A stretch of DNA of 64,000 nt from Fischerella sp. JS2 (GCF_032393985.1 NZ_CP135918.1:62001-126000); one strand, 5' to 3'; numbered from the stretch's first letter, positions 1 to 64,000 are shown. Numbers and translations are program-made. The notes: generated by a model not told the origin, from the sequence alone.

Positions 1-95
1 CACCCCAAACAGCAAAGTTAGATCCTGGTAAACCCAGTTTTATGGACTTTTTTGGAAGTGTGACTTCACTGTTGCTTCAGTTTCTGCCTTTTTAA
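1..95 (+). CDS. 3' end of an unidentified gene (partial)
   Basis: One frame is open from the left edge and gives 30 residues ending LLLQFLPF before TAA at 93-95. The composition (hydrophobic end after LDPGKPS) looks like the C-terminus of a real protein whose body lies outside the window. The family cannot be named from so short a piece. Confidence 0.4.
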   Translation, partial: PQTAKLDPGKPSFMDFFGSVTSLLLQFLPF

Positions 96-99
96 GTAG

Positions 100-268
100 A
101 TAGGGAGGTGGGGATATGGGGAGTGTGAGGGGTGTGTAGACGCGCTTTGCGCGGCTTCCCGTAGGGTGGGGTGTGAGGAGTAGTAAACAACTAACCACTA
201 ACTACTAATGTACAGACGCGATGTTCCTCGCGTCTCTACCTACTAACCACTAACTACCAACTACCAAC
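100..268. repeat. Composite intergenic repeat block before tenA
   Basis: The block holds a G-rich stretch, the module gtgtagacgcg...cttcccgtaggg (134-171), a near-palindromic 30-mer at 210-239 (arms gacgcg/cgcgtc) and heptamer repeats of the taaccac/taactac type. The same modules recur near 10.76, 21.82, 35.1, 54.8 and 57.4-57.6 kb. The heptamer runs end directly at the start codon of the next gene. Confidence 0.75.
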
Positions 269-270
269 AA

Positions 271-897
271 ATGACTATTTCCAACCAATTGTGGGAAGCA
301 AATCAAGATATAGCACAAGCTTGTTTACTACATCCTTTTGTCGAAGGGATTGGTTATGGTACGCTGCCATCAATGAAATTTGCCTACTATATCGGGCAAG
401 ATGCTTTTTTCTTAGAAGCTTTTGCCCGTGCTTACAGTATCGCTGCAGCGAAAGCACCTGATTGGGAAGCATTTATGACATTTCATGATTTAGCTGGTGG
501 TATACTGCAAGAATTACGGCTGCATGAAGGCTATGCTGCTGAGTGGGGAGTTGATTTGCGTTCTGTACAACCAGGCGCAGCAACACGTCACTATACAGAC
601 TTTTTGCTAGCCACTGCTTGGGGTGGAGATGTAGGTTTAACTGCGGCTGCTATGTCTCCCTGTATGCGTCTATATGCTTTTTTGGGAGAAAAATTAGCTG
701 AAGATGGCATTGGCGAAAATCAATACGCAGACTGGATTCGTACTTATAGTAGCTCAGATTTTCAGCCATTAGTGCAACAGTTAGAAAGTCTAGTAGATCG
801 TTTCGCAACTACTTCTACTCGAGTCCACTCGACTTATCGCTATGCTATGTTGTGTGAGCAAGAGTTTTTTCAAGCAGCATGGCAATTTGGAGAATAA
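271..897 (+). CDS. tenA: TenA family protein (thiaminase II-like)
   Basis: The 208-residue all-helical protein matches TenA, which hydrolyses thiamin breakdown products (aminopyrimidines) for salvage of the thiamin pyrimidine. The family's key positions are visible: Asp44 in IGQDAFFLEAF, the nucleophilic Cys131 in AAMSPCMRLY and a C-terminal acidic residue (Glu198) in CEQEFFQAAW. These support an active enzyme rather than a catalytically dead relative. It is cytoplasmic and stands alone, convergent with the aminotransferase gene, with only two bases between the stop codons. No TPP riboswitch was recognised upstream, where the DNA is repeats. Substrate preference is inferred from the family. 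Confidence 0.85.
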   Translation: MTISNQLWEANQDIAQACLLHPFVEGIGYGTLPSMKFAYYIGQDAFFLEAFARAYSIAAAKAPDWEAFMTFHDLAGGILQELRLHEGYAAEWGVDLRSVQPGAATRHYTDFLLATAWGGDVGLTAAAMSPCMRLYAFLGEKLAEDGIGENQYADWIRTYSSSDFQPLVQQLESLVDRFATTSTRVHSTYRYAMLCEQEFFQAAWQFGE

Positions 898-899
898 AA

Positions 900-2135
900 T
901 TAGCTAGAGAATTCAATAATTCTACTTACAGCAGTTTCTAATATAGGTGGTTCATGTACTAAGGCAAACCGGACATAGCCTTCTCCAAATTTGCCGAAAC
1001 CTGCACCAGGAGAAACTGCCACTCCCGTTTTTTCAACTAGTTGAGTACAAAATTCCATAGAATTTTGACTCCACACTTTTGGTAACTTTGCCCAAACGTA
1101 CATTGTGGCTTTGGGTATAGGAACCTGCCAATCAATGCGATGTAAAGCATTAACAAAAGTATCCCGACGCTGACGAAATTTATCAACAGAAGTTTTAACT
1201 ATATCTTGTGGTCCAACTAAAGCAGCGATCGCACCGTTTAAAATACCACGATATTGGTTAAAATCAACTGCTGCTTTCACTTGACGCAAAGCATTAATCA
1301 ACTCAGAATTGCCAATTGCATAGCCAATCCGAAAGCCACCCATGTTGTAGGACTTGGAAAGAGTAAAAAATTCTATTGAGACGGTTTTTTGTGGATCTGC
1401 TTGGAGAATAGAGGGGGCGAGGGAAGAAGTGGGGGAGTGGGGAGAGTAGGGGGAGTGTGAAGAATAATTATTTTGTTGCTTTTCTTTATCTGTCTCATTG
1501 AAAACTAAATCTACGTAGGGGAAATCGTGAACTAGGATGAGGTTGTGCTGCTGACAAAAGGCGACAGCTTCTTCAAAGAAAGAGAATGGGGCGATCGCGC
1601 TGGTAGGATTGTGTGGATAGCTTAACACCATCATCCGTGCTTGTGCCAACACAGGCGCGGGAATGTCAGTAAATACTGGTAAAAAATCATTTTCTGCTCG
1701 TAGCGGCATTGGGTAAATTTGACCACTAGCTAAGTAAACTCCGCCAGCATGGGAAGGATAACCCGGATCGAGTAACAGAGCAAAATCTCCTGGGTTTAGG
1801 ACTGCCAAAGGTAAATGGGCAGTGCCTTCCTGAGAACCGATCAGTGGTAGCACTTCTGTTTCTGGATCTACAGCAATGCCAAATTTTTGCTCATACCATT
1901 GGGCAGCAGCTTGACGAAAGGCTTGTGTGCCATGAAATAACAAGTAGCCGTGGGTACTGTGATCATATAAAGACTGGGCGATCGCATCTACTACATGTGA
2001 TGCGGCTGGCAGATCCGCAGATCCTAAAGATAAATCAATTAATTGCCGTCCGGCAGCCAAAGCTTTAGCCTTAGCTTTATCCATCTCAGCGAATACATTC
2101 GATTGTAGGGGTTGTAAACGTTTTGCAAATTCCAT
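900..2135 (-). CDS. Class I/II PLP aminotransferase (DapL / LL-diaminopimelate aminotransferase-like)
   Basis: The 411-residue fold-type I aminotransferase carries the PLP lysine at Lys261 in LSKSYNMGGFRIG, plus SYPHNPTSA and the C-terminal VRFALV segment with the carboxylate-binding Arg. Sequence flavour is closest to LL-diaminopimelate or aspartate aminotransferases, so the substrate is not certain. Residues about 217-239 (roughly 1419-1487) form a Ser/Pro/His low-complexity stretch. Its DNA is the same gggagtgggg-type repeat that occurs between genes here, so it is probably an in-frame repeat insertion into a surface loop ahead of the PLP lysine. The ORF remains open across it. Confidence 0.85.
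   Translation of the reverse strand: MEFAKRLQPLQSNVFAEMDKAKAKALAAGRQLIDLSLGSADLPAASHVVDAIAQSLYDHSTHGYLLFHGTQAFRQAAAQWYEQKFGIAVDPETEVLPLIGSQEGTAHLPLAVLNPGDFALLLDPGYPSHAGGVYLASGQIYPMPLRAENDFLPVFTDIPAPVLAQARMMVLSYPHNPTSAIAPFSFFEEAVAFCQQHNLILVHDFPYVDLVFNETDKEKQQNNYSSHSPYSPHSPTSSLAPSILQADPQKTVSIEFFTLSKSYNMGGFRIGYAIGNSELINALRQVKAAVDFNQYRGILNGAIAALVGPQDIVKTSVDKFRQRRDTFVNALHRIDWQVPIPKATMYVWAKLPKVWSQNSMEFCTQLVEKTGVAVSPGAGFGKFGEGYVRFALVHEPPILETAVSRIIEFSS
1419..1487. repeat. G-rich repeat inserted in frame within the aminotransferase gene
   Basis: On the + strand this stretch reads as runs of gggggagtgggg, like the intergenic blocks near 110-180 and 54750-54830. It encodes a serine/proline-rich loop (SSHSPYSPHSP) not expected in the family. 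It keeps the reading frame. Confidence 0.65.
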
Positions 2136-2203
2136 CTAAGTTTTTGTCCTTTGTCATCGTCATTTGTCTAAAATACTAATGACTAATGACTAATGACCAA
2201 TGA

Positions 2204-2533
2204 CTAGTTTAAGTGAGTATCTAGGAGACTAATTAATTTCTCCTTACCCATCACTCCTTCAGCAGATGCCAAGACATTGTTACCTTGAATAAGCCTGAGG
2301 GCTGGAACTCCTTCTACCTGATATTGCTTAACAGTAAGTGGATTGGGATCGATTTCCATTTTTACTACTTTTAAGCGATCGCTATAAGTATTGGCAGCAA
2401 GGTTCACTAGTGGACTCATCAATTGACAAGGACCACACCAAGAAGCCCAAAAGTAAACTAATACTGGCTCCTCGGCTTGCAAAACTTCGGTTTCAAACTC
2501 AGCATCAGTTATGGTTTTGACACCCTTACTCAT
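2204..2533 (-). CDS. Thioredoxin
   Basis: The 109-residue protein is a complete thioredoxin fold. The redox site is FWASWCGPCQL (about residues 29-39) and the cis-proline lies in EGVPAL. It reduces protein disulfides in the cytoplasm or stroma-like compartment. Length equals a stand-alone thioredoxin with no extra domain or signal peptide. Several thioredoxin types coexist in cyanobacteria and I cannot assign this one to a subtype. It lies 68 bp upstream of the aminotransferase on the same strand, separated by taatgac repeats, so co-transcription is possible. Confidence 0.92.
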   Translation of the reverse strand: MSKGVKTITDAEFETEVLQAEEPVLVYFWASWCGPCQLMSPLVNLAANTYSDRLKVVKMEIDPNPLTVKQYQVEGVPALRLIQGNNVLASAEGVMGKEKLISLLDTHLN

Positions 2534-2697
2534 TCCAGTCTCCTAATGGTGTTATCGTTATCAGTTGACACACAAAATTACTGTATCCCAAAGTAGTCAA
2601 TCATCCATAGCCAATATTTAATAGTTATTCCTGACAATTAACTATTTATATTTCTTAATAAATCCATATTGACAAATACACAAATATATGAAACCTA

Positions 2698-2803
2698 TTC
2701 TCTGCGTTCCCACCGAAGCTTTGAGCCTCGCTATCGCGAGGATCTTACGCTAACGGAGGAAACCTCCGCACCCTTCGGGAAGCCGCGCAAAGCGCGTCTA
2801 CAA
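2698..2803. repeat. Interspersed hairpin repeat between thioredoxin and vipp1
   Basis: The stretch contains a ctcgctatcgcgag palindrome and a copy (2772-2803) of the cttcgggaagccgcg...cgcgtctac module seen at 134-171 in opposite orientation. It occupies most of the 380-bp gap. Confidence 0.6.
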
Positions 2804-2862
2804 ACTTCTCTGTGCGCTTCACTTTGCGTCCCTTTGCGTTATAAATAACACTTTGATGCAAA

Positions 2863-2888
2863 ATCCCACATCCAAAAAGGTGTGGGAT
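2863..2888 (-). terminator. Probable intrinsic terminator of vipp1
   Basis: The arms atcccaca and tgtgggat form an 8-bp stem. On the - strand it is followed by a short T-run and lies 26 bp past the vipp1 stop codon. Confidence 0.6.
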
Positions 2889-2913
2889 AAATTTCAAAAG
2901 TATGATCAACGTG

Positions 2914-3708
2914 TTACATCTGGTCTATTTGCTTGCGTAGCGCATCTAACTCAGCATCAACTACTTCATTGTTAGATGCAGGAGTGTTTGCTTGCTGCGT
3001 GTTAGTGGTAGATTCTTGGGGTGGTAGTGCTTGTTGATTTGGAGGATTTGCAGGAGCAAGGGAAGCTTTCAAAGCAGCCAATTCATCGTCAATGTCGCTG
3101 CTAGATTCCAAAGCCGCAAATTGATGCTCTAAATCAGCACCAGCCAACTCAGAAGCTGATTGGGCGCGGGCTTCTTGCATCAAGACTTTTTCTTCCATGC
3201 GCTCAAATGCTGCCATCGCTGAAGAGGTATTCATACCGCGTACCATACCTTCGAGCTGCTCTTGAGCTTTAGCAGCAGTGATCCGAGCTTTGAGCATTTC
3301 TTTTTTCGTCTTAGCTTCAGAAATTTTGCTTTCCAGCTGGATGAGGTTACGCTTGAGGTTTTCGACTTGAGCAGTTTGCTGTTCTAAGCTGGCTTTGAGA
3401 GCATTTCCTGACTCGGTAAAAGTCTTTTTACGCTCTAGGGCTTGACGCGCCAGATTTTCATCACCTTTTTGCAGGGCGAGTTGAGCGTTACGTTGCCACT
3501 TGTTTATTTCATTTTGAGCGTCATTATATTGTTTCTCGGTGCGTTTTTGAGCCGCGATCGCCTGAGCTACTCCCTGGCGTAGCTGAACTAAGTCTTCCTG
3601 CATTTCCAGGATCGCTTGTTCTAGCATTTTTTCGGGATCTTCGGCTTTACTAACTAAATCGTTGAGGTTGGCGCTGACTACTCGCCTAATGCGATCAAAT
3701 AATCCCAT
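2914..3708 (-). CDS. vipp1: VIPP1/IM30 thylakoid membrane-shaping protein
   Basis: The 264-residue PspA/IM30 family protein begins with the amphipathic helix MGLFDRIRRVVSANLNDL and continues as long coiled coil (about 25-215). A Pro/Gln/Thr-rich linker follows, then an extra C-terminal helix (VVDAELDALRKQIDQM). That tail distinguishes VIPP1 from bacterial PspA. VIPP1 forms ESCRT-III-like rings or rods that protect and build thylakoid membranes. A PspA-like paralogue lies 360 bp upstream on the same strand, with tandem repeats in between, so independent expression is likely. Confidence 0.9.
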   Translation of the reverse strand: MGLFDRIRRVVSANLNDLVSKAEDPEKMLEQAILEMQEDLVQLRQGVAQAIAAQKRTEKQYNDAQNEINKWQRNAQLALQKGDENLARQALERKKTFTESGNALKASLEQQTAQVENLKRNLIQLESKISEAKTKKEMLKARITAAKAQEQLEGMVRGMNTSSAMAAFERMEEKVLMQEARAQSASELAGADLEHQFAALESSSDIDDELAALKASLAPANPPNQQALPPQESTTNTQQANTPASNNEVVDAELDALRKQIDQM

Positions 3709-3860
3709 AACTTTGTTTTTCCTTTGAAAGATTTACGCGCGACTTTGGGAAGTTAGCTTTTTTACTCTACTTATTTAAATTTAATCTTTTCGGAATAATT
3801 CAGTTCTCCTCTTTAATTAGTATATGTATGGGCTTTACACATCACATCTCCTAAAAAACA

Positions 3861-3926
3861 GAGGCAGAAGGCAAAAGGCAGAAGGCAGAAGGCAGAAGGC
3901 AGAAGGCAGAAGGCAGAAGGCAGAAA
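3861..3926. repeat. Heptamer tandem repeat (about 9 units of ggcagaa)
   Basis: A perfect or near-perfect 7-bp tandem repeat lies between the two IM30 family genes. It is the classic short tandemly repeated repetitive sequence type of heterocystous cyanobacteria. The open frame across it has heptad-encoded low complexity and is not a gene. Confidence 0.9.
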
Positions 3927-3937
3927 GATTAAAATTA

Positions 3938-3968
3938 ATACTTCATACTTCACACTTCACACTTCATC
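3938..3968. repeat. Second heptamer tandem repeat (acttcac type)
   Basis: About four units of cttcaca/cttcata follow the ggcagaa array by 12 bp. A degenerate copy of the cgcgtctac module follows at 3969-4002. Confidence 0.75.
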
Positions 3969-4067
3969 CTACTCTACGAGAAGCCTATGAGCGCGTCTAC
4001 ACCCTTCATCCTCAATAGACCCTTATTCTTAAGATATGCTTTTAACTGACAAATTGCCCAATCTTGC

Positions 4068-4772
4068 TTAACTCTCACTTTGGGGTAATTGTTGTGGTGA
4101 TAATTGTGTATTTTCCGTACTACTAGGTAATTGTGCTTTCATCTGTAACAGTTCGGCATCCACTTCAGATTCTAGGTCTGCAAATCGTTTTTCTAATTCA
4201 TCTGTTCCCGTAATGGCAATTGCTTCTTTTTGTGCTTCTAGTTGTAGAACTTTTTCTTCCATACGCTCAAAAGCATTCAGGCTGCTTGTTCCAGAAACGC
4301 CTTCCAGTAATTCTTGCAGTTTAACGCTAGCTTCAGCAGAACGAGCGCGAGCAATATACATATCTTTTTTAGTTTTGAGTTCGGTAATTTTTAGCTCTAG
4401 CGATCGCATATCTTTTTTGAGTCTAGCGACAACACTACTTTGCTCTTCTATTTGATGAAGAAGGGCTGTGGCTGTTTCTTGATAAGCGCGACGTTTGGTG
4501 AGGGCTTCCCGTGCTAAAGTTTCGTTACCTTGTTGTAATGCTAATTGGGCGCGACGATACCATTCTTCACCTGCGGATTGGGCTTGCGCTGCTTGTCTTT
4601 CTGTACGTTTTTGGCTAGCGATCGCGGCCGCTATTGCCTGACGCAGTTGCACCAGATTATCCTGCATTTCCAAAACGGTTTTTTCCAGAACTTTTTCTGG
4701 ATCTTCCGCAGACCCAACTAGACTGTTGATGTTAGCACGAATTACCCGCCCAATCCGGTCAATTAGTCCCAT
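4068..4772 (-). CDS. pspA: PspA/IM30 family protein (shorter paralogue)
   Basis: From the ATG at 4772 the protein has 234 residues and starts with MGLIDRIGRVIRANINSL, aligning with the paralogue's first helix. A four-residue-longer start exists at 4784 but adds nothing conserved. Coiled coil covers about 25-210. It lacks the extra C-terminal helix of VIPP1, so it is the PspA-like member of the pair. The family binds stressed inner or thylakoid membranes and oligomerises. No psp regulators (PspF, PspBC) are adjacent, so regulation differs from the enterobacterial operon. Confidence 0.85.
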   Translation of the reverse strand: MGLIDRIGRVIRANINSLVGSAEDPEKVLEKTVLEMQDNLVQLRQAIAAAIASQKRTERQAAQAQSAGEEWYRRAQLALQQGNETLAREALTKRRAYQETATALLHQIEEQSSVVARLKKDMRSLELKITELKTKKDMYIARARSAEASVKLQELLEGVSGTSSLNAFERMEEKVLQLEAQKEAIAITGTDELEKRFADLESEVDAELLQMKAQLPSSTENTQLSPQQLPQSES

Positions 4773-4843
4773 CTCGCCCTCCATCTACATTCTCAGTGTG
4801 GTTGCCTACACCCCTATTTTCCTACACCCTATCCTCAATCAGG

Positions 4844-6055
4844 TTACTCCACTTTGGCTGTAATTCCCTTGCTTTGTAAAAATTGCATCTGTTTTTTCAC
4901 TTGTTCTTTGGTTTTGAAAGCTCCTAAATAAATCGATTTTTTATCTTTAGATAAATAAGCATCAGGAACTACTTGCCGTACTTTGGCCAAGCTTTTTTCA
5001 TCTTGATTATCTGTAAAGATGTGAAAAAATCCATCCCTCGATGGTTTTATTCCTGGATCATCGATATTTTGTAGAGTTGGAGTTGGAGTGGGGGTGGTGG
5101 GGATACTAGCAGCAACAGTCGGTAATGGAGTTGGGGAGAATATTGGCTGTGCATCTGTAGTAGTCTCAGGTGCAACTGTCGGATTTTGAGTAGCAACTGG
5201 GGTAGATACAGCAATGGGTGTTGGCTTAGGTTTTGGTGTTAAAGCAACAACATCATTAGGGTTTTTGACTTCTGGAAATTCGCTACTGGCGAGATTGGGA
5301 AATTTGGCTATGGGTGTCAGTTCTGGTTCAGCAACTGTGGTGGTTGCTGGTTGGTTGTTGGGGGTATTTTTTTTAAATAAACTGCCGAGATTTAAATTTG
5401 GCAAACTTTTGGGATTAAACACTGCATAACCAAGGCTAAGACTCGCCATCAACATCAACAGCATTGAGCCTATACCCAAAGGTGAAAGCAGGCTGTCATT
5501 GGAATTATTACGCTTTTGGGTTGGTGATTGTTCTTCTGTCAAACTCCGCAGTAGCGCTTCTGATGATTCTAAATAGTCATCAGGTGGTTTGGGGCTGCTT
5601 TCAGGTTTGACGAGGTTGTCACTTTGATTTGTTTTAATAAATGCAGGCACAATACTGGCAGAATTTGGTGCAGGTGGAGAGGGTATTTTAGGAGTATGCT
5701 GTTGTTCATAGTCTTCCTTGGTTGGCGCTGGAATCTGTTGGGTGTCTGGCTCGGATGTTGGCGGTGTGGTGGTGGAAAACTGTGGTAAGGATATTTCCTC
5801 ACTACTGTTGGTAATTGGTGATGGGGTTTCAACTTCCGTTGTTGGGGTGGCTGTTATCTGTTGGAATTTACTACTGATGGGAACACCCATACGAGTTTGA
5901 CTAAGTGTCTTGTATGTAAATCGTGTACGCCGATAACGTGCCAACTCTTGATCTAGTTGTACTTCTAAACTCGCCAGTGCTGCTGCAAGTACTGGCTTTA
6001 ATTGAGGTGTTTTGGAGGATTTTGCACCCGTATCTACTAGAGGGTTTTGACTCAT
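4844..6055 (-). CDS. Membrane-anchored SPOR domain protein
   Basis: The 403 residues comprise a cytoplasmic N-part (1-190, Pro/Thr/Ser rich after a short helical start), one transmembrane segment (about 193-213, LGIGSMLLMLMASLSLGYAV), a Pro/Thr linker and a C-terminal SPOR-like domain (about 342-403, ending KKQMQFLQSKGITAKVE). SPOR domains bind denuded peptidoglycan at division sites. A role in septal wall or cell-division accessory function is therefore inferred. Its stop lies 60 bp upstream of the PspA-like gene's start on the same strand. Confidence 0.75.
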   Translation of the reverse strand: MSQNPLVDTGAKSSKTPQLKPVLAAALASLEVQLDQELARYRRTRFTYKTLSQTRMGVPISSKFQQITATPTTEVETPSPITNSSEEISLPQFSTTTPPTSEPDTQQIPAPTKEDYEQQHTPKIPSPPAPNSASIVPAFIKTNQSDNLVKPESSPKPPDDYLESSEALLRSLTEEQSPTQKRNNSNDSLLSPLGIGSMLLMLMASLSLGYAVFNPKSLPNLNLGSLFKKNTPNNQPATTTVAEPELTPIAKFPNLASSEFPEVKNPNDVVALTPKPKPTPIAVSTPVATQNPTVAPETTTDAQPIFSPTPLPTVAASIPTTPTPTPTLQNIDDPGIKPSRDGFFHIFTDNQDEKSLAKVRQVVPDAYLSKDKKSIYLGAFKTKEQVKKQMQFLQSKGITAKVE

Positions 6056-6223
6056 TGCCTATCTGCCTCAAACCTAGACTGCCAGATTAATCAAAAGTAA
6101 ACTAAAAAAGCCAATTGCGATCGCTAATTGCTTTATTTTTTAAAATAGTTGTACCAACACTATTGTAAATTTGCATATATTTGATGCATCAATCAAATTG
6201 AGTTGGGACACGCATTAACTAGG

Positions 6224-6781
6224 ATGTCGTTTAAATCTGTTAATGATATTTTATGTGTTCTGCAATTAGAGACAAAACTACAGGAGCAACCATTTCAACG
6301 TTTGCTCAAGTATTGGTCTGAAGTTGTAGGAACAGCAGTAGCAGCTCATGCTCGTCCATTGTCTCTTCAACGTGACGTGTTGCGGGTGGCAACTTCTAGT
6401 GCAGCTTGGGCGCAAAACTTAACTTTTGAACGCCAACGACTACTTGTAAAGTTAAATGCAGTACTGCCGACTCCGTTGGTAGATATTCGCTTTTCTACTG
6501 CTGGCTGGCACTGTGCCAAACAAGTTGGTGATCCACCCAAGTTATCTGCACCGCCCCAACACCCCAGTTTCCTTGGTAAAGAATTTAGTATGGACAGTGA
6601 TGTGAAGTCTACTGTTAGTGATGCGAATAAGGCTTTTGCAGACTGGACAGTGGCAATACAAGGAAGATTGCAGGGTTTACCTATTTGTCCTGGGTGCGAA
6701 TCTCCTACACCTCCTGGTGAACTCCAGCGTTGGGGGGTTTGTTGTTTGTGTGCTGCCAAAAAGTTTTCTCAAAGAGAATAA
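6224..6781 (+). CDS. DciA-like (DUF721) protein with C-terminal zinc-ribbon-like tail
   Basis: The start is set at ATG 6224; a TTG at 6203 would add seven residues. Residues about 5-90 are the DUF721 KH-like domain (YWSEVVGTAVAAHARP, SSAAWAQNLTFERQ). In many bacteria this is the DciA helicase loader that helps load DnaB. The C-terminus has CPGC and CCLC, two CxxC-type pairs about 15 residues apart, suggesting a bound zinc. The family assignment is good. The helicase-loading role is inferred from homologues, and the metal-binding tail is an added feature. Confidence 0.75.
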   Translation: MSFKSVNDILCVLQLETKLQEQPFQRLLKYWSEVVGTAVAAHARPLSLQRDVLRVATSSAAWAQNLTFERQRLLVKLNAVLPTPLVDIRFSTAGWHCAKQVGDPPKLSAPPQHPSFLGKEFSMDSDVKSTVSDANKAFADWTVAIQGRLQGLPICPGCESPTPPGELQRWGVCCLCAAKKFSQRE

Positions 6782-6934
6782 AGGCGATTGACAAACAGCG
6801 AAGCATAATTATTGTAAGCAATTAGCCGGACTTGATATTAGTCCCTTGTCACCCAGAGATATTTGTGTTAGCGAACCACAAAGGACACAAAGAGAAGAAG
6901 AATGTGATAAAGATTGGTGATTTTTGTTGGGTTG

Positions 6935-7052
6935 TATGAAACCACCCCCCTTATGTCCCTCCGAAATGGGGAGAAAAATCTTACTCCCTCCCCGCGCGCG
7001 GGGAGGGTTGGGGAGGGGTTCTTTTTATTTTTGCAAGAGGTCTATCATTTTT
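6935..7052. repeat. Interspersed G/C-rich repeat ending in the gcaagaggtct terminus
   Basis: The block has ccctccccgcgcgcggggaggg and ends with ttttgcaagaggtcta at 7029-7044. This matches the right terminus of the inverted-repeat element at 50937-51089 and the partial copy near 12068-12175. Confidence 0.65.
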
Positions 7053-7063
7053 TAACTGATGAC

Positions 7064-8032
7064 TCATTGAACCGAAGACAAAGAATAAACCTGACCATCA
7101 ATTAGCAGCCTGGTGATGCCTTTGGCTTGGAGATGGTAGCGGGCCTTATGCAACATTCTGCTATCAGGAATTTTCACCACGCGATCGCGTTTAGTAGAAA
7201 AGCGCTTTGCAATTCGGTGATTATCAAACACTGGCAAAGTTCTTTCTTGGGTTTCTGGATTAGGGATATAGCCCAAATCGCCAAATTCTCGCAGTGGTCT
7301 GGTAATCAATTCCGAGGAGCGATCAATTACTAAATAACACGTTCTGGGTAAATTAGCTGCTGATAAAGGTAAGACTCGTACAAAACTGTCGCCACTTCTA
7401 GCTCTTGCTACTAAACGTGGTCGTTCTCGATATTCTTCTTCCTCCTCGAAGTCTTCATCTTCAAAGTCTTCTTCTAGATCCTCATCTAAATCTTCTAACT
7501 CTTCCGACTCGTCTAGCAAGTCTTCGCCCAGCATTTCCGCGATCGCTTTGGTATCTGTATGTATATCCTCAATTAGCGGACTAGGGATATTTGTGATTTC
7601 TTTAGCTTGAGGTTCTAAAAGTTCTAGTTGTTTGATGACTGGTGGTGCAGTCTCTTTTGGCGCTGAAGAACGCCGTTTAACTCTTCTACTATTGGAGGTG
7701 GAATCAGTCAAATCAGCTGCAACAACAGGAGTAGGTTGCTCCTCTGGGGGAGGAATTACCTCCTGTTGTGGTTGTTCCTGAATCTCTAGTTGTGACTGCA
7801 TAAAGGACGGCAGGTGATCATAACTTACCTGGGCTTTGCCTTCAGGAGTTCTCGCAGCACGCTTTAACGAAACAAGGTATTCGTACTCATCTTCTGGTAG
7901 AGTACTTTTGAGTAAGCGACTAATAGTCGAGTTACTCACGTCATAGCGTTCTGCTAAAGTAGAAGTTGTTTCAGCAGTTTGACGGTATAATTTCAGGATT
8001 TCTTGTTTATCAGATTCTGTTAGTTTTCTCAC
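7064..8032 (-). CDS. Helix-turn-helix protein with long acidic linker, conserved cyanobacterial unknown
   Basis: Of 322 residues, 1-55 form a transposase/Fis-like helix-turn-helix (KQEILKLYRQ, ERYDVSNSTISRLLKS). A Pro/Glu-rich stretch follows, then a highly acidic run near 170-200 (ELEDLDEDLEEDFEDEDFEE). A globular C-terminal part (about 215-322) contains YLVIDRSSELITRPL and ends LLIDGQVYSLSSVQ. It probably binds DNA, but no regulator family with known targets was recognised. The acidic block may mimic DNA or bind a basic partner. It is 26 bp upstream of nothing on its own strand; the membrane protein gene follows it at 8058 as the preceding gene of a possible operon. Confidence 0.6.
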   Translation of the reverse strand: MRKLTESDKQEILKLYRQTAETTSTLAERYDVSNSTISRLLKSTLPEDEYEYLVSLKRAARTPEGKAQVSYDHLPSFMQSQLEIQEQPQQEVIPPPEEQPTPVVAADLTDSTSNSRRVKRRSSAPKETAPPVIKQLELLEPQAKEITNIPSPLIEDIHTDTKAIAEMLGEDLLDESEELEDLDEDLEEDFEDEDFEEEEEYRERPRLVARARSGDSFVRVLPLSAANLPRTCYLVIDRSSELITRPLREFGDLGYIPNPETQERTLPVFDNHRIAKRFSTKRDRVVKIPDSRMLHKARYHLQAKGITRLLIDGQVYSLSSVQ

Positions 8033-8057
8033 GGCAGGACACCAAACAAAAAATTTT

Positions 8058-8984
8058 TTAACTACGTTTTCTGACTCGTTCTCGACGGGAACGGCTCAAT
8101 GATGCGTCATATTCCAAGACAGCACCCATACCAAATAAAACTCCACTCCAGACCCAAAACACTTCCAGTATTTCTCCACTTTGATAATTGGGAATCGAAT
8201 TTGTGGCGTATTTATACCACATATCTGCAATGTAGAGCGAAAATGCCGCAGCTGCAATCATACGCCAAGAAAGAGAAACTCGTCCGCCCCAAAAAGCTAG
8301 CAGTAGAGTAGTAGCGATAATTAACAGCAATACGTCGCTGATCACGTAAAACCAATTTAAAGCAGAAGCAACAATTTCTAACCCAGGAGAATATTGGGCT
8401 TGGACTGCTGCGGTCTGTGGTTGATTGGAAATTAGCCATGCCAACGCACTGCCAAAGGCTCCTATTGCCAATACTATTATCCACTGTGAAGTTTCCAAAT
8501 TCAGTCGCCTAGAAGCCACTGCCAAAAGCATACCTACGCCCAGCAACAGATATGTTATTACAAAAAATACATCACCTAATGACGGAAAAGGTTCTTCTTT
8601 TAAGACGATTTCCGTATACCCAAAAAATATACCTCCCAGGAAATAAGAAAGCATACCAATACCAATTGCCAGCCAAACGTTGCGATCGCTAACAATTTGC
8701 TGACTGCGCCAATTCCTTAGACATAAAATACTAGCAGATAGATAAGCCATTGCCTCAAAAACATTTGTGCCAAAAACGTACCAATCAGCACGCCTGAGGC
8801 AAGTAGCTGCTTCCTGGGCTTTGGCACTCAGTTTTGCTACACAGTCTGCTCCTACAGGAACCTTGGCACTAAACAATAAAAAATACAACAGTGCCAGTAC
8901 ACCCCAACCTATGCTAGCCAAAATAATGTTCTGAGTGGTGAATAAAGATTTATAACCTTGAGACTTGTTGTAAACGCTACTCAT
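8058..8984 (-). CDS. Multipass membrane protein of unknown function
   Basis: From the ATG at 8984 (a TTG at 9014 would add ten residues) the protein has 308 residues with about eight transmembrane helices, for example IILASIGWGVLALLYFLLFS, LLGVGMLLAVA and LLLIIATTLLLAFWGG. Two cysteines flank a loop after helix 1 (GADCVAKL, ATCLRRA) and might form an extracytoplasmic disulfide. No transporter or enzyme motif was recognised. It precedes the helix-turn-helix gene by 25 bp on the same strand, so the two may be co-transcribed. Confidence 0.6.
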   Translation of the reverse strand: MSSVYNKSQGYKSLFTTQNIILASIGWGVLALLYFLLFSAKVPVGADCVAKLSAKAQEAATCLRRADWYVFGTNVFEAMAYLSASILCLRNWRSQQIVSDRNVWLAIGIGMLSYFLGGIFFGYTEIVLKEEPFPSLGDVFFVITYLLLGVGMLLAVASRRLNLETSQWIIVLAIGAFGSALAWLISNQPQTAAVQAQYSPGLEIVASALNWFYVISDVLLLIIATTLLLAFWGGRVSLSWRMIAAAAFSLYIADMWYKYATNSIPNYQSGEILEVFWVWSGVLFGMGAVLEYDASLSRSRRERVRKRS

Positions 8985-9119
8985 AATTCTTAACCGTGAC
9001 AGAGTATTCTGCAATGTTTTTGGTTTGCTAAATTACAGGATAAACACCATAGGGCAAGAATTTTGCCACTTCAACAGTGTAGTTATCCAGAATCCAACGT
9101 CAAAAAACACTGATATACA

Positions 9120-9776
9120 TTAATGCCACAGTTTACTCAGTGGAGACTGATTTAGCCAACTGATGAATAGCGATCGCTCTCCTTCGGGCATATCTTGTAG
9201 TTTATCAGCTACGGGATGGGCAAAATTGGTATTGCCAAAATAGGCTTTTCCTAACCGATGCAGATCTTGCAACAAGGTGATGACATGATGTTCTTGCCAA
9301 TTAGGAACTGGGACACTTAGTGGATCTATTTCGAGTAAGTATTTAATTTCCTCCGGCGATGACACCTGGGGAAACTGCCACTGTTGCAAAGTTTCGCCCA
9401 TTTCTTTCTGAAATAAGGCGGCTTGTCTAGCACCCAAAAAGTCTTCAATGTCCATGTACACAGCTTGTAACAGCAAAATACTAGCTTGGGTAAAAATACC
9501 AATTTTGCTATGACTACCTGTGTCACTACCAAGCTGATCTAAACGAATTTTACCCCAAACGCTAAAACGTTCCGGTTCTTCTAGCAGAACACAAGCTTTG
9601 CCTTTGTTATCCGTCAAATCTCTCCATAAAGCTTTAGCCTCTTCTTCTTGGCTGGCTTTAAAGACACTTAGTAATCTGAAGGTCTGCCCCTGATAATGGA
9701 GAATCGGTACTTGCTGATCCCGTTTTGGGTGCTGAATGGTCGATATTTCAACATCCTGCCTTTTAAGAATAAACAT
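9120..9776 (-). CDS. Conserved cyanobacterial protein of unknown function
   Basis: The 218-residue soluble protein has no signal peptide or membrane segment. Its N-terminal half is beta-rich (VPILHYQGQTFRLLSVF, KACVLLEEPERFSVWGKIRLD) and the C-terminal half helical. It resembles proteins conserved in filamentous cyanobacteria (possibly the Npun_F0813 group, recalled rather than checked). It stands apart from its neighbours by 100-270 bp of repeats. No function can be proposed. Confidence 0.55.
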   Translation of the reverse strand: MFILKRQDVEISTIQHPKRDQQVPILHYQGQTFRLLSVFKASQEEEAKALWRDLTDNKGKACVLLEEPERFSVWGKIRLDQLGSDTGSHSKIGIFTQASILLLQAVYMDIEDFLGARQAALFQKEMGETLQQWQFPQVSSPEEIKYLLEIDPLSVPVPNWQEHHVITLLQDLHRLGKAYFGNTNFAHPVADKLQDMPEGERSLFISWLNQSPLSKLWH

Positions 9777-9810
9777 GACAATAGCAGATAACTCCTCACA
9801 GGGGCATTTA

Positions 9811-10022
9811 TTAACAGTTATCAGTTATCAGTTATCAGTTTTATGACTGGGTATAAGTCTCCTACCATAAATTTGATAACTGTTTACTGTTCCCTGTTCA
9901 CTGAAATTTAATATGGCAGATATCATAACCTTATTAGGGCAGAATACGCCTCTAGTGTGATCGCGTACTAGTTTAGTGGTTAGTGGTAAACTACGCATCT
10001 ACTAACTACTAACTACTAACAA
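9811..10022. repeat. Heptamer-type repeat cluster upstream of the 9120-9776 gene
   Basis: Runs of agttatc (9816-9840) and ctaacta (about 9999-10020) with tgtttactgttccctgttcactg in between. These are several short tandem repeat types in one gap. Confidence 0.7.
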
Positions 10023-10050
10023 CCTCCACGAGAAAAACATTTTTCCCTGC

Positions 10051-10653
10051 CTATTTACCTACATCCCAAAAATCTGCTACCTCATACCCCAATTTCTTTA
10101 GCATCCGCCGTAGTAGAGGTAAACTTAGTCCAATCACATTACTGTGACAACCTTCGATTTTTTCCACAAATAAACCACCACGCCCTTCCAAGGCAAAGGC
10201 ACCAGCACACTTGAGGGGTTCACCCGTAGCAATGTAGGCGTCAATGGTGCGATCGCTGAGTTGGGCAAAGTAAACTCTTGTTACTTGGTGCTTGACTAAA
10301 ATATTTTTATGTGAACTGTCAATCAAAGTATGACCAGTATATAAATCACCAAAACTTCCCTGCATTACCCGCCAACGTTGACGCGCTTCCTCAGCATCTG
10401 TTGGTTTACCGTGAATCTCACCGTTAATAGCTAAAACTGAATCACAACCCATTACTAAACCAGATTCAAACCGAGGCGCTACAGTTTCCGCTTTTCGTTG
10501 AGACAGAATTTCTACTAGTTGCACCGGATCGTTGATTTTCACTTGCGACTCATCAAAATCACTGGGGCAAACTATTGGTTCGATACCAACAGTTTGTAAC
10601 AAGCGGCGTCGCGCCGCAGAAGCTGATGCTAGTACAAAGGTTGGAATGCCCAT
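10051..10653 (-). CDS. maf: Maf family nucleotide pyrophosphatase
   Basis: The 200-residue protein matches Maf/YhdE/YceF house-cleaning pyrophosphatases that hydrolyse non-canonical or methylated NTPs and are linked to septum formation. It shows [16 protein letters not shown] near the start, [15 protein letters not shown] in the centre (catalytic Asp) and [11 protein letters not shown] near the end. Length is typical for the family. The start ATG at 10653 places the conserved LASAS strand at residues 8-12, as usual. Substrate class (m7GTP versus dTTP/UTP) cannot be decided here. Confidence 0.9.
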
Positions 10654-10659
10654 AATTTA

Positions 10660-10805
10660 GAGGGGGGAAATGGGGAACTCGGGGGCCCCACTCCCCCAAG
10701 GGGGTGGGGATTAGGGGCAATGGGGGAGTGGAAAATAACTACTAACCACTAACTACTAATGTACAGACGCGAGGAACATCGCGTCTCTACTAACCACTAC
10801 TAACC
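10660..10805. repeat. Composite repeat block upstream of maf
   Basis: The block has ccactcccccaagggggtgggg, heptamer runs (taaccactaactact) and a 30-bp near-palindrome at 10761-10790 matching those at 210-239, 21823-21852 and 57545-57574. Confidence 0.75.
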
Positions 10806-10810
10806 AACAC

Positions 10811-11353
10811 CTAATATACAGAAAAAGAATTAACAGATTCCTCTATCGCATTTTTGACTTTTCGCCAGCGTTTTTCTGGTACTGAGGCATTAAATGTAAA
10901 AAGCTTACCTCGACTGGTGGCAATACTGGCGAGGTTATGTCTTTGTTGCTTATTGGGAAGCGTAATTAAATATTCTAATTTGTAATATATTCTGCCGTCA
11001 GATGCTACTTGCTCTGCATTGACTAATTCTGCTGTACGTCCTGAACCTTCGGGAGCAAGGGCATTTTTGGCTAGCTTGTAGCCTACTTCACTCGGTGTCC
11101 CTAATTCTGGTAAACTTTTGCCTTCCGGTACTGGACTAATTACTACAGAAACATTCTCGCTAAATTCGATTAAATCGTGGAAGACTACATCCGGACCATC
11201 GTTAACTCTAACTTGCACCCAGCCGTTAGGATATAAAAATTGATAGCCATCACTAGTGTCTACAAAACTTTTGAGGGCGGCAGACGCTGTACCGTAGTTA
11301 GTAAAGCTAAAACTCAACACTAGTAACAAAATTACTGCAATTCGTTTCCACAT
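10811..11353 (-). CDS. PsbP family protein (CyanoP-like)
   Basis: The start is set at ATG 11353 (MWKRIAVILLLVLSFSF), giving 180 residues with an N-terminal signal peptide; the open frame upstream of it lacks conserved sequence. The mature part has the PsbP fold, with SDGYQFLYPNGWVQV and DVVFHDLIE near its start and SFSVY at the end. PsbP relatives sit on the lumenal side of photosystem II and assist assembly or oxygen evolution. The cleavage region reads YGTASAALKSF and contains no cysteine. It therefore looks like a signal peptidase I substrate rather than the lipoprotein form described for some CyanoP. It is divergent from the next gene, with 70 bp between starts. Confidence 0.85.
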   Translation of the reverse strand: MWKRIAVILLLVLSFSFTNYGTASAALKSFVDTSDGYQFLYPNGWVQVRVNDGPDVVFHDLIEFSENVSVVISPVPEGKSLPELGTPSEVGYKLAKNALAPEGSGRTAELVNAEQVASDGRIYYKLEYLITLPNKQQRHNLASIATSRGKLFTFNASVPEKRWRKVKNAIEESVNSFSVY

Positions 11354-11423
11354 TTGTTTCAATTCCTTTGGCTTGGAAGCAACACAAGGCAAGTATCATT
11401 TGTCGTTTTTCATTCTCCCACGG

Positions 11424-12047
11424 ATGCTAACAACTTACGAACTGCGCTGGTTTTACCCTGGTACAATACCAGAGAACATTCAATTTTGGTTTGAACAACA
11501 TTGTCTGGTTCAGTCTTCACAACCACAAGAACCACGAGAAGATTTATATCTTTACTCTCCTGAGTGTGAATTTTTAGGTATCAAACTACGGCAAGAACAA
11601 CTAGAAGTTAAATGGCGTCAAGCTGAATTAGGTGTCATGAGTTTTGGTGAAATTGTAGAGGGAAAAGTCGAAAAATGGAGTAAATGGGAGTGTCATGACG
11701 CAACGGGAGAAAGTTTTCAAGCACAGCAGATTGCAAATAATCCTATTTGGGTAAGTGTACAAAAAGTTCGTTATTTTCAAGCTTACGAAGTTTTAGATGA
11801 TTTTTCATTACAAGCTGTTTGTGAAAATAAAAGTATTAATAATGGTTGTCATATAGAATTGACTCATTTGACAATCCATGAAAATAGTTGGTGGAGTCTT
11901 GCATTTGAAGCTTTTGGTGATGATGCCCGTATATTAGAGAATCTTCAAACAACAACCAATTGGGTATTCAGTAGTTATTGGGAACGGAGGTTACTAGCTG
12001 TTGATTCTTATGCTTACCCAGCTTGGTTAGCACGAGTAATTGGTTAA
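11424..12047 (+). CDS. Conserved unknown protein, possibly CYTH-like
   Basis: The start is set at ATG 11424, giving 207 residues beginning MLTTYELRWFYPGTIP; the longer frame overlaps the divergent PsbP-like gene. It is a soluble, beta-rich protein with repeated charged strands (ELRWF, LGIKLRQEQLEVKWRQ, WGSLAFEAFG-like region) reminiscent of CYTH/triphosphate-tunnel proteins. The signature ExExK motif was not seen, so this is only a suggestion. It shares a 70-bp divergent promoter region with the PsbP-like gene. Confidence 0.5.
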   Translation: MLTTYELRWFYPGTIPENIQFWFEQHCLVQSSQPQEPREDLYLYSPECEFLGIKLRQEQLEVKWRQAELGVMSFGEIVEGKVEKWSKWECHDATGESFQAQQIANNPIWVSVQKVRYFQAYEVLDDFSLQAVCENKSINNGCHIELTHLTIHENSWWSLAFEAFGDDARILENLQTTTNWVFSSYWERRLLAVDSYAYPAWLARVIG

Positions 12048-13291
12048 CAGCACAGGTGCGTTGTGCATGAATCCTAAAAATCTCACTCAATCTCCCCGTA
12101 AACGGGGAAAGATTTAGTTCCTTCCCCATAAACGCTTAGGGTTAGGGTAAAAAAATATTTGTGCAAGAGGTCTGTTCTGCAAAAAATCTATCTTTAGCAG
12201 GAAGTAATATTTGCTTTTTTTAAATAAAGAGACCACAGTTAATTAAATATTACTTAATTGAAATTTCATCAAACCTCAGAAAAATTAAATTAATATTTTT
12301 ATTTCATCACTAGTAAAGAAATTATGTTATACGTAAGTAAAGCTAGTAATTTTAAATTGTAAGTTTACAAACCCAGTTTAATTTATCTGTGGTCAATCTA
12401 CGTCCATCATGATTAAAGCAGCACACTACAAAAATTGGCTGCAAGAAAGCCGTTATAGGAATCGAGGAAGTGCTTATGTGTTTGCACTCCGATTCAATGT
12501 GATGGCTGAAGTTGGAGAATTTCCACCCTAGTTGTGGTTTCAGGTAGAGAAATTTTTAGAGAAAGTAAAGAACCTACATTTCGTTGATAAAAAATACCAA
12601 CTTTCATTGACAACACAGAAGTCTCAACGAATGTAGTTTGTCCAAAAGAGGCTTGTTTAACTAAAAATGTTGGGAAGCTTATAGCTGTTTAGCAGAAGAT
12701 AACCATAGGTCATCACTTATATTCTTGCTGCTGTATAAACTCCTGGTTTTACCTAAAAACCAAATATTAGCCTATTTCAATCATCAACTTTTACATCTGA
12801 ATTTAGTTTGATGATTGTGTAAGCAAGAATATGCTATTTGCTAATCAATATTACTTAGGTAATGCTCTTTTGATTCTAATAGTATTGAAAGTGCAAAAAT
12901 TCCTTGTAAAAAATACAACAACACATCAAGTTAGGTTTAACTACTATTTAGTAGTTACAAAAATGTAAGCTTTACCAAGTATTAATTTGACAAATTAATT
13001 TTGTCTAATAGGAAACTTGAACTTGATATTAAATGTAGGTTAAACAAGTTAACTTTTGCGGGATTTAGTTTTGTGTTTGCTAACACTGACTAAAAGTGAT
13101 TTCTCTTCATTAATTTCTTGATGCAATTTTGTTTCTGGCAATAAAATCTATCAAAAGTATTAGTAATTTTGTGTAATATGCCAAACAAATTTTAATATAC
13201 GGGAGATTTTTGGCAGAATCACAATAGCTATAGTGGTGCATAGTACAGAAAACTATTGATTAATTAACTTAAGCGTAAGGAATGACAAATT
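12048..13291. other. Long gene-poor AT-rich region
   Basis: About 1.2 kb without a convincing gene. It holds a partial repeat (12068-12175, ending gtgcaagaggtct), a 40-codon open frame at 12409-12531 with no recognisable family, and an imperfect inverted repeat (12574-12587 with 12623-12635). The last 150 bp presumably contain the promoter of the acyltransferase gene. Confidence 0.5.
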
Positions 13292-13993
13292 ATGAATCAA
13301 AAATCTTTATCAAAAGTGCAACGTTTGAAAGAAGTTTTATTAATTAATCTGCTAGGAGAAATACCAACAATAGCTTTTGGTCCTCGTTTAAGAAAACTGT
13401 TTTATCGATTTATTTTCTCTCGGATAGATAAGTCAGTATATATTCAAAATGGTGTTGAATTTATAGGTGCAAGTAAAATTGAACTTGGCAGTGATGTGCA
13501 TATTTTTAAAGGTGTGCGTATAGATGCTAAAGGTGAAGATAGCAGGATTACTTTAGAAAAAGGCGTCGCTCTTGAAAAAGATGTAACGATTGGTGCTTTA
13601 GACAACACTTGCGTACAAATTGGTGAAGGTACATTTATTGGCCCTGGTGTATGTATTGCTGGCCCGGGAGATATCACAATTGGCAAACGCTGTTTAATTG
13701 CTGCTCATGCGGGAATATTTGCAAACAATCATAATTTTGCAGATCCGACAAAATATATTGCAGACCAAGGTATTACCCGCCAAGGAATAGTTATAGAAGA
13801 TGATTGCTGGCTAGGGCATAATGTTACAGTATTAGATGGAGTGACTATTGGTGAAGGCAGTGTTATTGGAGCAGGGGCGGTTGTTAATCAAGATATTCCT
13901 CCTTATTCTATAGCTGTGGGAGTACCTGCCAAGGTAATTAAAAAACGAGGTATGAAGGAATTGGTATTGAACCAGCAAAACGTTAAAGAGTAA
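13292..13993 (+). CDS. Hexapeptide-repeat (left-handed beta-helix) acyltransferase
   Basis: Of 233 residues, about 45-220 consist of hexapeptide turns (GASKIELGSDVHIFKGVRI, IGEGTFIGPGV, IGEGSVIGAGAVV) ending IAVGVPAKVIKKRG. A catalytic-type histidine lies in HAGIFANNHNFAD. This is the WcaF/NodL/maltose acetyltransferase type, which transfers acetyl from acetyl-CoA to sugars in cell-surface polysaccharides. An AAGGAA ribosome site lies upstream of the ATG. No glycosyltransferases are adjacent, so the acceptor is unknown. Confidence 0.8.
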   Translation: MNQKSLSKVQRLKEVLLINLLGEIPTIAFGPRLRKLFYRFIFSRIDKSVYIQNGVEFIGASKIELGSDVHIFKGVRIDAKGEDSRITLEKGVALEKDVTIGALDNTCVQIGEGTFIGPGVCIAGPGDITIGKRCLIAAHAGIFANNHNFADPTKYIADQGITRQGIVIEDDCWLGHNVTVLDGVTIGEGSVIGAGAVVNQDIPPYSIAVGVPAKVIKKRGMKELVLNQQNVKE

Positions 13994-14010
13994 GTATTAT
14001 TTAAAGTAAT

Positions 14011-14056
14011 AAAGTCAAAAGTTTAAAAGTGTTCCTTTTAACTTTTGGCTTTTTAC
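14011..14056 (+). terminator. Probable intrinsic terminator after the acyltransferase
   Basis: The arms aaagtcaaaagtttaaaag and cttttaacttttggcttt form a long AT-rich stem around gttc. A T-rich tail follows, 18 bp past the stop codon. Confidence 0.6.
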
Positions 14057-14071
14057 TTTTTATTTGTTCTA

Positions 14072-14290
14072 TTAGATAGGAAGTTCAATCACGAACTTTG
14101 TACCTTTATTCAGTATCGAAAAATATTCTAGCTAGCTACCATGTTTTTCACTAATTATTTGATAAATAATTGACATACCAATTCCTGTGCCTTTACCAAG
14201 GGGTTTGGTTATAAAAAATGGATTAACAATTTGTTTTTGAACATCTTCCGACATAGACTTTTTAGAAAAGTCTGAGATCTGGGCTATCTT
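14072..14290 (-). pseudogene. Remnant of a histidine kinase ATPase domain
   Basis: On the - strand one frame encodes MSEDVQKQIVNPFFITKP, then GKGTGIGMSIIYQIISEKHG, the N/G2 part of a HATPase_c domain, and stops. The end of the same domain continues in another frame as LEYFSILNKGTKFVIELPI and then TAA at 14072-14074. The upstream IAQISDFSKKSM corresponds to the usual D-G-G box but has lost it. Nothing of the rest of the kinase is present. It is a decayed 3' fragment of a cyanobacterial hybrid-type kinase. Confidence 0.75.
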
Positions 14291-14354
14291 AGAGAATTGC
14301 CATAAGCCTTGCTGCGTAAGTCGTTTATAAATTGTGCTTAAGCCGTGATCACGA

Positions 14355-14501
14355 AGACATAAGCATTTGCTACAAATAAATAAGCCGTTGTGACTAAAAT
14401 TCAAGCATTTGTAACGACAGCTTCTAGATTGATAAGTTTCGCTGAAGCGTTTGTAATGAATACATAAGCATTTGCCACAAATAAATAAGTTGTCGTAACG
14501 A
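14355..14501. repeat. Imperfect direct repeat with gtaacgac boxes
   Basis: The unit acataagcatttg(c)tacaaataaataag at 14357-14386 recurs as acataagcatttgccacaaataaataag at 14461-14488. Both are followed by variants of gttgt(c)gtaacgac. Similar gtaacg motifs continue to about 14540. Confidence 0.6.
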
Positions 14502-14599
14502 CAACAACTTTCTTTATGATGTCCGCTTGTGTGTTCGTAACGAATGAACCAGAGGATGTTACCACGGGAACTTAATTTGTTAACGTCGCTGCTGCAAAA

Positions 14600-14860
14600 C
14601 TAGTTATCTACGTCAGATGATTGCAGCAGTTCCACTAGTGCTGCGATCGCTTTTGTACAGTCTGTCTGTTGGAGTGCCGATCTAGCTTTCTCTCAAATTT
14701 CATCGAAAAATTGTACCAACTTTTGTTTTTTAGTATAGAAAGAACCAAAGCCCCACTTGACAATTTGCGCTACTATTTCATCGGCTCTAAAATAAAGTGG
14801 TTTAGTTAAAAGGATAGTGGCGATCGCACTCACAATAGCTGTCAGCGTCACAGGTTCCAT
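14600..14860 (-). pseudogene. Small membrane-anchored protein gene with an internal stop
   Basis: The frame from ATG 14860 encodes 55 residues (MEPVTLTAIVSAIATILLTK..., one N-terminal hydrophobic helix, then VKWGFGSFYTKKQKLVQFF) to a TGA at 14693-14695. The same frame continues for 30 more plausible residues (EKARSALQQTDCTKAIAALV...) to TAG at 14600-14602. The continuation looks coding, so the TGA is probably a nonsense mutation. Proteins of this build are common small accessory proteins in cyanobacteria, often beside signalling or conflict genes, but none is adjacent. Confidence 0.55.
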
Positions 14861-14916
14861 AAATTCGCTACAAATAAGTCGTAAAAATTATACCAATTCA
14901 AATAATGTTTGCGACA

Positions 14917-14962
14917 GCACCCTCCCCTTGCTAAGGGGAGGGTTGAGGTGGGGTCTTATATA
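14917..14962. repeat. Intergenic C/G-rich hairpin repeat
   Basis: The arms caccctccccttgc and aaggggagggttgaggtg form a hairpin. This is one of several C/G-rich mini-repeats in the window. Confidence 0.55.
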
Positions 14963-15136
14963 ATCCATGTGTTGTATTCTTTTTTCAAATTGGTATTACT
15001 TTTATCGTCACACATACCATTAAACTCCCAAAGTACTGAAACTGTAGAAAGTGTCAATAGCGATCAGTTTATTAATGCACCATTTTAGGTGTGTCAGTCT
15101 ACTACCACATTCTTCATCCTTTAACCTTTCCCCAAT

Positions 15137-16006
15137 TTAATAGGGCGGATAACTAAAGTCATCTTCATCGGGATAAATATAGGAACTAGAAACTCCTGTT
15201 GCTACCATCTTAGGTGCTTCTGCCTTAATAGGTTCCTTGCCAAACTCTTTGTGTTCTTCGTAACTCCTGATAATTATCTCCGACTCTGGAGCATCAGAAG
15301 CTATTAAATATTGTGTTAAAGTCGAAACCGTCGGATGTTTGTAGTCCACAGTTGAAGCAACCAAAACTGTATTGGGTTCAATACCTCTTTCTTCCGAATC
15401 AATAATTGGGCAAAATATGCCGTGAGCGTGAAATAGTGGCCCTTTTGGCGTTAATGGTAGCTTACGGTAAACTGCATAAGCCCTTTCTAGTTCTGCTAGA
15501 AATCCACCTGTAATTCTGCCTTGTTGATATTCACAATAAGCCTTACTAAAACTTGCTCCGGCTGCACCATTTAAAGTCAGTTGCAATGGTAATTCATGTA
15601 AAAATTTTTTATTTTCTCCAACTATAAAAATTAGATAGCGTGTAAAAGTTTTAAATTTAAGTTTGTCTGCTAAAAAAGCATCATAATTCTCTCTAAGTGT
15701 ACCCAATTTGACACCAGTTTCTCGGTCTTTGACAGACAAGGGCCCGCGCCGCACTACTACTATGCGTGGAGTGGTAGTAATATACACCGTTTCCACTCCA
15801 GAGCTAAATTCATGCTCCATCTGCTGCCAATTGTCATCCGGCTGAAACCCTACAGCATGAGCATTATCTAACTTGATTGCTAAGCCATAAGACTGGATAC
15901 CATCTTGACCATAGCGAGGATTAATCATCTGACACCAAGGGATAACTTGAGAAGGCGGTGCGTTAAACTTATCGTCTTCAAAGTCGAAATTTCCAGGGGT
16001 TTTCAT
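15137..16006 (-). CDS. DUF5895-like conserved cyanobacterial protein
   Basis: The start is set at ATG 16006 (MKTPGNFDFEDDKFNAPPSQ), giving 289 residues. Starts at 16018 and 16099 are possible, but the extra codons (SISPSHSIP) are repeat-like. The soluble mixed protein has VIPWCQMINPRYG near its N-terminus, a central YLIFIVGENKKFL strand and a tyrosine-rich acidic tail (PDEDDFSYPPY). It resembles the DUF5895 group found mostly in cyanobacteria (family name recalled, not searched). No catalytic motif was recognised. Function is unknown. Confidence 0.6.
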   Translation of the reverse strand: MKTPGNFDFEDDKFNAPPSQVIPWCQMINPRYGQDGIQSYGLAIKLDNAHAVGFQPDDNWQQMEHEFSSGVETVYITTTPRIVVVRRGPLSVKDRETGVKLGTLRENYDAFLADKLKFKTFTRYLIFIVGENKKFLHELPLQLTLNGAAGASFSKAYCEYQQGRITGGFLAELERAYAVYRKLPLTPKGPLFHAHGIFCPIIDSEERGIEPNTVLVASTVDYKHPTVSTLTQYLIASDAPESEIIIRSYEEHKEFGKEPIKAEAPKMVATGVSSSYIYPDEDDFSYPPY

Positions 16007-16236
16007 TGTCTTGAGCATTTGCGAGTGTCTTGCAGATCTAGTGTAAGAAATTCGTGGGATGCTATGTGATGGGGAGATGGAGAGAAATTCTCTTTCCATC
16101 TCCCGATGCCTCAGTTACTGTTTTTGAATGCAACTTAGTATAACTAGGACAAAAAATAGGCGATCGCACCCAAGGTAGGTAAGTTAAACAATGATACCTT
16201 GTGTATTGAAGTCACGCACATTCACTACAGCAGATT

Positions 16237-17697
16237 TTAACAACTTCTCATCCACTCCAAGCACAACTGTCGGAAATGCTCACCTCGCACTTCAAAGTTG
16301 GGGTACTGATCAAAACTAGCACACGCAGGTGATAGCAACACTACAGCTGCTTGATATTGCTTAGCTAATTCTGCTGATCTCGAAACTGCCTTATCCATTG
16401 TTTCCACGACTTCGTAATTAGTGTAGCCTACCTCTTGCAAGCGTTGAGCAAAGGCATTGGCAGCAGTGCCAATCAGTAAAACTGCGGCAGCTTTGGCTTT
16501 AATTTTTGCTAACCAGGCTGTATCATTACCAGCTTTTGCTTCGCCACCAGCAATTAAGATAACTGGACTTTGCACAGATGCTAACCCAACCTCAGCTGCA
16601 TCATAATTAGTAGCTTTGCTGTCGTTGATAAAATCAATACCTTCCCAGGTACAAATATGTTCTAAGCGATGGGGTACACCGGGGAACTCACTAATGGCAC
16701 GAGCGATCGCATCTCGATCAATTCCTGCCAACCGCGCCGCCGCTACTGCCATCAGTAGGTTTTGCTGATTGTGTTTTCCTACCATCCGCAATGCAGATAC
16801 TTCGACAATCGCTTCATCTTCTTCAAAACCAGCATGGCATGTCTGGAAAACCCAGCCATCTTGAATGTAAAAGCCTTTTTCACCTATCAGGAAATCTTTA
16901 CCTTGCAAACTTGTCCAATAAGCATCAGGCCAATCACTCAAACCAACTTTACGCAAGTACGCATCATCACCATTAAAAATCTGTATCTCACTCTGACGCA
17001 AAAGACAAGCTTTGATGTTGTAATAATTCTCCAAGGTTTTATGGCGACTGAGGTGATCGGGTGTAAAAGTTGTCCATACACCAATACGTGGTTTTAAAGT
17101 CGCAGATGATTCGATTTGGTAACTACTAATCTCTGCAATTACCCAATCAAGGGAATTTTGGATTTTGGATTTTGGATTTTGGATTATAGATATTTCTCTC
17201 TCACCGTGTCCCTGCGTCTCCCCATCTCCGTGTGTCTCCCTGAAAGAGAGGGCAGCTTCACAGGCAGCGTAGCCAATATTACCGCAAGCTGGAGCATTTA
17301 ATCCTGCTGTTTGGAAAATGCTGGCAATTAAAGAGGTAGTGGTAGTTTTACCGTTTGTGCCAGTAATGGCCACCCAAGGTATAGATCGTAAGTACCGCCA
17401 CGCTAGTTCCATCTCTCCGATGGTTTCTATGCCCAAATCTCGTGCTTGGACTAGTACAGGAATATCCCAAGGAACACCAGGACTAACAACTATTAGCTGG
17501 GGTAAATCTGAATCAGTTAAGTCCAAGGTATAACCCAGTTTAACAGTGATTTGTTCGGCTGCGAGTTCTTGTTGTTGTGTACGGAGGTTAAAAGAGGTGT
17601 TGCGATCGCTTAGCACCACCTCCCAACCTTGCCGCTTCAACAATCTCGCCGCTGCAACACCGGACTTTCCTAATCCAATTACATGGGCTTTGGGCAT
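16237..17697 (-). CDS. murD: UDP-N-acetylmuramoylalanine-D-glutamate ligase (MurD)
   Basis: MurD adds D-glutamate to UDP-MurNAc-L-Ala in cytoplasmic peptidoglycan synthesis. The start is set at ATG 17697 ([20 protein letters not shown]); a GTG at 17727 adds ten unconserved residues. Visible motifs are VIGLGKSG (5-12), the ATP loop [10 protein letters not shown] (about 111-120), FTPDHLSRH and NDSKATN. Residues about 151-182 are an extra segment ([15 protein letters not shown], then [11 protein letters not shown]) absent from the family pattern and made of repeat DNA. It sits between CEAALSF and [12 protein letters not shown], and the frame is intact. The essential role of MurD implies that the insertion is tolerated. 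Confidence 0.93.
17152..17247. repeat. Intergenic-type repeat inserted in frame in murD
   Basis: On the + strand there are four copies of ttttgga (gattttggattttgg) followed by caccgtgtccctgcgtctc-type sequence. Related gattttgg runs occur between genes at 61050-61080 and near 53570. It adds about 32 codons to murD without breaking the frame. Confidence 0.75.
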
Positions 17698-17781
17698 AGA
17701 CTGTAGCAGAAATCCCTGGTTAAGCACACCTTATCCTAACGTTTCTTGGCACAATTTACACAATATTTTTATAGACTTTAG

Positions 17782-19968
17782 CTACAAATTTTTTACGACT
17801 GCACCAAAATCTGCTAGTACTCGCGCGTGATTACGCAGCAAACTCAGCAAATTCAATCGATTACGCTTAATATTGGGATCTGGGTCTATAACCAAAACAC
17901 TTTCTGGCCCATCAAAAAAATTACTCACGGTGGGAGCTATCTTTTCTAGTGCTGCTACTAACTGTTGATAATTGCGCGACTTTTGTGCAGCTTGAGTTTG
18001 CGGGACTAATTCTACTAAGGCATGATAAAATGCCGCCTCGCAGGACTTTTGGAATAGTTCTGGCTGAACTATGGAGATGGGGTCAAGCTGTTTAGTATCT
18101 AAATCTCCTTGCGCTGCCAAACGGGTAGAACGGTTGACGGTTTCGTAGATTTTATCTAAAGTTCCATCTGTGCGAATTTGTTGCAGGAATAAGGCGCGAT
18201 CGCGTATATCCAATAAATCTTGTAATGCTCTTTGGGTATATTCGGGGTCATTTTCACCCAAGACAGCGTTTACCAAATCATAATCTATTTGTTTTTCTTC
18301 TTGCAATAAAGTGCGAATACGTTGTAAGAAAAATTCTTGTAAATTCCCAACTAATTCTTCTTTATTTTTGTTATGTTTGGCAACAAAATCTGTGGCAACT
18401 TGCTCCAATAACCACTGTAAATTAATTGCTAAATCTGCTGACCATGTAATGTTGACAACTGCATTTGCAGCCCGTCGCAAGGCAAAAGGATCAGAAGAAC
18501 CTGTGGGAATCATCCCTAAACCAAAAATACCGACTAAAGTATCTAATCTGTCTGCCAAACCCACAACTTGACCTGTAATTGTTTGTGGCAAAATATCATC
18601 TGCACCTCGAGGCAAATAATGTTCAAAAATTGCAGTTGCTACAGCTTCTCCTTCTCCGCTTGCTAAGGCATATTTTTGTCCCATGATTCCCTGCAACTCT
18701 GGAAATTCATAGACCATTTGACTGACTAAATCAGCTTTGCACAATAAAGCGGCACGGTGGATATTATGACTTTGTTCTGGAGTTAATTGTAATTGTTCAG
18801 CAATCTGGGCAGCAATTTTTGAGATGCGTCCAACTTTATCTAACAGTGAACCCAAATCTTCTTGAAAAGTAACTTTTGCTAGCTGGGGCAAAAAACTATC
18901 TAACGGATTTTTTAAATCAGCCTCATAGAAAAATTTACCATCAGCTAAACGAGCGCGAATCACTCTGGCATTACCAACAGCGACAATATCTGATTTTGCT
19001 GGATCACCGTTGGAAATAGTGATAAAATAAGGCAGTAATTCTTGTTGATTACTATCTTTGAATACGGGAAAATAACGCTGGTGATGCACCATTACAGTAG
19101 TAATAACTTCTGTAGGTAAATCCAAAAATTCACTTTCAAATTCACCAATTACCGCAGAAGGCCATTCGACTAGGTTTTTGACTTCTTCTAATAAATCTGG
19201 GTAAATTTCTACAGAACCATTTAACTTGTTGGCAGAGTTTTGCACATCTTCAACAATAATATTTGTCCGTTCCTCAATCTTCACAACAACCGAAGCTAAA
19301 CGCAACCTAGCTACATAATCAGTAGCTTGGGGAATTGTAACTGGTTGAGGATGTAAAACTCGATGACCTTGAGAAATGCGATCGCTTTTAATTGTCTCGG
19401 AACCATTCACTAATTCTATTGGCAAAACAGCATCATCTAACAAACTTACCAACCAACGGATAGGACGAGAAAACCGCAAATCCCCATCACCCCAGCGCAT
19501 CAATCGCTTACCTTCTAAGGCGAAAATCCACTGAGGAACAAGTTCTGTTAAGATCTCTGTTATCTGACGACCAGGAATCAGCTTACGTACAAAAACAAAA
19601 TCCCCTTTATCAGTATTGCGAATTTCTAAAGCATCGAGTTCTACACCTTGCTTTTTGGCAAAACCTTGTGCTGCTGGGGTGGGTTTGCCATTTTTAAAAG
19701 CAGTTTGTGCGGGTGGGCCTTTTATTTCTTCTTCTCTGTCGGCTTGCTGGGATGGTAAACCTTTAATTAGGACTGCTAAACGCCGGGGAGTACCATAAAG
19801 TTCTACAGATTCACTCTTTAAGTTATTTTCTTGGAGGCTTTGAGGAATCAGCGATTTCCACTGTGCAACAGCGCGACTCAAAAAGCTTGCAGGTAATTCT
19901 TCTGTACCAACTTCTAATAAAAATGCTAAGTTCTCTTTTCTATCAATATTTTGAGGCTTTATAAGCAT
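17782..19968 (-). CDS. glyS: Glycyl-tRNA synthetase beta subunit
   Basis: The 728-residue protein is a full-length GlyS, the tRNA-recognising subunit of the alpha2-beta2 glycyl-tRNA synthetase. Hallmarks are [19 protein letters not shown] at the start, [29 protein letters not shown]-like [12 protein letters not shown], an HD-like central part and [16 protein letters not shown]. The C-terminal anticodon-binding region ends [19 protein letters not shown]. The catalytic alpha subunit gene (glyQ) is not in the window. A tRNA-Gly gene lies 435 bp upstream on the same strand. Confidence 0.95.
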
Positions 19969-20169
19969 AATGCTACACAGTTGCTACACAAATAGTAGGT
20001 TAATGAAGTGTTGTGTTTTTGGCTTTAAGTCTAAAATGATACATAAATGCTATACATTTTTCTGTATAGGTTAGACTTTTATGAATTTTATCATCTGACC
20101 ACCCTTGGGATTATTGACAGTACTGTAACGGCTGACAGGGAAATTGCCCACAATGAGGGATGAAAAATT

Positions 20170-20375
20170 GAGCGAACACAGATGCACACCGATGCACACC
20201 GATGGATTATGAGCTTGCTGCTAAGATTAACTGATATCTTAGTATTAGGCGACTAGAAGTCGCTGCTACACATACAAAACCCACCTCCGTGGGTTTAAAA
20301 CTCTTGATTTTGGGTTAGTCCGCATTGGCGGACTTTGTTTGTATAGGGACGATTTCTAATCACCAGGGCTAAGTG
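20170..20375. repeat. Interspersed repeats between tRNA-Gly and glyS
   Basis: The gap contains gaacacagatgcacaccgat-type repeats (20175-20205) and a hairpin aaacccacctccgtgggttt (about 20277-20296). A second hairpin, gtccgcattggcggac, lies at about 20319-20334. The cacagatgcacac family recurs at 43016, 45356-46015 and 58367-58396. Confidence 0.65.
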
Positions 20376-20402
20376 CTTAGTTTTTCAGAGATTTTACCTA
20401 AA

Positions 20403-20473
20403 AGCGGGCAGCGGGAATCGAACCCGCATCAATAGCTTGGAAGGCTATGGTTTTACCACTAAACTATGCCCGC
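20403..20473 (-). tRNA. tRNA-Gly (anticodon UCC)
   Basis: On the - strand a full cloverleaf folds. The acceptor stem pairs GCGGGCA with TGCCCGC. The D arm contains GTTTAGTGGTAAAAC, the anticodon stem-loop is ATAGC-CTTCCAA-GCTAT, and the T arm is GCGGG-TTCGATT-CCCGC. The loop gives anticodon TCC, hence glycine. No CCA is encoded. Confidence 0.95.
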
Positions 20474-20525
20474 AAAAAATTTTCAACTTCAATAATATAA
20501 CATAAACTTAGCTAAAAATCAAGAA

Positions 20526-21755
20526 CTAACGACGTTCTATTTTGACACGCACAACTAAGTTGCTTTGGGGCGGCTTGCTGCCATCTTGGTTTTTACCAGG
20601 ACTAAATAACACATTCTGAAAAACATCTATCAGAAGTTGCTGATATTTAGTTTTTTTCGTTGCTAGTTCTTCGGGAGTCATATCTATAATCTTAACTTCT
20701 GGGTTGCCATTGGCATCACGAGCAATTAACTTACCTTTTTCATCAATTGCCAAGGAAACAACCAAATCTACATTATTCAAATCCGGTTCGCTGCTGAGAA
20801 AACTTACAGGCAATTCTTTTGTATTGTCTCCCAAAGGTTGAGCCAAAATATCTGGTGGTATATCTTGTCTGACCACCCCTTTTTGGCGTAAATCAATCAT
20901 TTCATCTCTAGAAAAAACATCCCAGGTTGCTACCAATCCACCACTAGTTTGAGTTTCTTCTGGTGGTAATTGGGGTGGTGGTTGCACCGATGGATCTATT
21001 GTTGGTAGCGGCGTTGATTCTCCTAGCGAGATATTAGCATTTGGTTGTTCTGGAAGTTGCTCATTTGTGGAGGGAAAACTATCTTTTGGAGGAGTTGTAG
21101 GGTTTGTATCTGGTAATGAAGCCTGATTTTGCTCATCGGGTATGGGATTTTCCGATTCTGAGGTAGATGTGTCTGTATTATCAGGAGGCGGTGTGGGAGG
21201 TATGGTATCAGGTTGTTGATTTGCTGGTGACTCTGGTGTGGGTGTAGTCTCAGGCTGTTGATTTGCTGGTAACTCTGGTGTGGGTGTAGGGGTTGTGGGT
21301 GTAGATTTAGGTTGTACAGTTGGTTGAGGTTTTGCAGTTGCGGTTGCTTGCTTGGCAACAGTTGGTTTTGGAGAGGGTTGCTGACGTGGAGAAGAATTAG
21401 GGTTAGAGGCGATCGCTGTTTTTTGATCAATTAAAGCGATCGCATCCTCATCGGTTACAGAAGCGGATTTTTGAGTATTTGATGACTGAGGTGAAACTGG
21501 TTTGACTTTGGCTTGTGATTGAACTTTTGCAGATCCTGTTGGGGAAATTTCTATGATTTCAATAGGTATATTGTTACTTGAGTTTTGCTGTCGTCTCAGG
21601 CTCAATTGATATAAGTATGAGCGCAACATCCAAAATGCAAGCAAATGTATGGCTACTGAACCCGTAAATACAGCGACCCACAAACCAGGTGAATCGCTAT
21701 GTCGGCGGTAAATTTGAGATGGAGTTGGTTTTTGATCAGTAACCGATTTTGTCAT
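20526..21755 (-). CDS. TonB-like proline-rich envelope protein
   Basis: Of 409 residues, a short cytoplasmic start is followed by one transmembrane helix (about 27-47, LWVAVFTGSVAIHLLAFWML) and a long Pro/Thr/Gln-rich spacer (about 100-260, with two near-identical TPELPANQQPETTPT-type units). A folded C-terminal domain (about 290-409, VVSLAIDEKGKLIARDANG, QNVLFSPGKNQDG) resembles the TonB C-terminal fold. This is the build of an energy transducer spanning the periplasm to outer-membrane transporters. No ExbB/ExbD or receptor gene is adjacent, so the role is inferred from architecture. Confidence 0.65.
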   Translation of the reverse strand: MTKSVTDQKPTPSQIYRRHSDSPGLWVAVFTGSVAIHLLAFWMLRSYLYQLSLRRQQNSSNNIPIEIIEISPTGSAKVQSQAKVKPVSPQSSNTQKSASVTDEDAIALIDQKTAIASNPNSSPRQQPSPKPTVAKQATATAKPQPTVQPKSTPTTPTPTPELPANQQPETTPTPESPANQQPDTIPPTPPPDNTDTSTSESENPIPDEQNQASLPDTNPTTPPKDSFPSTNEQLPEQPNANISLGESTPLPTIDPSVQPPPQLPPEETQTSGGLVATWDVFSRDEMIDLRQKGVVRQDIPPDILAQPLGDNTKELPVSFLSSEPDLNNVDLVVSLAIDEKGKLIARDANGNPEVKIIDMTPEELATKKTKYQQLLIDVFQNVLFSPGKNQDGSKPPQSNLVVRVKIERR

Positions 21756-21771
21756 AATTTTGCTAATTATT

Positions 21772-21860
21772 GGTTGTTGATTGTTGGTTGTTGATTGTTG
21801 GTTCCGTTAACCATTAACCAATGTACAGACGCGAGGAACATCACGTCTGTACCCACTAAC
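21772..21860. repeat. Repeat block between cyaC and the TonB-like gene
   Basis: The block has ttgttggttgttgattg heptamer runs (21772-21802) and the 30-bp near-palindrome at 21823-21852 shared with three other places in the window. Confidence 0.75.
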
Positions 21861-21878
21861 CACTGACCATTGACCATT

Positions 21879-24800
21879 TTAGCGATTAGCCATTAACTCT
21901 GGCGTTAGAGCGAAGGTAAGAACTGTTTCGTCTACTCCTTTTAGTTCTAGCGGACTACGTTTAATAATTTCTTCCTCTTGTAAATAATCTGCAACCGCCG
22001 CCGAAACTAAGACAGTACCGGGGGCAGCTGCTTGCTGCAATCTTGCAGCAATATTCACACTCGGACCAATAGCTGTATAGTCAGCACGTTCAGAGCTACC
22101 AAACATACCTACCACAGCTGTACCTTGATGGATACCACAGCGAAACTGTACACTTTGACGTTCCGTCGTATCAAAAACACCATGTTCTCGCCAATGTGCG
22201 TTTAACTGTTCTAGCGATCGCAGCATCGCCCTAGCTGTATTCACAGCACGTCGCACCTGTTCGTTAGGTGTTAACTCTTCTGGCGCTCCAAACAAAGCTA
22301 AAATAGCGTCTCCCATAAATTTATCTACAGTACCACCATTATCAAATACCGCTTTTGTCATTACTTCTAAATATTGATTAAGCAACTCAGCGACTCGACG
22401 TGATCTGAGGGTATTTGCTAATTGGGTAAAACCGACAATATCACTAAATAAAACTGTAATTAAGCGCGGTTCCGGACGTAAATCCAGAACTAAGTCTCCA
22501 GCTGCGGCTTTTTGTACTAAAGCTGGTGGTAAAAACCGTTTCAGTACTGATTCAGTTAAATAAGTATTTAATTCTACTACTTTACGTTCAGTAGCCTTCA
22601 AGGCTAACAGATTCCTTACCTCTGCCAAAAGTTCGCGATCATTAAATGGTTTGGCTAAATAAGCATCTGCACCTAGTTCTGTGCCTTCGATGCGAGTTTC
22701 TTCATCAACTTTTGCTGTCAGCAGAATGATTGGTGTTCCTTTTAATTGCTCTTCGTTGCGGATCATCCGAATCATCTCTAGCCCCGATACCACAGGCATC
22801 ATTAAATCACTAACAATCAAGCTAGGTGAAGTTTTCTTGGCTAGTCGGAACCCCTCTAAACCATTATGAGTTGTCCGTACTTGATAGCCGTGGTCGCGAA
22901 GAATACCAGATACGTAAGCTCGTAGATCCGGGTTGTCATCTACAACTAGGATATAGGGGCTAGTGGCTAGAGGCTCGGGGCAAGTGCTAAAATCTTCTTC
23001 CCTAGTCCCTAGTCCCAAATCCCCAGTTCCTTCTTCGATTAATTCTAAATCTGCCAATTCCACAGCAGCACGGCTAAGATTGACTTCTACCGTCACTTCT
23101 GACACTTGATTTGCGGGTAAATGAGCATTACCAGGAGTTAGCCAGACACTAAAGGTAGTACCTTGACTATAAACTGATTCTACAGTTACCTTGCCACCGT
23201 GGAGTTCTACTAATTCTTTAACTAAAGCCAAACCCAAACCTGTGCCTTCATAGGAACGGTTGTCAGAGCCTTCAGCTTGGCGGAAGCGTTCAAATAGGAG
23301 GGGAATTTGTTCTGGGACAATGCCAATACCAGTATCTTCTACTGTCAAAATGCAATGATCATCTTGAGACTGGATGGCAACAGTAATCATACCACCTTCA
23401 GGAGTAAACTTCATGGCATTAGACAGGAGATTGTAAACCACCTTATCGAATTTTTCCATGTCTAAGTATACTTTTGGGCATTTAGCCATGTTGGTGGTCA
23501 GACGTAGTCCTTTTTTTTCACAGTAGGGACGAAACGACTCAACAATTTGGCTGACAAATTCGACTAAATCACAGGGACGAAAACTAGGTTGCATCCGACC
23601 TGCATCTAAGCGTTGCAGATCCAGTAGTTGGTTGACAAGCCTTAACAAACGACGGGAGTTACGTAAGGCGATCGCACTTTGTTCGTAAGATAAACCCTTT
23701 TTGTCAGATACTGCTGTTTCTAGTGGCCCTTGAATAAGGGTGATCGGAGTACGAAATTCGTGGGAAATATTTTGGAAAAACTCGGTTTTTTGTTTGTCTA
23801 ATTCCAGTAAGCGTTCGGCTTGTTCACGGGTTTTTTGGTACAAGTGAGATTGTTGGACTGCGATCGCTGCTTGTGCTGCTACTGCTTTTGCTAATTCAAT
23901 CTCTGAAGGCAACCACTGACGTGATTTTTTACTTTGCTTTAAAGTAATACTACCAATACTTTTACCATCAGCTAAGAGGGGGACTACCATTAGCGATCGC
24001 GCTGGTACTCGCAAATGTAAATCAAAGCCTTTGGTTTCTGGCGGACACTGGCTCATATCTGGGACGATCACCGGTTCTTGTGTCCGTAACATTTCTTGCA
24101 GAATGGGATTTCCTTTGATCGGTGCTTGTGACTGAGGTAAATTATGAGTTTTGACATCCTCAATATTTTTGGGATTATGAGTATTTACATCTTCAGAACT
24201 GTCATACAAACCTACGCAGCGAACAAATTCATCATCTTCTGTCCACAAAGACAGCACACAGCCGTCCACTTGTAAAGCTTGTCCTAATTTTTGGGTAATA
24301 GCAGCAAAAATATCCTGTGGATCTAAACTAGAGCGAATCGCACTGGTAATTGTATTAATCAAAGCTTCCCTTTGAGCCAGCGCACGTACTTGCTCGTAAG
24401 CATAGGCTTGAGACAAAGCTAGAGCCGCTTGATCTGCCACCATCATTACCAACTGCACTTCGTCCTCACTCCAGATCCGAGGTGCATGACACTGGTGCAA
24501 CGCCAGCACAGCCATTAGTTCCTGCCGACAAATCAGTGGCACAATTAGACTAGAGCAAATATTCGCATCAGTGAAAGCAGCAGCACGCGATCGCAACTCA
24601 ACAGCATCCCCTTGAATGCGTTCGTCACTGGCTACATCATGAATTACTTGTACTTCCCGAGTTTCCCAAACTGTTTGAGATAACAGAGCTAATGAGGAGG
24701 TATTTAAATTCTCCCCACTCTCCCAATTCCCCAACTCCCCAGCAGAATTGCAAGGCTTCTGATAAATAAACCCTTCATCAACCAATTGATTCTCTTGGAA

Positions 24801-25355
24801 AGGACGCAACAGGCAAACATCCACCTCCAGCATATGCCCTACCGTATCCACAATTGTTTGCAGAATCTGCCGATAGTCTAAAGCGCTGCGAATAGTATTG
24901 GTAACTGTGTTCAGCAGCGATTCCTGGCGGAGTGTACGAGTTAGTTCACGAGTACGGGCCTTAAGGACGTTGTGGGTATCTAAGGCTTGGCGGACTACTG
25001 CTTTGAGTTCCTCTGCTTCCCACGGTTTAGTGACATATTTGAATACTTTACCAGAGTTAATGGCTTCTACTAGGTCTTCGACATCGGTGTAGCCAGTCAA
25101 AATTATCCTAATAATATCTGGATACTGAGTTGCTGTTAGGCTTAAAAATTCAGTACCACTCATCATTGGCATTCGCTGATCGGAGATGATTACTGACACA
25201 TCTCCCTCCTGCGCCAGCAGCTCCAACGCAGCTGGCCCGGAACCTGCCCTTAACACCTTATAGTCGCGATAAAAAGTGCGGTAAAGCAAGTCTAAGTTGT
25301 CGGGTTCGTCGTCGACAACTAAAATTTTAGGCTTATTGTTTGCTTGGGATTTCAT
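21879..25355 (-). CDS. cyaC: CyaC-type hybrid histidine kinase / class III adenylate cyclase
   Basis: The 1158 residues are arranged as receiver (about 10-125, Asp59), two GAF domains (about 160-315 and 345-500), histidine kinase (His532 in SHEFRTP, ATPase to about 740), second receiver (about 801-915, Asp850) and cyclase (about 965-1150). Metal-binding Asp972 and Asp1016 are present, and Lys1012 and Thr1094 fit ATP rather than GTP as substrate. Order and length equal the CyaC of Anabaena and Spirulina, a light-responsive major cAMP source. Two linkers (204-221 and 776-800) are encoded by DNA like the intergenic repeats. It is monocistronic. Confidence 0.92.
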   Translation of the reverse strand: MKSQANNKPKILVVDDEPDNLDLLYRTFYRDYKVLRAGSGPAALELLAQEGDVSVIISDQRMPMMSGTEFLSLTATQYPDIIRIILTGYTDVEDLVEAINSGKVFKYVTKPWEAEELKAVVRQALDTHNVLKARTRELTRTLRQESLLNTVTNTIRSALDYRQILQTIVDTVGHMLEVDVCLLRPFQENQLVDEGFIYQKPCNSAGELGNWESGENLNTSSLALLSQTVWETREVQVIHDVASDERIQGDAVELRSRAAAFTDANICSSLIVPLICRQELMAVLALHQCHAPRIWSEDEVQLVMMVADQAALALSQAYAYEQVRALAQREALINTITSAIRSSLDPQDIFAAITQKLGQALQVDGCVLSLWTEDDEFVRCVGLYDSSEDVNTHNPKNIEDVKTHNLPQSQAPIKGNPILQEMLRTQEPVIVPDMSQCPPETKGFDLHLRVPARSLMVVPLLADGKSIGSITLKQSKKSRQWLPSEIELAKAVAAQAAIAVQQSHLYQKTREQAERLLELDKQKTEFFQNISHEFRTPITLIQGPLETAVSDKKGLSYEQSAIALRNSRRLLRLVNQLLDLQRLDAGRMQPSFRPCDLVEFVSQIVESFRPYCEKKGLRLTTNMAKCPKVYLDMEKFDKVVYNLLSNAMKFTPEGGMITVAIQSQDDHCILTVEDTGIGIVPEQIPLLFERFRQAEGSDNRSYEGTGLGLALVKELVELHGGKVTVESVYSQGTTFSVWLTPGNAHLPANQVSEVTVEVNLSRAAVELADLELIEEGTGDLGLGTREEDFSTCPEPLATSPYILVVDDNPDLRAYVSGILRDHGYQVRTTHNGLEGFRLAKKTSPSLIVSDLMMPVVSGLEMIRMIRNEEQLKGTPIILLTAKVDEETRIEGTELGADAYLAKPFNDRELLAEVRNLLALKATERKVVELNTYLTESVLKRFLPPALVQKAAAGDLVLDLRPEPRLITVLFSDIVGFTQLANTLRSRRVAELLNQYLEVMTKAVFDNGGTVDKFMGDAILALFGAPEELTPNEQVRRAVNTARAMLRSLEQLNAHWREHGVFDTTERQSVQFRCGIHQGTAVVGMFGSSERADYTAIGPSVNIAARLQQAAAPGTVLVSAAVADYLQEEEIIKRSPLELKGVDETVLTFALTPELMANR
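22956..23030. repeat. Repeat-like stretch in frame in a cyaC linker
   Basis: The + strand contains tccctagtccctagtcccaa and ctagtggctagaggct, the style of intergenic heptamer repeats. It encodes a Gly/Glu-rich segment between kinase and second receiver, where length variation is tolerated. Confidence 0.5.
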
Positions 25356-26112
25356 GCACCGCTTTCCTGCTGCAAAGGCAGTCGGATAAACAATAATCTG
25401 ATCAGATAAGGATGAAACTGACTCAGGTAAGAGCAGAGCATTTTGATGACCTACGCCGTTTGCCCATATGAGTGCTGATTGGAAGAGGGTTTGATCACAG
25501 CCATCTGTCTCAATAAATTATGCCGATTACTGTTTGCTTTGGTGCACCCCAATTAATTTGATGCTCAGTATTAGTTTGACAGAATTTTTGTTTTGTAGCC
25601 AAATCTCTGCTCACCTCCAACGAGAACTGTTCTATAGCATATACAGCAATCCAGGCTGGTTGAACAATCCAACTGAAGCTGCATATTAATTTTTCCCGCC
25701 GTAGCATCGACACTAACACTTTTTGGTAAATTTTATTTATAACAGTCATTTTCAAGTCAGCAATCCTACAATAACTAAGATTAAAGAGCAAAGTATACTA
25801 TTAGACAAATAGCTATTTACAATTTAGCCATTAGGATTATCAACTAGACAAGTAGTAACAGAAGAGATAATAGGGTAGGGAGAAAGTAAGGGAAACCAGA
25901 CCAGGAGGACAAGGAGGAAACTAATCGGTTATTCAGTTATCAAATTAAATGGTCACTGTTCACTGATTCATGCTCAGTCCCCTGTCCCCTGTCCCCTGTC
26001 CTCTATCTTCTATCGCCTACACCAACTTTTTTAAGTTTTTCACATAGTATTGAATGGTGTTTTACGATATTTGAAAGGATTTTTGTTCTATTAATTCACC
26101 ACATAACTAGCC
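25356..26112. other. Region between cyaC and the GNAT gene, no confident gene
   Basis: It contains a 93-codon open frame (25510-25791, - strand) with no recognisable family and poor coding character. Short repeats follow (25861-25925 purine-rich; 25979-26003 with cccctgt units). The promoter of cyaC should lie next to 25356-25500. Confidence 0.45.
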
Positions 26113-26733
26113 TTGACACCCTGGTTTTTCCAACAATCCCATCAACCGCCAGTCACAGCAGCATCTGCTGAACAAGCTTCCTATCGGTTCCAAGTCCGTA
26201 CAGCTACACTTGCTGATTTGACTAGCGTTGCCCAAATTATTGCTGAAAGCTTTCACTCCCAAAATGGTATCTGGGCATGGGCTTTCCCTTTGCTACGCTT
26301 GGGTATTTATGAAGATTTAAGACATCGACTAGTATCATCTACGTCCCAGCACGTCTGTTTAGTTGTCGTTGACACCGCAGCCAATACACCGAATAACTTA
26401 GTTGGTACTTTGGAGGTAGGTGTGCGGTTCAGTGATTCTTGGACAGAGGTCGGCAAAGTTTTTCCTTACCTGTCTAATTTAGCTGTTTCCTCAAAGTGCC
26501 GTAGACAGGGTGCAGCCTCTCAATTACTTCAAGCTAGTGAAAAATTTGTTAGAGAATGGGGATTTGAAGATTTATATCTCCATGTCCTAGAAAACAACCA
26601 TCAGGCACGGCAACTCTATCTCAAGTTCGGATATCGGGTGCATAAAGTGGAATCTAATTGGAATATATTATTTTTTAGAAACTCAAGACAGATATTATTG
26701 CATAAGCATCTTATGCTCAATTCGACTAGCTAA
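26113..26733 (+). CDS. GNAT family N-acetyltransferase
   Basis: The 206-residue protein starts at a TTG; no ATG lies ahead of the conserved region. Residues about 28-190 are a GNAT fold: RTATLADLTSVAQIIAESF, the YLSNLAVSSKCRRQGAASQL motif A that binds the acetyl-CoA pyrophosphate, and LHVLENNHQARQLYLKFGYR. It transfers an acetyl group to an amine, but the substrate is unknown. The closest architecture is of the RimI-like cyanobacterial type. It stands alone, with long AT-rich DNA downstream. Confidence 0.8.
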   Translation: MTPWFFQQSHQPPVTAASAEQASYRFQVRTATLADLTSVAQIIAESFHSQNGIWAWAFPLLRLGIYEDLRHRLVSSTSQHVCLVVVDTAANTPNNLVGTLEVGVRFSDSWTEVGKVFPYLSNLAVSSKCRRQGAASQLLQASEKFVREWGFEDLYLHVLENNHQARQLYLKFGYRVHKVESNWNILFFRNSRQILLHKHLMLNSTS

Positions 26734-27548
26734 TTTTTTAGTGATGGGTGGACGAAAAATGTCAACTTTCCTTTACTTATAACTAGGAATAGCATAGAAA
26801 AGTCTTTTTACCTGTTTACTGTATCTTTTGTCTTCTACTCATCCTCAATTTGATAATTGCAATTAATTCCTTGCTAAATCATGGAAAACTTTGCTTGACT
26901 GAGTATTCGGTTGCTCTTAGCCATATATAGTTAATTTCTAATCACTTTGTAATTTGATGGTTTTAATAAATTTTTATTACATTAGTTAAATAGATGTATA
27001 TCTTTTCTAGTGAAATTTAGAATAATGCTGGCCAAGCTAATTTTTGATAAAATCTCCTATAAATTAAAAACTAATACTTTTATATAAAATTTGGAAAACA
27101 TTATAGTGTCTTGTTAAAATGTAATTATGAATTTGTCAGAACAAAAATATATGTTTTTTTATTATATACTGTTTAAATTTATTGAGCAAAAAATAATATA
27201 TCTAACATTAGTAATGATTTATGAGTAAAATATAAAATATCTCGTTATGTTAAATATATTCAGTGGAAATACTATAAGTAATCTGTCAAAACCTTACAAT
27301 AACTTTGTATTAAAAATCTTCATCTTTATAGAAACTTTAAAAAAAATACCATTATCCTAGCAGACAAATCAATGTTAAATCTCATAAAATATGGATAATC
27401 AATTACAGCACAGTCTCTATTAATTTTCATCATAAGTTACATTCACAAAATACATCTTGTTAATAAGAAAATAAAAAATTTGATTTAATAGCAATATATC
27501 TATATTAGGCACAAACTATTCCCAAATTCATCCTCGTTTTGAAAGAAG
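26734..27548. other. Very AT-rich gap without a gene
   Basis: About 815 bp with many homopolymer A/T runs, no tandem repeats and no open frame with protein-like character. It probably includes the promoter of the next gene. No repeat family seen elsewhere in the window is present. Confidence 0.4.
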
Positions 27549-28103
27549 ATGGATAGCGAAAAAAATCAACGCTATCAGACTGCTATGGTATCTACTTATT
27601 ACCCAGACACAAGTTTTCTTGACTATATTGTCATGTCAGATGGAACTGAGCAATCCTATGGCTCGGATATCCTAACAAATTTGCTGAGTAGAAAGGTTTT
27701 CATTGTTAACAGTCGAAGACGAAATGGGTTGATACTCTTTAAACGCTATCATACAGAGTTTGCTGGTCCAGGAGCAGCTGTAGGTGGTGATTATGATTGT
27801 GATTGTCAGGGAGTATTACCAATAGGAAATTTATCTTTATTAACTCCTGAAACCAATGAAGATCGGCAGAAAGCTTATTTAATTAGGCGACAATGGATTC
27901 GGTTAATCAAACAGATTACAGAAAACCCTGTTCCTACTCAGCGAGTTCAAAAGATTCTTGATCAATTTGAACAGTACTTTCCGCTTGAGACGGTAGAACA
28001 TTTGCCAGATGAGGCATTTGCACTATTAGTAGGTGTTTTACCACAAACAGTTTCAATCGTACGCCGTTTAGGCAGTAATGTAGATAGTAGACTAATTTAT
28101 TAA
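27549..28103 (+). CDS. Conserved unknown protein
   Basis: The 184-residue soluble protein has YPDTSFLDYIVMSDGTEQSYG near the start, a basic strand KVFIVNSRRRNGLILFKRYH, a Gly/Asp/Cys patch (GGDYDCDCQG, about residues 81-90) and a helical C-terminal third. The two cysteines in CDC could bind metal but have no partners nearby. No known family was recognised. It is convergent with the YqiA-like gene. The AAAGAAG before the ATG could serve as a weak ribosome site. Confidence 0.55.
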   Translation: MDSEKNQRYQTAMVSTYYPDTSFLDYIVMSDGTEQSYGSDILTNLLSRKVFIVNSRRRNGLILFKRYHTEFAGPGAAVGGDYDCDCQGVLPIGNLSLLTPETNEDRQKAYLIRRQWIRLIKQITENPVPTQRVQKILDQFEQYFPLETVEHLPDEAFALLVGVLPQTVSIVRRLGSNVDSRLIY

Positions 28104-28128
28104 GCTTATTTAACTTTATATTTATGTT

Positions 28129-28806
28129 TTAGTGGAGTAACTGGCAAAACTGGTAGATTGCTTGCCAAATTTCTGTTAAGACATTGTCTAAGGCGTGATC
28201 ACTGTCTAATTCTACTAAATTTACCCAAGGACGGGATTTAGCAAAAGCACGACTGGCTTGGATTGGAATAACCTCATCATTTTTTCCATGCAGGATGAGG
28301 GTAGAAATCGGACGCTGTAATATTTCTTCTCGATATTGAGCCGCATCTGTTAGGAAATCATAACTTAAAGGTAACGATCGCCCTGCGCCATAGTGATAAA
28401 CCATTAAATACTTTTCTTTTTCCCAAAGCTGTACTTGTGCATCTCCTAGCTGATTTAACCAATGGGCTAAAAAGCCAAAGGCGGGTGCTAACAAAATCAG
28501 CTTCTGCACCTGGGAGTATTGCTGTGCTATGTAAGCAGCTGTTAAACCACCGAGACTGGAACCAATGAGGGTTACTGGTGTAAGTTGAGGTGGAGATTGT
28601 TCTGTATCCTCTTTGCCATCTGCTGAAATGATTGACGCTACTTGATTAATTTGGCGAGTAATTGTCAAGTGGGAAAAATCGCCAAAATTTAAATCAGGAA
28701 TATTCACCTTGATATTAAATTCAGCAAAGCGATCGCGTATATACCGAGCTTTGACAGAATTAGGACTAGAAGCAAAGCCGTGAAGATAGATAAATTTGTT
28801 AAGCAT
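28129..28806 (-). CDS. YqiA/YcfP family alpha/beta hydrolase
   Basis: The start is set at ATG 28806. The 225-residue protein is a single esterase-like domain: FIYLHGFASSPNSVKARYI (oxyanion region), nucleophile Ser in IGSSLGGLTA, acid in LHGKNDEVIP and histidine in DSDHALDN. All catalytic-triad positions are present. Relatives (YqiA) hydrolyse short acyl esters, but the natural substrate is unknown. It follows surE by 23 bp on the same strand, which suggests a two-gene operon. Confidence 0.8.
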   Translation of the reverse strand: MLNKFIYLHGFASSPNSVKARYIRDRFAEFNIKVNIPDLNFGDFSHLTITRQINQVASIISADGKEDTEQSPPQLTPVTLIGSSLGGLTAAYIAQQYSQVQKLILLAPAFGFLAHWLNQLGDAQVQLWEKEKYLMVYHYGAGRSLPLSYDFLTDAAQYREEILQRPISTLILHGKNDEVIPIQASRAFAKSRPWVNLVELDSDHALDNVLTEIWQAIYQFCQLLH

Positions 28807-28829
28807 CAAGCTTTTACATCAGTAATTAT

Positions 28830-29549
28830 TTATACTTTTAACTGGGTGACTGCTATTTTACCTGAAAAGCAAACATCAACATCACTGCCAGGAGTGCGAT
28901 CGCGCTGTTGATATACGCCAGCATAGTAGAATTTATCACCTTCTATTCGGTAGTTAATAGGCAATGGTTTAGTACAAGGTTGGCAAAATACAACTTCTGG
29001 GTCGGGTTCTCCTGGTAAAAGATGAGGTAAATTTACATTCCAAAAAGTTCCCGTTTCCAAAGGACGGTTGAGTAAGTCAGATAGAACATTCGCTGTCCAG
29101 CGTGCAGCTACATGCCAATCAACATTGAGTTTACCTTTGCGATAGTGAGATATTGCAACTCCCGGAATCCCATGCATCGCTGCTTCCCTGACGGCAGCAA
29201 CAGTACCAGAAATATAGGCATCTACTCCTAAATTACCACCAGCATTGATGCCAGACATGACAAAGTTGACATTTTCACATATATGTGTAATGGCAATTCT
29301 CACACAATCAGCAGGAGTGCCTGCAATGGCATACTCATGATCTGAGCGATGATGAACGTGTATCGGTTGAGTTGTAGTTACTTGATGCCCACACCCAGAG
29401 AGATGATCTTTAGGAGCGGCTATAATCACGGGTAAGTGAGTACTGGATGCTGGATATTTGCCATTAATACCAAGTCTGTTTACAGCTTCACGAAGTGCTT
29501 TAATACCTGGAGCGTCAATTCCATCGTCATTAGTAAGAATTAAGGTCAT
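28830..29549 (-). CDS. surE: 5'-nucleotidase SurE
   Basis: The 239-residue protein matches SurE, a metal-dependent phosphatase acting on nucleoside 5'-monophosphates and also short polyphosphate. Metal ligands are seen in LTNDDGIDAPG (Asp8, Asp9), in the loop DHLSGCGHQ (Ser) and in VMSGINAGGNLG (Asn). Length is about normal. It heads a probable operon with the downstream hydrolase. SurE is often stress-linked, which fits the neighbouring region, though that link is only positional. Confidence 0.92.
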   Translation of the reverse strand: MTLILTNDDGIDAPGIKALREAVNRLGINGKYPASSTHLPVIIAAPKDHLSGCGHQVTTTQPIHVHHRSDHEYAIAGTPADCVRIAITHICENVNFVMSGINAGGNLGVDAYISGTVAAVREAAMHGIPGVAISHYRKGKLNVDWHVAARWTANVLSDLLNRPLETGTFWNVNLPHLLPGEPDPEVVFCQPCTKPLPINYRIEGDKFYYAGVYQQRDRTPGSDVDVCFSGKIAVTQLKV

Positions 29550-29695
29550 AATATTTCGGCAATATCCAATTTTTTGATTTTCTCCTTTTTACCTTTTTAA
29601 TTGCTGTTTATGTATATACATGCTGAATAATTACATAATTTATTTAGGGTAAACTCATTAAATAGTCAATAAAAATTGAACTTAACAGTAGTTTT

Positions 29696-30031
29696 TTATC
29701 TTTGAGATTGAGGATTATTAAAATTTTTTAATTCATCAATACTACAAAGCAAATGCGGTTTTTTTGGGTTAGTTAAATCTAATTTATCCCAAGGTATAGT
29801 ATAGCCACCATGAATTTTATGCGCTCCCATGAGGTGCAAAAGTCCTACTGCAATATTCCAAGCCGATAATCGTTCTAGCACGCCTATAGTGCCGATTAGA
29901 TATGCTTGCACAACCCATTCATCGCCTTGTTTTTCAGCGCGTACTTCCTCAATTCTGCCTATAGTTTTGCCTGTTAAATCTACTACTTGTTTGCCTAACA
30001 GCAGTTCCAAATTAATTTCACGAGTTGCCAT
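29696..30031 (-). CDS. PRC-barrel domain protein (copy in the nramp operon)
   Basis: The start is set at ATG 30031 (MATREINLELLLGKQVVDL), overlapping the upstream gene's stop by 14 bp; the longer open frame would overlap further. The 111-residue protein is a PRC-barrel: LLGKQVVDLTGKTIGRIEEV near its N-terminus, then EWVVQAYLIGTIGVLERLS and a C-terminal IPWDKLDLTNPKKPHLL. PRC barrels are small beta-barrels used in photosynthetic reaction centres and RNA-processing proteins. In cyanobacterial stress regions they are of unknown role. A closely similar copy lies at 32420-32764. Confidence 0.75.
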   Translation of the reverse strand: MATREINLELLLGKQVVDLTGKTIGRIEEVRAEKQGDEWVVQAYLIGTIGVLERLSAWNIAVGLLHLMGAHKIHGGYTIPWDKLDLTNPKKPHLLCSIDELKNFNNPQSQR

Positions 30032-30392
30032 GTTCTGCTCCTGGAACTTTTTGGATAATATGTTCACGAATCCATTTTTCATAAGCTAAAGCTGGTGTTG
30101 CTTCAGCTTCAACATCGACTTCTACATTAATACCAATATCACGCACCTTTGACCAAGAAATTCTATACGACTGGCTGTGTTTTGCTCCCCACTTACTTTC
30201 TATTACAGCTACCCAATTTGCTAGACGCGGATGTATTCTTCGTGCCAGTACAGTCATTCCTACTTCAATATAAGTAAGTTTTGGTGGTTGTCCTTCACGT
30301 AATTCCATAACAATACCATCAACTTTACCCATATTGCGCTGGTTTTGATCAATTAATTGATTATCAAGTACATCTCGAATTATGTCTATCAT
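30018..30392 (-). CDS. PRC-barrel-like protein
   Basis: The 124-residue protein has a PRC-barrel-like start (RDVLDNQLIDQNQRNMGKVD) and central LTYIEVGMTVLARRIHPRL. The C-terminal helix carries IREHIIQKVPG. It lies 6 bp downstream of the nramp-like gene and overlaps the next PRC gene by 14 bp, so the three are surely one transcript. Its C-terminal third also survives, out of context, in the degenerate copy at 32765-32900. The role is unknown; a membrane- or metal-linked accessory function is only suggested by the operon. Confidence 0.65.
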   Translation of the reverse strand: MIDIIRDVLDNQLIDQNQRNMGKVDGIVMELREGQPPKLTYIEVGMTVLARRIHPRLANWVAVIESKWGAKHSQSYRISWSKVRDIGINVEVDVEAEATPALAYEKWIREHIIQKVPGAEHGNS

Positions 30393-30398
30393 TTTTAT

Positions 30399-31613
30399 TT
30401 AACTCCCAAGAATTTCTAAGGGAATAGCAGCGATCGCTAAAATAAATGCTAGGGCAATTGTAAAGATCACAACGCTGTTACTAATCCAACCATTACGATA
30501 TCTACCTACATATCTTTCATCATTCATTAATACTAAAAATGGTATAATTACAGGTGGCAAAATTACAGCCGTAATTGCCATTGAAAACAAGGTTAGCTGT
30601 AGAGGATCTATACCAATAGCCATGAGTAAGGAAGCGAAAAAGACAAACAAAGTGTAAACTAAACTAAATCTTGCAGCATCCTTTGGTTTGAGATTTTCAC
30701 CCCAATTCCAACCGAAAGCTTGAGCCACAATATAAGCTGTATCTAGAGTGACTTCTAGTGCCGCACCAAAACAAGCAATACCCAGAGATAGTGCAAATAA
30801 AATAAAACCCCAATAACCAAAAGGTTTTGTTAGCATTAATGCTGCTTGTTCGTAGCTATCAACTTCAATACCTTGAGGACGTAGAACTAATGCTGCTACA
30901 ATTAAAACTCCCAGAGAAACAATACTACCAAAGCCCATTCCTAAGGTGGCAACAGCACGATTAACTCCAATATGTCCTTCATCCCACTTATCTTCTACCG
31001 CACCAGAAGAATAGAAATAAAATAGATAAGGGCTAATCAATGCACCTAAAATACTAACAGCAATAAATAAATAATTTTGTGTATCTTCACGTGGTAAAGT
31101 CGGCAATAAACCAGAACCAATCTCTGTCAAATCTGGATGCAGCTTAAAGGTTGCAAATACAAAGGCAAGTGTGATTAATCCCAAGAGGGAAATACCATTT
31201 TCAATAACACTAAAGTTGCCAAACCAAATTAATAGCCATATGGTAAATGCTACTGGTAGAGCATACCATTGAAAACTGATACCAGTTAATAGCTGTAAAG
31301 CTATACAAACACCACCAATTTCTGCTGCTAAAACTAAAAAATCAACTGCAATTTCAGCTAAAAGTGGGATCACATAAAAATTAAATCCAAAACGTTCACG
31401 TACAGCAGCAGCTAGGGTATGCTTGCTCACAGCTGCTAGACGTCCAGACATTTCTACCAAAAATATTACACAGATTGTACCAAGGACTATTGCCCAAATC
31501 AGTTGAAAACCGAATTTAGAACCAGCCTCTGCTGCTGTAGCGATCGCGCCCACATCAAGGAATCCGCCAATACTGGTAATGATTCCCAAAGCAATCTCAA
31601 AAATTTTCTTCAT
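30399..31613 (-). CDS. NRAMP-like divalent metal transporter with altered metal site
   Basis: The 404-residue protein has about 11 transmembrane helices in the NRAMP (LeuT-fold) pattern, from TSIGGFLDVGAIATAAEAG in helix 1 to IFTIALAFILAIAAIPLEI in the last. Canonical NRAMPs use DPGN in helix 1 and MPH in helix 6 to bind Mn2+ or Fe2+. Here the positions read DVGA (Asp20) and SPY (about 194-196), so the usual Met and Asn ligands are missing. It resembles NRAMP-related proteins with changed substrate (for example Mg2+ or Al3+ types), but the ion is unknown. It overlaps the lipoprotein gene by 4 bp (ATGA) and leads two PRC-barrel genes. Confidence 0.75.
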   Translation of the reverse strand: MKKIFEIALGIITSIGGFLDVGAIATAAEAGSKFGFQLIWAIVLGTICVIFLVEMSGRLAAVSKHTLAAAVRERFGFNFYVIPLLAEIAVDFLVLAAEIGGVCIALQLLTGISFQWYALPVAFTIWLLIWFGNFSVIENGISLLGLITLAFVFATFKLHPDLTEIGSGLLPTLPREDTQNYLFIAVSILGALISPYLFYFYSSGAVEDKWDEGHIGVNRAVATLGMGFGSIVSLGVLIVAALVLRPQGIEVDSYEQAALMLTKPFGYWGFILFALSLGIACFGAALEVTLDTAYIVAQAFGWNWGENLKPKDAARFSLVYTLFVFFASLLMAIGIDPLQLTLFSMAITAVILPPVIIPFLVLMNDERYVGRYRNGWISNSVVIFTIALAFILAIAAIPLEILGS

Positions 31614-32050
31614 GGCGCTTCACCTGTTGCTTGTGCAAGCTGATGGATTTTTTGCTCTGTAGCTGATAATTGTTTAATTTGGGTAGCGATCGCGTTGCGG
31701 TTTTTCTGTTCTATAAGGATTGATATTTTATCTATTGTTTTTTGCAGTTGTTGTAGCTGTTCTAATGCGGTATGCCGTTGTGAAGGTACTATTGATAAAT
31801 TTAAGAGTGTATCTGTTTCTTTTTGCAGTTCTTTTTGAGTTTTTTGTAGTGTATCCTTAGCGTAGCTTGTAGGCACAGCATGACGTTGCCACGCATCAGC
31901 AACCATATGCACTGTCGCAGCCCATGAAGATACACTGTTTAATTCTTTTTTTAATTCCTCTGTAGGTTTTGTACTACTACATGAACACGTAAATAATATC
32001 AGTAATAATAAATAATTACTGATAAATATATATTTTTTCGTTCCTAGCAT
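31610..32050 (-). CDS. Small helical lipoprotein, first gene of the nramp operon
   Basis: Of 146 residues, a signal peptide with lipobox-like ILFTC (Cys about residue 22, then SCSS) precedes a mature helical domain with HMVADAWQRHAVPTSYAKD and coiled-coil heptads to the end. It is presumably anchored in the membrane facing the periplasm or lumen. The TGA stop overlaps the start of the nramp-like gene (ATGA), so translation is coupled. It may be an accessory subunit or sensor of the transporter. No family was recognised. Confidence 0.65.
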   Translation of the reverse strand: MLGTKKYIFISNYLLLLILFTCSCSSTKPTEELKKELNSVSSWAATVHMVADAWQRHAVPTSYAKDTLQKTQKELQKETDTLLNLSIVPSQRHTALEQLQQLQKTIDKISILIEQKNRNAIATQIKQLSATEQKIHQLAQATGEAP

Positions 32051-32419
32051 ATCTTAATGCTTATTAAACATTGATAATCATATCTTCTACTTTTTAATAA
32101 TAAAATTCATACATTCAATTTTGAGTAATTCTAAAGTATATTTCTAACACTGTAAATAGACAGAAAATTTACATAAAAAATATAGGAAAATTACTAACTT
32201 TAGACAGATGTTTTCATTAGTCGTATGTGTAGTCAGAGTCTCATATTTTTTTACCCTCATTGTGGGCATAATTGTTCGTGGAGTCTTGCACGAGTTACAG
32301 TATGGTAAGGTGGAGCTTACAAACCTTCGTTACCGGGTTCAACCTAGAACATAAGTATACTTAACCATATTGCTATATGGTTTCACAACATCTTGTTTTC
32401 TATATAATTTTTCAATAGT

Positions 32420-32932
32420 TTAATTATATTCTGATTCCTGCTGTTGCTCGGATAAGATCTTTAATTCATCTATACTACAAAGCAAACGTGGCTTTTTGGG
32501 GTCGCTTAGATCTAATTTTTCCCAAGGGACAATGTAGCCACCATGAATTTTCTTCACTCCTATGAGATATAAAATTTCTGTGGCAATATCCGAAGTTGGT
32601 AATCGTTCTAGCATTCCGATAGTACCGATTATATATACTTGCATAACCCATTCCTCTCCCTGCTTTTCAGCACGTACTTCCTCAATTCTGCCTATGGTTT
32701 TGCCTGTTGGATCTACAACTTGTCTACCTAACAGCTTTTCAAAATCGATATCGTAATTAGCCATGTTTTGCTCCAGGAGTTTTTTGGATAATATTTTAAC
32801 TGACCTATTTTCAGAAGCTAAAGCAACATCAGATCTGGCTTCAACATTGAATTCTACATTAATACTAATATTATGCAGCTTTGACCAAGAAATTTTCTCC
32901 AGTAGCGATCGCTCTCCAAAAATTTCAGACAT
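32420..32932 (-). CDS. PRC-barrel protein in a chimeric frame (degenerate second cassette copy)
   Basis: The functional part probably starts at ATG 32764 (MANYDIDFEKLLGRQVVD), giving a 114-residue PRC-barrel nearly identical in layout to 29696-30031. The frame stays open upstream to 32932. That part is a fusion of an NRAMP fragment (its first codons MSEIFGERS continue from EMS of the transporter) with the tail of the other PRC gene (ISWSKLHNISINVEFNV, compare ISWSKVRDIGINVEVDV). The original cassette was deleted internally. Whether the long form is translated is unknown. Confidence 0.65.
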   Translation of the reverse strand: MSEIFGERSLLEKISWSKLHNISINVEFNVEARSDVALASENRSVKILSKKLLEQNMANYDIDFEKLLGRQVVDPTGKTIGRIEEVRAEKQGEEWVMQVYIIGTIGMLERLPTSDIATEILYLIGVKKIHGGYIVPWEKLDLSDPKKPRLLCSIDELKILSEQQQESEYN

Positions 32933-33000
32933 TTCTAATAAAAATATTACCCAAATCCCACCAAGGACTGTTGCCCAAATTACCTAAATAAGAACTTGAA
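32933..33000 (-). pseudogene. Fragment of an NRAMP-like transporter gene
   Basis: The - strand reads GFQVLI, stop, VIWATVLGGIWVIFLLEMS. It aligns with FGFQLIWAIVLGTICVIFLVEMSG of the intact transporter at 31445-31510, with a stop codon and small indel. Only this helix-2 region survives. It joins directly to the PRC part in the chimeric frame. Confidence 0.7.
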
Positions 33001-33045
33001 AGCCAGACTTATTATAACTTGCAGTCAAACAAAGTTAAAAAACTT

Positions 33046-33273
33046 TTAAAATCCTCGACCACAGATAGAATCAACAACTACTGCTGGTTGATTTCTATTC
33101 TGTTCTCGACACAACAAAACTTTAGCCAAACGTTGTTGCTCATAAAAACGATGAGCTAACCAGCCGATAGGCGTACCTAAAAATGTACCGATAATTAAAC
33201 CAGTAATCAAACTAAAAACAAGATGCTTTCTTTTGATCGTATTTCTTCTTTCAACTGTGTCTTGTCTTAACAT
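33046..33273 (-). CDS. Small single-pass membrane protein
   Basis: The 75-residue protein has a basic start, one helix (about 19-40, LVFSLITGLIIGTFLGTPIGW) and a C-terminal part with two cysteines (LLCREQNRNQP, SICGRGF). The spaced cysteines might pair. It lies just upstream of the degenerate transporter copy on the same strand. No family was recognised; similar tiny membrane proteins accompany stress genes in cyanobacteria, an impression and not a search result. Confidence 0.5.
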   Translation of the reverse strand: MLRQDTVERRNTIKRKHLVFSLITGLIIGTFLGTPIGWLAHRFYEQQRLAKVLLCREQNRNQPAVVVDSICGRGF

Positions 33274-33444
33274 AAATACCTGATTACTTATTTGTATTTC
33301 AAAAAAATATTTAGGAATTTTTGGATTTATAAATAATGGAATTTCCCCCTAGCTTTCTTGTTCAGCTAGAGGGCTAGTGGAGATAAAAATTAACAAATTT
33401 CAAGCTTGTCGGTATAACTTTACATTATACCAATTGAAAAATTC

Positions 33445-33936
33445 TTAAACTTCTGCACCTGCTTTTGGTTCAGCGCCCATAGGGGAAACATAATCACGGA
33501 AAAGAGTGATTTGTTGGCCAAAGTCTAACTCTTTAATTTTGTTGAAGAGTTCCTCTGCTTGAGAAGAAAGCTGATAGTTAGGAGGCATAGGAATGATAGT
33601 AGCATTTTCCATTCCTTGGGCTAAACGATACCAAAATAGCAATTTAGTCGTATCGCTCATTGAACCGTATTCGCGAGTGTATCTATTATCTGCTTGATTA
33701 ATTAAATCTCGCTGTAATTGTAGTTGTTCTTCATGGGATAATTCCTTGACTTGATTGAACAAACCTTCAGCAACATTGGGAGAAACAGTGCTGGCATCGG
33801 GTGCAGCAGGGGTAATAGAATCACCCATTTCTTTGTAGATAAACCAAAATAAAGCAAGCTGTTCATCTACAGGTAAATTTTGAAATGCTTGTACATATTC
33901 ACGAATAGTTGGATCGTTAGTTTGGGTATATGTCAT
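33445..33936 (-). CDS. Helical carotenoid protein (OCP N-terminal-domain homologue)
   Basis: The 163-residue all-helical protein corresponds to the N-terminal domain of the orange carotenoid protein only. Carotenoid-contact regions are recognisable: DEQLALFWFIYKEMGDSIT (Trp31, Tyr34) and TTKLLFWYRLAQGME (Trp102, Tyr103). It also has the end motif GQQITLFRDYVSPMG. Such proteins bind a carotenoid and quench singlet oxygen or phycobilisomes without photoswitching. There is no C-terminal-domain gene or FRP nearby. It is divergent from the SDR gene at 34150 and could share its regulatory region. Confidence 0.9.
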   Translation of the reverse strand: MTYTQTNDPTIREYVQAFQNLPVDEQLALFWFIYKEMGDSITPAAPDASTVSPNVAEGLFNQVKELSHEEQLQLQRDLINQADNRYTREYGSMSDTTKLLFWYRLAQGMENATIIPMPPNYQLSSQAEELFNKIKELDFGQQITLFRDYVSPMGAEPKAGAEV

Positions 33937-34149
33937 GATAACTCCGATTTGCCAGAAATTAAGATACTAATAGTAAAGTTATCAAAGCATCATTGAGTAT
34001 TTAACCCTACTGAAGACAGATGTATCTCAACCAAATTGCAGAAGAATTAAAAGGGGTAATTGGTAATGGATAATCGGAAAAATTTTAAGCACTAATCACC
34101 AATTATCAATTGAACTAATCATTAAATAATCCAAAGGAAGGATGCAAAA

Positions 34150-35025
34150 ATGGATAGACGTTTAGAAGGCAAAGTGGCTATTATCACAGGATCTGGAACT
34201 GGTATAGGTGAAGCTATTGCCCATAAGTTTGCCAAAGAAGGCGCTGCTGTCGTTGTCAATGGGCTAGCAGATGACCCAATTGAAGACGTGGTACAAAAAA
34301 TTAAACATTATGGTGGCAAAGCGATCGCCTACGCGGGTGATGTTTCCCAAGAGTTTCACGCTCAAAACTGCGTGCAAACTGCAATTAATGCCTATGGTAA
34401 GTTGGATATTCTGGTTAATAACGCAGGTGTATTTCTTGCCACCGCAGAAACTCAAGACTACCCTATTGAAGTTTTTGATGAAACTATACGTATGAACCTC
34501 CGTTCAGCATTTTTAATGACAAAATACGCACTGCCGCATCTACAAAAAACACGGGGTAATATTATTTCTGCTGGTTCCGAGGCTGGTTTCAATGGCTTGG
34601 CATATAATACACCTTACGGAGGCACTAAAGGTTGGATGCATTCCTTTATGAAAGGTGTTGCTGTAGAACAAGCCAGACATGGCATCCGTGCTAACTGTGT
34701 TTGCCCTGGTGCAATTGATACAGCTTGGACACACAAAGAAGAAGGGCCAATGAATGCCAAAATGGAGAAAACCCTGATTGAAGCCACACCACTGGCACGA
34801 CGCGGCACACCAGAGGAAATAGCTAACATCTACGCTTTCCTTGCTTCTGATGAAGCCAGCTATGTAACAGGTGCTTTGTGGCTAGCTGATGGTGGTGTTA
34901 CTGTTGCTAAGGGGGCAGTTGGTAAAGACACTCCATTTTGGTTACGTTCTGAACCCCAAGGCGAACTACGCCTCGATCACTCTCAGGAAGGATTGGAGAA
35001 CAAACAAACCCAGTCAAAGATTTAG
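34150..35025 (+). CDS. Short-chain dehydrogenase/reductase
   Basis: The 291-residue SDR has the NAD(P)-binding TGSGTGIG (13-20), NNAG motif and catalytic Tyr-x3-Lys in PYGGTKGWMHS (near residue 157), followed by PGAIDT. The C-terminal tail extends past the normal end with a charged stretch. These enzymes oxidise sugars or alcohols such as glucose 1-dehydrogenase-type substrates; the true substrate is unknown. A strong AAAGGAAGG ribosome site precedes the ATG. It heads the stress-type island and is divergent from the carotenoid protein gene. Confidence 0.85.
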   Translation: MDRRLEGKVAIITGSGTGIGEAIAHKFAKEGAAVVVNGLADDPIEDVVQKIKHYGGKAIAYAGDVSQEFHAQNCVQTAINAYGKLDILVNNAGVFLATAETQDYPIEVFDETIRMNLRSAFLMTKYALPHLQKTRGNIISAGSEAGFNGLAYNTPYGGTKGWMHSFMKGVAVEQARHGIRANCVCPGAIDTAWTHKEEGPMNAKMEKTLIEATPLARRGTPEEIANIYAFLASDEASYVTGALWLADGGVTVAKGAVGKDTPFWLRSEPQGELRLDHSQEGLENKQTQSKI

Positions 35026-35111
35026 ATGAAATAGGAAACGGGGAACAGGGAACAGGGAAAGGTAATTAGAATATTGTTTATTTTTCCAATGTTCAATTCC
35101 CACTCCTCACA

Positions 35112-35149
35112 CCCCACCCTACGGGAAGCCGCGCAAAGCGCGTCTACAC
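35112..35149 (-). repeat. Copy of the cgcgtctac/cttcccgtaggg module
   Basis: This matches 134-171 and 57412-57449 in reverse orientation. Heptamer-like cactcctcacacccc runs flank it between the SDR and DUF6335 genes. Confidence 0.75.
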
Positions 35150-35177
35150 ACCTCTCACACCTCATCCCCCATCTCCT

Positions 35178-35654
35178 TTACTCCCTACGTTCCTCATAAT
35201 CCTCGCTAGATAGAGGATCTAGCTCCCAACGCCTGTCGTCACGCTGCTCTAACATATCGTTTGTCCGCAGAAATGCAAAATCGTTCATCTCTATCCCAAC
35301 AGCAGCACCAATTTCATCAACGATATCCTGATCGGGAGTTGGGGCGGTACCACCTGGGGCCTCATCACCGACATCGGCAGCTTCTTCCCAAGCTGCATCC
35401 ACATCCCCACCAGTTAACTCAGGACTAGTGTAGTTGTAACGCTGTTCTTCATCGCGCAGTCTGCGATCGCCTATGTTATACCCTGGCTCATCCTTCACAC
35501 CAGTACCATAAGACTCTGTAATTTCCTCCGGTAAGTCAGAAATTTGCGGTGGTAAATTTTCCTGTTGAGGTTGTTTATCCGGATCTACTTGATTTAGTTG
35601 AGCTTCTAAATCTTGTGGAGCTTGATAATCTTGTTGAATGTCTGGATCTACCAT
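35178..35654 (-). CDS. DUF6335-like acidic hydrophilic protein
   Basis: The 158-residue protein has no membrane segment and is very acidic, glutamine-rich in the first 50 residues. The conserved-looking part is PELTGGDVDAAWEEAADVGD through APTPDQDIVDEIGAAVG, ending RWELDPLSSEDYEERRE. This is the pattern of the DUF6335 group in cyanobacteria (name recalled, not searched). It may be a disordered stress protein. It is convergent with the SDR gene. Confidence 0.65.
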   Translation of the reverse strand: MVDPDIQQDYQAPQDLEAQLNQVDPDKQPQQENLPPQISDLPEEITESYGTGVKDEPGYNIGDRRLRDEEQRYNYTSPELTGGDVDAAWEEAADVGDEAPGGTAPTPDQDIVDEIGAAVGIEMNDFAFLRTNDMLEQRDDRRWELDPLSSEDYEERRE

Positions 35655-36234
35655 AAATACTTGCTATTTATTGCATCCCCACAATAACGCTTTATTTTCT
35701 TACGGTTGTCTTCCAACCGATGTATACCTCCGGAAAGAAAATCATTTCAACCTTTAGAGCGAAGAGCAATTGGGAATTTGTGCATACTCTTATAAGAGTG
35801 AATCCACGCTATAGCCACTTCATCAAAGTTATGAGTTGTGAACTTTAGTTAATATCATAAATTCATAGCTCATAACTATTTTTTTAAAATTATAAATGGG
35901 ACTTCTCACAATTTCATTAATCTATTTCCAAAGATGTACCTGAGTTTTTCGCAAAATAGTTCTTGTGAATGAATGCATATACAAAGTAAAACATCAAAAT
36001 TGAGTTCATGGTCAAGTTACTTAATCAAGTTACTTAATATTAAAGTTAGGATTGTTTTAATTGAGACTGACTAATTTTTATTTTTAATAAAAGCAGTAAG
36101 TCTCAATCCTAACTGTTTCTTAAAAAAATAATATTGTTCTGATTTATCACTATTTTTACTAAATTCATTTTTATTAATTTTATTAGAAACAAAAGTATTT
36201 TGAATTGAATTAATCTTGAATGGAGGTAAAAAAA
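35655..36234. other. Regulatory-looking gap with tandem 13-mer and large hairpin
   Basis: The tcaagttacttaa unit occurs twice in tandem (about 36012-36039). Next is a long interrupted inverted repeat (gttaggatt at 36045-36053 with agtctcaatcctaac at 36099-36113). No gene was seen. It separates two divergent island genes, so shared regulation is plausible. Confidence 0.45.
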
Positions 36235-36636
36235 GTGAAATATGAGGAATTTATTACACATGTTCAAAGTGTTGCCCTGTTAAATACACGAGAAGAAGCA
36301 GAACGAGCTACTCGTGCCACACTGGAAACAATTAAAGAACGAATTGTTGGTGATGAAGCAAAAGATTTAGCTTCACAATTGCCAGAGAAATTAGCAGAAT
36401 GCCTACACGGAAGAGAAGGTGAGAACGGTCAACCATTCTCACTGCAAGAGTTTATTGCCCGGGTGAGTAAAAAAGAGGGAGTAGAACCAACTGCTGCTGC
36501 AATACATATTCGTTCTGTGTTTACAGTTCTACAAGATGCTGTGACACCAGGGGAATTTGCCGATTTTCAGAGTAATTTTTCTGCCGATTATGCAGAACTA
36601 TTTCCTACTGCACCAACTAGTGAAGTGTCGACGTAA
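36235..36636 (+). CDS. DUF2267 domain protein
   Basis: The start is set at GTG 36235 because a perfect GGAGG lies 8-12 bp ahead of it, inside the five-codon extension that ATG 36220 would give. The 133-residue protein is the DUF2267 helical domain (KYEEFITHVQSVALL, EEAERATRATLETIKERI, DLASQLPEKLAECL, FADFQSNFSADYAELF). The family often sits in stress clusters and its function is unknown. It is the first of several + strand island genes. Confidence 0.85.
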   Translation: MKYEEFITHVQSVALLNTREEAERATRATLETIKERIVGDEAKDLASQLPEKLAECLHGREGENGQPFSLQEFIARVSKKEGVEPTAAAIHIRSVFTVLQDAVTPGEFADFQSNFSADYAELFPTAPTSEVST

Positions 36637-36721
36637 AAATAATGAATTATGAAATTAAGTTAATTTCATAATTCATTTGATGATTTAAGAAAAATTAGAT
36701 TGAATAGAGTGGAAACATTAA

Positions 36722-37813
36722 ATGTCAATGAATAGTATTAAAAATAAAAAAGTCGCGATCCTCATAGAAAATGACGTAGAGGATTCAGAATTTCAAGTAC
36801 CATATAATGCACTCAAGCAAGCGGGGATGGAAGTAGTTGTCCTCGGTTCCCGGATGAATGAAAAATATCATGGGAAAAGAGGTAAAGTTTCCATGCAACC
36901 TGATGGCACGACAACAGAAGCAATGGCTTCTGCATTTGATGCCGTAATCATCCCTGGTGGTATGGCTCCCGATAAAATGCGACGGAACCCCAATACAGTG
37001 GGTTTTGTACAAGATGCCATGCAGCAAGGAAAATTAGTAGCTGCGGTTTGTCACGGGCCACAAGTATTAATTGAAGGTGACTTACTTAGGGGTAAACAAG
37101 CTACCGGCTTTATGGCAATTCGCAAAGACATGATTAATGCTGGTGCTAATTATATAGACGAACCCCTAGTAATAGATGGGAATTTAATTACATCCCGTCA
37201 ACCTGGAGACTTAGCAATATTTACCACAGCAATTTTGAGTCGGCTGGGCTATGGTGGCAAAGAAGCTGCATTACCTGATGAAACTGACTACACAGCTCAA
37301 TGGTGGAAATTAGCTGATGCTTGGGGTGGTTCTACTAAAGGTGATATAGTCAAAGCTTTAAATACTGCTCTGGCTGGTGAGCGTTATAGTCTAGAAGCTT
37401 TAGATAATTACATCCAAAAAGAATCAGACCCACAAATCAAATCTCTTTTCCAACAGATGATTCCACTGAGACAGCAGCACATCGAAAGATTGGAAGCACG
37501 GCTGGATGAACTAGGTGAAAAACCTTCCTTAGCCGCCAATATCGCCGATAAGTATGCCAAAGTCAAAACTAGTCTCGCAGGTAGTGATGATATCTATCAG
37601 TTACGCTGCGCTTTGGGTGATCTACAAACGGGTATAGGTGACATCGGCAATTTGATGGCAGCACTCACCGATCCAGTATCAACCAGAATTTTCACAGAAA
37701 TCTATCAAGACCTCTTAAAGTATGAACAGCGTCTAGTAGAGTTGTATCGCACACGAGTAGATGTAGAGATAAAACCTGCTCAGCCTACTACAGGTGCGGC
37801 CGTATCTATGTAG
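36722..37813 (+). CDS. DJ-1/PfpI domain fused to a ferritin-like helical domain
   Basis: Of 363 residues, the N-terminal 1-185 are DJ-1/PfpI: VAILIENDVEDSEFQVPY, VIIPGGMAPDKMR and the nucleophile elbow VAAVCHGPQ (Cys110) with Glu23. The C-terminal part, about 205-345, is four-helical (ALNTALAGERYSLEALDNYI, QQHIERLEARLDEL) and resembles the DUF2383/ferritin-like fold, without an obvious complete iron-binding ligand set. DJ-1 domains act as chaperone/glyoxalase or protease-like stress enzymes. The fusion suggests joint protein-repair and metal or stress binding, but this is inference. Confidence 0.8.
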   Translation: MSMNSIKNKKVAILIENDVEDSEFQVPYNALKQAGMEVVVLGSRMNEKYHGKRGKVSMQPDGTTTEAMASAFDAVIIPGGMAPDKMRRNPNTVGFVQDAMQQGKLVAAVCHGPQVLIEGDLLRGKQATGFMAIRKDMINAGANYIDEPLVIDGNLITSRQPGDLAIFTTAILSRLGYGGKEAALPDETDYTAQWWKLADAWGGSTKGDIVKALNTALAGERYSLEALDNYIQKESDPQIKSLFQQMIPLRQQHIERLEARLDELGEKPSLAANIADKYAKVKTSLAGSDDIYQLRCALGDLQTGIGDIGNLMAALTDPVSTRIFTEIYQDLLKYEQRLVELYRTRVDVEIKPAQPTTGAAVSM

Positions 37814-37844
37814 TAGTCTATTTCATTCGTTCTGATAAGTTGCA

Positions 37845-37877
37845 AGATCCCCGACTTTTCCAAAAAGTCGGGGATCT
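37845..37877. terminator. Hairpin with repeat character after the DJ-1 fusion gene
   Basis: The palindrome agatccccgactttt...aaaagtcggggatct lies 31 bp past the stop. The same agatccccgactt core reappears at 50592, so it is both a possible terminator and a member of an interspersed repeat family. Confidence 0.6.
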
Positions 37878-37971
37878 GACCACCCGTAACCTCTCAAAAT
37901 TAATGAAACAGACCAGTAGAGTAGTAGGTCTTTGTGTAATCAATCATACAGGCGTATAAGGAAAAAGGAGA

Positions 37972-38670
37972 ATGGCATCAACATCAGGAGAGGGACTCAG
38001 TAGCAGCCAGAGTGAAGCCAGTGAAGCCGAACGTTGGGCTTCCTTGATTGGTGGTAGTGCAATGGTATTAATGGGTTTGAGACAACGCTCTCTAAGAGGC
38101 GTTTTGATGGCGTTGGCAGGTGGAGGTTTAATTTATCAAGGTGCAACTAAACAAAGCACGATTCAGCAGGCACAGGAAGCAATAGGCATGAACCAAGCTA
38201 TCAAAGTCGAAAAGACGGTAACTATAAATAAATCGGCAGATGAACTTTACCGCTTTTGGCATAACTTTGAGAATCTGCCCAGGTTCATGAAGCATCTCAA
38301 AAATGTGAAGGTGTATGACGACAAAAAGTCTCACTGGATTGCTAATGCACCTTTAGGTCAAAGTGTGGAATGGGATGCATATATTCTAGAAGACCGGGAA
38401 AACGAATTTATTTCTTGGGCCTCCGCAGAAGGGGCAGATGTAGATAACTCTGGTTTTGTCCGCTTCACGAAAGCACCTGGGAATCGGGGTACCGAAGTCA
38501 AAGTAGTTATGGAATATAACCCACCAGGGGGAGCATTGGGAGCAGCGATCGCTAAACTCTTTGGTGAAGAACCAGAACAACAAATTGGCGATGAACTACG
38601 ACGTTTCAAAATGCTGATGGAAGCAGGCGAAATCGCCACCACACAAGGGCAACCAAAAGGCAATGGTTAA
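37972..38670 (+). CDS. SRPBCC (START-like) protein with N-terminal membrane segment
   Basis: Of 232 residues, about 25-60 form hydrophobic segments (WASLIGGSAMVLMGLRQ, GVLMALAGGGLIYQG) of the YgaP-like membrane type. A START/SRPBCC domain follows (about 75-220): KTVTINKSADELYRFWHNFE, SVEWDAYILEDRENEFISW, GDELRRFKMLMEAGEI. Such domains bind hydrophobic ligands or act as cyclase/dehydratase-like proteins. The aaaggagaATG ribosome site supports this start. It precedes the first zinc dehydrogenase and may share its transcript. Confidence 0.75.
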   Translation: MASTSGEGLSSSQSEASEAERWASLIGGSAMVLMGLRQRSLRGVLMALAGGGLIYQGATKQSTIQQAQEAIGMNQAIKVEKTVTINKSADELYRFWHNFENLPRFMKHLKNVKVYDDKKSHWIANAPLGQSVEWDAYILEDRENEFISWASAEGADVDNSGFVRFTKAPGNRGTEVKVVMEYNPPGGALGAAIAKLFGEEPEQQIGDELRRFKMLMEAGEIATTQGQPKGNG

Positions 38671-38740
38671 TGGGTAATAGGTAATGGGAAAGAAAATTAC
38701 CAATTACCTATTACCAATTACCAACTACCAATTACCAAAA
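38664..38740. repeat. Heptamer-type repeat before the first zinc dehydrogenase
   Basis: Runs of taccaatta/aattaccaa (38692-38737) follow a ggtaatgggtaatagg stretch. The ATG at 38746 follows almost directly. Confidence 0.6.
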
Positions 38741-38745
38741 TTTTT

Positions 38746-39915
38746 ATGAAAGCAGTTTGTTGGCACGGTGCAAATGATGTACGGGTAGAAACCGTTCCCG
38801 ATCCGAAAATACTCAATCCGCGTGATGCCATTCTAAAAATCACATCAGCGACTATCTGCGGTTCTGACTTGCATATCTATGATGGATACATCCCCACGAT
38901 GCAACCGGGTGACATCATCGGTCACGAATTCATGGGAGAAATAGTTGATGTTGGTAGTGAAGTCAAGCAATTGCAAAAAGGCGATCGCGTTGTAGTCTCT
39001 TCAATTATTGGCTGCGGTCAATGTCACTTCTGTCAACATCAAATGTGGTCGCTGTGCGATAACTCCAACCCCAACGCCTGGATGCAAGACAAACTATATG
39101 GGTTTGGGACTTCGGGTATTTTTGGTTATTCTCACGCCTTTGGTGGCTATGCAGGGGCTTTTGCTGAATACGTACGCGTACCATTTGCTGATTTTGGTGC
39201 TGTCAAAGTACCAGAAGGTATTCCCGATGAAAAACTCCTCCCTATTTCTGATGCCTTTCCCACTGGTTACATGGGGGCAGATATGTGTGATATCCAACCC
39301 GGAGATATCGTAGCTGTTTGGGGTTGTGGACCTGTGGGATTGTTTGCCATGCGAAGCGCCTATATGTTGGGTGCGGAACGGGTGATTGGTATTGACCGAG
39401 TTCCCGAACGTTTGCAAATGGCTAGAGACTTCGCCAAAGCAGAAACTATCAACTACGAGGAAATAGATGCAGGCGAAACCCTTAAAGAAATGACAGGTGG
39501 ACGTGGTCCTGATGCATGTATAGATGCAGTGGGAATGGAAGCCCACGGTACGGGTTTAGGAGGACTTTACGACGAAGCCAAGCAAGCAGTACGACTGGAA
39601 ACTGATCGCCCCCACGTATTGCGGCAAATGATGGTTGCTTGCCGTAAGGGCGGTACTCTCTCAATTATGGGGGTGTATGGTGGCTTTGTCGATAAAATTC
39701 CAATGGGCGCAGCCTTTAACAAAGGCTTGACTTTCAAAATGGGGCAAATGTTCGGTCAAAAGTATATGCCCAGATTGTTAGGTTACGTTTTAGAAGGTGA
39801 AATCGACCCCTCTCAAGTTTTTACCCATCGCTTCCCCCTAGAAGAAGCGAAGCAGGGCTTTGAGATTTTCAAGCACAAAAAAGATAACTGTATCAAAGTT
39901 CTGCTGAAACCGTAA
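38746..39915 (+). CDS. Zinc-dependent alcohol/formaldehyde dehydrogenase-like protein (first copy)
   Basis: The 389-residue medium-chain dehydrogenase has the catalytic zinc region [12 protein letters not shown] and [13 protein letters not shown] structural-zinc Cys cluster [16 protein letters not shown] (about residues 93-108) and the NAD-binding GCGPVG are visible. It belongs to the glutathione-independent formaldehyde dehydrogenase/threonine dehydrogenase-like type. The paralogue at 40744-41913 is about 75 percent similar by eye. Substrate is unknown; aldehyde detoxification fits the island. Confidence 0.85.
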
Positions 39916-39918
39916 AAG

Positions 39919-39990
39919 GCTTGGTTAGTGGTTAGTAGATAGTGGTTAGTGGATAACAACTAACTACTAACCATTAACTAATAACAAACA
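39919..39990. repeat. Heptamer repeats between dehydrogenase and secreted protein genes
   Basis: Runs of gttagtggttagtagatagtg and ctaactactaaccatt at 39919-39985, of the same kind as the blocks near 200, 9990 and 46540. Confidence 0.6.
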
Positions 39991-40018
39991 AAAAAACAAA
40001 AGATGAAGGAGAATTCTT

Positions 40019-40660
40019 ATGAAGAAATTACTTTCTGTGGCTAAAAGTTTGCGTCTGCGTCAAATTATGACAGTTTTTCTAGCAGGATTGTCAATTTTTG
40101 TAATGCAAGCCTTCAGTAATATTCTGCCAGCCCAAGCTGATGAAACAGTGAAATCACCATACGGTTACTATTATAAAGGCACACCAGATGAGAACGTTGT
40201 TAACCGCGACTTTGATCAAAATCAAAACTTGATGAATCAAGAAAAGTCGATGGCAGAAAATGCTAAAAGGAATTTGAAAAATACTGCTGAAAATGTTCGT
40301 GAAAAGCTAAATTTTGATGAGGTGCAACCAAAAAGTACAAAAAATTTCTCGAATTTCTCGAATCAAAGTGGTGAAACAGTGAAATCACCGTACGGTTATT
40401 ATTATAAAGGTACACCAGACGAGAATGTTGCTAACGGCAACTTTGATCAAAATCGAAATCTGATGAATAACGAAAAGTCAATGGCAGAAAATGCTAAAAG
40501 GAATTTGAAAAATACTGCTGAGAATGTTCGCGAAAAACTCAATCTTGATGAGCCACTACCCAAAAGCACAAAAGATTTATTAAATTCAACTAAACAAAAA
40601 ACAGAAGATTTAGTTGAACCAATTACTAAAAATAGAGAAGGCTATTATCAAGCTAGATAA
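40019..40660 (+). CDS. Secreted protein with two tandem repeats
   Basis: The 213-residue protein has a signal peptide (about 1-40, ending LPAQA-DET). A repeat of about 80 residues occurs twice (DETVKSPYGYYYKGTPDEN... and GETVKSPYGYYYKGTPDEN...), each with EKSMAENAKRNLKNTAENVRE helices. Repeats are Lys/Asn/Glu-rich and may be partly coiled. The DNA copies are close, so the duplication is recent. A good GAAGGAG ribosome site lies ahead of the ATG. It resembles stress-induced lumenal or periplasmic proteins of cyanobacteria but no family was confirmed. It is flanked by the two paralogous dehydrogenase genes. Confidence 0.7.
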   Translation: MKKLLSVAKSLRLRQIMTVFLAGLSIFVMQAFSNILPAQADETVKSPYGYYYKGTPDENVVNRDFDQNQNLMNQEKSMAENAKRNLKNTAENVREKLNFDEVQPKSTKNFSNFSNQSGETVKSPYGYYYKGTPDENVANGNFDQNRNLMNNEKSMAENAKRNLKNTAENVREKLNLDEPLPKSTKDLLNSTKQKTEDLVEPITKNREGYYQAR

Positions 40661-40743
40661 TTTTCCAAAATAATTTGTTCTTTGTCATTAGTCATTTGTT
40701 TATGTCCAAATGACTAATGACCAATAACTAAGGAATAATAAAA

Positions 40744-41913
40744 ATGAAAGCAGTTTGCTGGCACGGAGCCAATGATGTCCGAGTTGATACAGTGCCAGAC
40801 CCAAAAATTCTTAATCCTCGTGATGCCATTGTCAAGATTACCTCGACAGCAATTTGCGGTTCTGACCTCCATATTTACGACGGCTTCATCCCAACGATGG
40901 AAAAGGGTGATATTCTGGGTCACGAATTTATGGGAGAAGTGGTTGAAGTTGGCAGTAGAGTAAATAATATAAAAGTAGGCGATCGCGTTGTCGTTCCCTT
41001 TACTATTTCCTGCGGTAACTGCTTTTTTTGCAACAGAGATTTGTGGTCACTGTGCGATAACTCTAACCCTAACGGTTGGATTGCTGAAAAGCTGATGGGT
41101 CATTCACCTGCTGGTCTATTTGGCTACTCGCATATGCTCGGTGGTTATGCAGGAGGTCAGGCTGAGTACGCTCGTGTGCCGTTTGCTGATGTCGGTCTGT
41201 TTAAAGTTCCCAAGGAATTAACGGATGAACAAGTATTATTTTTGACTGACATTTTTCCAACAGGTTATATGGCAGCAGAAAACTGCCGTATCCAACCAGG
41301 AGATATTGTTGCAGTTTGGGGTTGCGGGCCTGTTGGACAATTTGCGATTAAGAGTGCTTTTATTTTAGGAGCAGAACGTGTCATTGCCATAGACCGTATT
41401 CCCGAACGTTTACGTTTAGCCGAAAGTTATGGCGGCGCGGAAACTATTAATTACGAAGAGGTCGATCCTGGCGAAGTCCTTAAAGAAATGACTGGTGGTC
41501 GTGGTCCTGATGCAGTCGTTGATGCAGTGGGGATGGAAGCCCACAGCATGGATGCGATGGGTTTATACGATAAAGTCAAGCAAGCGGTACGTCTAGAAAC
41601 AGACCGCCCCACCGCCCTACGCCAGGTGTTACTAGCTTGTCGTAAAGGCGGTAATGTTTCTATTCCTGGTGTATACGGTGGTTTTCTGGATAAAATACCT
41701 ATGGGTGCAGCTTTCAATAAAGGCTTATCCTTCCGCATGGGACAAACCCACGTCCACAAATACTTACGCCCCTTACTTAAACTTATTCAACAAGGCAAAA
41801 TCGATCCATCATTTGTGATTACTCACAAACTACCTCTAGAACAAGCACCCCACGGCTACGAGATTTTCAAGCATAAAAAAGATAACTGTATTAAAGTCGT
41901 ACTCAAACCATGA
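40744..41913 (+). CDS. Zinc-dependent alcohol/formaldehyde dehydrogenase-like protein (second copy)
   Basis: The 389-residue protein is the paralogue of 38746-39915 and has the same length. Catalytic zinc residues lie in [12 protein letters not shown] and [12 protein letters not shown], structural-zinc cysteines in [16 protein letters not shown], and the cofactor motif is [10 protein letters not shown]. Gene order dehydrogenase / secreted repeat / dehydrogenase suggests a local tandem duplication with divergence. It ends in ATGA, overlapping the HdeD-like gene start by 4 bp, so those two are translationally coupled. Confidence 0.85.
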
Positions 41914-42488
41914 GGCAACCCTCCAATAGGAGAATAGCAACTCTACTAGCCCGTAACTGGTGGACACTGGTACTGCGCGGTGTGATAGCAATACTTTTCG
42001 GTATGGCAGTTTTTGTCTGGCCACGAATCAGTGTTGGTGTGCTGGTGGGGTTGTTTGGTTTGTTTGTATTGATTAGCGGTATCTTAGCCTTAATAGCAGC
42101 ACTTAGCAGACGTCAGCCAGAAGAAAATCGCTGGTTGCTGGTATTTGAGGGTATCATCGGCATTATTGCTGGTGTGCTAGTCTTCATCTGGCCGGGTATT
42201 ACTGCATTGATATTGCTTTACTTCATTGCTGCTTGGGCTATTGTTACCGGCATTTTGGAAATTATTGCCGCTATCCAGTTGCGTAAGGAAATTGAAAATG
42301 AATGGCTGTTAGCGATCGCTGGTATTGCTTCTATACTCTTTGGCATTTTAGTGGCAATTAGACCTGGTGCTGGTGCTTTGGCAATTCTCTGGGTAATTGC
42401 TGCGTATGCAATTATCTTTGGTGTCATGTTATTGATTCTTGGCTTACGATTGCGAAATTGGAATACACCAGGATCATCAGTTATGTAG
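41910..42488 (+). CDS. HdeD family membrane protein (DUF308)
   Basis: The 192-residue protein has six helices arranged as three related pairs ([59 protein letters not shown]), the HdeD/DUF308 hallmark. HdeD is a membrane protein of the acid-resistance island in E. coli. In cyanobacteria it is a general stress-type membrane protein. The start overlaps the upstream dehydrogenase stop and the cupin gene follows, so this is an operon of three. Confidence 0.85.
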
Positions 42489-42538
42489 AAGCAAATAGCT
42501 ATAGCCATCCAAGTTTAGTCTTAATTAAGGAGAAAACT

Positions 42539-42880
42539 ATGCCTGACACAAGCGTCAAAAAAGTAGATTCTGCCTATTCTCCTAAAGGTGAACACGGGGA
42601 AAAATACCTCGCATCTGGCAAATCAGTTTCCATGCGCCTTTGGGAAGATGAACAACCTGGAGAACCAAAACCACCAACAACACGGGAGTATGAAACCGTG
42701 GGTTATGTAATTAAAGGTAGTGCTGAGTTACATATCGAAGATCAAACGGTTTTATTGGAAACAGGAAGTTCCTGGGTAGTACCAAAAGGAGCATCTCACA
42801 CTTACAAAATTTTAGAACCATTCACTGCTGTTGAGGCGACTAGTCCACCTGCCCAAGTACACGGACGGGATGAAAATTAA
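42539..42880 (+). CDS. Cupin domain protein
   Basis: The start is set at ATG 42539 with aaggag ahead of it; the longer frame to 42458 overlaps hdeD and is not conserved. The 113-residue single cupin has ETVGYVIKGSAELHIEDQTV and GSSWVVPKGASHTYKIL, keeping a possible metal-binding Glu/His set in part (His in GASHTY). It may be an enzyme or a sensor of small molecules. It is the last gene of the dehydrogenase-hdeD-cupin transcript. Confidence 0.75.
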   Translation: MPDTSVKKVDSAYSPKGEHGEKYLASGKSVSMRLWEDEQPGEPKPPTTREYETVGYVIKGSAELHIEDQTVLLETGSSWVVPKGASHTYKILEPFTAVEATSPPAQVHGRDEN

Positions 42881-42894
42881 TTTGGATTTTTTGT

Positions 42895-43045
42895 CAGGTT
42901 TGTAGTCAGCACTTTAATGCTGGATTTATGAGGGCTAAAGCTGCTGACTATGAACTAATTTATCATTTTTAAAGTCGTAGACGCGCTCCTAGGCTACCAT
43001 AAGCTATACTCATGGAACACAGATCAACACAGATGAAGGCAGATA
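42895..43045. repeat. Interspersed repeats after the cupin gene
   Basis: The inverted-repeat element gtagtcagc...gctgactatg (about 42904-42954) is followed by a truncated gtagacgcgctc module. A cacagatcaacacagatga unit then lies at 43016-43040. Confidence 0.6.
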
Positions 43046-43104
43046 GATTATCAGTGTGCCATGAGTGTACCCTCTCTTAAGCTGCCTTTGGGCGTTCACT
43101 TAAT

Positions 43105-43587
43105 CTACCACAATTTTAAAAGTTGTTTACCTTCTAAGAGTAAATCAAATCTGTGTATATCTTTTTCAGTTTCAAAGGCTGATATTGGTAGATAATGAAA
43201 CTGGGCTAATGATGTATATAAAAAGTAATATTCAGAACGCTTAATTACTTTCATAAAATGTTCGTATTTTAATTTTACTATGCTACCATCTTCATAGAAG
43301 ACGGTAAAAAAGCTTTCATCAAATTCACAATATCTATTTATAAAATTTAATTGTGATTGTCTTTTTATACTCACAATAAAAGGCAAAGAGACATAATAGA
43401 CAATAACAAGTAAACACAATATTACTGCCCAAGGAAATTCTCCTGCTATATACGCTAATAATAAATTCACTAGCGCTAAAGCAGAAAATAGTATCAGCAC
43501 AAACTTTATGCGTTTGAGATGATCAATATTAAGTATGCGACGAAATTCTTTGACTGTGAGATTGAAAGTTTTTGTTTTAATTGGCAT
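43105..43587 (-). CDS. YcxB-like membrane protein
   Basis: The 160-residue protein has two adjacent transmembrane helices (about 28-48 FVLILFSALALVNLLLAYIA and 53-75). A C-terminal cytoplasmic domain resembles YcxB: FTVFYEDGSIVKLKYEHFMK, then YYFLYTSLAQFHYLPISAFE. YcxB-like proteins have no known function. The gene is on the - strand and begins the region after the stress island, with low-GC sequence. It is probably monocistronic. Confidence 0.7.
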   Translation of the reverse strand: MPIKTKTFNLTVKEFRRILNIDHLKRIKFVLILFSALALVNLLLAYIAGEFPWAVILCLLVIVYYVSLPFIVSIKRQSQLNFINRYCEFDESFFTVFYEDGSIVKLKYEHFMKVIKRSEYYFLYTSLAQFHYLPISAFETEKDIHRFDLLLEGKQLLKLW

Positions 43588-43690
43588 ATTATTTTTTAAT
43601 TTTATTTATATTTTGAAGACGGTCGATTATCTAAATTCATCACACATAAATTTATGAAAATCTAATTTCCTTCTGCCCTCTGCTTAATTT

Positions 43691-45322
43691 TTAAGATCCT
43701 GCAATTACCGGAAGTAAAACTTGGGAAAGGGAAGCACCTCCGCAACTGATTGTTAATGTAATAATTTCTGCTTCCATACCTATAATTGAACTGTTACCAG
43801 GGTTAATTGCATAGGCTGGAAAACAAGCCGCACTTAAACTTAATCGCAAGGCATTACCTTTAGCAATTCGCGCACAAGTAGTTTGTAATTGAATTTTTCT
43901 AGTGGTGTGATTCATCCCATCTTGACAACGCAGATAGCCTTGTGTCAAGTTATATACTTTTCCATCAGGATATATTTGCGATAGCACTACAGATAAATCA
44001 AAGTTAGGTTTATCGGCACTACAAGAAATAGCTACGACCACATCGCCTGCTAAATGCAAGTCGAAATCAAGCGGATCACTGGTGTAAGTCAACACATCAG
44101 AACGACAGTCAATATGCGATCGCTCAAAAACACCGGCAGGTATGCCCGCATGACCACCCAAAGCAGGAACAGGTCGCCACGGGTCATGAACTAAGACATC
44201 ATCTACACCATTTTCTGGGCAAACTGTGGTGAGAATGCCTTCATCTTCGCGAATACTAGCAATTCCATAACTTGACAAAAAGTAGGGTTTGTGTTCAAAT
44301 TCTGGAAAGCTGGAAAATCCTTGCCAAGTATTACTGCCCATCTCGAACAGCCACACAGGTAACTGATGGGTTAAGCCAGTGTCTATACCTTTGAGGAACT
44401 GGTCAAACCAACATATTTGCATTCGATCTACAGGGCTAATAGCATTGACACCAAAGTCCACTTCACCAACTTTGCGACCCCAAGGCAAATGTACCCACGG
44501 TCCCACTAAAAGCTGTTGGCGGTACTGACTCCGGGCTGCCATCTCTTTATATAAATTTAGAGTGCCACGCAAATATGTATCAAACCATCCCCCGATATGA
44601 AACATGGGCAAATCAATATTTTGCAAATGCGTTTTGGGCGACAGATTTTCCCAGTAAGCATCGGGTTGGGGATGTTCTACCCACTCGTGATAAAAAGAAT
44701 CTGGGGCAAAATTTTTGAGAACTTCAGGACGTAGGGGAATAGGATCGTATAGAGGTAAATTCCGCGATGCAGTCAATAACGTTTGATAAGCTTGTTTATC
44801 TCCTCGTAAACGGGCAGTTTCTGTCGCTAATTGTATTGCCCAAGCTAGATTTGTGTGCAAACAGAAAGCACCACCTTCATAAACCCAGTCTGTGTATAAA
44901 TCATAACTAATCATTGCTGGACAAATCGCCTTCAGGGCTGCTGGTTTAGCAGCAGCAGCATATAGCTGAGTCATTCCCTGGTAGGAAAAACCATACATCC
45001 CTACAGTCCCATTACTACCTGGTAAATTTGCAGCCCAATTTACTGTATCTTCACCATCAGCAATTTCATGGGCAAACAATTTAAATTCACCTGCTGATGT
45101 ACCGCGTCCCCGGACATCTTGAATCACCACAATATAACCTTGGGCAGCGTACCAACTTGGATGGGCATAGACAACAGTAGATGCGATCGCTCTACCATAA
45201 GGTTGGCGCATCAATAATACCGGAAATTTCCCTTCAGCATCAGGGCGATAAATATCTGCATCCAGACGAATTCCATCGCGAGTGTACATGGATGCGGTTT
45301 GTTTAGGAAGGACTTTGAGCAT
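43691..45322 (-). CDS. CocE/NonD family hydrolase (S15 X-Pro dipeptidyl-peptidase-like)
   Basis: The 543-residue protein is an alpha/beta hydrolase (about 10-300). It has RDGIRLDADIYRP at the start, nucleophile Ser in GMYGFSYQGMTQL and a lid-type inserted region. The C-terminal jelly-roll domain (about 310-540) is typical of CocE and glutaryl-acylase-like enzymes. The acid and His lie after the insert (HIGGWFDTYLRG). It cleaves an ester or amide of an acyl substrate, not identified. No secretion signal is visible. Confidence 0.85.
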   Translation of the reverse strand: MLKVLPKQTASMYTRDGIRLDADIYRPDAEGKFPVLLMRQPYGRAIASTVVYAHPSWYAAQGYIVVIQDVRGRGTSAGEFKLFAHEIADGEDTVNWAANLPGSNGTVGMYGFSYQGMTQLYAAAAKPAALKAICPAMISYDLYTDWVYEGGAFCLHTNLAWAIQLATETARLRGDKQAYQTLLTASRNLPLYDPIPLRPEVLKNFAPDSFYHEWVEHPQPDAYWENLSPKTHLQNIDLPMFHIGGWFDTYLRGTLNLYKEMAARSQYRQQLLVGPWVHLPWGRKVGEVDFGVNAISPVDRMQICWFDQFLKGIDTGLTHQLPVWLFEMGSNTWQGFSSFPEFEHKPYFLSSYGIASIREDEGILTTVCPENGVDDVLVHDPWRPVPALGGHAGIPAGVFERSHIDCRSDVLTYTSDPLDFDLHLAGDVVVAISCSADKPNFDLSVVLSQIYPDGKVYNLTQGYLRCQDGMNHTTRKIQLQTTCARIAKGNALRLSLSAACFPAYAINPGNSSIIGMEAEIITLTISCGGASLSQVLLPVIAGS

Positions 45323-45345
45323 GGGTATGATGGAGGGATTATGAA

Positions 45346-45376
45346 TTTAACCACAAATAGATACAGATGCACCCAG
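45346..45376. repeat. cacagatgcaccc-type repeat overlapping the GxxExxY start
   Basis: The sequence accacaaatagatacagatgcacccagatgaa matches the family at 20175, 43016, 45885-46015 and 58367. It contains the start codon of the following gene at 45367-45369. Confidence 0.7.
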
Positions 45377-45738
45377 ATGAACTAAATAGAATTACGCAGA
45401 AAATTATAGGCTGTGCGTACACAGTAAGTAACGTTTTGGGCGTTGGATTTTTAGAAAAAGTGTATGAAAACGCTTTGGCTCATGAATTACGCAAGGCAGG
45501 GTTACGGCTAAAACAACAATATAATTTACAAATACTATATGACAGTATTGTAGTTGGAGAGTATTTTGTTGACTTGATAGTAGAAGAGTGCGTACTAGTA
45601 GAACTCAAAGCAGTTAAAAACTTGGATGATGGTAACTTTGCCCAATGCATGAGTTACTTAAAAGCCTCTCGCCTGAAAGTCTGTTTACTCATTAATTTCG
45701 GTCATCCCAGAGTCGAAATTAAACGGATTGTGCGATAA
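45367..45738 (+). CDS. GxxExxY protein
   Basis: The 123-residue protein has the signature GFLEKVY (Gly27 to Tyr33), then HELRKAGL, GEYFVDLIVEECVLVELKAV and a C-terminal helix-strand (CLLINFGHPRVEIKRIV). The GEYFVDL...VELKA part resembles PD-(D/E)XK nuclease core residues. The family is widespread in diverse bacteria and its function is unknown. The first residues MHPDEL are encoded by an interspersed repeat, so the gene appears to start inside repeat DNA. Confidence 0.75.
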   Translation: MHPDELNRITQKIIGCAYTVSNVLGVGFLEKVYENALAHELRKAGLRLKQQYNLQILYDSIVVGEYFVDLIVEECVLVELKAVKNLDDGNFAQCMSYLKASRLKVCLLINFGHPRVEIKRIVR

Positions 45739-45742
45739 ATCT

Positions 45743-45838
45743 AAACACCGATGAAAACCATCCGTGTTCATCAGTGTTCATCGGTGTTCGATAATTACCC
45801 GCCTATGCAACCTAGTTACAATCTCGTGGAAAACTCGT
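45743..45838. repeat. Repeat copy A downstream of GxxExxY
   Basis: The copy begins taaacaccgatgaaaacc and contains accatccgtgttcatcagtg and caacctagttacaatctcgtg. It is about 85 percent like copy B at 45885-45979 by eye. Confidence 0.75.
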
Positions 45839-45884
45839 AGACGCGCGCAAGCGGCTTCCGTAAGGTACACAGACACACACCAAT

Positions 45885-46015
45885 ACACACTGATAAAAAC
45901 CATCCGTGTTCATCTGTGTTTATCGGTGTTCGTTCATCACTCACCTATACAACCTAGTTACAATCTTGTGGAAAAATCGACCACAGATGCACACCGATAC
46001 ACACAGATAATAATA
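45885..46015. repeat. Repeat copy B and adjoining cacagatgcacac unit
   Basis: Copy B at 45885-45979 has ccatccgtgttcatctgtg and caacctagttacaatcttg. A unit ccacagatgcacaccgatac follows at 45980-46010. A truncated gtagacgcg module lies between copies A and B. Confidence 0.75.
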
Positions 46016-46018
46016 TCT

Positions 46019-46471
46019 TCAATTTGAAATAAAAGCATCAAACCTACCAAGCACAGCCATATCTTCCGCATCAAATTCCATAGGCGTACCACTGCGAATG
46101 AGTTCGGCAAAATCTTCATTAGGAACCATAACAGTCAACGTATACAAACGTCCCGAACCCGTATTCTCAATCACGTGAGTACCAGTAGGAGGTACTAACA
46201 AACTATCCCCAGCTTTAATTGCCACACTTTTACCATCACAAGTCGCCCTACCCTCCCCCTTGAGAACAAAAAACATCTCTACAGCAAATTGGTGACGGTT
46301 TGGGGGAGTTTTGCCACCAACATCAAAAATTTCCACACAACAAGTCAGGGAAGTATTAGCGATCGCCGGATCAAATACGATCGCTAAACGATTTGTATCC
46401 TGGGGATTAATGCGATAAACTTGATAATCTTTGGGAGATTTGACAACAGGAATTACACAGCAATTAATCAT
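46019..46471 (-). CDS. Cupin domain protein
   Basis: The 150-residue protein is a single cupin: PPNRHQFAVEMFFVLKGEGRA and GDSLLVPPTGTHVIENTG. It keeps HQ...E and a later His, a plausible metal site. The first 25 residues form a beta-strand lead. In gene order it follows the cysteine hydrolase gene (46546-47337) by 74 bp on the same strand, so the two are probably co-transcribed. It may act on or sense the same nitrogenous compound. Confidence 0.75.
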   Translation of the reverse strand: MINCCVIPVVKSPKDYQVYRINPQDTNRLAIVFDPAIANTSLTCCVEIFDVGGKTPPNRHQFAVEMFFVLKGEGRATCDGKSVAIKAGDSLLVPPTGTHVIENTGSGRLYTLTVMVPNEDFAELIRSGTPMEFDAEDMAVLGRFDAFISN

Positions 46472-46499
46472 ATGTTTTATCCTTAGTCATTTGTTATTT

Positions 46500-46545
46500 G
46501 TCATTTGTCAATGGTCAATTGTCATTCGTGATTAACCACTAACCA
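46500..46545. repeat. Heptamer repeats between cupin and cysteine hydrolase genes
   Basis: Runs of tcatttgtcaatgg and taaccac (three copies at 46534-46554) are present. The last unit overlaps the hydrolase stop codon region. Confidence 0.65.
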
Positions 46546-47337
46546 CTAACCACTAATTGCTTTTGAAATTGCTTCTGAATCTGTAACAAAACCAAAACAC
46601 TGCTTAACGTTATATAGTGTTGCCAACCAACAATATTCGGGAGAAGTTGTAGCTGTACAATCTTTAACAAGTATGCAGTCGTATCCTAAAAAGTTGGCAT
46701 CTTGCAGAGTAACCATGACACATTGGTCAGCATTGACACCAGCAAAAAATAGTGTCATTCTGCCCAAATTCTTTAGAATACTATCTAAAGGAGTATCCCA
46801 AAACCCACTCATCCGGTATTTATCGATACAAATATCTGTGGGTAATTGCTCAAGTTCATCTACCACTGCGGCTGCCCAACTACCTTTCATTAGTACCTTA
46901 GCACCGTTGCTAGGTAGTGGATCGCCTAATCCCACGCCTTCACCTGTAGGGTTGTAGACGTGATGTACGCTTGCACTAATATTAAGTAAGTCAGGACGAT
47001 TTCCCCAATTTATCCATACTATAGGAACTCCAATCGCTCGTAGTGTTGGTAAGAGATTTTGCAAAGGTTTGATTGGTTGACGCGCTGGGGTGACATCTAC
47101 ACCAATATGTGCTAACCAACCGTTAGGGTGACAAAAATCATTTTGCATATCGATGATGAGGATGGCAGCTTTTGCTAAATCAAGGCGCAGACTTTTGGTT
47201 TCTGTTGCTAAGATAACGGGTTGTGGGTCAAGGGGAGGACGAGTGATATCTGCGATCGCCTGATTTACTGCCCAAGCGTTTGGTGCAACTCCTAATTTCC
47301 AAAGAGGCAGATCCATAAAAGCAACATCCAACATCAT
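46546..47337 (-). CDS. Isochorismatase-like cysteine hydrolase
   Basis: The 263-residue protein shows the family triad: Asp in AILIIDMQNDFCHP, Lys in ICIDKYRMSGF and Cys in FAGVNADQCVMVTLQDA. The first 45 residues precede the hydrolase fold. Relatives hydrolyse amides such as biuret, nicotinamide or carbamoyl compounds (N-carbamoylsarcosine type). It is next to an amidohydrolase of the triazine/pyrimidine type and a cupin, consistent with a pathway degrading an N-rich ring. The substrate is unknown. Confidence 0.8.
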   Translation of the reverse strand: MMLDVAFMDLPLWKLGVAPNAWAVNQAIADITRPPLDPQPVILATETKSLRLDLAKAAILIIDMQNDFCHPNGWLAHIGVDVTPARQPIKPLQNLLPTLRAIGVPIVWINWGNRPDLLNISASVHHVYNPTGEGVGLGDPLPSNGAKVLMKGSWAAAVVDELEQLPTDICIDKYRMSGFWDTPLDSILKNLGRMTLFFAGVNADQCVMVTLQDANFLGYDCILVKDCTATTSPEYCWLATLYNVKQCFGFVTDSEAISKAISG

Positions 47338-47399
47338 TGTTTACTTTGTAACTTGAAATTAGCTTGAGAGTTTAATTACTTAATTAAGGTTAAACATTA

Positions 47400-48797
47400 A
47401 TGAACTTTACTATTGAGAATGCTTTAATTCCCGTTGAGGATGGTTACACTACCGTTGATGTGCAAGTTGTCGAGGGAATTATTAGGGCGATCGCACCTGG
47501 GCTAGAAGTGGTGGGAACCCCAATAAAGGGTGAAAATAAACTTTTATTACCAGGTTTTTTCAACGCCCATACCCATTCCTCAGAAATGTGGCAACGGGGG
47601 ATCATGTCTATGTTACCCTTAGAATTATGGCTAGCAGAACTCTATGATTTTGCGCCTCTCGATCCCGAAAAAGTTTACCTCAGTGCTTTAGGAACAGCAG
47701 TCGAAACTTTACTTTCTGGTGGTACGAGCGTCGTAGATCATTTAGTATTGATACCTGGTAAAGAACTAGAAACGATCGCGACAGCAGTTAGTGCTTACAA
47801 AGAAGTTGGTATTCGGGCTTTTGTCGCACCCCTAATTCAAGATGAATCGATCACTGCTGGTATTCCATCCGGGGAAACTCAACAAAACCATGAACCTTAT
47901 TTTCGCTCAACACAGGCAACATTAGAAATTATCGAAGAAGCGGTAAAACAGTTTCATCGTCCAGAAGCGGGTGTTAATATTCTCGTAGCCCCGACTGGTA
48001 TTCAACTGTGTTCTGATGCCCTATTTGATGGATGTAGACAGTTAAGCGAAAAGTACAATCTTTGTCGTCACTCCCATTTACTGGAAACTAAAGCCCAAGA
48101 AAAACTTGCCCAAGAAAAATACGGTTGTACTGCCGTTGCACACCTGAAACGCATTGGTTTTTTAGACTATCGCACAACTTTAGCCCATTGCGTTCATCTC
48201 ACTGACAATGACATAGCTATCCTCGCCCAAACTCAATCTACTGTTGTCCATAACCCCCTAAGTAACTTGCGTTTGGGTAGTGGCATCGCCCCAATTGTAA
48301 AATATCGGCAAGCAGGGGTAAACGTATCTTTTGGTTGTGATGGTGCATCTAGTAATGATTCCCAAGATTTATTAGAAGCAATCAAAATTGGTTCTATTTT
48401 ACATAACGTCACTGATTTAGATTATCAGCACTGGATTACACCCAGACAAGCAGTAAAAATGGCATCTCTTGGTGGTGCAAAAGGATTAAATACACAAGAT
48501 AAACTTGGTTCTTTAAGTGTTGGGAAAAAAGCAGATTTAGTACTTTATGATCTCACCAATTTATCACTACTACCACGTACAGATCCAATTGGTTTATTAG
48601 TTTTAGGACGTCCTAGCAATGTGGTTAGTGATGCGTGGGTAAATGGTAAACAAATAATTGCTGATGGTAAAGTTACAACTATTGATGTTGATAATTTGCG
48701 GCAAGAATTATTTAACCACAGTCAATGGGATACTCAACGCCAGTCTCAAACCGTTGCTCAAATTGAAGCGCATTATCGGTTAGTGATGGGGTTGTGA
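47400..48797 (+). CDS. Amidohydrolase (TrzA/AtzC/cytosine deaminase-like)
   Basis: The 465-residue metal-dependent amidohydrolase has the first metal pair NAHTHSSEMW (His57, His59), HSHLLETKAQEK, TLAHCVHL (His) and the metal Asp in GCDGASSNDSQD. The C-terminal barrel end has GKKADLVLYDL. Relatives deaminate or dechlorinate s-triazines, cytosine or guanine. It is divergent from the cysteine hydrolase gene, with 62 bp between the two starts, so both may share a regulatory region. The substrate cannot be fixed from sequence. Confidence 0.85.
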   Translation: MNFTIENALIPVEDGYTTVDVQVVEGIIRAIAPGLEVVGTPIKGENKLLLPGFFNAHTHSSEMWQRGIMSMLPLELWLAELYDFAPLDPEKVYLSALGTAVETLLSGGTSVVDHLVLIPGKELETIATAVSAYKEVGIRAFVAPLIQDESITAGIPSGETQQNHEPYFRSTQATLEIIEEAVKQFHRPEAGVNILVAPTGIQLCSDALFDGCRQLSEKYNLCRHSHLLETKAQEKLAQEKYGCTAVAHLKRIGFLDYRTTLAHCVHLTDNDIAILAQTQSTVVHNPLSNLRLGSGIAPIVKYRQAGVNVSFGCDGASSNDSQDLLEAIKIGSILHNVTDLDYQHWITPRQAVKMASLGGAKGLNTQDKLGSLSVGKKADLVLYDLTNLSLLPRTDPIGLLVLGRPSNVVSDAWVNGKQIIADGKVTTIDVDNLRQELFNHSQWDTQRQSQTVAQIEAHYRLVMGL

Positions 48798-48855
48798 TGA
48801 GAGAGCGATCGCATGTATTATGTGGTCTGAGCGATCGCTGTTCGATTGAAATTAT

Positions 48856-49095
48856 TTAAGTTTGATCATAGGCAGCTAAAAATTCCTCACGTGAAATACC
48901 TATCTGAGTGCAAATTTATCTTAATGTACCGGATTTAATCTCCGAGTGGTTAGGCATTACTAATGGTGTCTCTGTACCATCATCATTTTTTCTAGTTATA
49001 ACAATATGTTCACGTTCTCGAACAATATAAAAACCCAATAACTCAAATGCTTTGATAACTCTCTTTTTAGGCGCATCAACAGGGAACTTCGGCAT
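48856..49095 (-). pseudogene. hicA: HicA-type toxin gene with an internal stop
   Basis: The frame from ATG 49095 encodes 59 residues (MPKFPVDAPKKRVIKAFELL, then FYIVRERE, PLVMPNHSEIKSGTLR) and meets TAA at 48916-48918. The frame then continues with 19 more residues (ICTQIGISREEFLAAYDQT) to the normal stop. PNHSEIKSGTLR-x-ICTQIGIS is the usual HicA C-terminus, so this is a nonsense-mutated HicA. The conserved HicA histidine is His50 in PNH. Start and hicB stop share one base. The toxin is likely inactive. Confidence 0.85.
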
Positions 49096-49319
49096 TAAAC
49101 AGCTACCTCAGTTTCTGTGAGAAAAGCATCAATCACTGGTGAATCATCTTCCAGCATTTCTTTACCAAATACTTCTACATAGCATCTAATAGCTGATTTC
49201 ACATCAGCTAACGCTTCTTCAAATGTGTCACCTTGACCAACAACAGCCCCTTTAATACCTAACGGATAGGCAACATATCCATCTGGATGTTTTTCGATAA
49301 TGATTTTAATGTGTTTCAT
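49095..49319 (-). CDS. hicB: HicB-type antitoxin
   Basis: The start is set at ATG 49319, giving 74 residues. It has KIIIEKHPDGYVAYPLGIKGAVV-type strand pattern and EEALADVKSAIRCYVEVFG, the HicB RNase-H-like fold. It is intact, while the toxin next to it is truncated. It has no DNA-binding C-terminal extension visible, so it is a short-form antitoxin. It overlaps a RelE-type remnant upstream by a few bases. Confidence 0.8.
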   Translation of the reverse strand: MKHIKIIIEKHPDGYVAYPLGIKGAVVGQGDTFEEALADVKSAIRCYVEVFGKEMLEDDSPVIDAFLTETEVAV

Positions 49320-49324
49320 TGGTA

Positions 49325-49452
49325 TCAAGGAAAAATTTGGTAAATATCTTTACAATGAGCAATTTGCTGGCAAATTACTGTATTTATTTGTCTCTTTCTC
49401 AAGAGTAATGCCTATTCTGTAATCGCCGACGCGAATTTTATATTTATCATCG
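49325..49452 (-). pseudogene. Frameshifted RelE/ParE-type toxin remnant
   Basis: On the - strand KYKIRVGDYRIGITLEKE is in one frame and VICQQIAHCKDIYQIFP, then TGA, in the next. Together they give the RelE C-terminal pattern RVGDYRI...H-x-x-DIY. The N-terminal half of the toxin is missing. The TGA lies six bases ahead of the hicB start. Confidence 0.7.
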
Positions 49453-49670
49453 TTCTGACTGGGTCTTGACGAGAGGCAAAGAGCGATCGCATGATTTGAG
49501 TTTAGGCGATCGCTTGTCAATTTCTATAATTTGTAAGCTATATTTACGTCCTTTACTAAGTACAGCTTTGCGTAAATTCGTAGGGTTTTTAAACGCAGAG
49601 GGACGCTGAGGAAAGCGCAGAGGGACGCTGAGTCTTTTCTAATTTGACAACTCTCTTTTAAAGTTTATGG

Positions 49671-50136
49671 TTATTGTTTTGATTGATTACTTAGTTGGGG
49701 ATCTTCATTCGGAGGATGTAAACCAGCTTGAACCCAAAAACCCAGCGCACTCCGAATTGAATCATCTTCTGGATAACGTTCGTCGTTAAGATCAAGGCGC
49801 TTGCAGGTTGCTCTACCAGTGGGGTAACTCCAACAATTATCCTACCATTTGCTGACCATATAAAATGCTCAGACCAAATTTGTTGACGGGGATTAAATAA
49901 GGGTACTATTGCTTTAGTCTCTAAGTCATATCCGGCGACAAAATTGTAGCGACGTTCATTGCAACGACGACAAGCCAAAGCTAAATTATTAAGTTCATCA
50001 GAACCACCAATAGACTTTGGTATCAAATGGTCTACTGTAAATCTTTTGTAGAAATGCGTTCTGGAGAATGGCAATACTCGCACAGATAATTTGCGCGTTT
50101 TCGCACAATTTCTTTAGTAGCATCATCAATCGTCAT
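49671..50136 (-). pseudogene. HNH endonuclease gene broken by two frameshifts
   Basis: From ATG 50136 the first frame encodes MTIDDATKEIVRKRANYLCE YCHSPERIS. The second frame then takes over with FTVDHLIPKSIGGSDELNNL and LACRRCNERRYNF, a full HNH core with CxxC...CxxC. A third frame continues RATCKRLDLNDERYPEDDSI to TAA at 49671. Two single-base shifts (near 50040 and 49820) break it. The motif order of an HNH nuclease is complete, so the damage is recent. Start overlaps the partner gene stop (ATGA). Confidence 0.85.
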
Positions 50137-50366
50137 TTTTGAGCTACCAACATCGCATTTATATGAGTAAAAATCCTATCAAGTTCTCCGATTTCTTCAA
50201 GTTCGATAACTTTTTCTGGAGTTAGTAAATCAGCCTTTTTACGTTCTAAAAGTTCTTCCATTCGTGCTTGCAGTTCATCGTTAAATTTGAACAGATGAAA
50301 ACTATCCAACTTTTCTACTTTGATACTTCCAAGTAAGGATGAAGATCTAGCAATTACAGTCGTCAT
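50133..50366 (-). CDS. Small partner protein upstream of the HNH nuclease
   Basis: The start is set at ATG 50366 (MTTVIARSSSLLGSIKVEKL), giving 77 residues; a frame extension to 50378 adds four. It is a helical charged protein with QARMEELLERKKADLLTPEK and a C-terminal helix. Its stop overlaps the nuclease start by 4 bp (ATGA), so the two are coupled. This pair is common in cyanobacteria, perhaps as a mobile-element accessory or antitoxin-like protein. No family name can be given. Confidence 0.55.
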   Translation of the reverse strand: MTTVIARSSSLLGSIKVEKLDSFHLFKFNDELQARMEELLERKKADLLTPEKVIELEEIGELDRIFTHINAMLVAQK

Positions 50367-50736
50367 ATGAGAGCGCAAGGCAATTTATAATATGTGCTTA
50401 TATTCTAATTCTTTAAGTCAAGCAATATAATTAGGACTTACGCAAAAACTCTCTCAAACTCTTATTCCTTCATGTACTTCGCGTCTACCCTTACGGGAAG
50501 CCACTTCGTGTCTACGCGGTTCGTTTTTCCGTTACCTGTGCGTAAGTCCTGATAATGTAACAACCCTAAATGAGTTGTGAAAATTAAGAGAACCAGATCC
50601 CCGACTTCTTGAAGGATACAGCTGGCGAATGGAGGGTCTGATCCCTCGTTCATCCACAAATTGGTTTTTAGAGATGCGTCATGGCACGTCTCTATAAGGA
50701 TTTTGGGTAACACATAATTAATTTCTGGAGTTGTCT

Positions 50737-50832
50737 ATTAACAATACAAGCCGATACATTAACAATGTAAACCAATACATTCGCAATACAAGCCAATACA
50801 TTCGCAATGTAAGTCGATACATTAACATTGCC
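50737..50832. repeat. 21-bp tandem repeat, about 4.5 units
   Basis: Units of caatacaagccgatacattaa, caatgtaaaccaatacattc and similar alternate two versions. The ends are less exact. No protein frame spans it convincingly. Confidence 0.7.
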
Positions 50833-50936
50833 AGACGTTGCATTTAGATACACGGCTATCTATGCAAATACTAAACTACAGTACAGCTAACACTGGACAA
50901 TCCCACAACCAAACATGAAAATTTCTCTTTCTTTAT

Positions 50937-51089
50937 TAGACCTCTTGCAAAAATAAAAAGAACCCCTCCCCGTCCCTAAGCGAAGCGGGGAGGAGTAAGA
51001 TTTCTTCCCCCCGCTTCGGGGGGCTTCGGGGTCCCCTCTGGGGTTGGGGGGGATTGAGGGGGGTTAATTCGACTTTTGCAAGAAGTCTA
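50937..51089. mobile_element. MITE-like element with 16-bp terminal inverted repeats
   Basis: The left end tagacctcttgcaaaa (50937-50952) is the inverse of the right end ttttgcaagaagtcta (51074-51089), with one mismatch. The interior is C/G-rich (aacccctcccc, cttcggggggcttcgggg). No coding frame is present. Related half-copies occur at 6935-7052 and 12068-12175, the latter two with only one terminus visible. No target-site duplication could be assigned. Confidence 0.65.
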
Positions 51090-51150
51090 TTCTCTAGCCC
51101 CAGTCCCCAATCCCTTCTTTTAACACAGCACTAATTGACTAGTCCCAAAA

Positions 51151-52926
51151 TTATCCCCGTTGCCAAATTTTGATATTGCCACTATCATCGCAACTGGCTA
51201 ACGTCTGCCCATCGGGACTGAAAGTGATACAATTAACCGAGTGGGAATACTTAGAGAAGGTGTAGATTTGATTGCCTATATCGATTTGCCACAGTTTGAT
51301 AGTCTTATCCTTACTAGCAGTGGCTAATATTTTTCCATCTGGGCTAAAGGCTAGGGAATTAATTAATTCAGAATGACCGGATAAGGTACGAATAAGTTGC
51401 CCAGTAATTGGATTCCATAAATTGATTATTTTGTCCCTACTTCCACTGGCAATAATATTACCTTGAGGACTAAAAGCAACAGATAAAATAGCTTGATAAT
51501 TTTCGGGGAATTTATACTCTTGTGCATTCTCATTCAGAGTACGAATTAACTTTCCTGTTTTCACACTCCATAGTTTAATTGTTGCATCATTGCTGCCACT
51601 GGCGAGAATCTGACTATCAGGACTAAAAGCAATAGAGTTAACAAGACCGAAATGACCGGCTATCTCATAAATGAATTCTCCTGTCTTTAGATTCCAAATA
51701 CCAATTAAGGGAAAATCACGATAACCAATGACTGGATTAAATAATATTGTCCAATCTCTACTAGTAGCTATAAAATGACCATTTGGACTTATAGTGATTG
51801 GATAATAAAGGTATCCTTGCCATTTCAGAGTATGCAGTAGTTCTCCTGTAAGACAGTGCCAAATTCCGATTTTATTGTCAAAATAACTGAGATTAGTAGC
51901 AAGGGTCTGACCGTCAGGGTTAAAGGTGACGTGACCGTAACCTTTAAGACTCCTCAGTAATTCTCCTGAATGCAAATCCCAAAGTTTAACTTCGCCACCA
52001 CCACTAGCAATAGTTTTTCCATCTGGACTAATGGCAATAGAATTCATCTTTGCGGAACCAGAGATGGTACGGATTTCTCTACTATTACTACCCCAAGTTT
52101 GAGTAGTAGACCCCAACAAATCCAACCACTTCTGCACTGACTGGGGACGATACCTGTAATTTAACGCCATCCCCCGCATAATTGCCTGATTTACGTTATC
52201 GCTAATGCTGGCATTAAAATCTTTTGGTGCTTGCAGGGTAAAGTTTTGCAATCTAGCTGGCACTGGCATTGGCAATTGTGCAGTCAGCAAAGCGTATAAT
52301 GTAGCAGCTAAAGCATAGACATCAGTATATTCTCCCCGTTCAGCTTTAAGTTCATACTGTTCTGGTGGGGCAAAACCATGACTTACACTATTTGTATGTT
52401 CCTGAATAGTACCAGGGATAAATTGTCTAGCAATACCAAAGTCAATTAGTACAGCCTCCCATTTACCTGCACGCATCATAATATTACTCGGCTTCAAATC
52501 CCTATGCAGCAAGCCGCGTTCGTGAACTACAGTTAATGCATCGCCAATTTGCCGGATGTATAGCAGTGCTTCATCTTCTGATAACACCCCTTTTTTGGTG
52601 ATCAGCTTCCCTAAATCTTCACCCTCAATGTATTCCATCGCCATACAAGGAAATTCGCCTTCGTTAAAGACGTTTTCTACCTGCACTACATGGGGATGAC
52701 GACACAAAGCAAGGCGCAAAGCTTCTTCACAGAAATCTTGACGTAATTTACTTCGGTGTGGTACCCAAACAGGGTTATTAAAAATTTCTTCTTTATAAGT
52801 TTTAATTACTCGCAATTCACCACGTCGATTTTTAGCGAGGTAAGTAATGCCAATTCCACCTTCACCAAGCTTTCTTTCGATAAAATAGCGATCGCCAAAC
52901 AACGACTGTCCTGGATTCCACACCAT
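51151..52926 (-). CDS. Ser/Thr protein kinase with WD40 repeats
   Basis: Of 591 residues, about 13-275 are a Hanks-type kinase: glycine loop LGEGGIGITYL, ATP lysine Lys42 (VIKTY), catalytic HRDLKPSN (141-148), DFG at 162-164. About 285-591 carry at least five WD40 units, for example VNSIAFSPDSQILASGSNDATIK and INSLAFSPDGKILATASKDK, ending near the stop. It is a typical cyanobacterial signalling kinase with a protein-binding propeller. No transmembrane helix is visible. Targets are unknown. Confidence 0.9.
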   Translation of the reverse strand: MVWNPGQSLFGDRYFIERKLGEGGIGITYLAKNRRGELRVIKTYKEEIFNNPVWVPHRSKLRQDFCEEALRLALCRHPHVVQVENVFNEGEFPCMAMEYIEGEDLGKLITKKGVLSEDEALLYIRQIGDALTVVHERGLLHRDLKPSNIMMRAGKWEAVLIDFGIARQFIPGTIQEHTNSVSHGFAPPEQYELKAERGEYTDVYALAATLYALLTAQLPMPVPARLQNFTLQAPKDFNASISDNVNQAIMRGMALNYRYRPQSVQKWLDLLGSTTQTWGSNSREIRTISGSAKMNSIAISPDGKTIASGGGEVKLWDLHSGELLRSLKGYGHVTFNPDGQTLATNLSYFDNKIGIWHCLTGELLHTLKWQGYLYYPITISPNGHFIATSRDWTILFNPVIGYRDFPLIGIWNLKTGEFIYEIAGHFGLVNSIAFSPDSQILASGSNDATIKLWSVKTGKLIRTLNENAQEYKFPENYQAILSVAFSPQGNIIASGSRDKIINLWNPITGQLIRTLSGHSELINSLAFSPDGKILATASKDKTIKLWQIDIGNQIYTFSKYSHSVNCITFSPDGQTLASCDDSGNIKIWQRG

Positions 52927-52992
52927 AAGTAATACTCAATTCATCTAATCCTATAAACTCAACCCAAGCCCAAATGCAGTTTTAATGCAGCA

Positions 52993-53298
52993 TCAACATA
53001 ATACCATCAACTCTTTGCTTAAACTACCTACAACTTCGCCAGTAATTCGTTGCTTGGAAATTGTTCTTACCTGCTGCGCTTGTATTTTTGAAGGTTTGGG
53101 TAAACCACTATCATCTGCATTAAGCAAGACCTCGAAGGGATAAACACGGTTAACATTAGAAGTTAGTGGTAAAATTGTTACCGTAGTAGCAGCACGATTA
53201 TTCGCATCATTACTGACTATTAGTACTGGACGACGTTTATCTATTTCAGAACTTATCGCCGGACTAAGGTCTGCGTAATAAATATCACCACGTTTCAT
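52993..53298 (-). CDS. mazF: MazF/PemK-type toxin
   Basis: The 101-residue protein begins MKRGDIYYADLSPAIS and has RRPVLIVSNDANNRAA and TVTILPLTSNV, the MazF core. The usual Arg lies in KRRPVLI and the Thr/Ser in LPLTS. It should be an mRNA interferase if active. Start overlaps the antitoxin stop by 14 bp. This is the only toxin-antitoxin pair in the window that looks intact. Confidence 0.85.
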   Translation of the reverse strand: MKRGDIYYADLSPAISSEIDKRRPVLIVSNDANNRAATTVTILPLTSNVNRVYPFEVLLNADDSGLPKPSKIQAQQVRTISKQRITGEVVGSLSKELMVLC

Positions 53299-53509
53299 CT
53301 GTCAATCCATCTGCAACTGTTATATCCCAATCACTGTCAATTTCAGCAGATGCTTGACGGTAAGCTTCCTTTAATTCTCGATTCCGCAGTAATTCTAATG
53401 CTTCTTCTATAACTTGCGATCGCGATTTGCATCCTTTACTTAGTTTGTAATTTTCAATAAATTTCACTAAGGACGGTGGCAAGGAAATGGATAGTTTTTC
53501 GACATTCAT
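53285..53509 (-). CDS. Ribbon-helix-helix antitoxin partner of MazF
   Basis: The 74-residue protein has KLSISLPPSLVKFIENYKL and RSQVIEEALELLRNREL, an Arc/CopG ribbon-helix-helix, then an acidic tail (DSDWDITVADGLTDETW) that should bind the toxin. The stop overlaps the toxin start (14 bp). It likely represses its own promoter just upstream of 53509. Confidence 0.85.
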   Translation of the reverse strand: MNVEKLSISLPPSLVKFIENYKLSKGCKSRSQVIEEALELLRNRELKEAYRQASAEIDSDWDITVADGLTDETW

Positions 53510-53644
53510 ATTCCTACTGTATAGTAGTAATAAAATTCCTACTAATATAGTAGCTTAGGCTTTGGAATTTTAGATTTTGGATCGATTCCACAAGATTTAT
53601 CTAGGGGCTTTTAACATCAAGGAATAATTGGTCTACTCAACAAA

Positions 53645-53880
53645 ATTGTAGAGACGCAAAAGCGTCTCTGTCACTTTAAATTAAGTAGGAAATCTGCCTT
53701 CTGCGGGGTTCCTACAAATTCGCGATTCGGAGAGGGAATTTGTGGGGAACCCCTTCTGCCCTCTGACTTGAAAGTAACCTCACAAGAACAGCCCCTTCAC
53801 CCCTAATCCCCACTTCCTTAGGGGAGTGGGGCCCCCGAGTTCCCCAGAGGGGACCCCCCTTCCCCTCTCCGCGAGTTCAA
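53645..53880. repeat. Hairpin-rich intergenic repeats
   Basis: gtagagacgcaaaagcgtctctg (53646-53668) is a short palindrome. ggggttcctacaaattcgcg and gggaatttgtggggaacccc (53708-53753) form a large stem. C/G-rich runs (gagtggggcccccgagttcc) fill 53800-53870. No gene was seen. Confidence 0.7.
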
Positions 53881-53995
53881 AGAGGGGTGTCCGATAGGAC
53901 GGGGTGAGATTTTTTCATGTTTGGCGGTAAAACTTGTTTCATCAAGACTGCCTTCTGCCTTAACCCAACGATAAATATTGATGTTAGGCTACTTT

Positions 53996-54706
53996 CTACA
54001 TTTCCCGTACTACAGGTTGACCATCTTTGACTTCGCCAATCAAAACGCGATCTGCACAATTAACAAAGATGCCATTTTCCAAAACACCGGGAATGTTATT
54101 CAATGTTTTTTCGAGGTTAACTGGATCATCAATAGAGTCAAATTTGACGTCTATCACCATATTGCCTTGGTCTGTGATCACAGGCCCTGCTTTTTTCACA
54201 CCCATTCGCAGTTCTGGTTTACCGCCAAGTTGTGTAACAGCACGCATTACAGGCGTAATAGCCATTGGTATGACTTCCACCGGCACAGCGAAAACTGAAC
54301 CCAAGCGATCAACTAGCTTGCCACCATCCACAACGACAATAAACTGATCTGCTAGATAATCTACAACTTTCTCGCGGGTATGTGCAGCACCACCACCTTT
54401 AATTAAATTCTTCTGCAGATCGACCTCATCAGCACCGTCAATGGCAATATCGATGTGGTCAATAGCATCTAAAGTAGTTAAGGGAATACCGTATTCTTTC
54501 GCCAGCACTTCTGCTTGAAAAGAAGTGGGAACACCAACAATATCTTTGAGTTCGCCCGACTTGAGGCGTTCTCCAATATATTGAATCGCATAGGCTGTGG
54601 TTGAACCTGTACCTAAACCGACGATAGAACCTGATTTGACTAAGTCGGCGGCGGCTTTACCAACTTGTTGCTTCATCAATTTTACGGGGTCTGTTGCTGC
54701 GGTCAT
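53996..54706 (-). CDS. rpiA: Ribose-5-phosphate isomerase A
   Basis: RpiA interconverts ribose-5-P and ribulose-5-P in the Calvin and pentose phosphate cycles. The start is set at ATG 54706 ([20 protein letters not shown]), because an AGGAG site lies 8 bp before it. The frame extends to 54889 but that part is proline-rich repeat translation. Motifs are [24 protein letters not shown] and [13 protein letters not shown] with the catalytic Asp/Lys. The protein has 236 residues, the normal length. Confidence 0.95.
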
Positions 54707-54739
54707 TCCCAACTCCTGAAAAGCTGATTTAACGTACAA

Positions 54740-54905
54740 GTAAATATTAGGGGAGATGGGGAGAGTGGGGAAGTGTGGGGAGTGTGGGGAGATGGGGAGG
54801 TGGGGAGGTGGGGAGTATGAGGGTGTGAGGGGTGTGTAGACGCGTAGCGGCTTAAGGTAAGGGTGGAGTAGTGAACAACTACTAACCACTAACCACTAAC
54901 AACCA
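54740..54905. repeat. Composite repeat block upstream of rpiA
   Basis: Runs of ggggagtgtggggagatgggg (54752-54815), then the gtgtagacgcgtagcggcttaag module (54834-54866) and heptamers taaccac. Translated on the - strand this gives the proline-rich extension that an automatic start would add to RpiA. Confidence 0.75.
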
Positions 54906-55156
54906 ACAAACAATTTTAAGTAATGTAAACTTGGTAATAATATATTTATGTTTCCATAAATTTTTAGTACCCAAATTGACCAGTCAACTTTCCCAAAATC
55001 CTAATACCTGGGAACTCAATGTTAGATTAAGCAGAAAACGAGAATCTGACCCTGGTTTGTCATGGTACGACAAGAACGAAGCGCCTAGTATAGACTTGAC
55101 TTTTCTGGATGTCGCTACGTAAGTCGTGTAACTTTTGAAATTCGGAGAAATGTACC

Positions 55157-56200
55157 ATGAATCGGGAAACACTGTTGCAAGAAACCGTTAAACACATAGA
55201 CATCAAACTTTTTGATGTAGTTGAACTGGTTGAAGCAATGAGTCAAACAGCATTTCAGGGCAGAAATCTAGGACGAGCAGCGAAAATTTATGATGAGATG
55301 CTGCAAGACCCAAATTGTACAATTATTCTCTGTCTCGCCGGCTCCTTGTTTAGTGCGGGTCTAAAGGAAATTGTCTACGACTTGATTACACACAATATGG
55401 TAGATGCCATAGTGTCTACTGGTGCGAACATTGTTGACCAGGACTTTTTTGAAGCACTTGGTTATCATCACTATGTTGGCGACCCCTTTGTAGATGATGA
55501 ATTCCTCAGACAACAACGGATTGACCGCATTTACGATACATATATTGATGAAGATCAGTTGCGAATTTGTGATATGACTATTGCAGAAATTGCAGGTTCT
55601 TTATCACCCCGACCCTACTCTTCACGAGAGTTTATCCAGCACATGGGTGCTTACTTAGAGCATCGAGGTACAACAACTCAGTCTGTAGTGCTGGCTGCTT
55701 ATCAACATCAAGTACCGATTTTTGTGCCTGCTTTCAGTGATTGTTCTGCTGGATTTGGTCTAGTACATCACCAGTGGCACTCTCCAGAGTCCCATCTGAC
55801 AATTGATTCTGTGCGTGATTTCCGGGAATTGACGCAATGTAAACTAGCAGCAGGTGATACTGGTTTGGTAATGATTGGTGGCGGAGTACCAAAAAACTTT
55901 GCTCAAGATACAGTAGTAGCCGCAGAGTTACTTGGTTTTGAAACCGCGATGCACAAGTACACAATTCAAGTAACTGTAGCTGATGAGCGTGATGGTGGCT
56001 TGTCAGGTTCTACCCTTAAAGAAGCTCATTCGTGGGGTAAGGTAGATAAAACTACTGAACAAATGGTATTTGCTGAAGCAACTTTGGCTTTACCATTGAT
56101 TGCTGGATATGTCTACGGTAAAGGAAATTGGAAATCTCGCTCAGGTCGTCAGTTAGCTAAATTGTTTAATCAACCTCAAACCAGTTCCTTAGCGGTTTAA
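55157..56200 (+). CDS. Deoxyhypusine-synthase-like enzyme
   Basis: The 347-residue protein has the DHS fold: LAGSLFSAGLKEIV, VSTGANIVDQDFFEALG, NAD-binding GDTGLVMIGGGVPKN and the lysine of the eukaryotic active site, Lys295 in SWGKV. Bacteria lack eIF5A, the eukaryotic target, so the real reaction is another NAD-dependent aminobutyl transfer, for example homospermidine formation from putrescine or spermidine. An aaattcggagaaatg ribosome site precedes the ATG. It stands alone with a terminator after it. Confidence 0.85.
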   Translation: MNRETLLQETVKHIDIKLFDVVELVEAMSQTAFQGRNLGRAAKIYDEMLQDPNCTIILCLAGSLFSAGLKEIVYDLITHNMVDAIVSTGANIVDQDFFEALGYHHYVGDPFVDDEFLRQQRIDRIYDTYIDEDQLRICDMTIAEIAGSLSPRPYSSREFIQHMGAYLEHRGTTTQSVVLAAYQHQVPIFVPAFSDCSAGFGLVHHQWHSPESHLTIDSVRDFRELTQCKLAAGDTGLVMIGGGVPKNFAQDTVVAAELLGFETAMHKYTIQVTVADERDGGLSGSTLKEAHSWGKVDKTTEQMVFAEATLALPLIAGYVYGKGNWKSRSGRQLAKLFNQPQTSSLAV

Positions 56201-56209
56201 TTGTAATTA

Positions 56210-56237
56210 GGTGGGTTAGTAGTTTATTTAACCCACC
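56210..56237 (+). terminator. Probable intrinsic terminator after the DHS-like gene
   Basis: ggtgggtta and taacccacc form a 9-bp stem with an AT-rich loop, 10 bp past the stop codon. The following bases are not a strong T-run, so confidence is moderate. Confidence 0.55.
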
Positions 56238-56314
56238 AAGAAAAGGGTTAGAGCCTAATAACTGGATAAAAACCTTTTTTACTTCTGCCTTTTCCTGCCT
56301 TCTAACTTTACCCT

Positions 56315-57394
56315 ATGGCTCGCACAGGTTACACTCTACCAGTATTTGCAGTAGCTGCTGCTAAGGCTGCTTTCATGCATCTAAGTAGCAAGGACTTACA
56401 GGTATCCGTTGAGATTGATCTACTACCTGGAATAGCAGAAATTCCTATTTCTCAGGTAGCAACGTTAGAACCAAACAGCGCCCTAGCTATTACCCTTAGT
56501 GATCCTGGTGATAACCTAGATTTAACCAGAAATACACCTATTTGGGCTTGGGTAAAATTGTCACAGCGACAATCTCAAGCTTTGGTTTTGGAAGCAGGTG
56601 AAGGTTTGGGAAAAACAGCTTCTGGGGAAGCAGCAATTTACAGCTATGCTCGTCGCCTATTTGATGCCAATTTACTACCTTTGATTCCTCCAGAGCAAAC
56701 AGTGACAGTATCGATTATTCTTCCCGAAGGTCGGCAGTTGGCACAACGCACCTCCAATGAGGCCTTTGGCATTTTGGAAGGACTTTCATTATTGGGAACT
56801 AGTGGCATTTCTCAACCTCTATCTGCGGCTGATTATCTAGAAGAATTTCGACAGTCATTGCAAACTAAAATCAGAAATTATACTGATTTAGTATTTTGTA
56901 TAGGTAGCAATGGTATGCAAGTAGCTCAACGTTTAGGCATACCAGAGTCAGCGATCGCACAAACTGGTAACTGGATTGGTGCCATGCTTGTAGAAGCTGG
57001 ACTGTACCATGCAAACTCTGTTTTGTTGTTGGGATATCAGGGCAAGCTAATTAAGCTGGCAGGGGGGATTTTCAATACTTCTAGCCATTTGGCAGATGCC
57101 AAATTAGAAATCATCAGCGCAGCTGTAGTGGCTGTTGGCGGTGATTTACAGGCTGTTGGTGCAGTTTTAGAAGCCAAAACCGCCGATGCTGCACACAAAA
57201 AATTGATCGAACTGGGATTGTCGGAATTAGTATTTGGGAAATTAGCTGAAAAAATTAGTCAAAAAGCCACAGCTTATGTGCAGAAGTATGCAAATGTCAC
57301 CTTAAAAGTTGGTACTGTATTGTTTGATCGTAAAGGTGAAATTATCAGCCAAGATTCACAAGCGACGGAATTACTGGGGAGAGTGGTGGGGTGA
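56315..57394 (+). CDS. cbiD: Cobalt-precorrin-5B (C1)-methyltransferase CbiD
   Basis: The 359-residue protein is CbiD, which methylates C-1 of the corrin ring in the anaerobic cobalamin pathway using S-adenosylmethionine. Motifs are MARTGYTLPVFAVAAAKAAF, EAGEGLGKTASGEAAIYSYA and SEAFGILEGLSLLGTSGISQ-type TSNEAFGILEGLSLLGTSGI. Length fits the family. It precedes cobK by 203 bp, with an intergenic repeat block between, so separate transcription is possible. No cobalamin riboswitch was recognised. Confidence 0.9.
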   Translation: MARTGYTLPVFAVAAAKAAFMHLSSKDLQVSVEIDLLPGIAEIPISQVATLEPNSALAITLSDPGDNLDLTRNTPIWAWVKLSQRQSQALVLEAGEGLGKTASGEAAIYSYARRLFDANLLPLIPPEQTVTVSIILPEGRQLAQRTSNEAFGILEGLSLLGTSGISQPLSAADYLEEFRQSLQTKIRNYTDLVFCIGSNGMQVAQRLGIPESAIAQTGNWIGAMLVEAGLYHANSVLLLGYQGKLIKLAGGIFNTSSHLADAKLEIISAAVVAVGGDLQAVGAVLEAKTADAAHKKLIELGLSELVFGKLAEKISQKATAYVQKYANVTLKVGTVLFDRKGEIISQDSQATELLGRVVG

Positions 57395-57596
57395 TGGGAA
57401 GTGTGAGGGGTGTGTAGACGCGCTTTGCGCGGCTTCCCGTAGGGTGGGGTGTGAGAGGTGTGTAGACGCGTAGCGGCTTAAGGTAAGGGTGGAGTAGTAA
57501 ACAACTACTAACCACTAATGTAAAGACGCGATTAATCTGTGAATGTACAGACGCGAGGAACATCGCGTCTGTAACCACTAACAACCAACCATTTAT
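57395..57596. repeat. Composite repeat block between cbiD and cobK
   Basis: Modules at 57412-57449 and 57460-57492 (gtgtagacgcg...), heptamers and a 30-bp near-palindrome at 57545-57574. The block fills the whole gap and touches the cobK start. Confidence 0.8.
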
Positions 57597-58337
57597 ATGA
57601 AACGTCTTCTTATTCTTGGTGGAACAGGTGATGCTACTGAGTTAGCGTCTAAAGCCTCGATGATTAAGCAAATAGAAGTGATCACATCTTTAGCAGGTCG
57701 CACTCGTAATCCATTAGTACCTACAAGAATGGTGCGATTTGGTGGTTTTGGTGGCGAAGCGGGTTTAGTTGCATATTTGCGTGACGCAAAAATAGATTTG
57801 CTAATTGATGCTACTCATCCCTTTGCAGCACAGATTTCTTGGAATGCGGCGACTGCTGCTGCAAGCTGTAATATCCCTTATTTAATGTTTATTCGTCCAG
57901 CGTGGAAACGTGTTTCTGGGGATGAGTGGATAGAGGTTGATAGTGTGGAAGTTGCTGCTAGTGTGTTACCTGAATTTGCCAAACGGGTATTCTTGACTAT
58001 TGGTAGACAGCAACTTGCTGCTTTTGCTAGCTTGGACAGTATTTGGTTTTTGATGCGGTTGATTGATCCACCTGCGCCTGATGCATTAGTACCATCAGGA
58101 ATGATATTGTGCGATCGCGGCCCTTTTGCTTTAGAAAATGAACGTCGGTTGTTAATCAAACATCAGATTGATACTTTGGTAAGTAAGAATAGCGGTGGCG
58201 ATGCTACTTATGCCAAAATCATTGCGGCGCGGGAGTTGGGGGTAAAGGTGGTAATGGTGAAGCGTCCACCCACTCCACCAGGAGAAAAAGTCAGCGATGT
58301 GGAAAGTACGATGCAGTGGTTAATTAATCAGTTGTGA
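57597..58337 (+). CDS. cobK: Precorrin-6A reductase CobK/CbiJ
   Basis: The 246-residue protein has the Rossmann start RLLILGGTGDATELASKAS, LLIDATHPFAAQISWNA and VFLTIGRQQLAAF, ending with NSGGDATYAKIIAARELGVK. It reduces precorrin-6A (or cobalt-precorrin-6A) with NAD(P)H in corrin synthesis. It is adjacent to cbiD, which acts one step earlier, so the pair is a pathway fragment. Other cob/cbi genes are not in the window. Confidence 0.9.
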   Translation: MKRLLILGGTGDATELASKASMIKQIEVITSLAGRTRNPLVPTRMVRFGGFGGEAGLVAYLRDAKIDLLIDATHPFAAQISWNAATAAASCNIPYLMFIRPAWKRVSGDEWIEVDSVEVAASVLPEFAKRVFLTIGRQQLAAFASLDSIWFLMRLIDPPAPDALVPSGMILCDRGPFALENERRLLIKHQIDTLVSKNSGGDATYAKIIAARELGVKVVMVKRPPTPPGEKVSDVESTMQWLINQL

Positions 58338-58366
58338 TATATTTTCCTCCTTATTTTTTGTACGTC

Positions 58367-58396
58367 GAACACCGATGCACACCGATGCACACAGAT
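58367..58396. repeat. Copy of the cacagatgcacac repeat
   Basis: The stretch reads acaccgatgcacaccgatgc and ends acacagat. It matches the 20175 and 45346-46015 copies. Confidence 0.7.
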
Positions 58397-58526
58397 AAGA
58401 ATAGATAGTTTGTGGCGTGCTTTGAAGGATAAGTTTATAGATATTGCTGTAGGAAAAGCTAACTTGGGATAGAAGTACGATCACTAGTCAATATTTAGTA
58501 TTTGAGTACTGTTTGTTATATTGACT

Positions 58527-58976
58527 ATGTCTTTATTGCCTAATTTAGAGCATCGTCGTAAAGAAATTCTCCGTGGAGTTCTTGCTGTTTGTATTATCAT
58601 TGTTGGTATTACCCATTTTATTAGACCGGAGCAATATGCCCGCATTGTTCCACCACCATTTCCACCTTTTGCATCGGTTTATATTAGTGGTTTTTTTGAA
58701 ATTTTAGGTGGTATTGGTTTAATGATTCCATTTGTGAGTGTCGCCGCAGCATGGGGATTAATAGCTCTCTTTATTGCTGTATTTCCTGCCAATATTTATA
58801 TGACTTTGCACAATATTAAAGTTGAGGGAATTCCTCATAATCAACTACTTTATATAGTAAGGCTACCTTTTCAAGCAGTTTTAATTGCCTGGGCATATTG
58901 GTACACTCGCAACCCAGAAACACAATTAGGAGCATCGAAAGTTACTAAAAAATTAGAGGATTCTTCTTTGGTTTAG
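58527..58976 (+). CDS. DoxX-like small membrane protein
   Basis: The start is set at ATG 58527 (a TTG at 58521 adds two codons), giving 149 residues. Four hydrophobic stretches are visible, with GVLAVCIIIVGITHFIRPEQ near the N-terminus and FFEILGGIGLMIPFVSVAAA in the centre, as in DoxX/DoxD-like proteins. Function in cyanobacteria is unknown; redox or thiosulfate roles of relatives do not transfer safely. It lies 160 bp upstream of the first TspO gene. Confidence 0.7.
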   Translation: MSLLPNLEHRRKEILRGVLAVCIIIVGITHFIRPEQYARIVPPPFPPFASVYISGFFEILGGIGLMIPFVSVAAAWGLIALFIAVFPANIYMTLHNIKVEGIPHNQLLYIVRLPFQAVLIAWAYWYTRNPETQLGASKVTKKLEDSSLV

Positions 58977-59137
58977 TAAAGATGTTAGTAAGACACAAAC
59001 AATAAAAATAAATATTTGGCAGCTTATCTCTATAGCTAGATTCAGATTTTACACTGATTCAAACTCAGGATGGATGAGTAAGAAACGTACAAATTGACAA
59101 AATCTGACTAGATCGCAAAGGGTGAGGACAATAATGC

Positions 59138-59611
59138 ATGATTAAATCTTGGATGGTAATTGGTGGGGTTGCTTTTTTAGTTGCTTTATGTGCTAACTTC
59201 ATCACTCCTAGCGATCGCAAATGGTTTAAACGTCTACAAAGACCAAGATGGCTCACATTTGAAGCAGCGATTCCTGTAATTTGGACTGTGGTATTTATTT
59301 GTGGCGCTTGGTCTGCTTATATTGTTTGGGAAAAAAACCCAGGGACAACTACAACCTGGTTATTAATGGGGTTATATCTGCTTTTAGAAATTGTTACTAT
59401 TGCCTACAATCCTGTAATGCTTAGGACTCGCCATTTGAGAGTAGGTACAATTCTAGGAGGAACGGGTGTTGTAATCGGGGTGATATTAGCGATCGCAGTT
59501 TATCCCATTTCTGGTTGGGCAACACTGTTACTTATACCTTATTTATTGTGGAGTCCTATCGGTACATATACAACTAAAGTTATGGAACGCCTCAATCCTC
59601 AAGATGTTTAA
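59138..59611 (+). CDS. tspO: TspO/MBR family membrane protein (first copy)
   Basis: The 157-residue protein has five helices and shows MIKSWMVIGGVAFLVALCA, FKRLQRPRWLTFEAAIPVIW (conserved Pro/Trp pair), WSAYIVWEKNPGTTTTW and a C-terminal LLWSPIGTYTTKVM. TspO/MBR binds porphyrins and sterols and is linked to tetrapyrrole stress responses. It may help explain the nearby cobalamin (tetrapyrrole) genes but this is only proximity. Confidence 0.85.
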   Translation: MIKSWMVIGGVAFLVALCANFITPSDRKWFKRLQRPRWLTFEAAIPVIWTVVFICGAWSAYIVWEKNPGTTTTWLLMGLYLLLEIVTIAYNPVMLRTRHLRVGTILGGTGVVIGVILAIAVYPISGWATLLLIPYLLWSPIGTYTTKVMERLNPQDV

Positions 59612-59617
59612 TATTAG

Positions 59618-59760
59618 TTAGTAAATAGCAGTAAGTAGTTAGTAATTAGTAGATAGGTAGTTTAGCGCTAACAACTAACTATTAACTACTAACAATCAAC
59701 AATATGACTAACGACTGATTAAACTCAGATCCTAAATTGTCAAAATTGCTGTGTAAGTCT
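59618..59760. repeat. Heptamer-type repeats between the TspO copies
   Basis: tagttagtaaatagcagtaagtagttagt and ctaacaactaactattaact run over 59618-59700. Confidence 0.6.
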
Positions 59761-59789
59761 TGACAAAATACACAGTAAGGAGTAGGAAA

Positions 59790-60263
59790 ATGATTCAATC
59801 TTGGATGGTAATTGGGGCTGTAACTTTTTTAGTTGCAGTTGGTAGTTTTTTTATTACACCACGTGATGTGAAATGGTTTGCCCAACTAAGTCGCCCGCGT
59901 TGGCTAGTATTTGAGCCGCTAATACCTTTTATTTGGACTGCAATTTTTATTTGCGGTGCTGCTTCTGCTAATATTATTTGGCAAAAAAATCCAGGCAGTT
60001 TAATAACTTGGTTGCTAATGGGTTGCTATCTGTTGCTGGAAATTATTACTGTCACCTATATACCCTTAATGTTGAGGTTTCGCAGCCTCAGAATCGGAGA
60101 AATGATTGGTTCTGTTGGTCTTGTTTTAGGTATAGTGCTAGCGTTATCTGTTTTGCCTATTTCTCGACTAGCTAGCTTATTGTTGGTTCCTTATTTGGTT
60201 TGGAGTCCAGTCGGAACCTATACGACTGAGGAGTTAATTCAGCTAAATCCCGAAGATGCGTAG
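59790..60263 (+). CDS. tspO: TspO/MBR family membrane protein (second copy)
   Basis: The start is set at ATG 59790 with taaggag just before; a TTG at 59760 is upstream. It has 157 residues, the same length and topology as the first copy, with FAQLSRPRWLVFEPLIPFIW and LVWSPVGTYTTEEL. The two copies share about 60 percent identity by eye. They are an old tandem duplication that has diverged, so they may differ in ligand or expression. Confidence 0.85.
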   Translation: MIQSWMVIGAVTFLVAVGSFFITPRDVKWFAQLSRPRWLVFEPLIPFIWTAIFICGAASANIIWQKNPGSLITWLLMGCYLLLEIITVTYIPLMLRFRSLRIGEMIGSVGLVLGIVLALSVLPISRLASLLLVPYLVWSPVGTYTTEELIQLNPEDA

Positions 60264-60337
60264 GTGTTGTTGGTTGTTGGTTGTTTGTTGTTTGGAAGTA
60301 CTTAACAATTAACTAGCAACAACCAATAACCAAATAA

Positions 60338-61045
60338 CTAAATTAGCCTACCGTAACGTGCAAATAGATTTTGACTCGGATTGGCTTGATTATGCAACCA
60401 AGCCCACATCTGATCACCAATGGAAAAATGCCACCACTCGCGGGGGTTGCGTTTAAAATCGGCTTTCTCCATCACATCTCGCAGTAGCAGACGGTTAGCA
60501 TGATATTGTTGTGCTACTTTTTGTTTACTATTGGCATAATAATCAGGAAGCGATCGCTCTGACATTTCATCTATCGGCGAACCCATATCCACAATTGCGC
60601 CGTTTTCATCTAGTAGCGTTACATCCACAGCAGCACCAGTACTATGAGGCGGTGGTGTGTTTATATCTAAACTAGGTTCAGCCCAGATTTGATAAACTTC
60701 TTGCCAAATTTCTTGACGTTGAGTTACTGATAAATTTGCCTCAACAAGTCCTCTATTCCTTACCGCTTCGGCAAAACTGTAATTTACCATAAACTGTTGC
60801 ACAGCAACGGGACGATAAGCATCAAAAATTTGAATCCGCCAGTCGGGATGCAGCAACTGTAAGTGATTTTGGGCTGTGATCAAGCTTTCAACAACACTTT
60901 GGCGCAAAAAATAGGGAGAATGTTCCCCATAAGGCGCACCTAATTTTTCATAAGGATGAGGAGACTCTACTGCAAACATTGTCAAAGGAATAGCTATTAG
61001 CGGTTCGCCACACTCTTGAATGGGAACTTGATGATAAGGTCTCAT
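60338..61045 (-). CDS. D-alanyl-D-alanine dipeptidase (VanX/DdpX-like)
   Basis: The 235-residue protein has the zinc set of VanX: His and Asp in HSTGAAVDVTLLD (H-x6-D) and Glu-x2-His in REWWHFSIG, plus FDAYRP with the catalytic Arg. Relatives cleave D-Ala-D-Ala in cell-wall turnover or vancomycin resistance. No van genes are adjacent, so it is a recycling enzyme by inference. No signal peptide is visible. Confidence 0.85.
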   Translation of the reverse strand: MRPYHQVPIQECGEPLIAIPLTMFAVESPHPYEKLGAPYGEHSPYFLRQSVVESLITAQNHLQLLHPDWRIQIFDAYRPVAVQQFMVNYSFAEAVRNRGLVEANLSVTQRQEIWQEVYQIWAEPSLDINTPPPHSTGAAVDVTLLDENGAIVDMGSPIDEMSERSLPDYYANSKQKVAQQYHANRLLLRDVMEKADFKRNPREWWHFSIGDQMWAWLHNQANPSQNLFARYGRLI

Positions 61046-61260
61046 ACCAATTTTGGATTTTAGATTTTGGATTTTAGATTAGGAATCATTGCTAATAGCT
61101 TAAGTCAGCTTTTAGCTGACTAATTCTACTAATATCAAGTCTGGAGAATCACTTTATATTGCTACTGCGATGCTCTAAAGGAGCAGTCTTTGACGATCAC
61201 AATTATTAGGTAATCCCCCAATTACCAATTATCCATTACCAATTACCAACACAGGCAAAT
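61040..61260. repeat. Repeats upstream of the VanX-like gene
   Basis: Runs of ttttggattttagattttgg (61052-61079), like those inside murD. A hairpin agtcagcttttagctgact (61103-61121) follows, then heptamers of the attaccaatt type at 61215-61252. Confidence 0.65.
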
Positions 61261-61293
61261 AGTATAAGTGTGCTAGCGGACATAATACAAGCT

Positions 61294-63309
61294 TTAACTA
61301 ACTCCTATTACAGCTCCTGCACTTTCATTTGCCAGCCGATCTACTGCACATATAGCATAGGTTCCTGGTTCAACGGTAGCAAAGGTGGTGCTAGCAGGCA
61401 AAACTCGCTGCAATGTCCAAGTATCACCACTATACCTGTAAACTGTCCAAGAACGAATCTGACTGTTATCACCTGGTTTCCAAGTCAATTTACGGTTGCT
61501 AACTTGTAGCGCTGTGGGGGGTGTTGGTGGTATGGTATTCTGCCAAGATAAAGTCGGAGGTAAGGCAGGTTTGTTGTAAAGCAGTTGCAATTTATCAGCG
61601 ATGCCCTGACTATTTTCCATTAAAACACCCACGTTAAAGAAGATGTTCCCCAAGGACAACTGTTCAGCTTGGCTGCGACTAATTTTTACCTGCTTTTCAA
61701 TTTCGCCACTTTCGCGACTCTTGTTATTTGGTTCTGTGAGATTGTTACCTGCATAAACGTGTCTTTGCTTAGTGTTAATCTGTGTCCACCACTTCAATAA
61801 GGCGGAATAACTTTGTTGGGTTTGGTCGGTGCGCCAGTAAAGCTGGGGAGCAATATAATCAATCCAACCTTGTTCTAGCCATTTTTTAGAGTCGGCATAC
61901 AGGACATTATAAGCATCTAATCCGGTAATACCTGGGGGCTGTCCGGGGCGATAGATACCAAAGGGACTAATGCCAAATTTGACGTAGGGTTTGGTGGCTT
62001 TGATCCCTTGCCAAAGGCGCTGTACCATTTTGTTAACATTGTCTCTGCGCCAATCAGCAAGACTGAGTGTACCACCAACTGCTTTATATGCAGCGTAGGT
62101 TTTGTCATCGGGAAAAGATTGACCCTCTACGGGATAGGGATAGAAATAGTCGTCTAAGTGAATGCCGTCAACATCGTAGCGTTTCACCACATCCATGATC
62201 ACGTTGTAAGCCCGATCCTGGACTATTTTCACTCCTGGGTCCATCCAGCGTTGAGTTTTCCACAGGTAGACGCATTCTGGATTGGTAACTGCGAGGTGGG
62301 GGCGAACATTTTTAGCTGGATTAGTGGAAGTACTAGCCCGGTAAGGGTTAAACCAAGCATGAAGTTCAATATTGCGCTTGTGACATTCAGCGATCGCAAA
62401 CTCCAAAGGGTCATAAAATGGATCTGGCGCTTTCCCCTGAGTTCCTGTTAACCAAGCACTCCAGGGTTCTAGTTGGGAAGCATACACTGCATCTCCCTCG
62501 GGTCGTACCTGAAGTATTAAGGCGTTGAAATTGAGAGCATCTAATTTTTCAATAATCTTGATTAACTCAGATTTTTGCTGGGCAACACTCAGTCCTGGTT
62601 TAGAAGGCCAGTCACTATTCCACACACAAGCTACCCAAGCCCCCCGGAACTCTCGTTTGTGGCTGACAATTGCAGCAGGGGTCGGTATATTTCCTGGTTC
62701 TGGGGCAACAACAATATAGCTGGAGGCTATTTTTTCAGCGTTACCCTGATATACTAGGGCTTGATATACAATCGCTGCCACATCACCTCGGGTTGCTGCT
62801 ACATTCGGGTTAAGTATTTTTACGTTAGGAAAATTAGCGACTATACCAGCACGAGTGGCTATTGCTACTGCATTTTTGGCGTATTCAGGAATACTAGCTG
62901 CATCGTTATAGATAAAGGGAAGTGTGGGTAACAAGTCAGGTTTAATACTGGTAGCTAGACCTAAACCACTGACTAAAGATACCAAAACATCGCCTCTAGC
63001 AATTCTATTATTAGGACGAAAGCTGCGATCAGGATAGCCAGATAGAAATCCTATTTCGTAAGCTTTTTTAATAGCATTTGCTGCCCAGTGGTTAGCAGGA
63101 ACATCAGTAAACGGCACATACTCCCGCTTGGCAGGTTGGTTAAAAACTGTGGCAATTATCGCAGCAAACTCCGCACGAGTTACTGAGTTATCGGGACGAA
63201 ACGTGCCATTTGGATACCCATTTAAAATTTTACGTTGGGCTAAAGCTTCAATAAAAGCGCGGGCCCAGTGATTTTGAATATCCGAAAAGCGAGTAGAAGT
63301 AGATACCAT
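61294..63309 (-). CDS. SLH-domain protein with GHL10 (DUF187-like) glycoside hydrolase domain
   Basis: The start is set at ATG 63309; a TTG at 63315 adds two codons. Of 671 residues, three SLH repeats (about 6-190) begin FSDIQNHWARAFIEALAQRK, then PFTDVPANHWAANAIKKAYE. They are followed by a GHL10 TIM barrel (about 212-550, REFRGAWVACVWNSDWPSKP, DGIHLDDYFYP) and a C-terminal beta domain. SLH parts tie to outer layers or secondary polymers. No typical signal peptide is visible at the start. The likely role is at the cell surface. Glycan substrate is unknown. Confidence 0.85.
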   Translation of the reverse strand: MVSTSTRFSDIQNHWARAFIEALAQRKILNGYPNGTFRPDNSVTRAEFAAIIATVFNQPAKREYVPFTDVPANHWAANAIKKAYEIGFLSGYPDRSFRPNNRIARGDVLVSLVSGLGLATSIKPDLLPTLPFIYNDAASIPEYAKNAVAIATRAGIVANFPNVKILNPNVAATRGDVAAIVYQALVYQGNAEKIASSYIVVAPEPGNIPTPAAIVSHKREFRGAWVACVWNSDWPSKPGLSVAQQKSELIKIIEKLDALNFNALILQVRPEGDAVYASQLEPWSAWLTGTQGKAPDPFYDPLEFAIAECHKRNIELHAWFNPYRASTSTNPAKNVRPHLAVTNPECVYLWKTQRWMDPGVKIVQDRAYNVIMDVVKRYDVDGIHLDDYFYPYPVEGQSFPDDKTYAAYKAVGGTLSLADWRRDNVNKMVQRLWQGIKATKPYVKFGISPFGIYRPGQPPGITGLDAYNVLYADSKKWLEQGWIDYIAPQLYWRTDQTQQSYSALLKWWTQINTKQRHVYAGNNLTEPNNKSRESGEIEKQVKISRSQAEQLSLGNIFFNVGVLMENSQGIADKLQLLYNKPALPPTLSWQNTIPPTPPTALQVSNRKLTWKPGDNSQIRSWTVYRYSGDTWTLQRVLPASTTFATVEPGTYAICAVDRLANESAGAVIGVS

Positions 63310-63522
63310 ATCCAACCCCAGCTAACTAGATTGATTTTAGTCAGCTTTGTAATTTTTAGGACGGTTTTTCCATTACTCTTTAGGTTTATCTCAATTGCTG
63401 CGATCGCAACCGTAAGGTTCCCATTCGCTCTATTCAAAGGCGCAATTATATGGTAGTGCCTATTCTTTCGAGCAAACAGCGTGACTATAAGCGCCACCAT
63501 CGTTAATTTTTTGAGTTTGATT

Positions 63523-63800
63523 ACTCTTTGATCGCCATAACATCAACACACCAATGACAAAACTTTGTGATGCTGTACTGTTACAAATTGTGTAAGACAT
63601 CGTGCTATTTTCTGAGTCCACCTGCACATGCGGGTGGTTTTTGTTGGCGATCTAGCCTTAGATGAGTCTATCGCTCTTTGATCGCCACAACATCAACACA
63701 CCAACGACAAATCTTTGTTACGTCATACTGCTAGAAATTTTGTAGGACATTATGCTCTTTTCCTGCGCCCACCTGCATATGCGGGTGGTTTTTGTTTGCA
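63523..63800. repeat. Tandem duplication of about 150 bp, each copy with a terminator-like hairpin
   Basis: Copy 1 (about 63523-63650) and copy 2 (about 63673-63800) share ctctttgatcgcca(t/c)aacatcaacacacca and end in a hairpin ccacctgca(c/t)atgcgggtgg followed by tttttgtt. Both contain no convincing open frame. Stem plus T-run is that of an intrinsic terminator. Confidence 0.75.
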
Positions 63801-63833
63801 ATGAGCGATCGCCCAGGAGACATGGCAAATCTT

Positions 63834-63899
63834 AAGTTACTTAATATACTAAGTATCAAGCTACTCTTGAGAGTAGCTCTGTGTTTGCCAAGGTAACTT
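63834..63899. promoter_or_regulatory. Nested inverted repeats upstream of the last gene
   Basis: Outer arms aagttac (63834-63840) and gtaactt (63893-63899) enclose a perfect hairpin agctactct-tg-agagtagct (63859-63878). It sits 8-73 bp upstream of the ATG at 63907, the position for an operator or leader structure. Regulator is unknown. Confidence 0.5.
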
Positions 63900-63906
63900 A
63901 ATTTTT

Positions 63907-64000
63907 ATGGATTATTCCCCAATAAAACAAGCACTAATAAACGTTCCAGAGAATGCACAAGAATCAACAGTCTGTAGCATATTTATCTCAGAGCTACTAA
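63907..64000 (+). CDS. Start of an unidentified gene (partial, runs off the window)
   Basis: The frame is open from ATG 63907 to the end, 31 residues (MDYSPIKQALINVPENAQES, then TVCSIFISELL). No stop is met. The nested hairpins just upstream support a real start. The family cannot be named from this length. Confidence 0.45.
   Translation, partial: MDYSPIKQALINVPENAQESTVCSIFISELL

Follow-up and report, generated by a model that had tools for sequence, protein, structure and literature searches.

A probable collapsed duplicate of an NRAMP/PRC-barrel cassette beside the intact operon in Fischerella sp. JS2

Tandem duplication followed by partial loss is an ordinary route of pseudogene formation in bacteria, and the locus described here, in a 64,000-nucleotide window from Fischerella sp. 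JS2 (genome G000), has the same hallmarks: a head-to-tail partial copy, an intact parent and short deletions. Relaxed evolution of the part that remains is likewise seen here, and nothing essential differs, the leftover readable gene belonging to a putative PRC-barrel accessory family. The protein families involved have described members. Canonical transporters of the NRAMP (SLC11) family carry the motifs DPGN in TM1 and MPH in TM6, and the PRC-barrel fold occurs in RimM, the reaction-centre H subunit and the archaeal proteins CdpB1 and CdpB2. An internal deletion of smtB is reportedly bordered by HIP1 sites. Some evidence links HIP1 to site-specific or illegitimate recombination (PMC4390886). 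Among the papers listed in our literature search on such an operon, none mentioned NRAMP together with a PRC-barrel.

The intact operon, lipo–NRAMP–PRC1–PRC2, occupies 32050-29696 on the minus strand between SurE and TM75, which adjoins a helical carotenoid protein gene. An earlier note on this DNA had placed a lipoprotein/NRAMP/PRC/PRC operon there, and all four open reading frames are indeed present and intact. The first gene, lipo (31610-32050), encodes a putative lipoprotein of 146 aa and also stands first, 5′ of NRAMP, in relatives (27–55% identity). It is followed by NRAMP (30399-31613; 404 aa), a full-length match to its transporter family with PF01566 spanning residues 24–375 (E=1.6e-67) and 77–90% identity in relatives, by PRC1 (30018-30392; 124 aa), whose position between NRAMP and PRC2 is conserved, and by PRC2 (29696-30031; 111 aa), which overlaps PRC1 in a different frame.

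NRAMP is the sole cassette protein to be named by NCBIfam at cut-off. It is homologous to SLC11 transporters along its whole length, and its nearest solved structure is 7qia (E=1.2e-44), which we take to be EleNRMT, an NRAMP-related magnesium transporter; unlike canonical members, however, it has DVGA in TM1 and SPY in TM6, and because these motifs are noncanonical its substrate is uncertain. PF05239 (PRC-barrel) was detected at E≤0.01 in 10 of 16 PRC2 orthologues and in two of 14 PRC1 orthologues, with the intact PRC2 of Fischerella sp. JS2 scoring 18.8 bits against a curated cut-off of 21.2. The top Foldseek matches of a PRC2 structure model (mean pLDDT 62) were nearly all PRC-barrels (probability ~1, E ~4e-3), among them a heterodimer of two PRC domains. 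PRC2 is thus predicted to share the fold of the described PRC-barrel proteins but differs from them in a sequence that, for the intact copy, falls below the Pfam cut-off and in having a transporter operon as its partner. Profile comparison related PRC1 to PRC2 with 92% probability; the PRC1 model, with a mean pLDDT of 45, was left out. From these sequence comparisons, the products of the operon are probably a divalent-metal carrier of the NRAMP family and two PRC-barrel accessory proteins, and we infer that the latter may act in the cytoplasm as accessories of the transporter.

Upstream of this operon and on the same strand, three pieces at 33009-32420 repeat parts of it directly, with order and orientation unchanged: part of NRAMP, the tail of PRC1 and a whole PRC2 gene, as the earlier note had reported. 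The NRAMP remnant (32926-33009), corresponding to about residues 29–56, is 75% identical over 84 nt to 31445-31528. The PRC1 tail remnant (32765-32894) gives a gapped alignment to 30162-30032, within which 57 nt (32838-32894 versus 30106-30162) match at 89%. The third piece, PRC2dup (32420-32764), is a complete gene of 114 aa that matches PRC2 at 80% over 300 nt (32460-32759 versus 29727-30026). Local-alignment scores for the PRC2, PRC1 and NRAMP pieces were 185, 71 and 42, which so far exceed the corresponding shuffle maxima of 18, 20 and 16 that chance matching is excluded. The NRAMP and PRC1 remnants are separated by ~31 nt of filler (32895-32925) containing a HIP1 site (GCGATCGC) at 32905-32912. 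When the filler was compared with the intact cassette for an origin, its match was no better than the shuffle range; among relatives, about half show a weak similarity of its first part to one and the same place at the NRAMP 3′ end, at or slightly above the 95% shuffle level. A candidate promoter for PRC2dup at 33038-33011 was rejected, with 10 matches in this region versus 14.3 in shuffles and a −10 box that is not kept in a genus mate, G001.

We found the same NRAMP remnant at the orthologous position in G001 (locus L056, about 1960-2042), where the helical carotenoid protein gene, TM75, the remnant and the filler follow one another as in Fischerella sp. JS2 (88% over 414 nt including TM75), the filler being common to both up to HIP1. 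After the filler, the G001 sequence jumps at GCGATCGCTAC into lipo and then into the start of NRAMP, and further on come unrelated acyltransferase-like genes and SurE. The first of these junctions lies in a segment (L056 2040-2110) produced by a deletion that ran from one GCGATCGC site to another and took out PRC2dup together with some of the intact copy; both HIP1 parents of this junction survive in Fischerella sp. JS2, at 32905 and 31686. Since G001 carries the same remnant with the HIP1 deletion on top of it, the duplication is older than the split between the two genomes, and so is the loss of NRAMP sequence. This deletion joins two HIP1 sites, as in HIP1-associated recombination in cyanobacteria, but is a single case in which a role for HIP1 is not distinguishable from that of a mere 11-bp shared sequence. 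HIP1 as a general explanation for cassette junctions was not upheld: it fits the one in G001, but the junction in G501, with no full HIP1 on either side in its nearest relative, G529, is not demonstrably a HIP1-to-HIP1 event. In the second genus mate, G002, the segment corresponding to ~29600 to 36436 has been lost, with further pieces up to 43669, in nested deletions, and the surrounding region appears to be deletion-prone. Neither PRC2 copy is present in G001 or G002. More distantly, cassette fragments lie beyond TM75 in G395 and G391 and an intact cassette lies 5′ of SurE in G440, so this locus is an old cassette position.

Damaged copies of the cassette are common in the family. PRC2 sequence was found in 28 of 217 family genomes and 13 of 389 order genomes; NRAMP and PRC1 were searched in the same 217 genomes, a fairer comparison than the PRC2 search alone. 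In G446, no cassette gene other than PRC2 was detected. In G457 PRC2 is readable, a foreign insert is flanked by NRAMP and PRC1 stubs, and the lipo frame is shortened, whereas G501 has an in-frame lipo–PRC1 fusion followed by PRC2 (L123 4847-5365) and in G332 an in-frame fusion joins the N-terminal 22 residues of PRC1 to PRC2 (L023 5868-6221). Elsewhere, NRAMP is broken and the other genes are readable (G491, G430), PRC2 itself is broken (G454, G391, G469, G410), or fragments were identified, of PRC1 (G395, G496 and a second site in G447), of NRAMP next to lipo (G512, G513, G514) or short ones (G487, G500). Counting PRC2dup, there are five cases of a readable PRC2 with PRC1 lost or truncated and none of the reverse (two-sided sign test calculated by hand, p ~0.06).

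Several features argue for the tandem duplication, with most of one copy lost, that had been put forward from the sequence of this locus. The pieces are colinear, the alignment reaches past PRC2 into PRC1 and NRAMP, and relatives show no independent long gene at the locus. Two PRC2 genes occur in no other genome searched (217 from the family and 389 from the order), the two G454 entries being one frameshifted gene, and PRC2 and PRC2dup group as sisters in a 28-sequence tree (UFBoot 97 for amino acids, 99 for nucleotides) and, with 14 sequences, at 97 and 97. This close kinship, with the copies head to tail, makes it highly improbable that the upstream remnant derives from a separate, related cassette that arrived beside the first by horizontal transfer. 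The patchy distribution of the cassette (28 of 217 family genomes) and its presence on plasmids, some of them rhizobial and identical in gene order, do mark it as mobile, and homology between the copies stops ~10 codons short of the PRC2 stop with no preserved duplication breakpoint, which leaves room for a second, closely related cassette. Gene conversion between the copies could make the duplication appear younger than it is. The chimeric reading frame that the earlier note described is a separate matter. A 170-aa frame (32420-32932, minus strand) does start at 32932 and does join the PRC1 tail, with the filler before it, to PRC2dup, a 1-nt deletion in an A-run near 32812 having put these two parts of the duplicate in one frame; the NRAMP stretch VIWATVLGG, however, lies 5′ of any ATG, GTG or TTG and therefore outside it. 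Because the ATG at 32932 is the M of LLEMS, at most two NRAMP-derived residues (MS) are included. That this frame is made as a new protein combining the PRC1 tail with PRC2 seems extremely improbable, even though 187 codons are open from stop to stop and the same cassette has in-frame fusions in G332 (PRC1–PRC2) and G501 (lipo–PRC1). Nothing resembling a ribosome site lies close 5′ of 32932, and neither start nor frame is kept in G001, where the orthologous stretch has ATA for ATG and in-frame stops (one relative compared, with PRC2dup deleted there). Moreover, PRC2dup has an ATG and a ribosome-site-like GGAG of its own: GGAGCA(A/G)AAC precedes the start codon in both copies, and translation of PRC2 most likely begins at 30031 in the intact operon and at 32764 in the duplicate. 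The 170-aa frame is probably a by-product of the 1-nt deletion rather than a protein that is made.

How PRC2dup has been kept is less simple, and we examined it with custom-written codon models run on a fixed tree, not with a standard package. Pairwise dN/dS between PRC2 and PRC2dup was 0.31; on the PRC2dup branch it was 0.34 with eight sequences and 0.36 with 24, against a background of 0.15–0.16. A value of 1 was rejected for this branch (2 delta lnL 6.4 and 5.0 respectively), and the excess over background was borderline (4.6 and 3.8). In simulations with 39–70 substitutions the frame stayed open by chance in ~5–13% of cases. Thus, with dN/dS=1 rejected and the open frame seldom due to chance, PRC2dup must have retained some function for a part of its history at least. 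The earlier note had proposed that the second PRC2 is under selection for dosage, with which the complete frame and a dN/dS below 1 are compatible; dosage predicts a conserved sequence, however, and PRC2dup is only 66% identical to PRC2 in amino acids (34% divergence), with 17 polarised amino-acid changes against eight in the intact copy, about twice as many. It is also altered at four of 23 positions (E5, L8, S56 and A57) that do not vary among 16 orthologues spanning cyanobacteria and rhizobia, and the Ser-Ala of its SAW motif, invariant elsewhere, is gone. With both PRC2 copies, moreover, missing from G001 and G002, we consider retention for gene dosage very improbable and abandon that part of the proposal. 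The pattern looks like that of a relaxed or shifting paralogue and not that of one maintained for its dosage. Selection on PRC2dup in its own right, for a function that is new or independent of the transporter, is rather unlikely and has more in its favour; the same might hold for PRC2 in relatives where the rest of the cassette is gone or broken. PRC2 stands alone in G446 and is readable in G332, G457 and G501 despite truncated or missing NRAMP and PRC1, and the PRC2 branches of these four genomes have a dN/dS of 0.12 (1 rejected, 2 delta lnL 25), an estimate that includes time before the transporter was lost; PRC2dup departs from 1 as well. Yet PRC2dup is without the invariant residues that the solitary PRC2 copies keep, and PRC1 lies in mid-cassette, where deletions are likelier. 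Non-random retention of PRC2 was not upheld, p being ~0.06 and a bias towards deletion of middle genes an adequate alternative. The broader proposal that deletions of NRAMP and PRC1 have collapsed the cassette repeatedly, each time independently, that the terminal gene, PRC2, is preserved by selection as a PRC-barrel protein standing on its own and that PRC2dup is a further case next to an intact operon is put forward here as tentative and rather unlikely. We favour, with a probability of about 0.85, a collapsed duplicate shared before the G000/G001 split, which has left PRC2dup as a paralogue that is relaxed, diverging or dying slowly. On this account, lipo–NRAMP–PRC1–PRC2 would have been duplicated head to tail before the two genomes separated, a date given by the remnant common to both; short deletions would then have stripped the upstream copy of lipo and of the greater part of NRAMP and PRC1, as the surviving pieces attest, the exact steps being our reconstruction; and PRC2dup would have remained readable from its own start codon beside the intact operon while it relaxed, diverged or slowly decayed.

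Taken alone, the finding is a routine duplication remnant, the product of ordinary gene duplication and decay. Set beside the relatives, it provides a compact record of the erosion of one accessory operon in filamentous cyanobacteria, including one clean HIP1-to-HIP1 deletion for which both parental sequences survive in a sister genome. It also raises the possibility that the uncharacterised PRC2 protein may function without its transporter, although the numbers are small.

Other rearrangements were observed in the course of these comparisons. In G002 (L057 2070-2850), segments corresponding to window positions 36436-36551, 38230-38599 and 43669 onward are joined and form another mixed open reading frame. 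The insert in G457 (L118 about 5510-5640) has inverted ends (CAATACGGTTCGG...CCGAACCGTATTG), is MITE-like and replaces most of NRAMP and PRC1. On plasmid pCHRO.01 of Chroococcidiopsis thermalis, NRAMP is split by ~1.4 kb of inserted DNA (L025 3320-4685; the same record as L203), and in G447 (L182 4855-5040) a stop-containing PRC1 fragment, 89% identical to that genome's own PRC1, lies ~6.5 kb from an intact cassette and is a partial duplicate. As for the flanking genes, TM75 (33046-33273, minus strand; 75 aa with one likely membrane helix) was assigned to no family at the cut-offs of Pfam or NCBIfam. It adjoins the helical carotenoid protein gene (33445-33936, minus strand) in nearly all relatives inspected (L056, L108, L181, L189-L193, L195-L198), and is a conserved, apparently unnamed partner.
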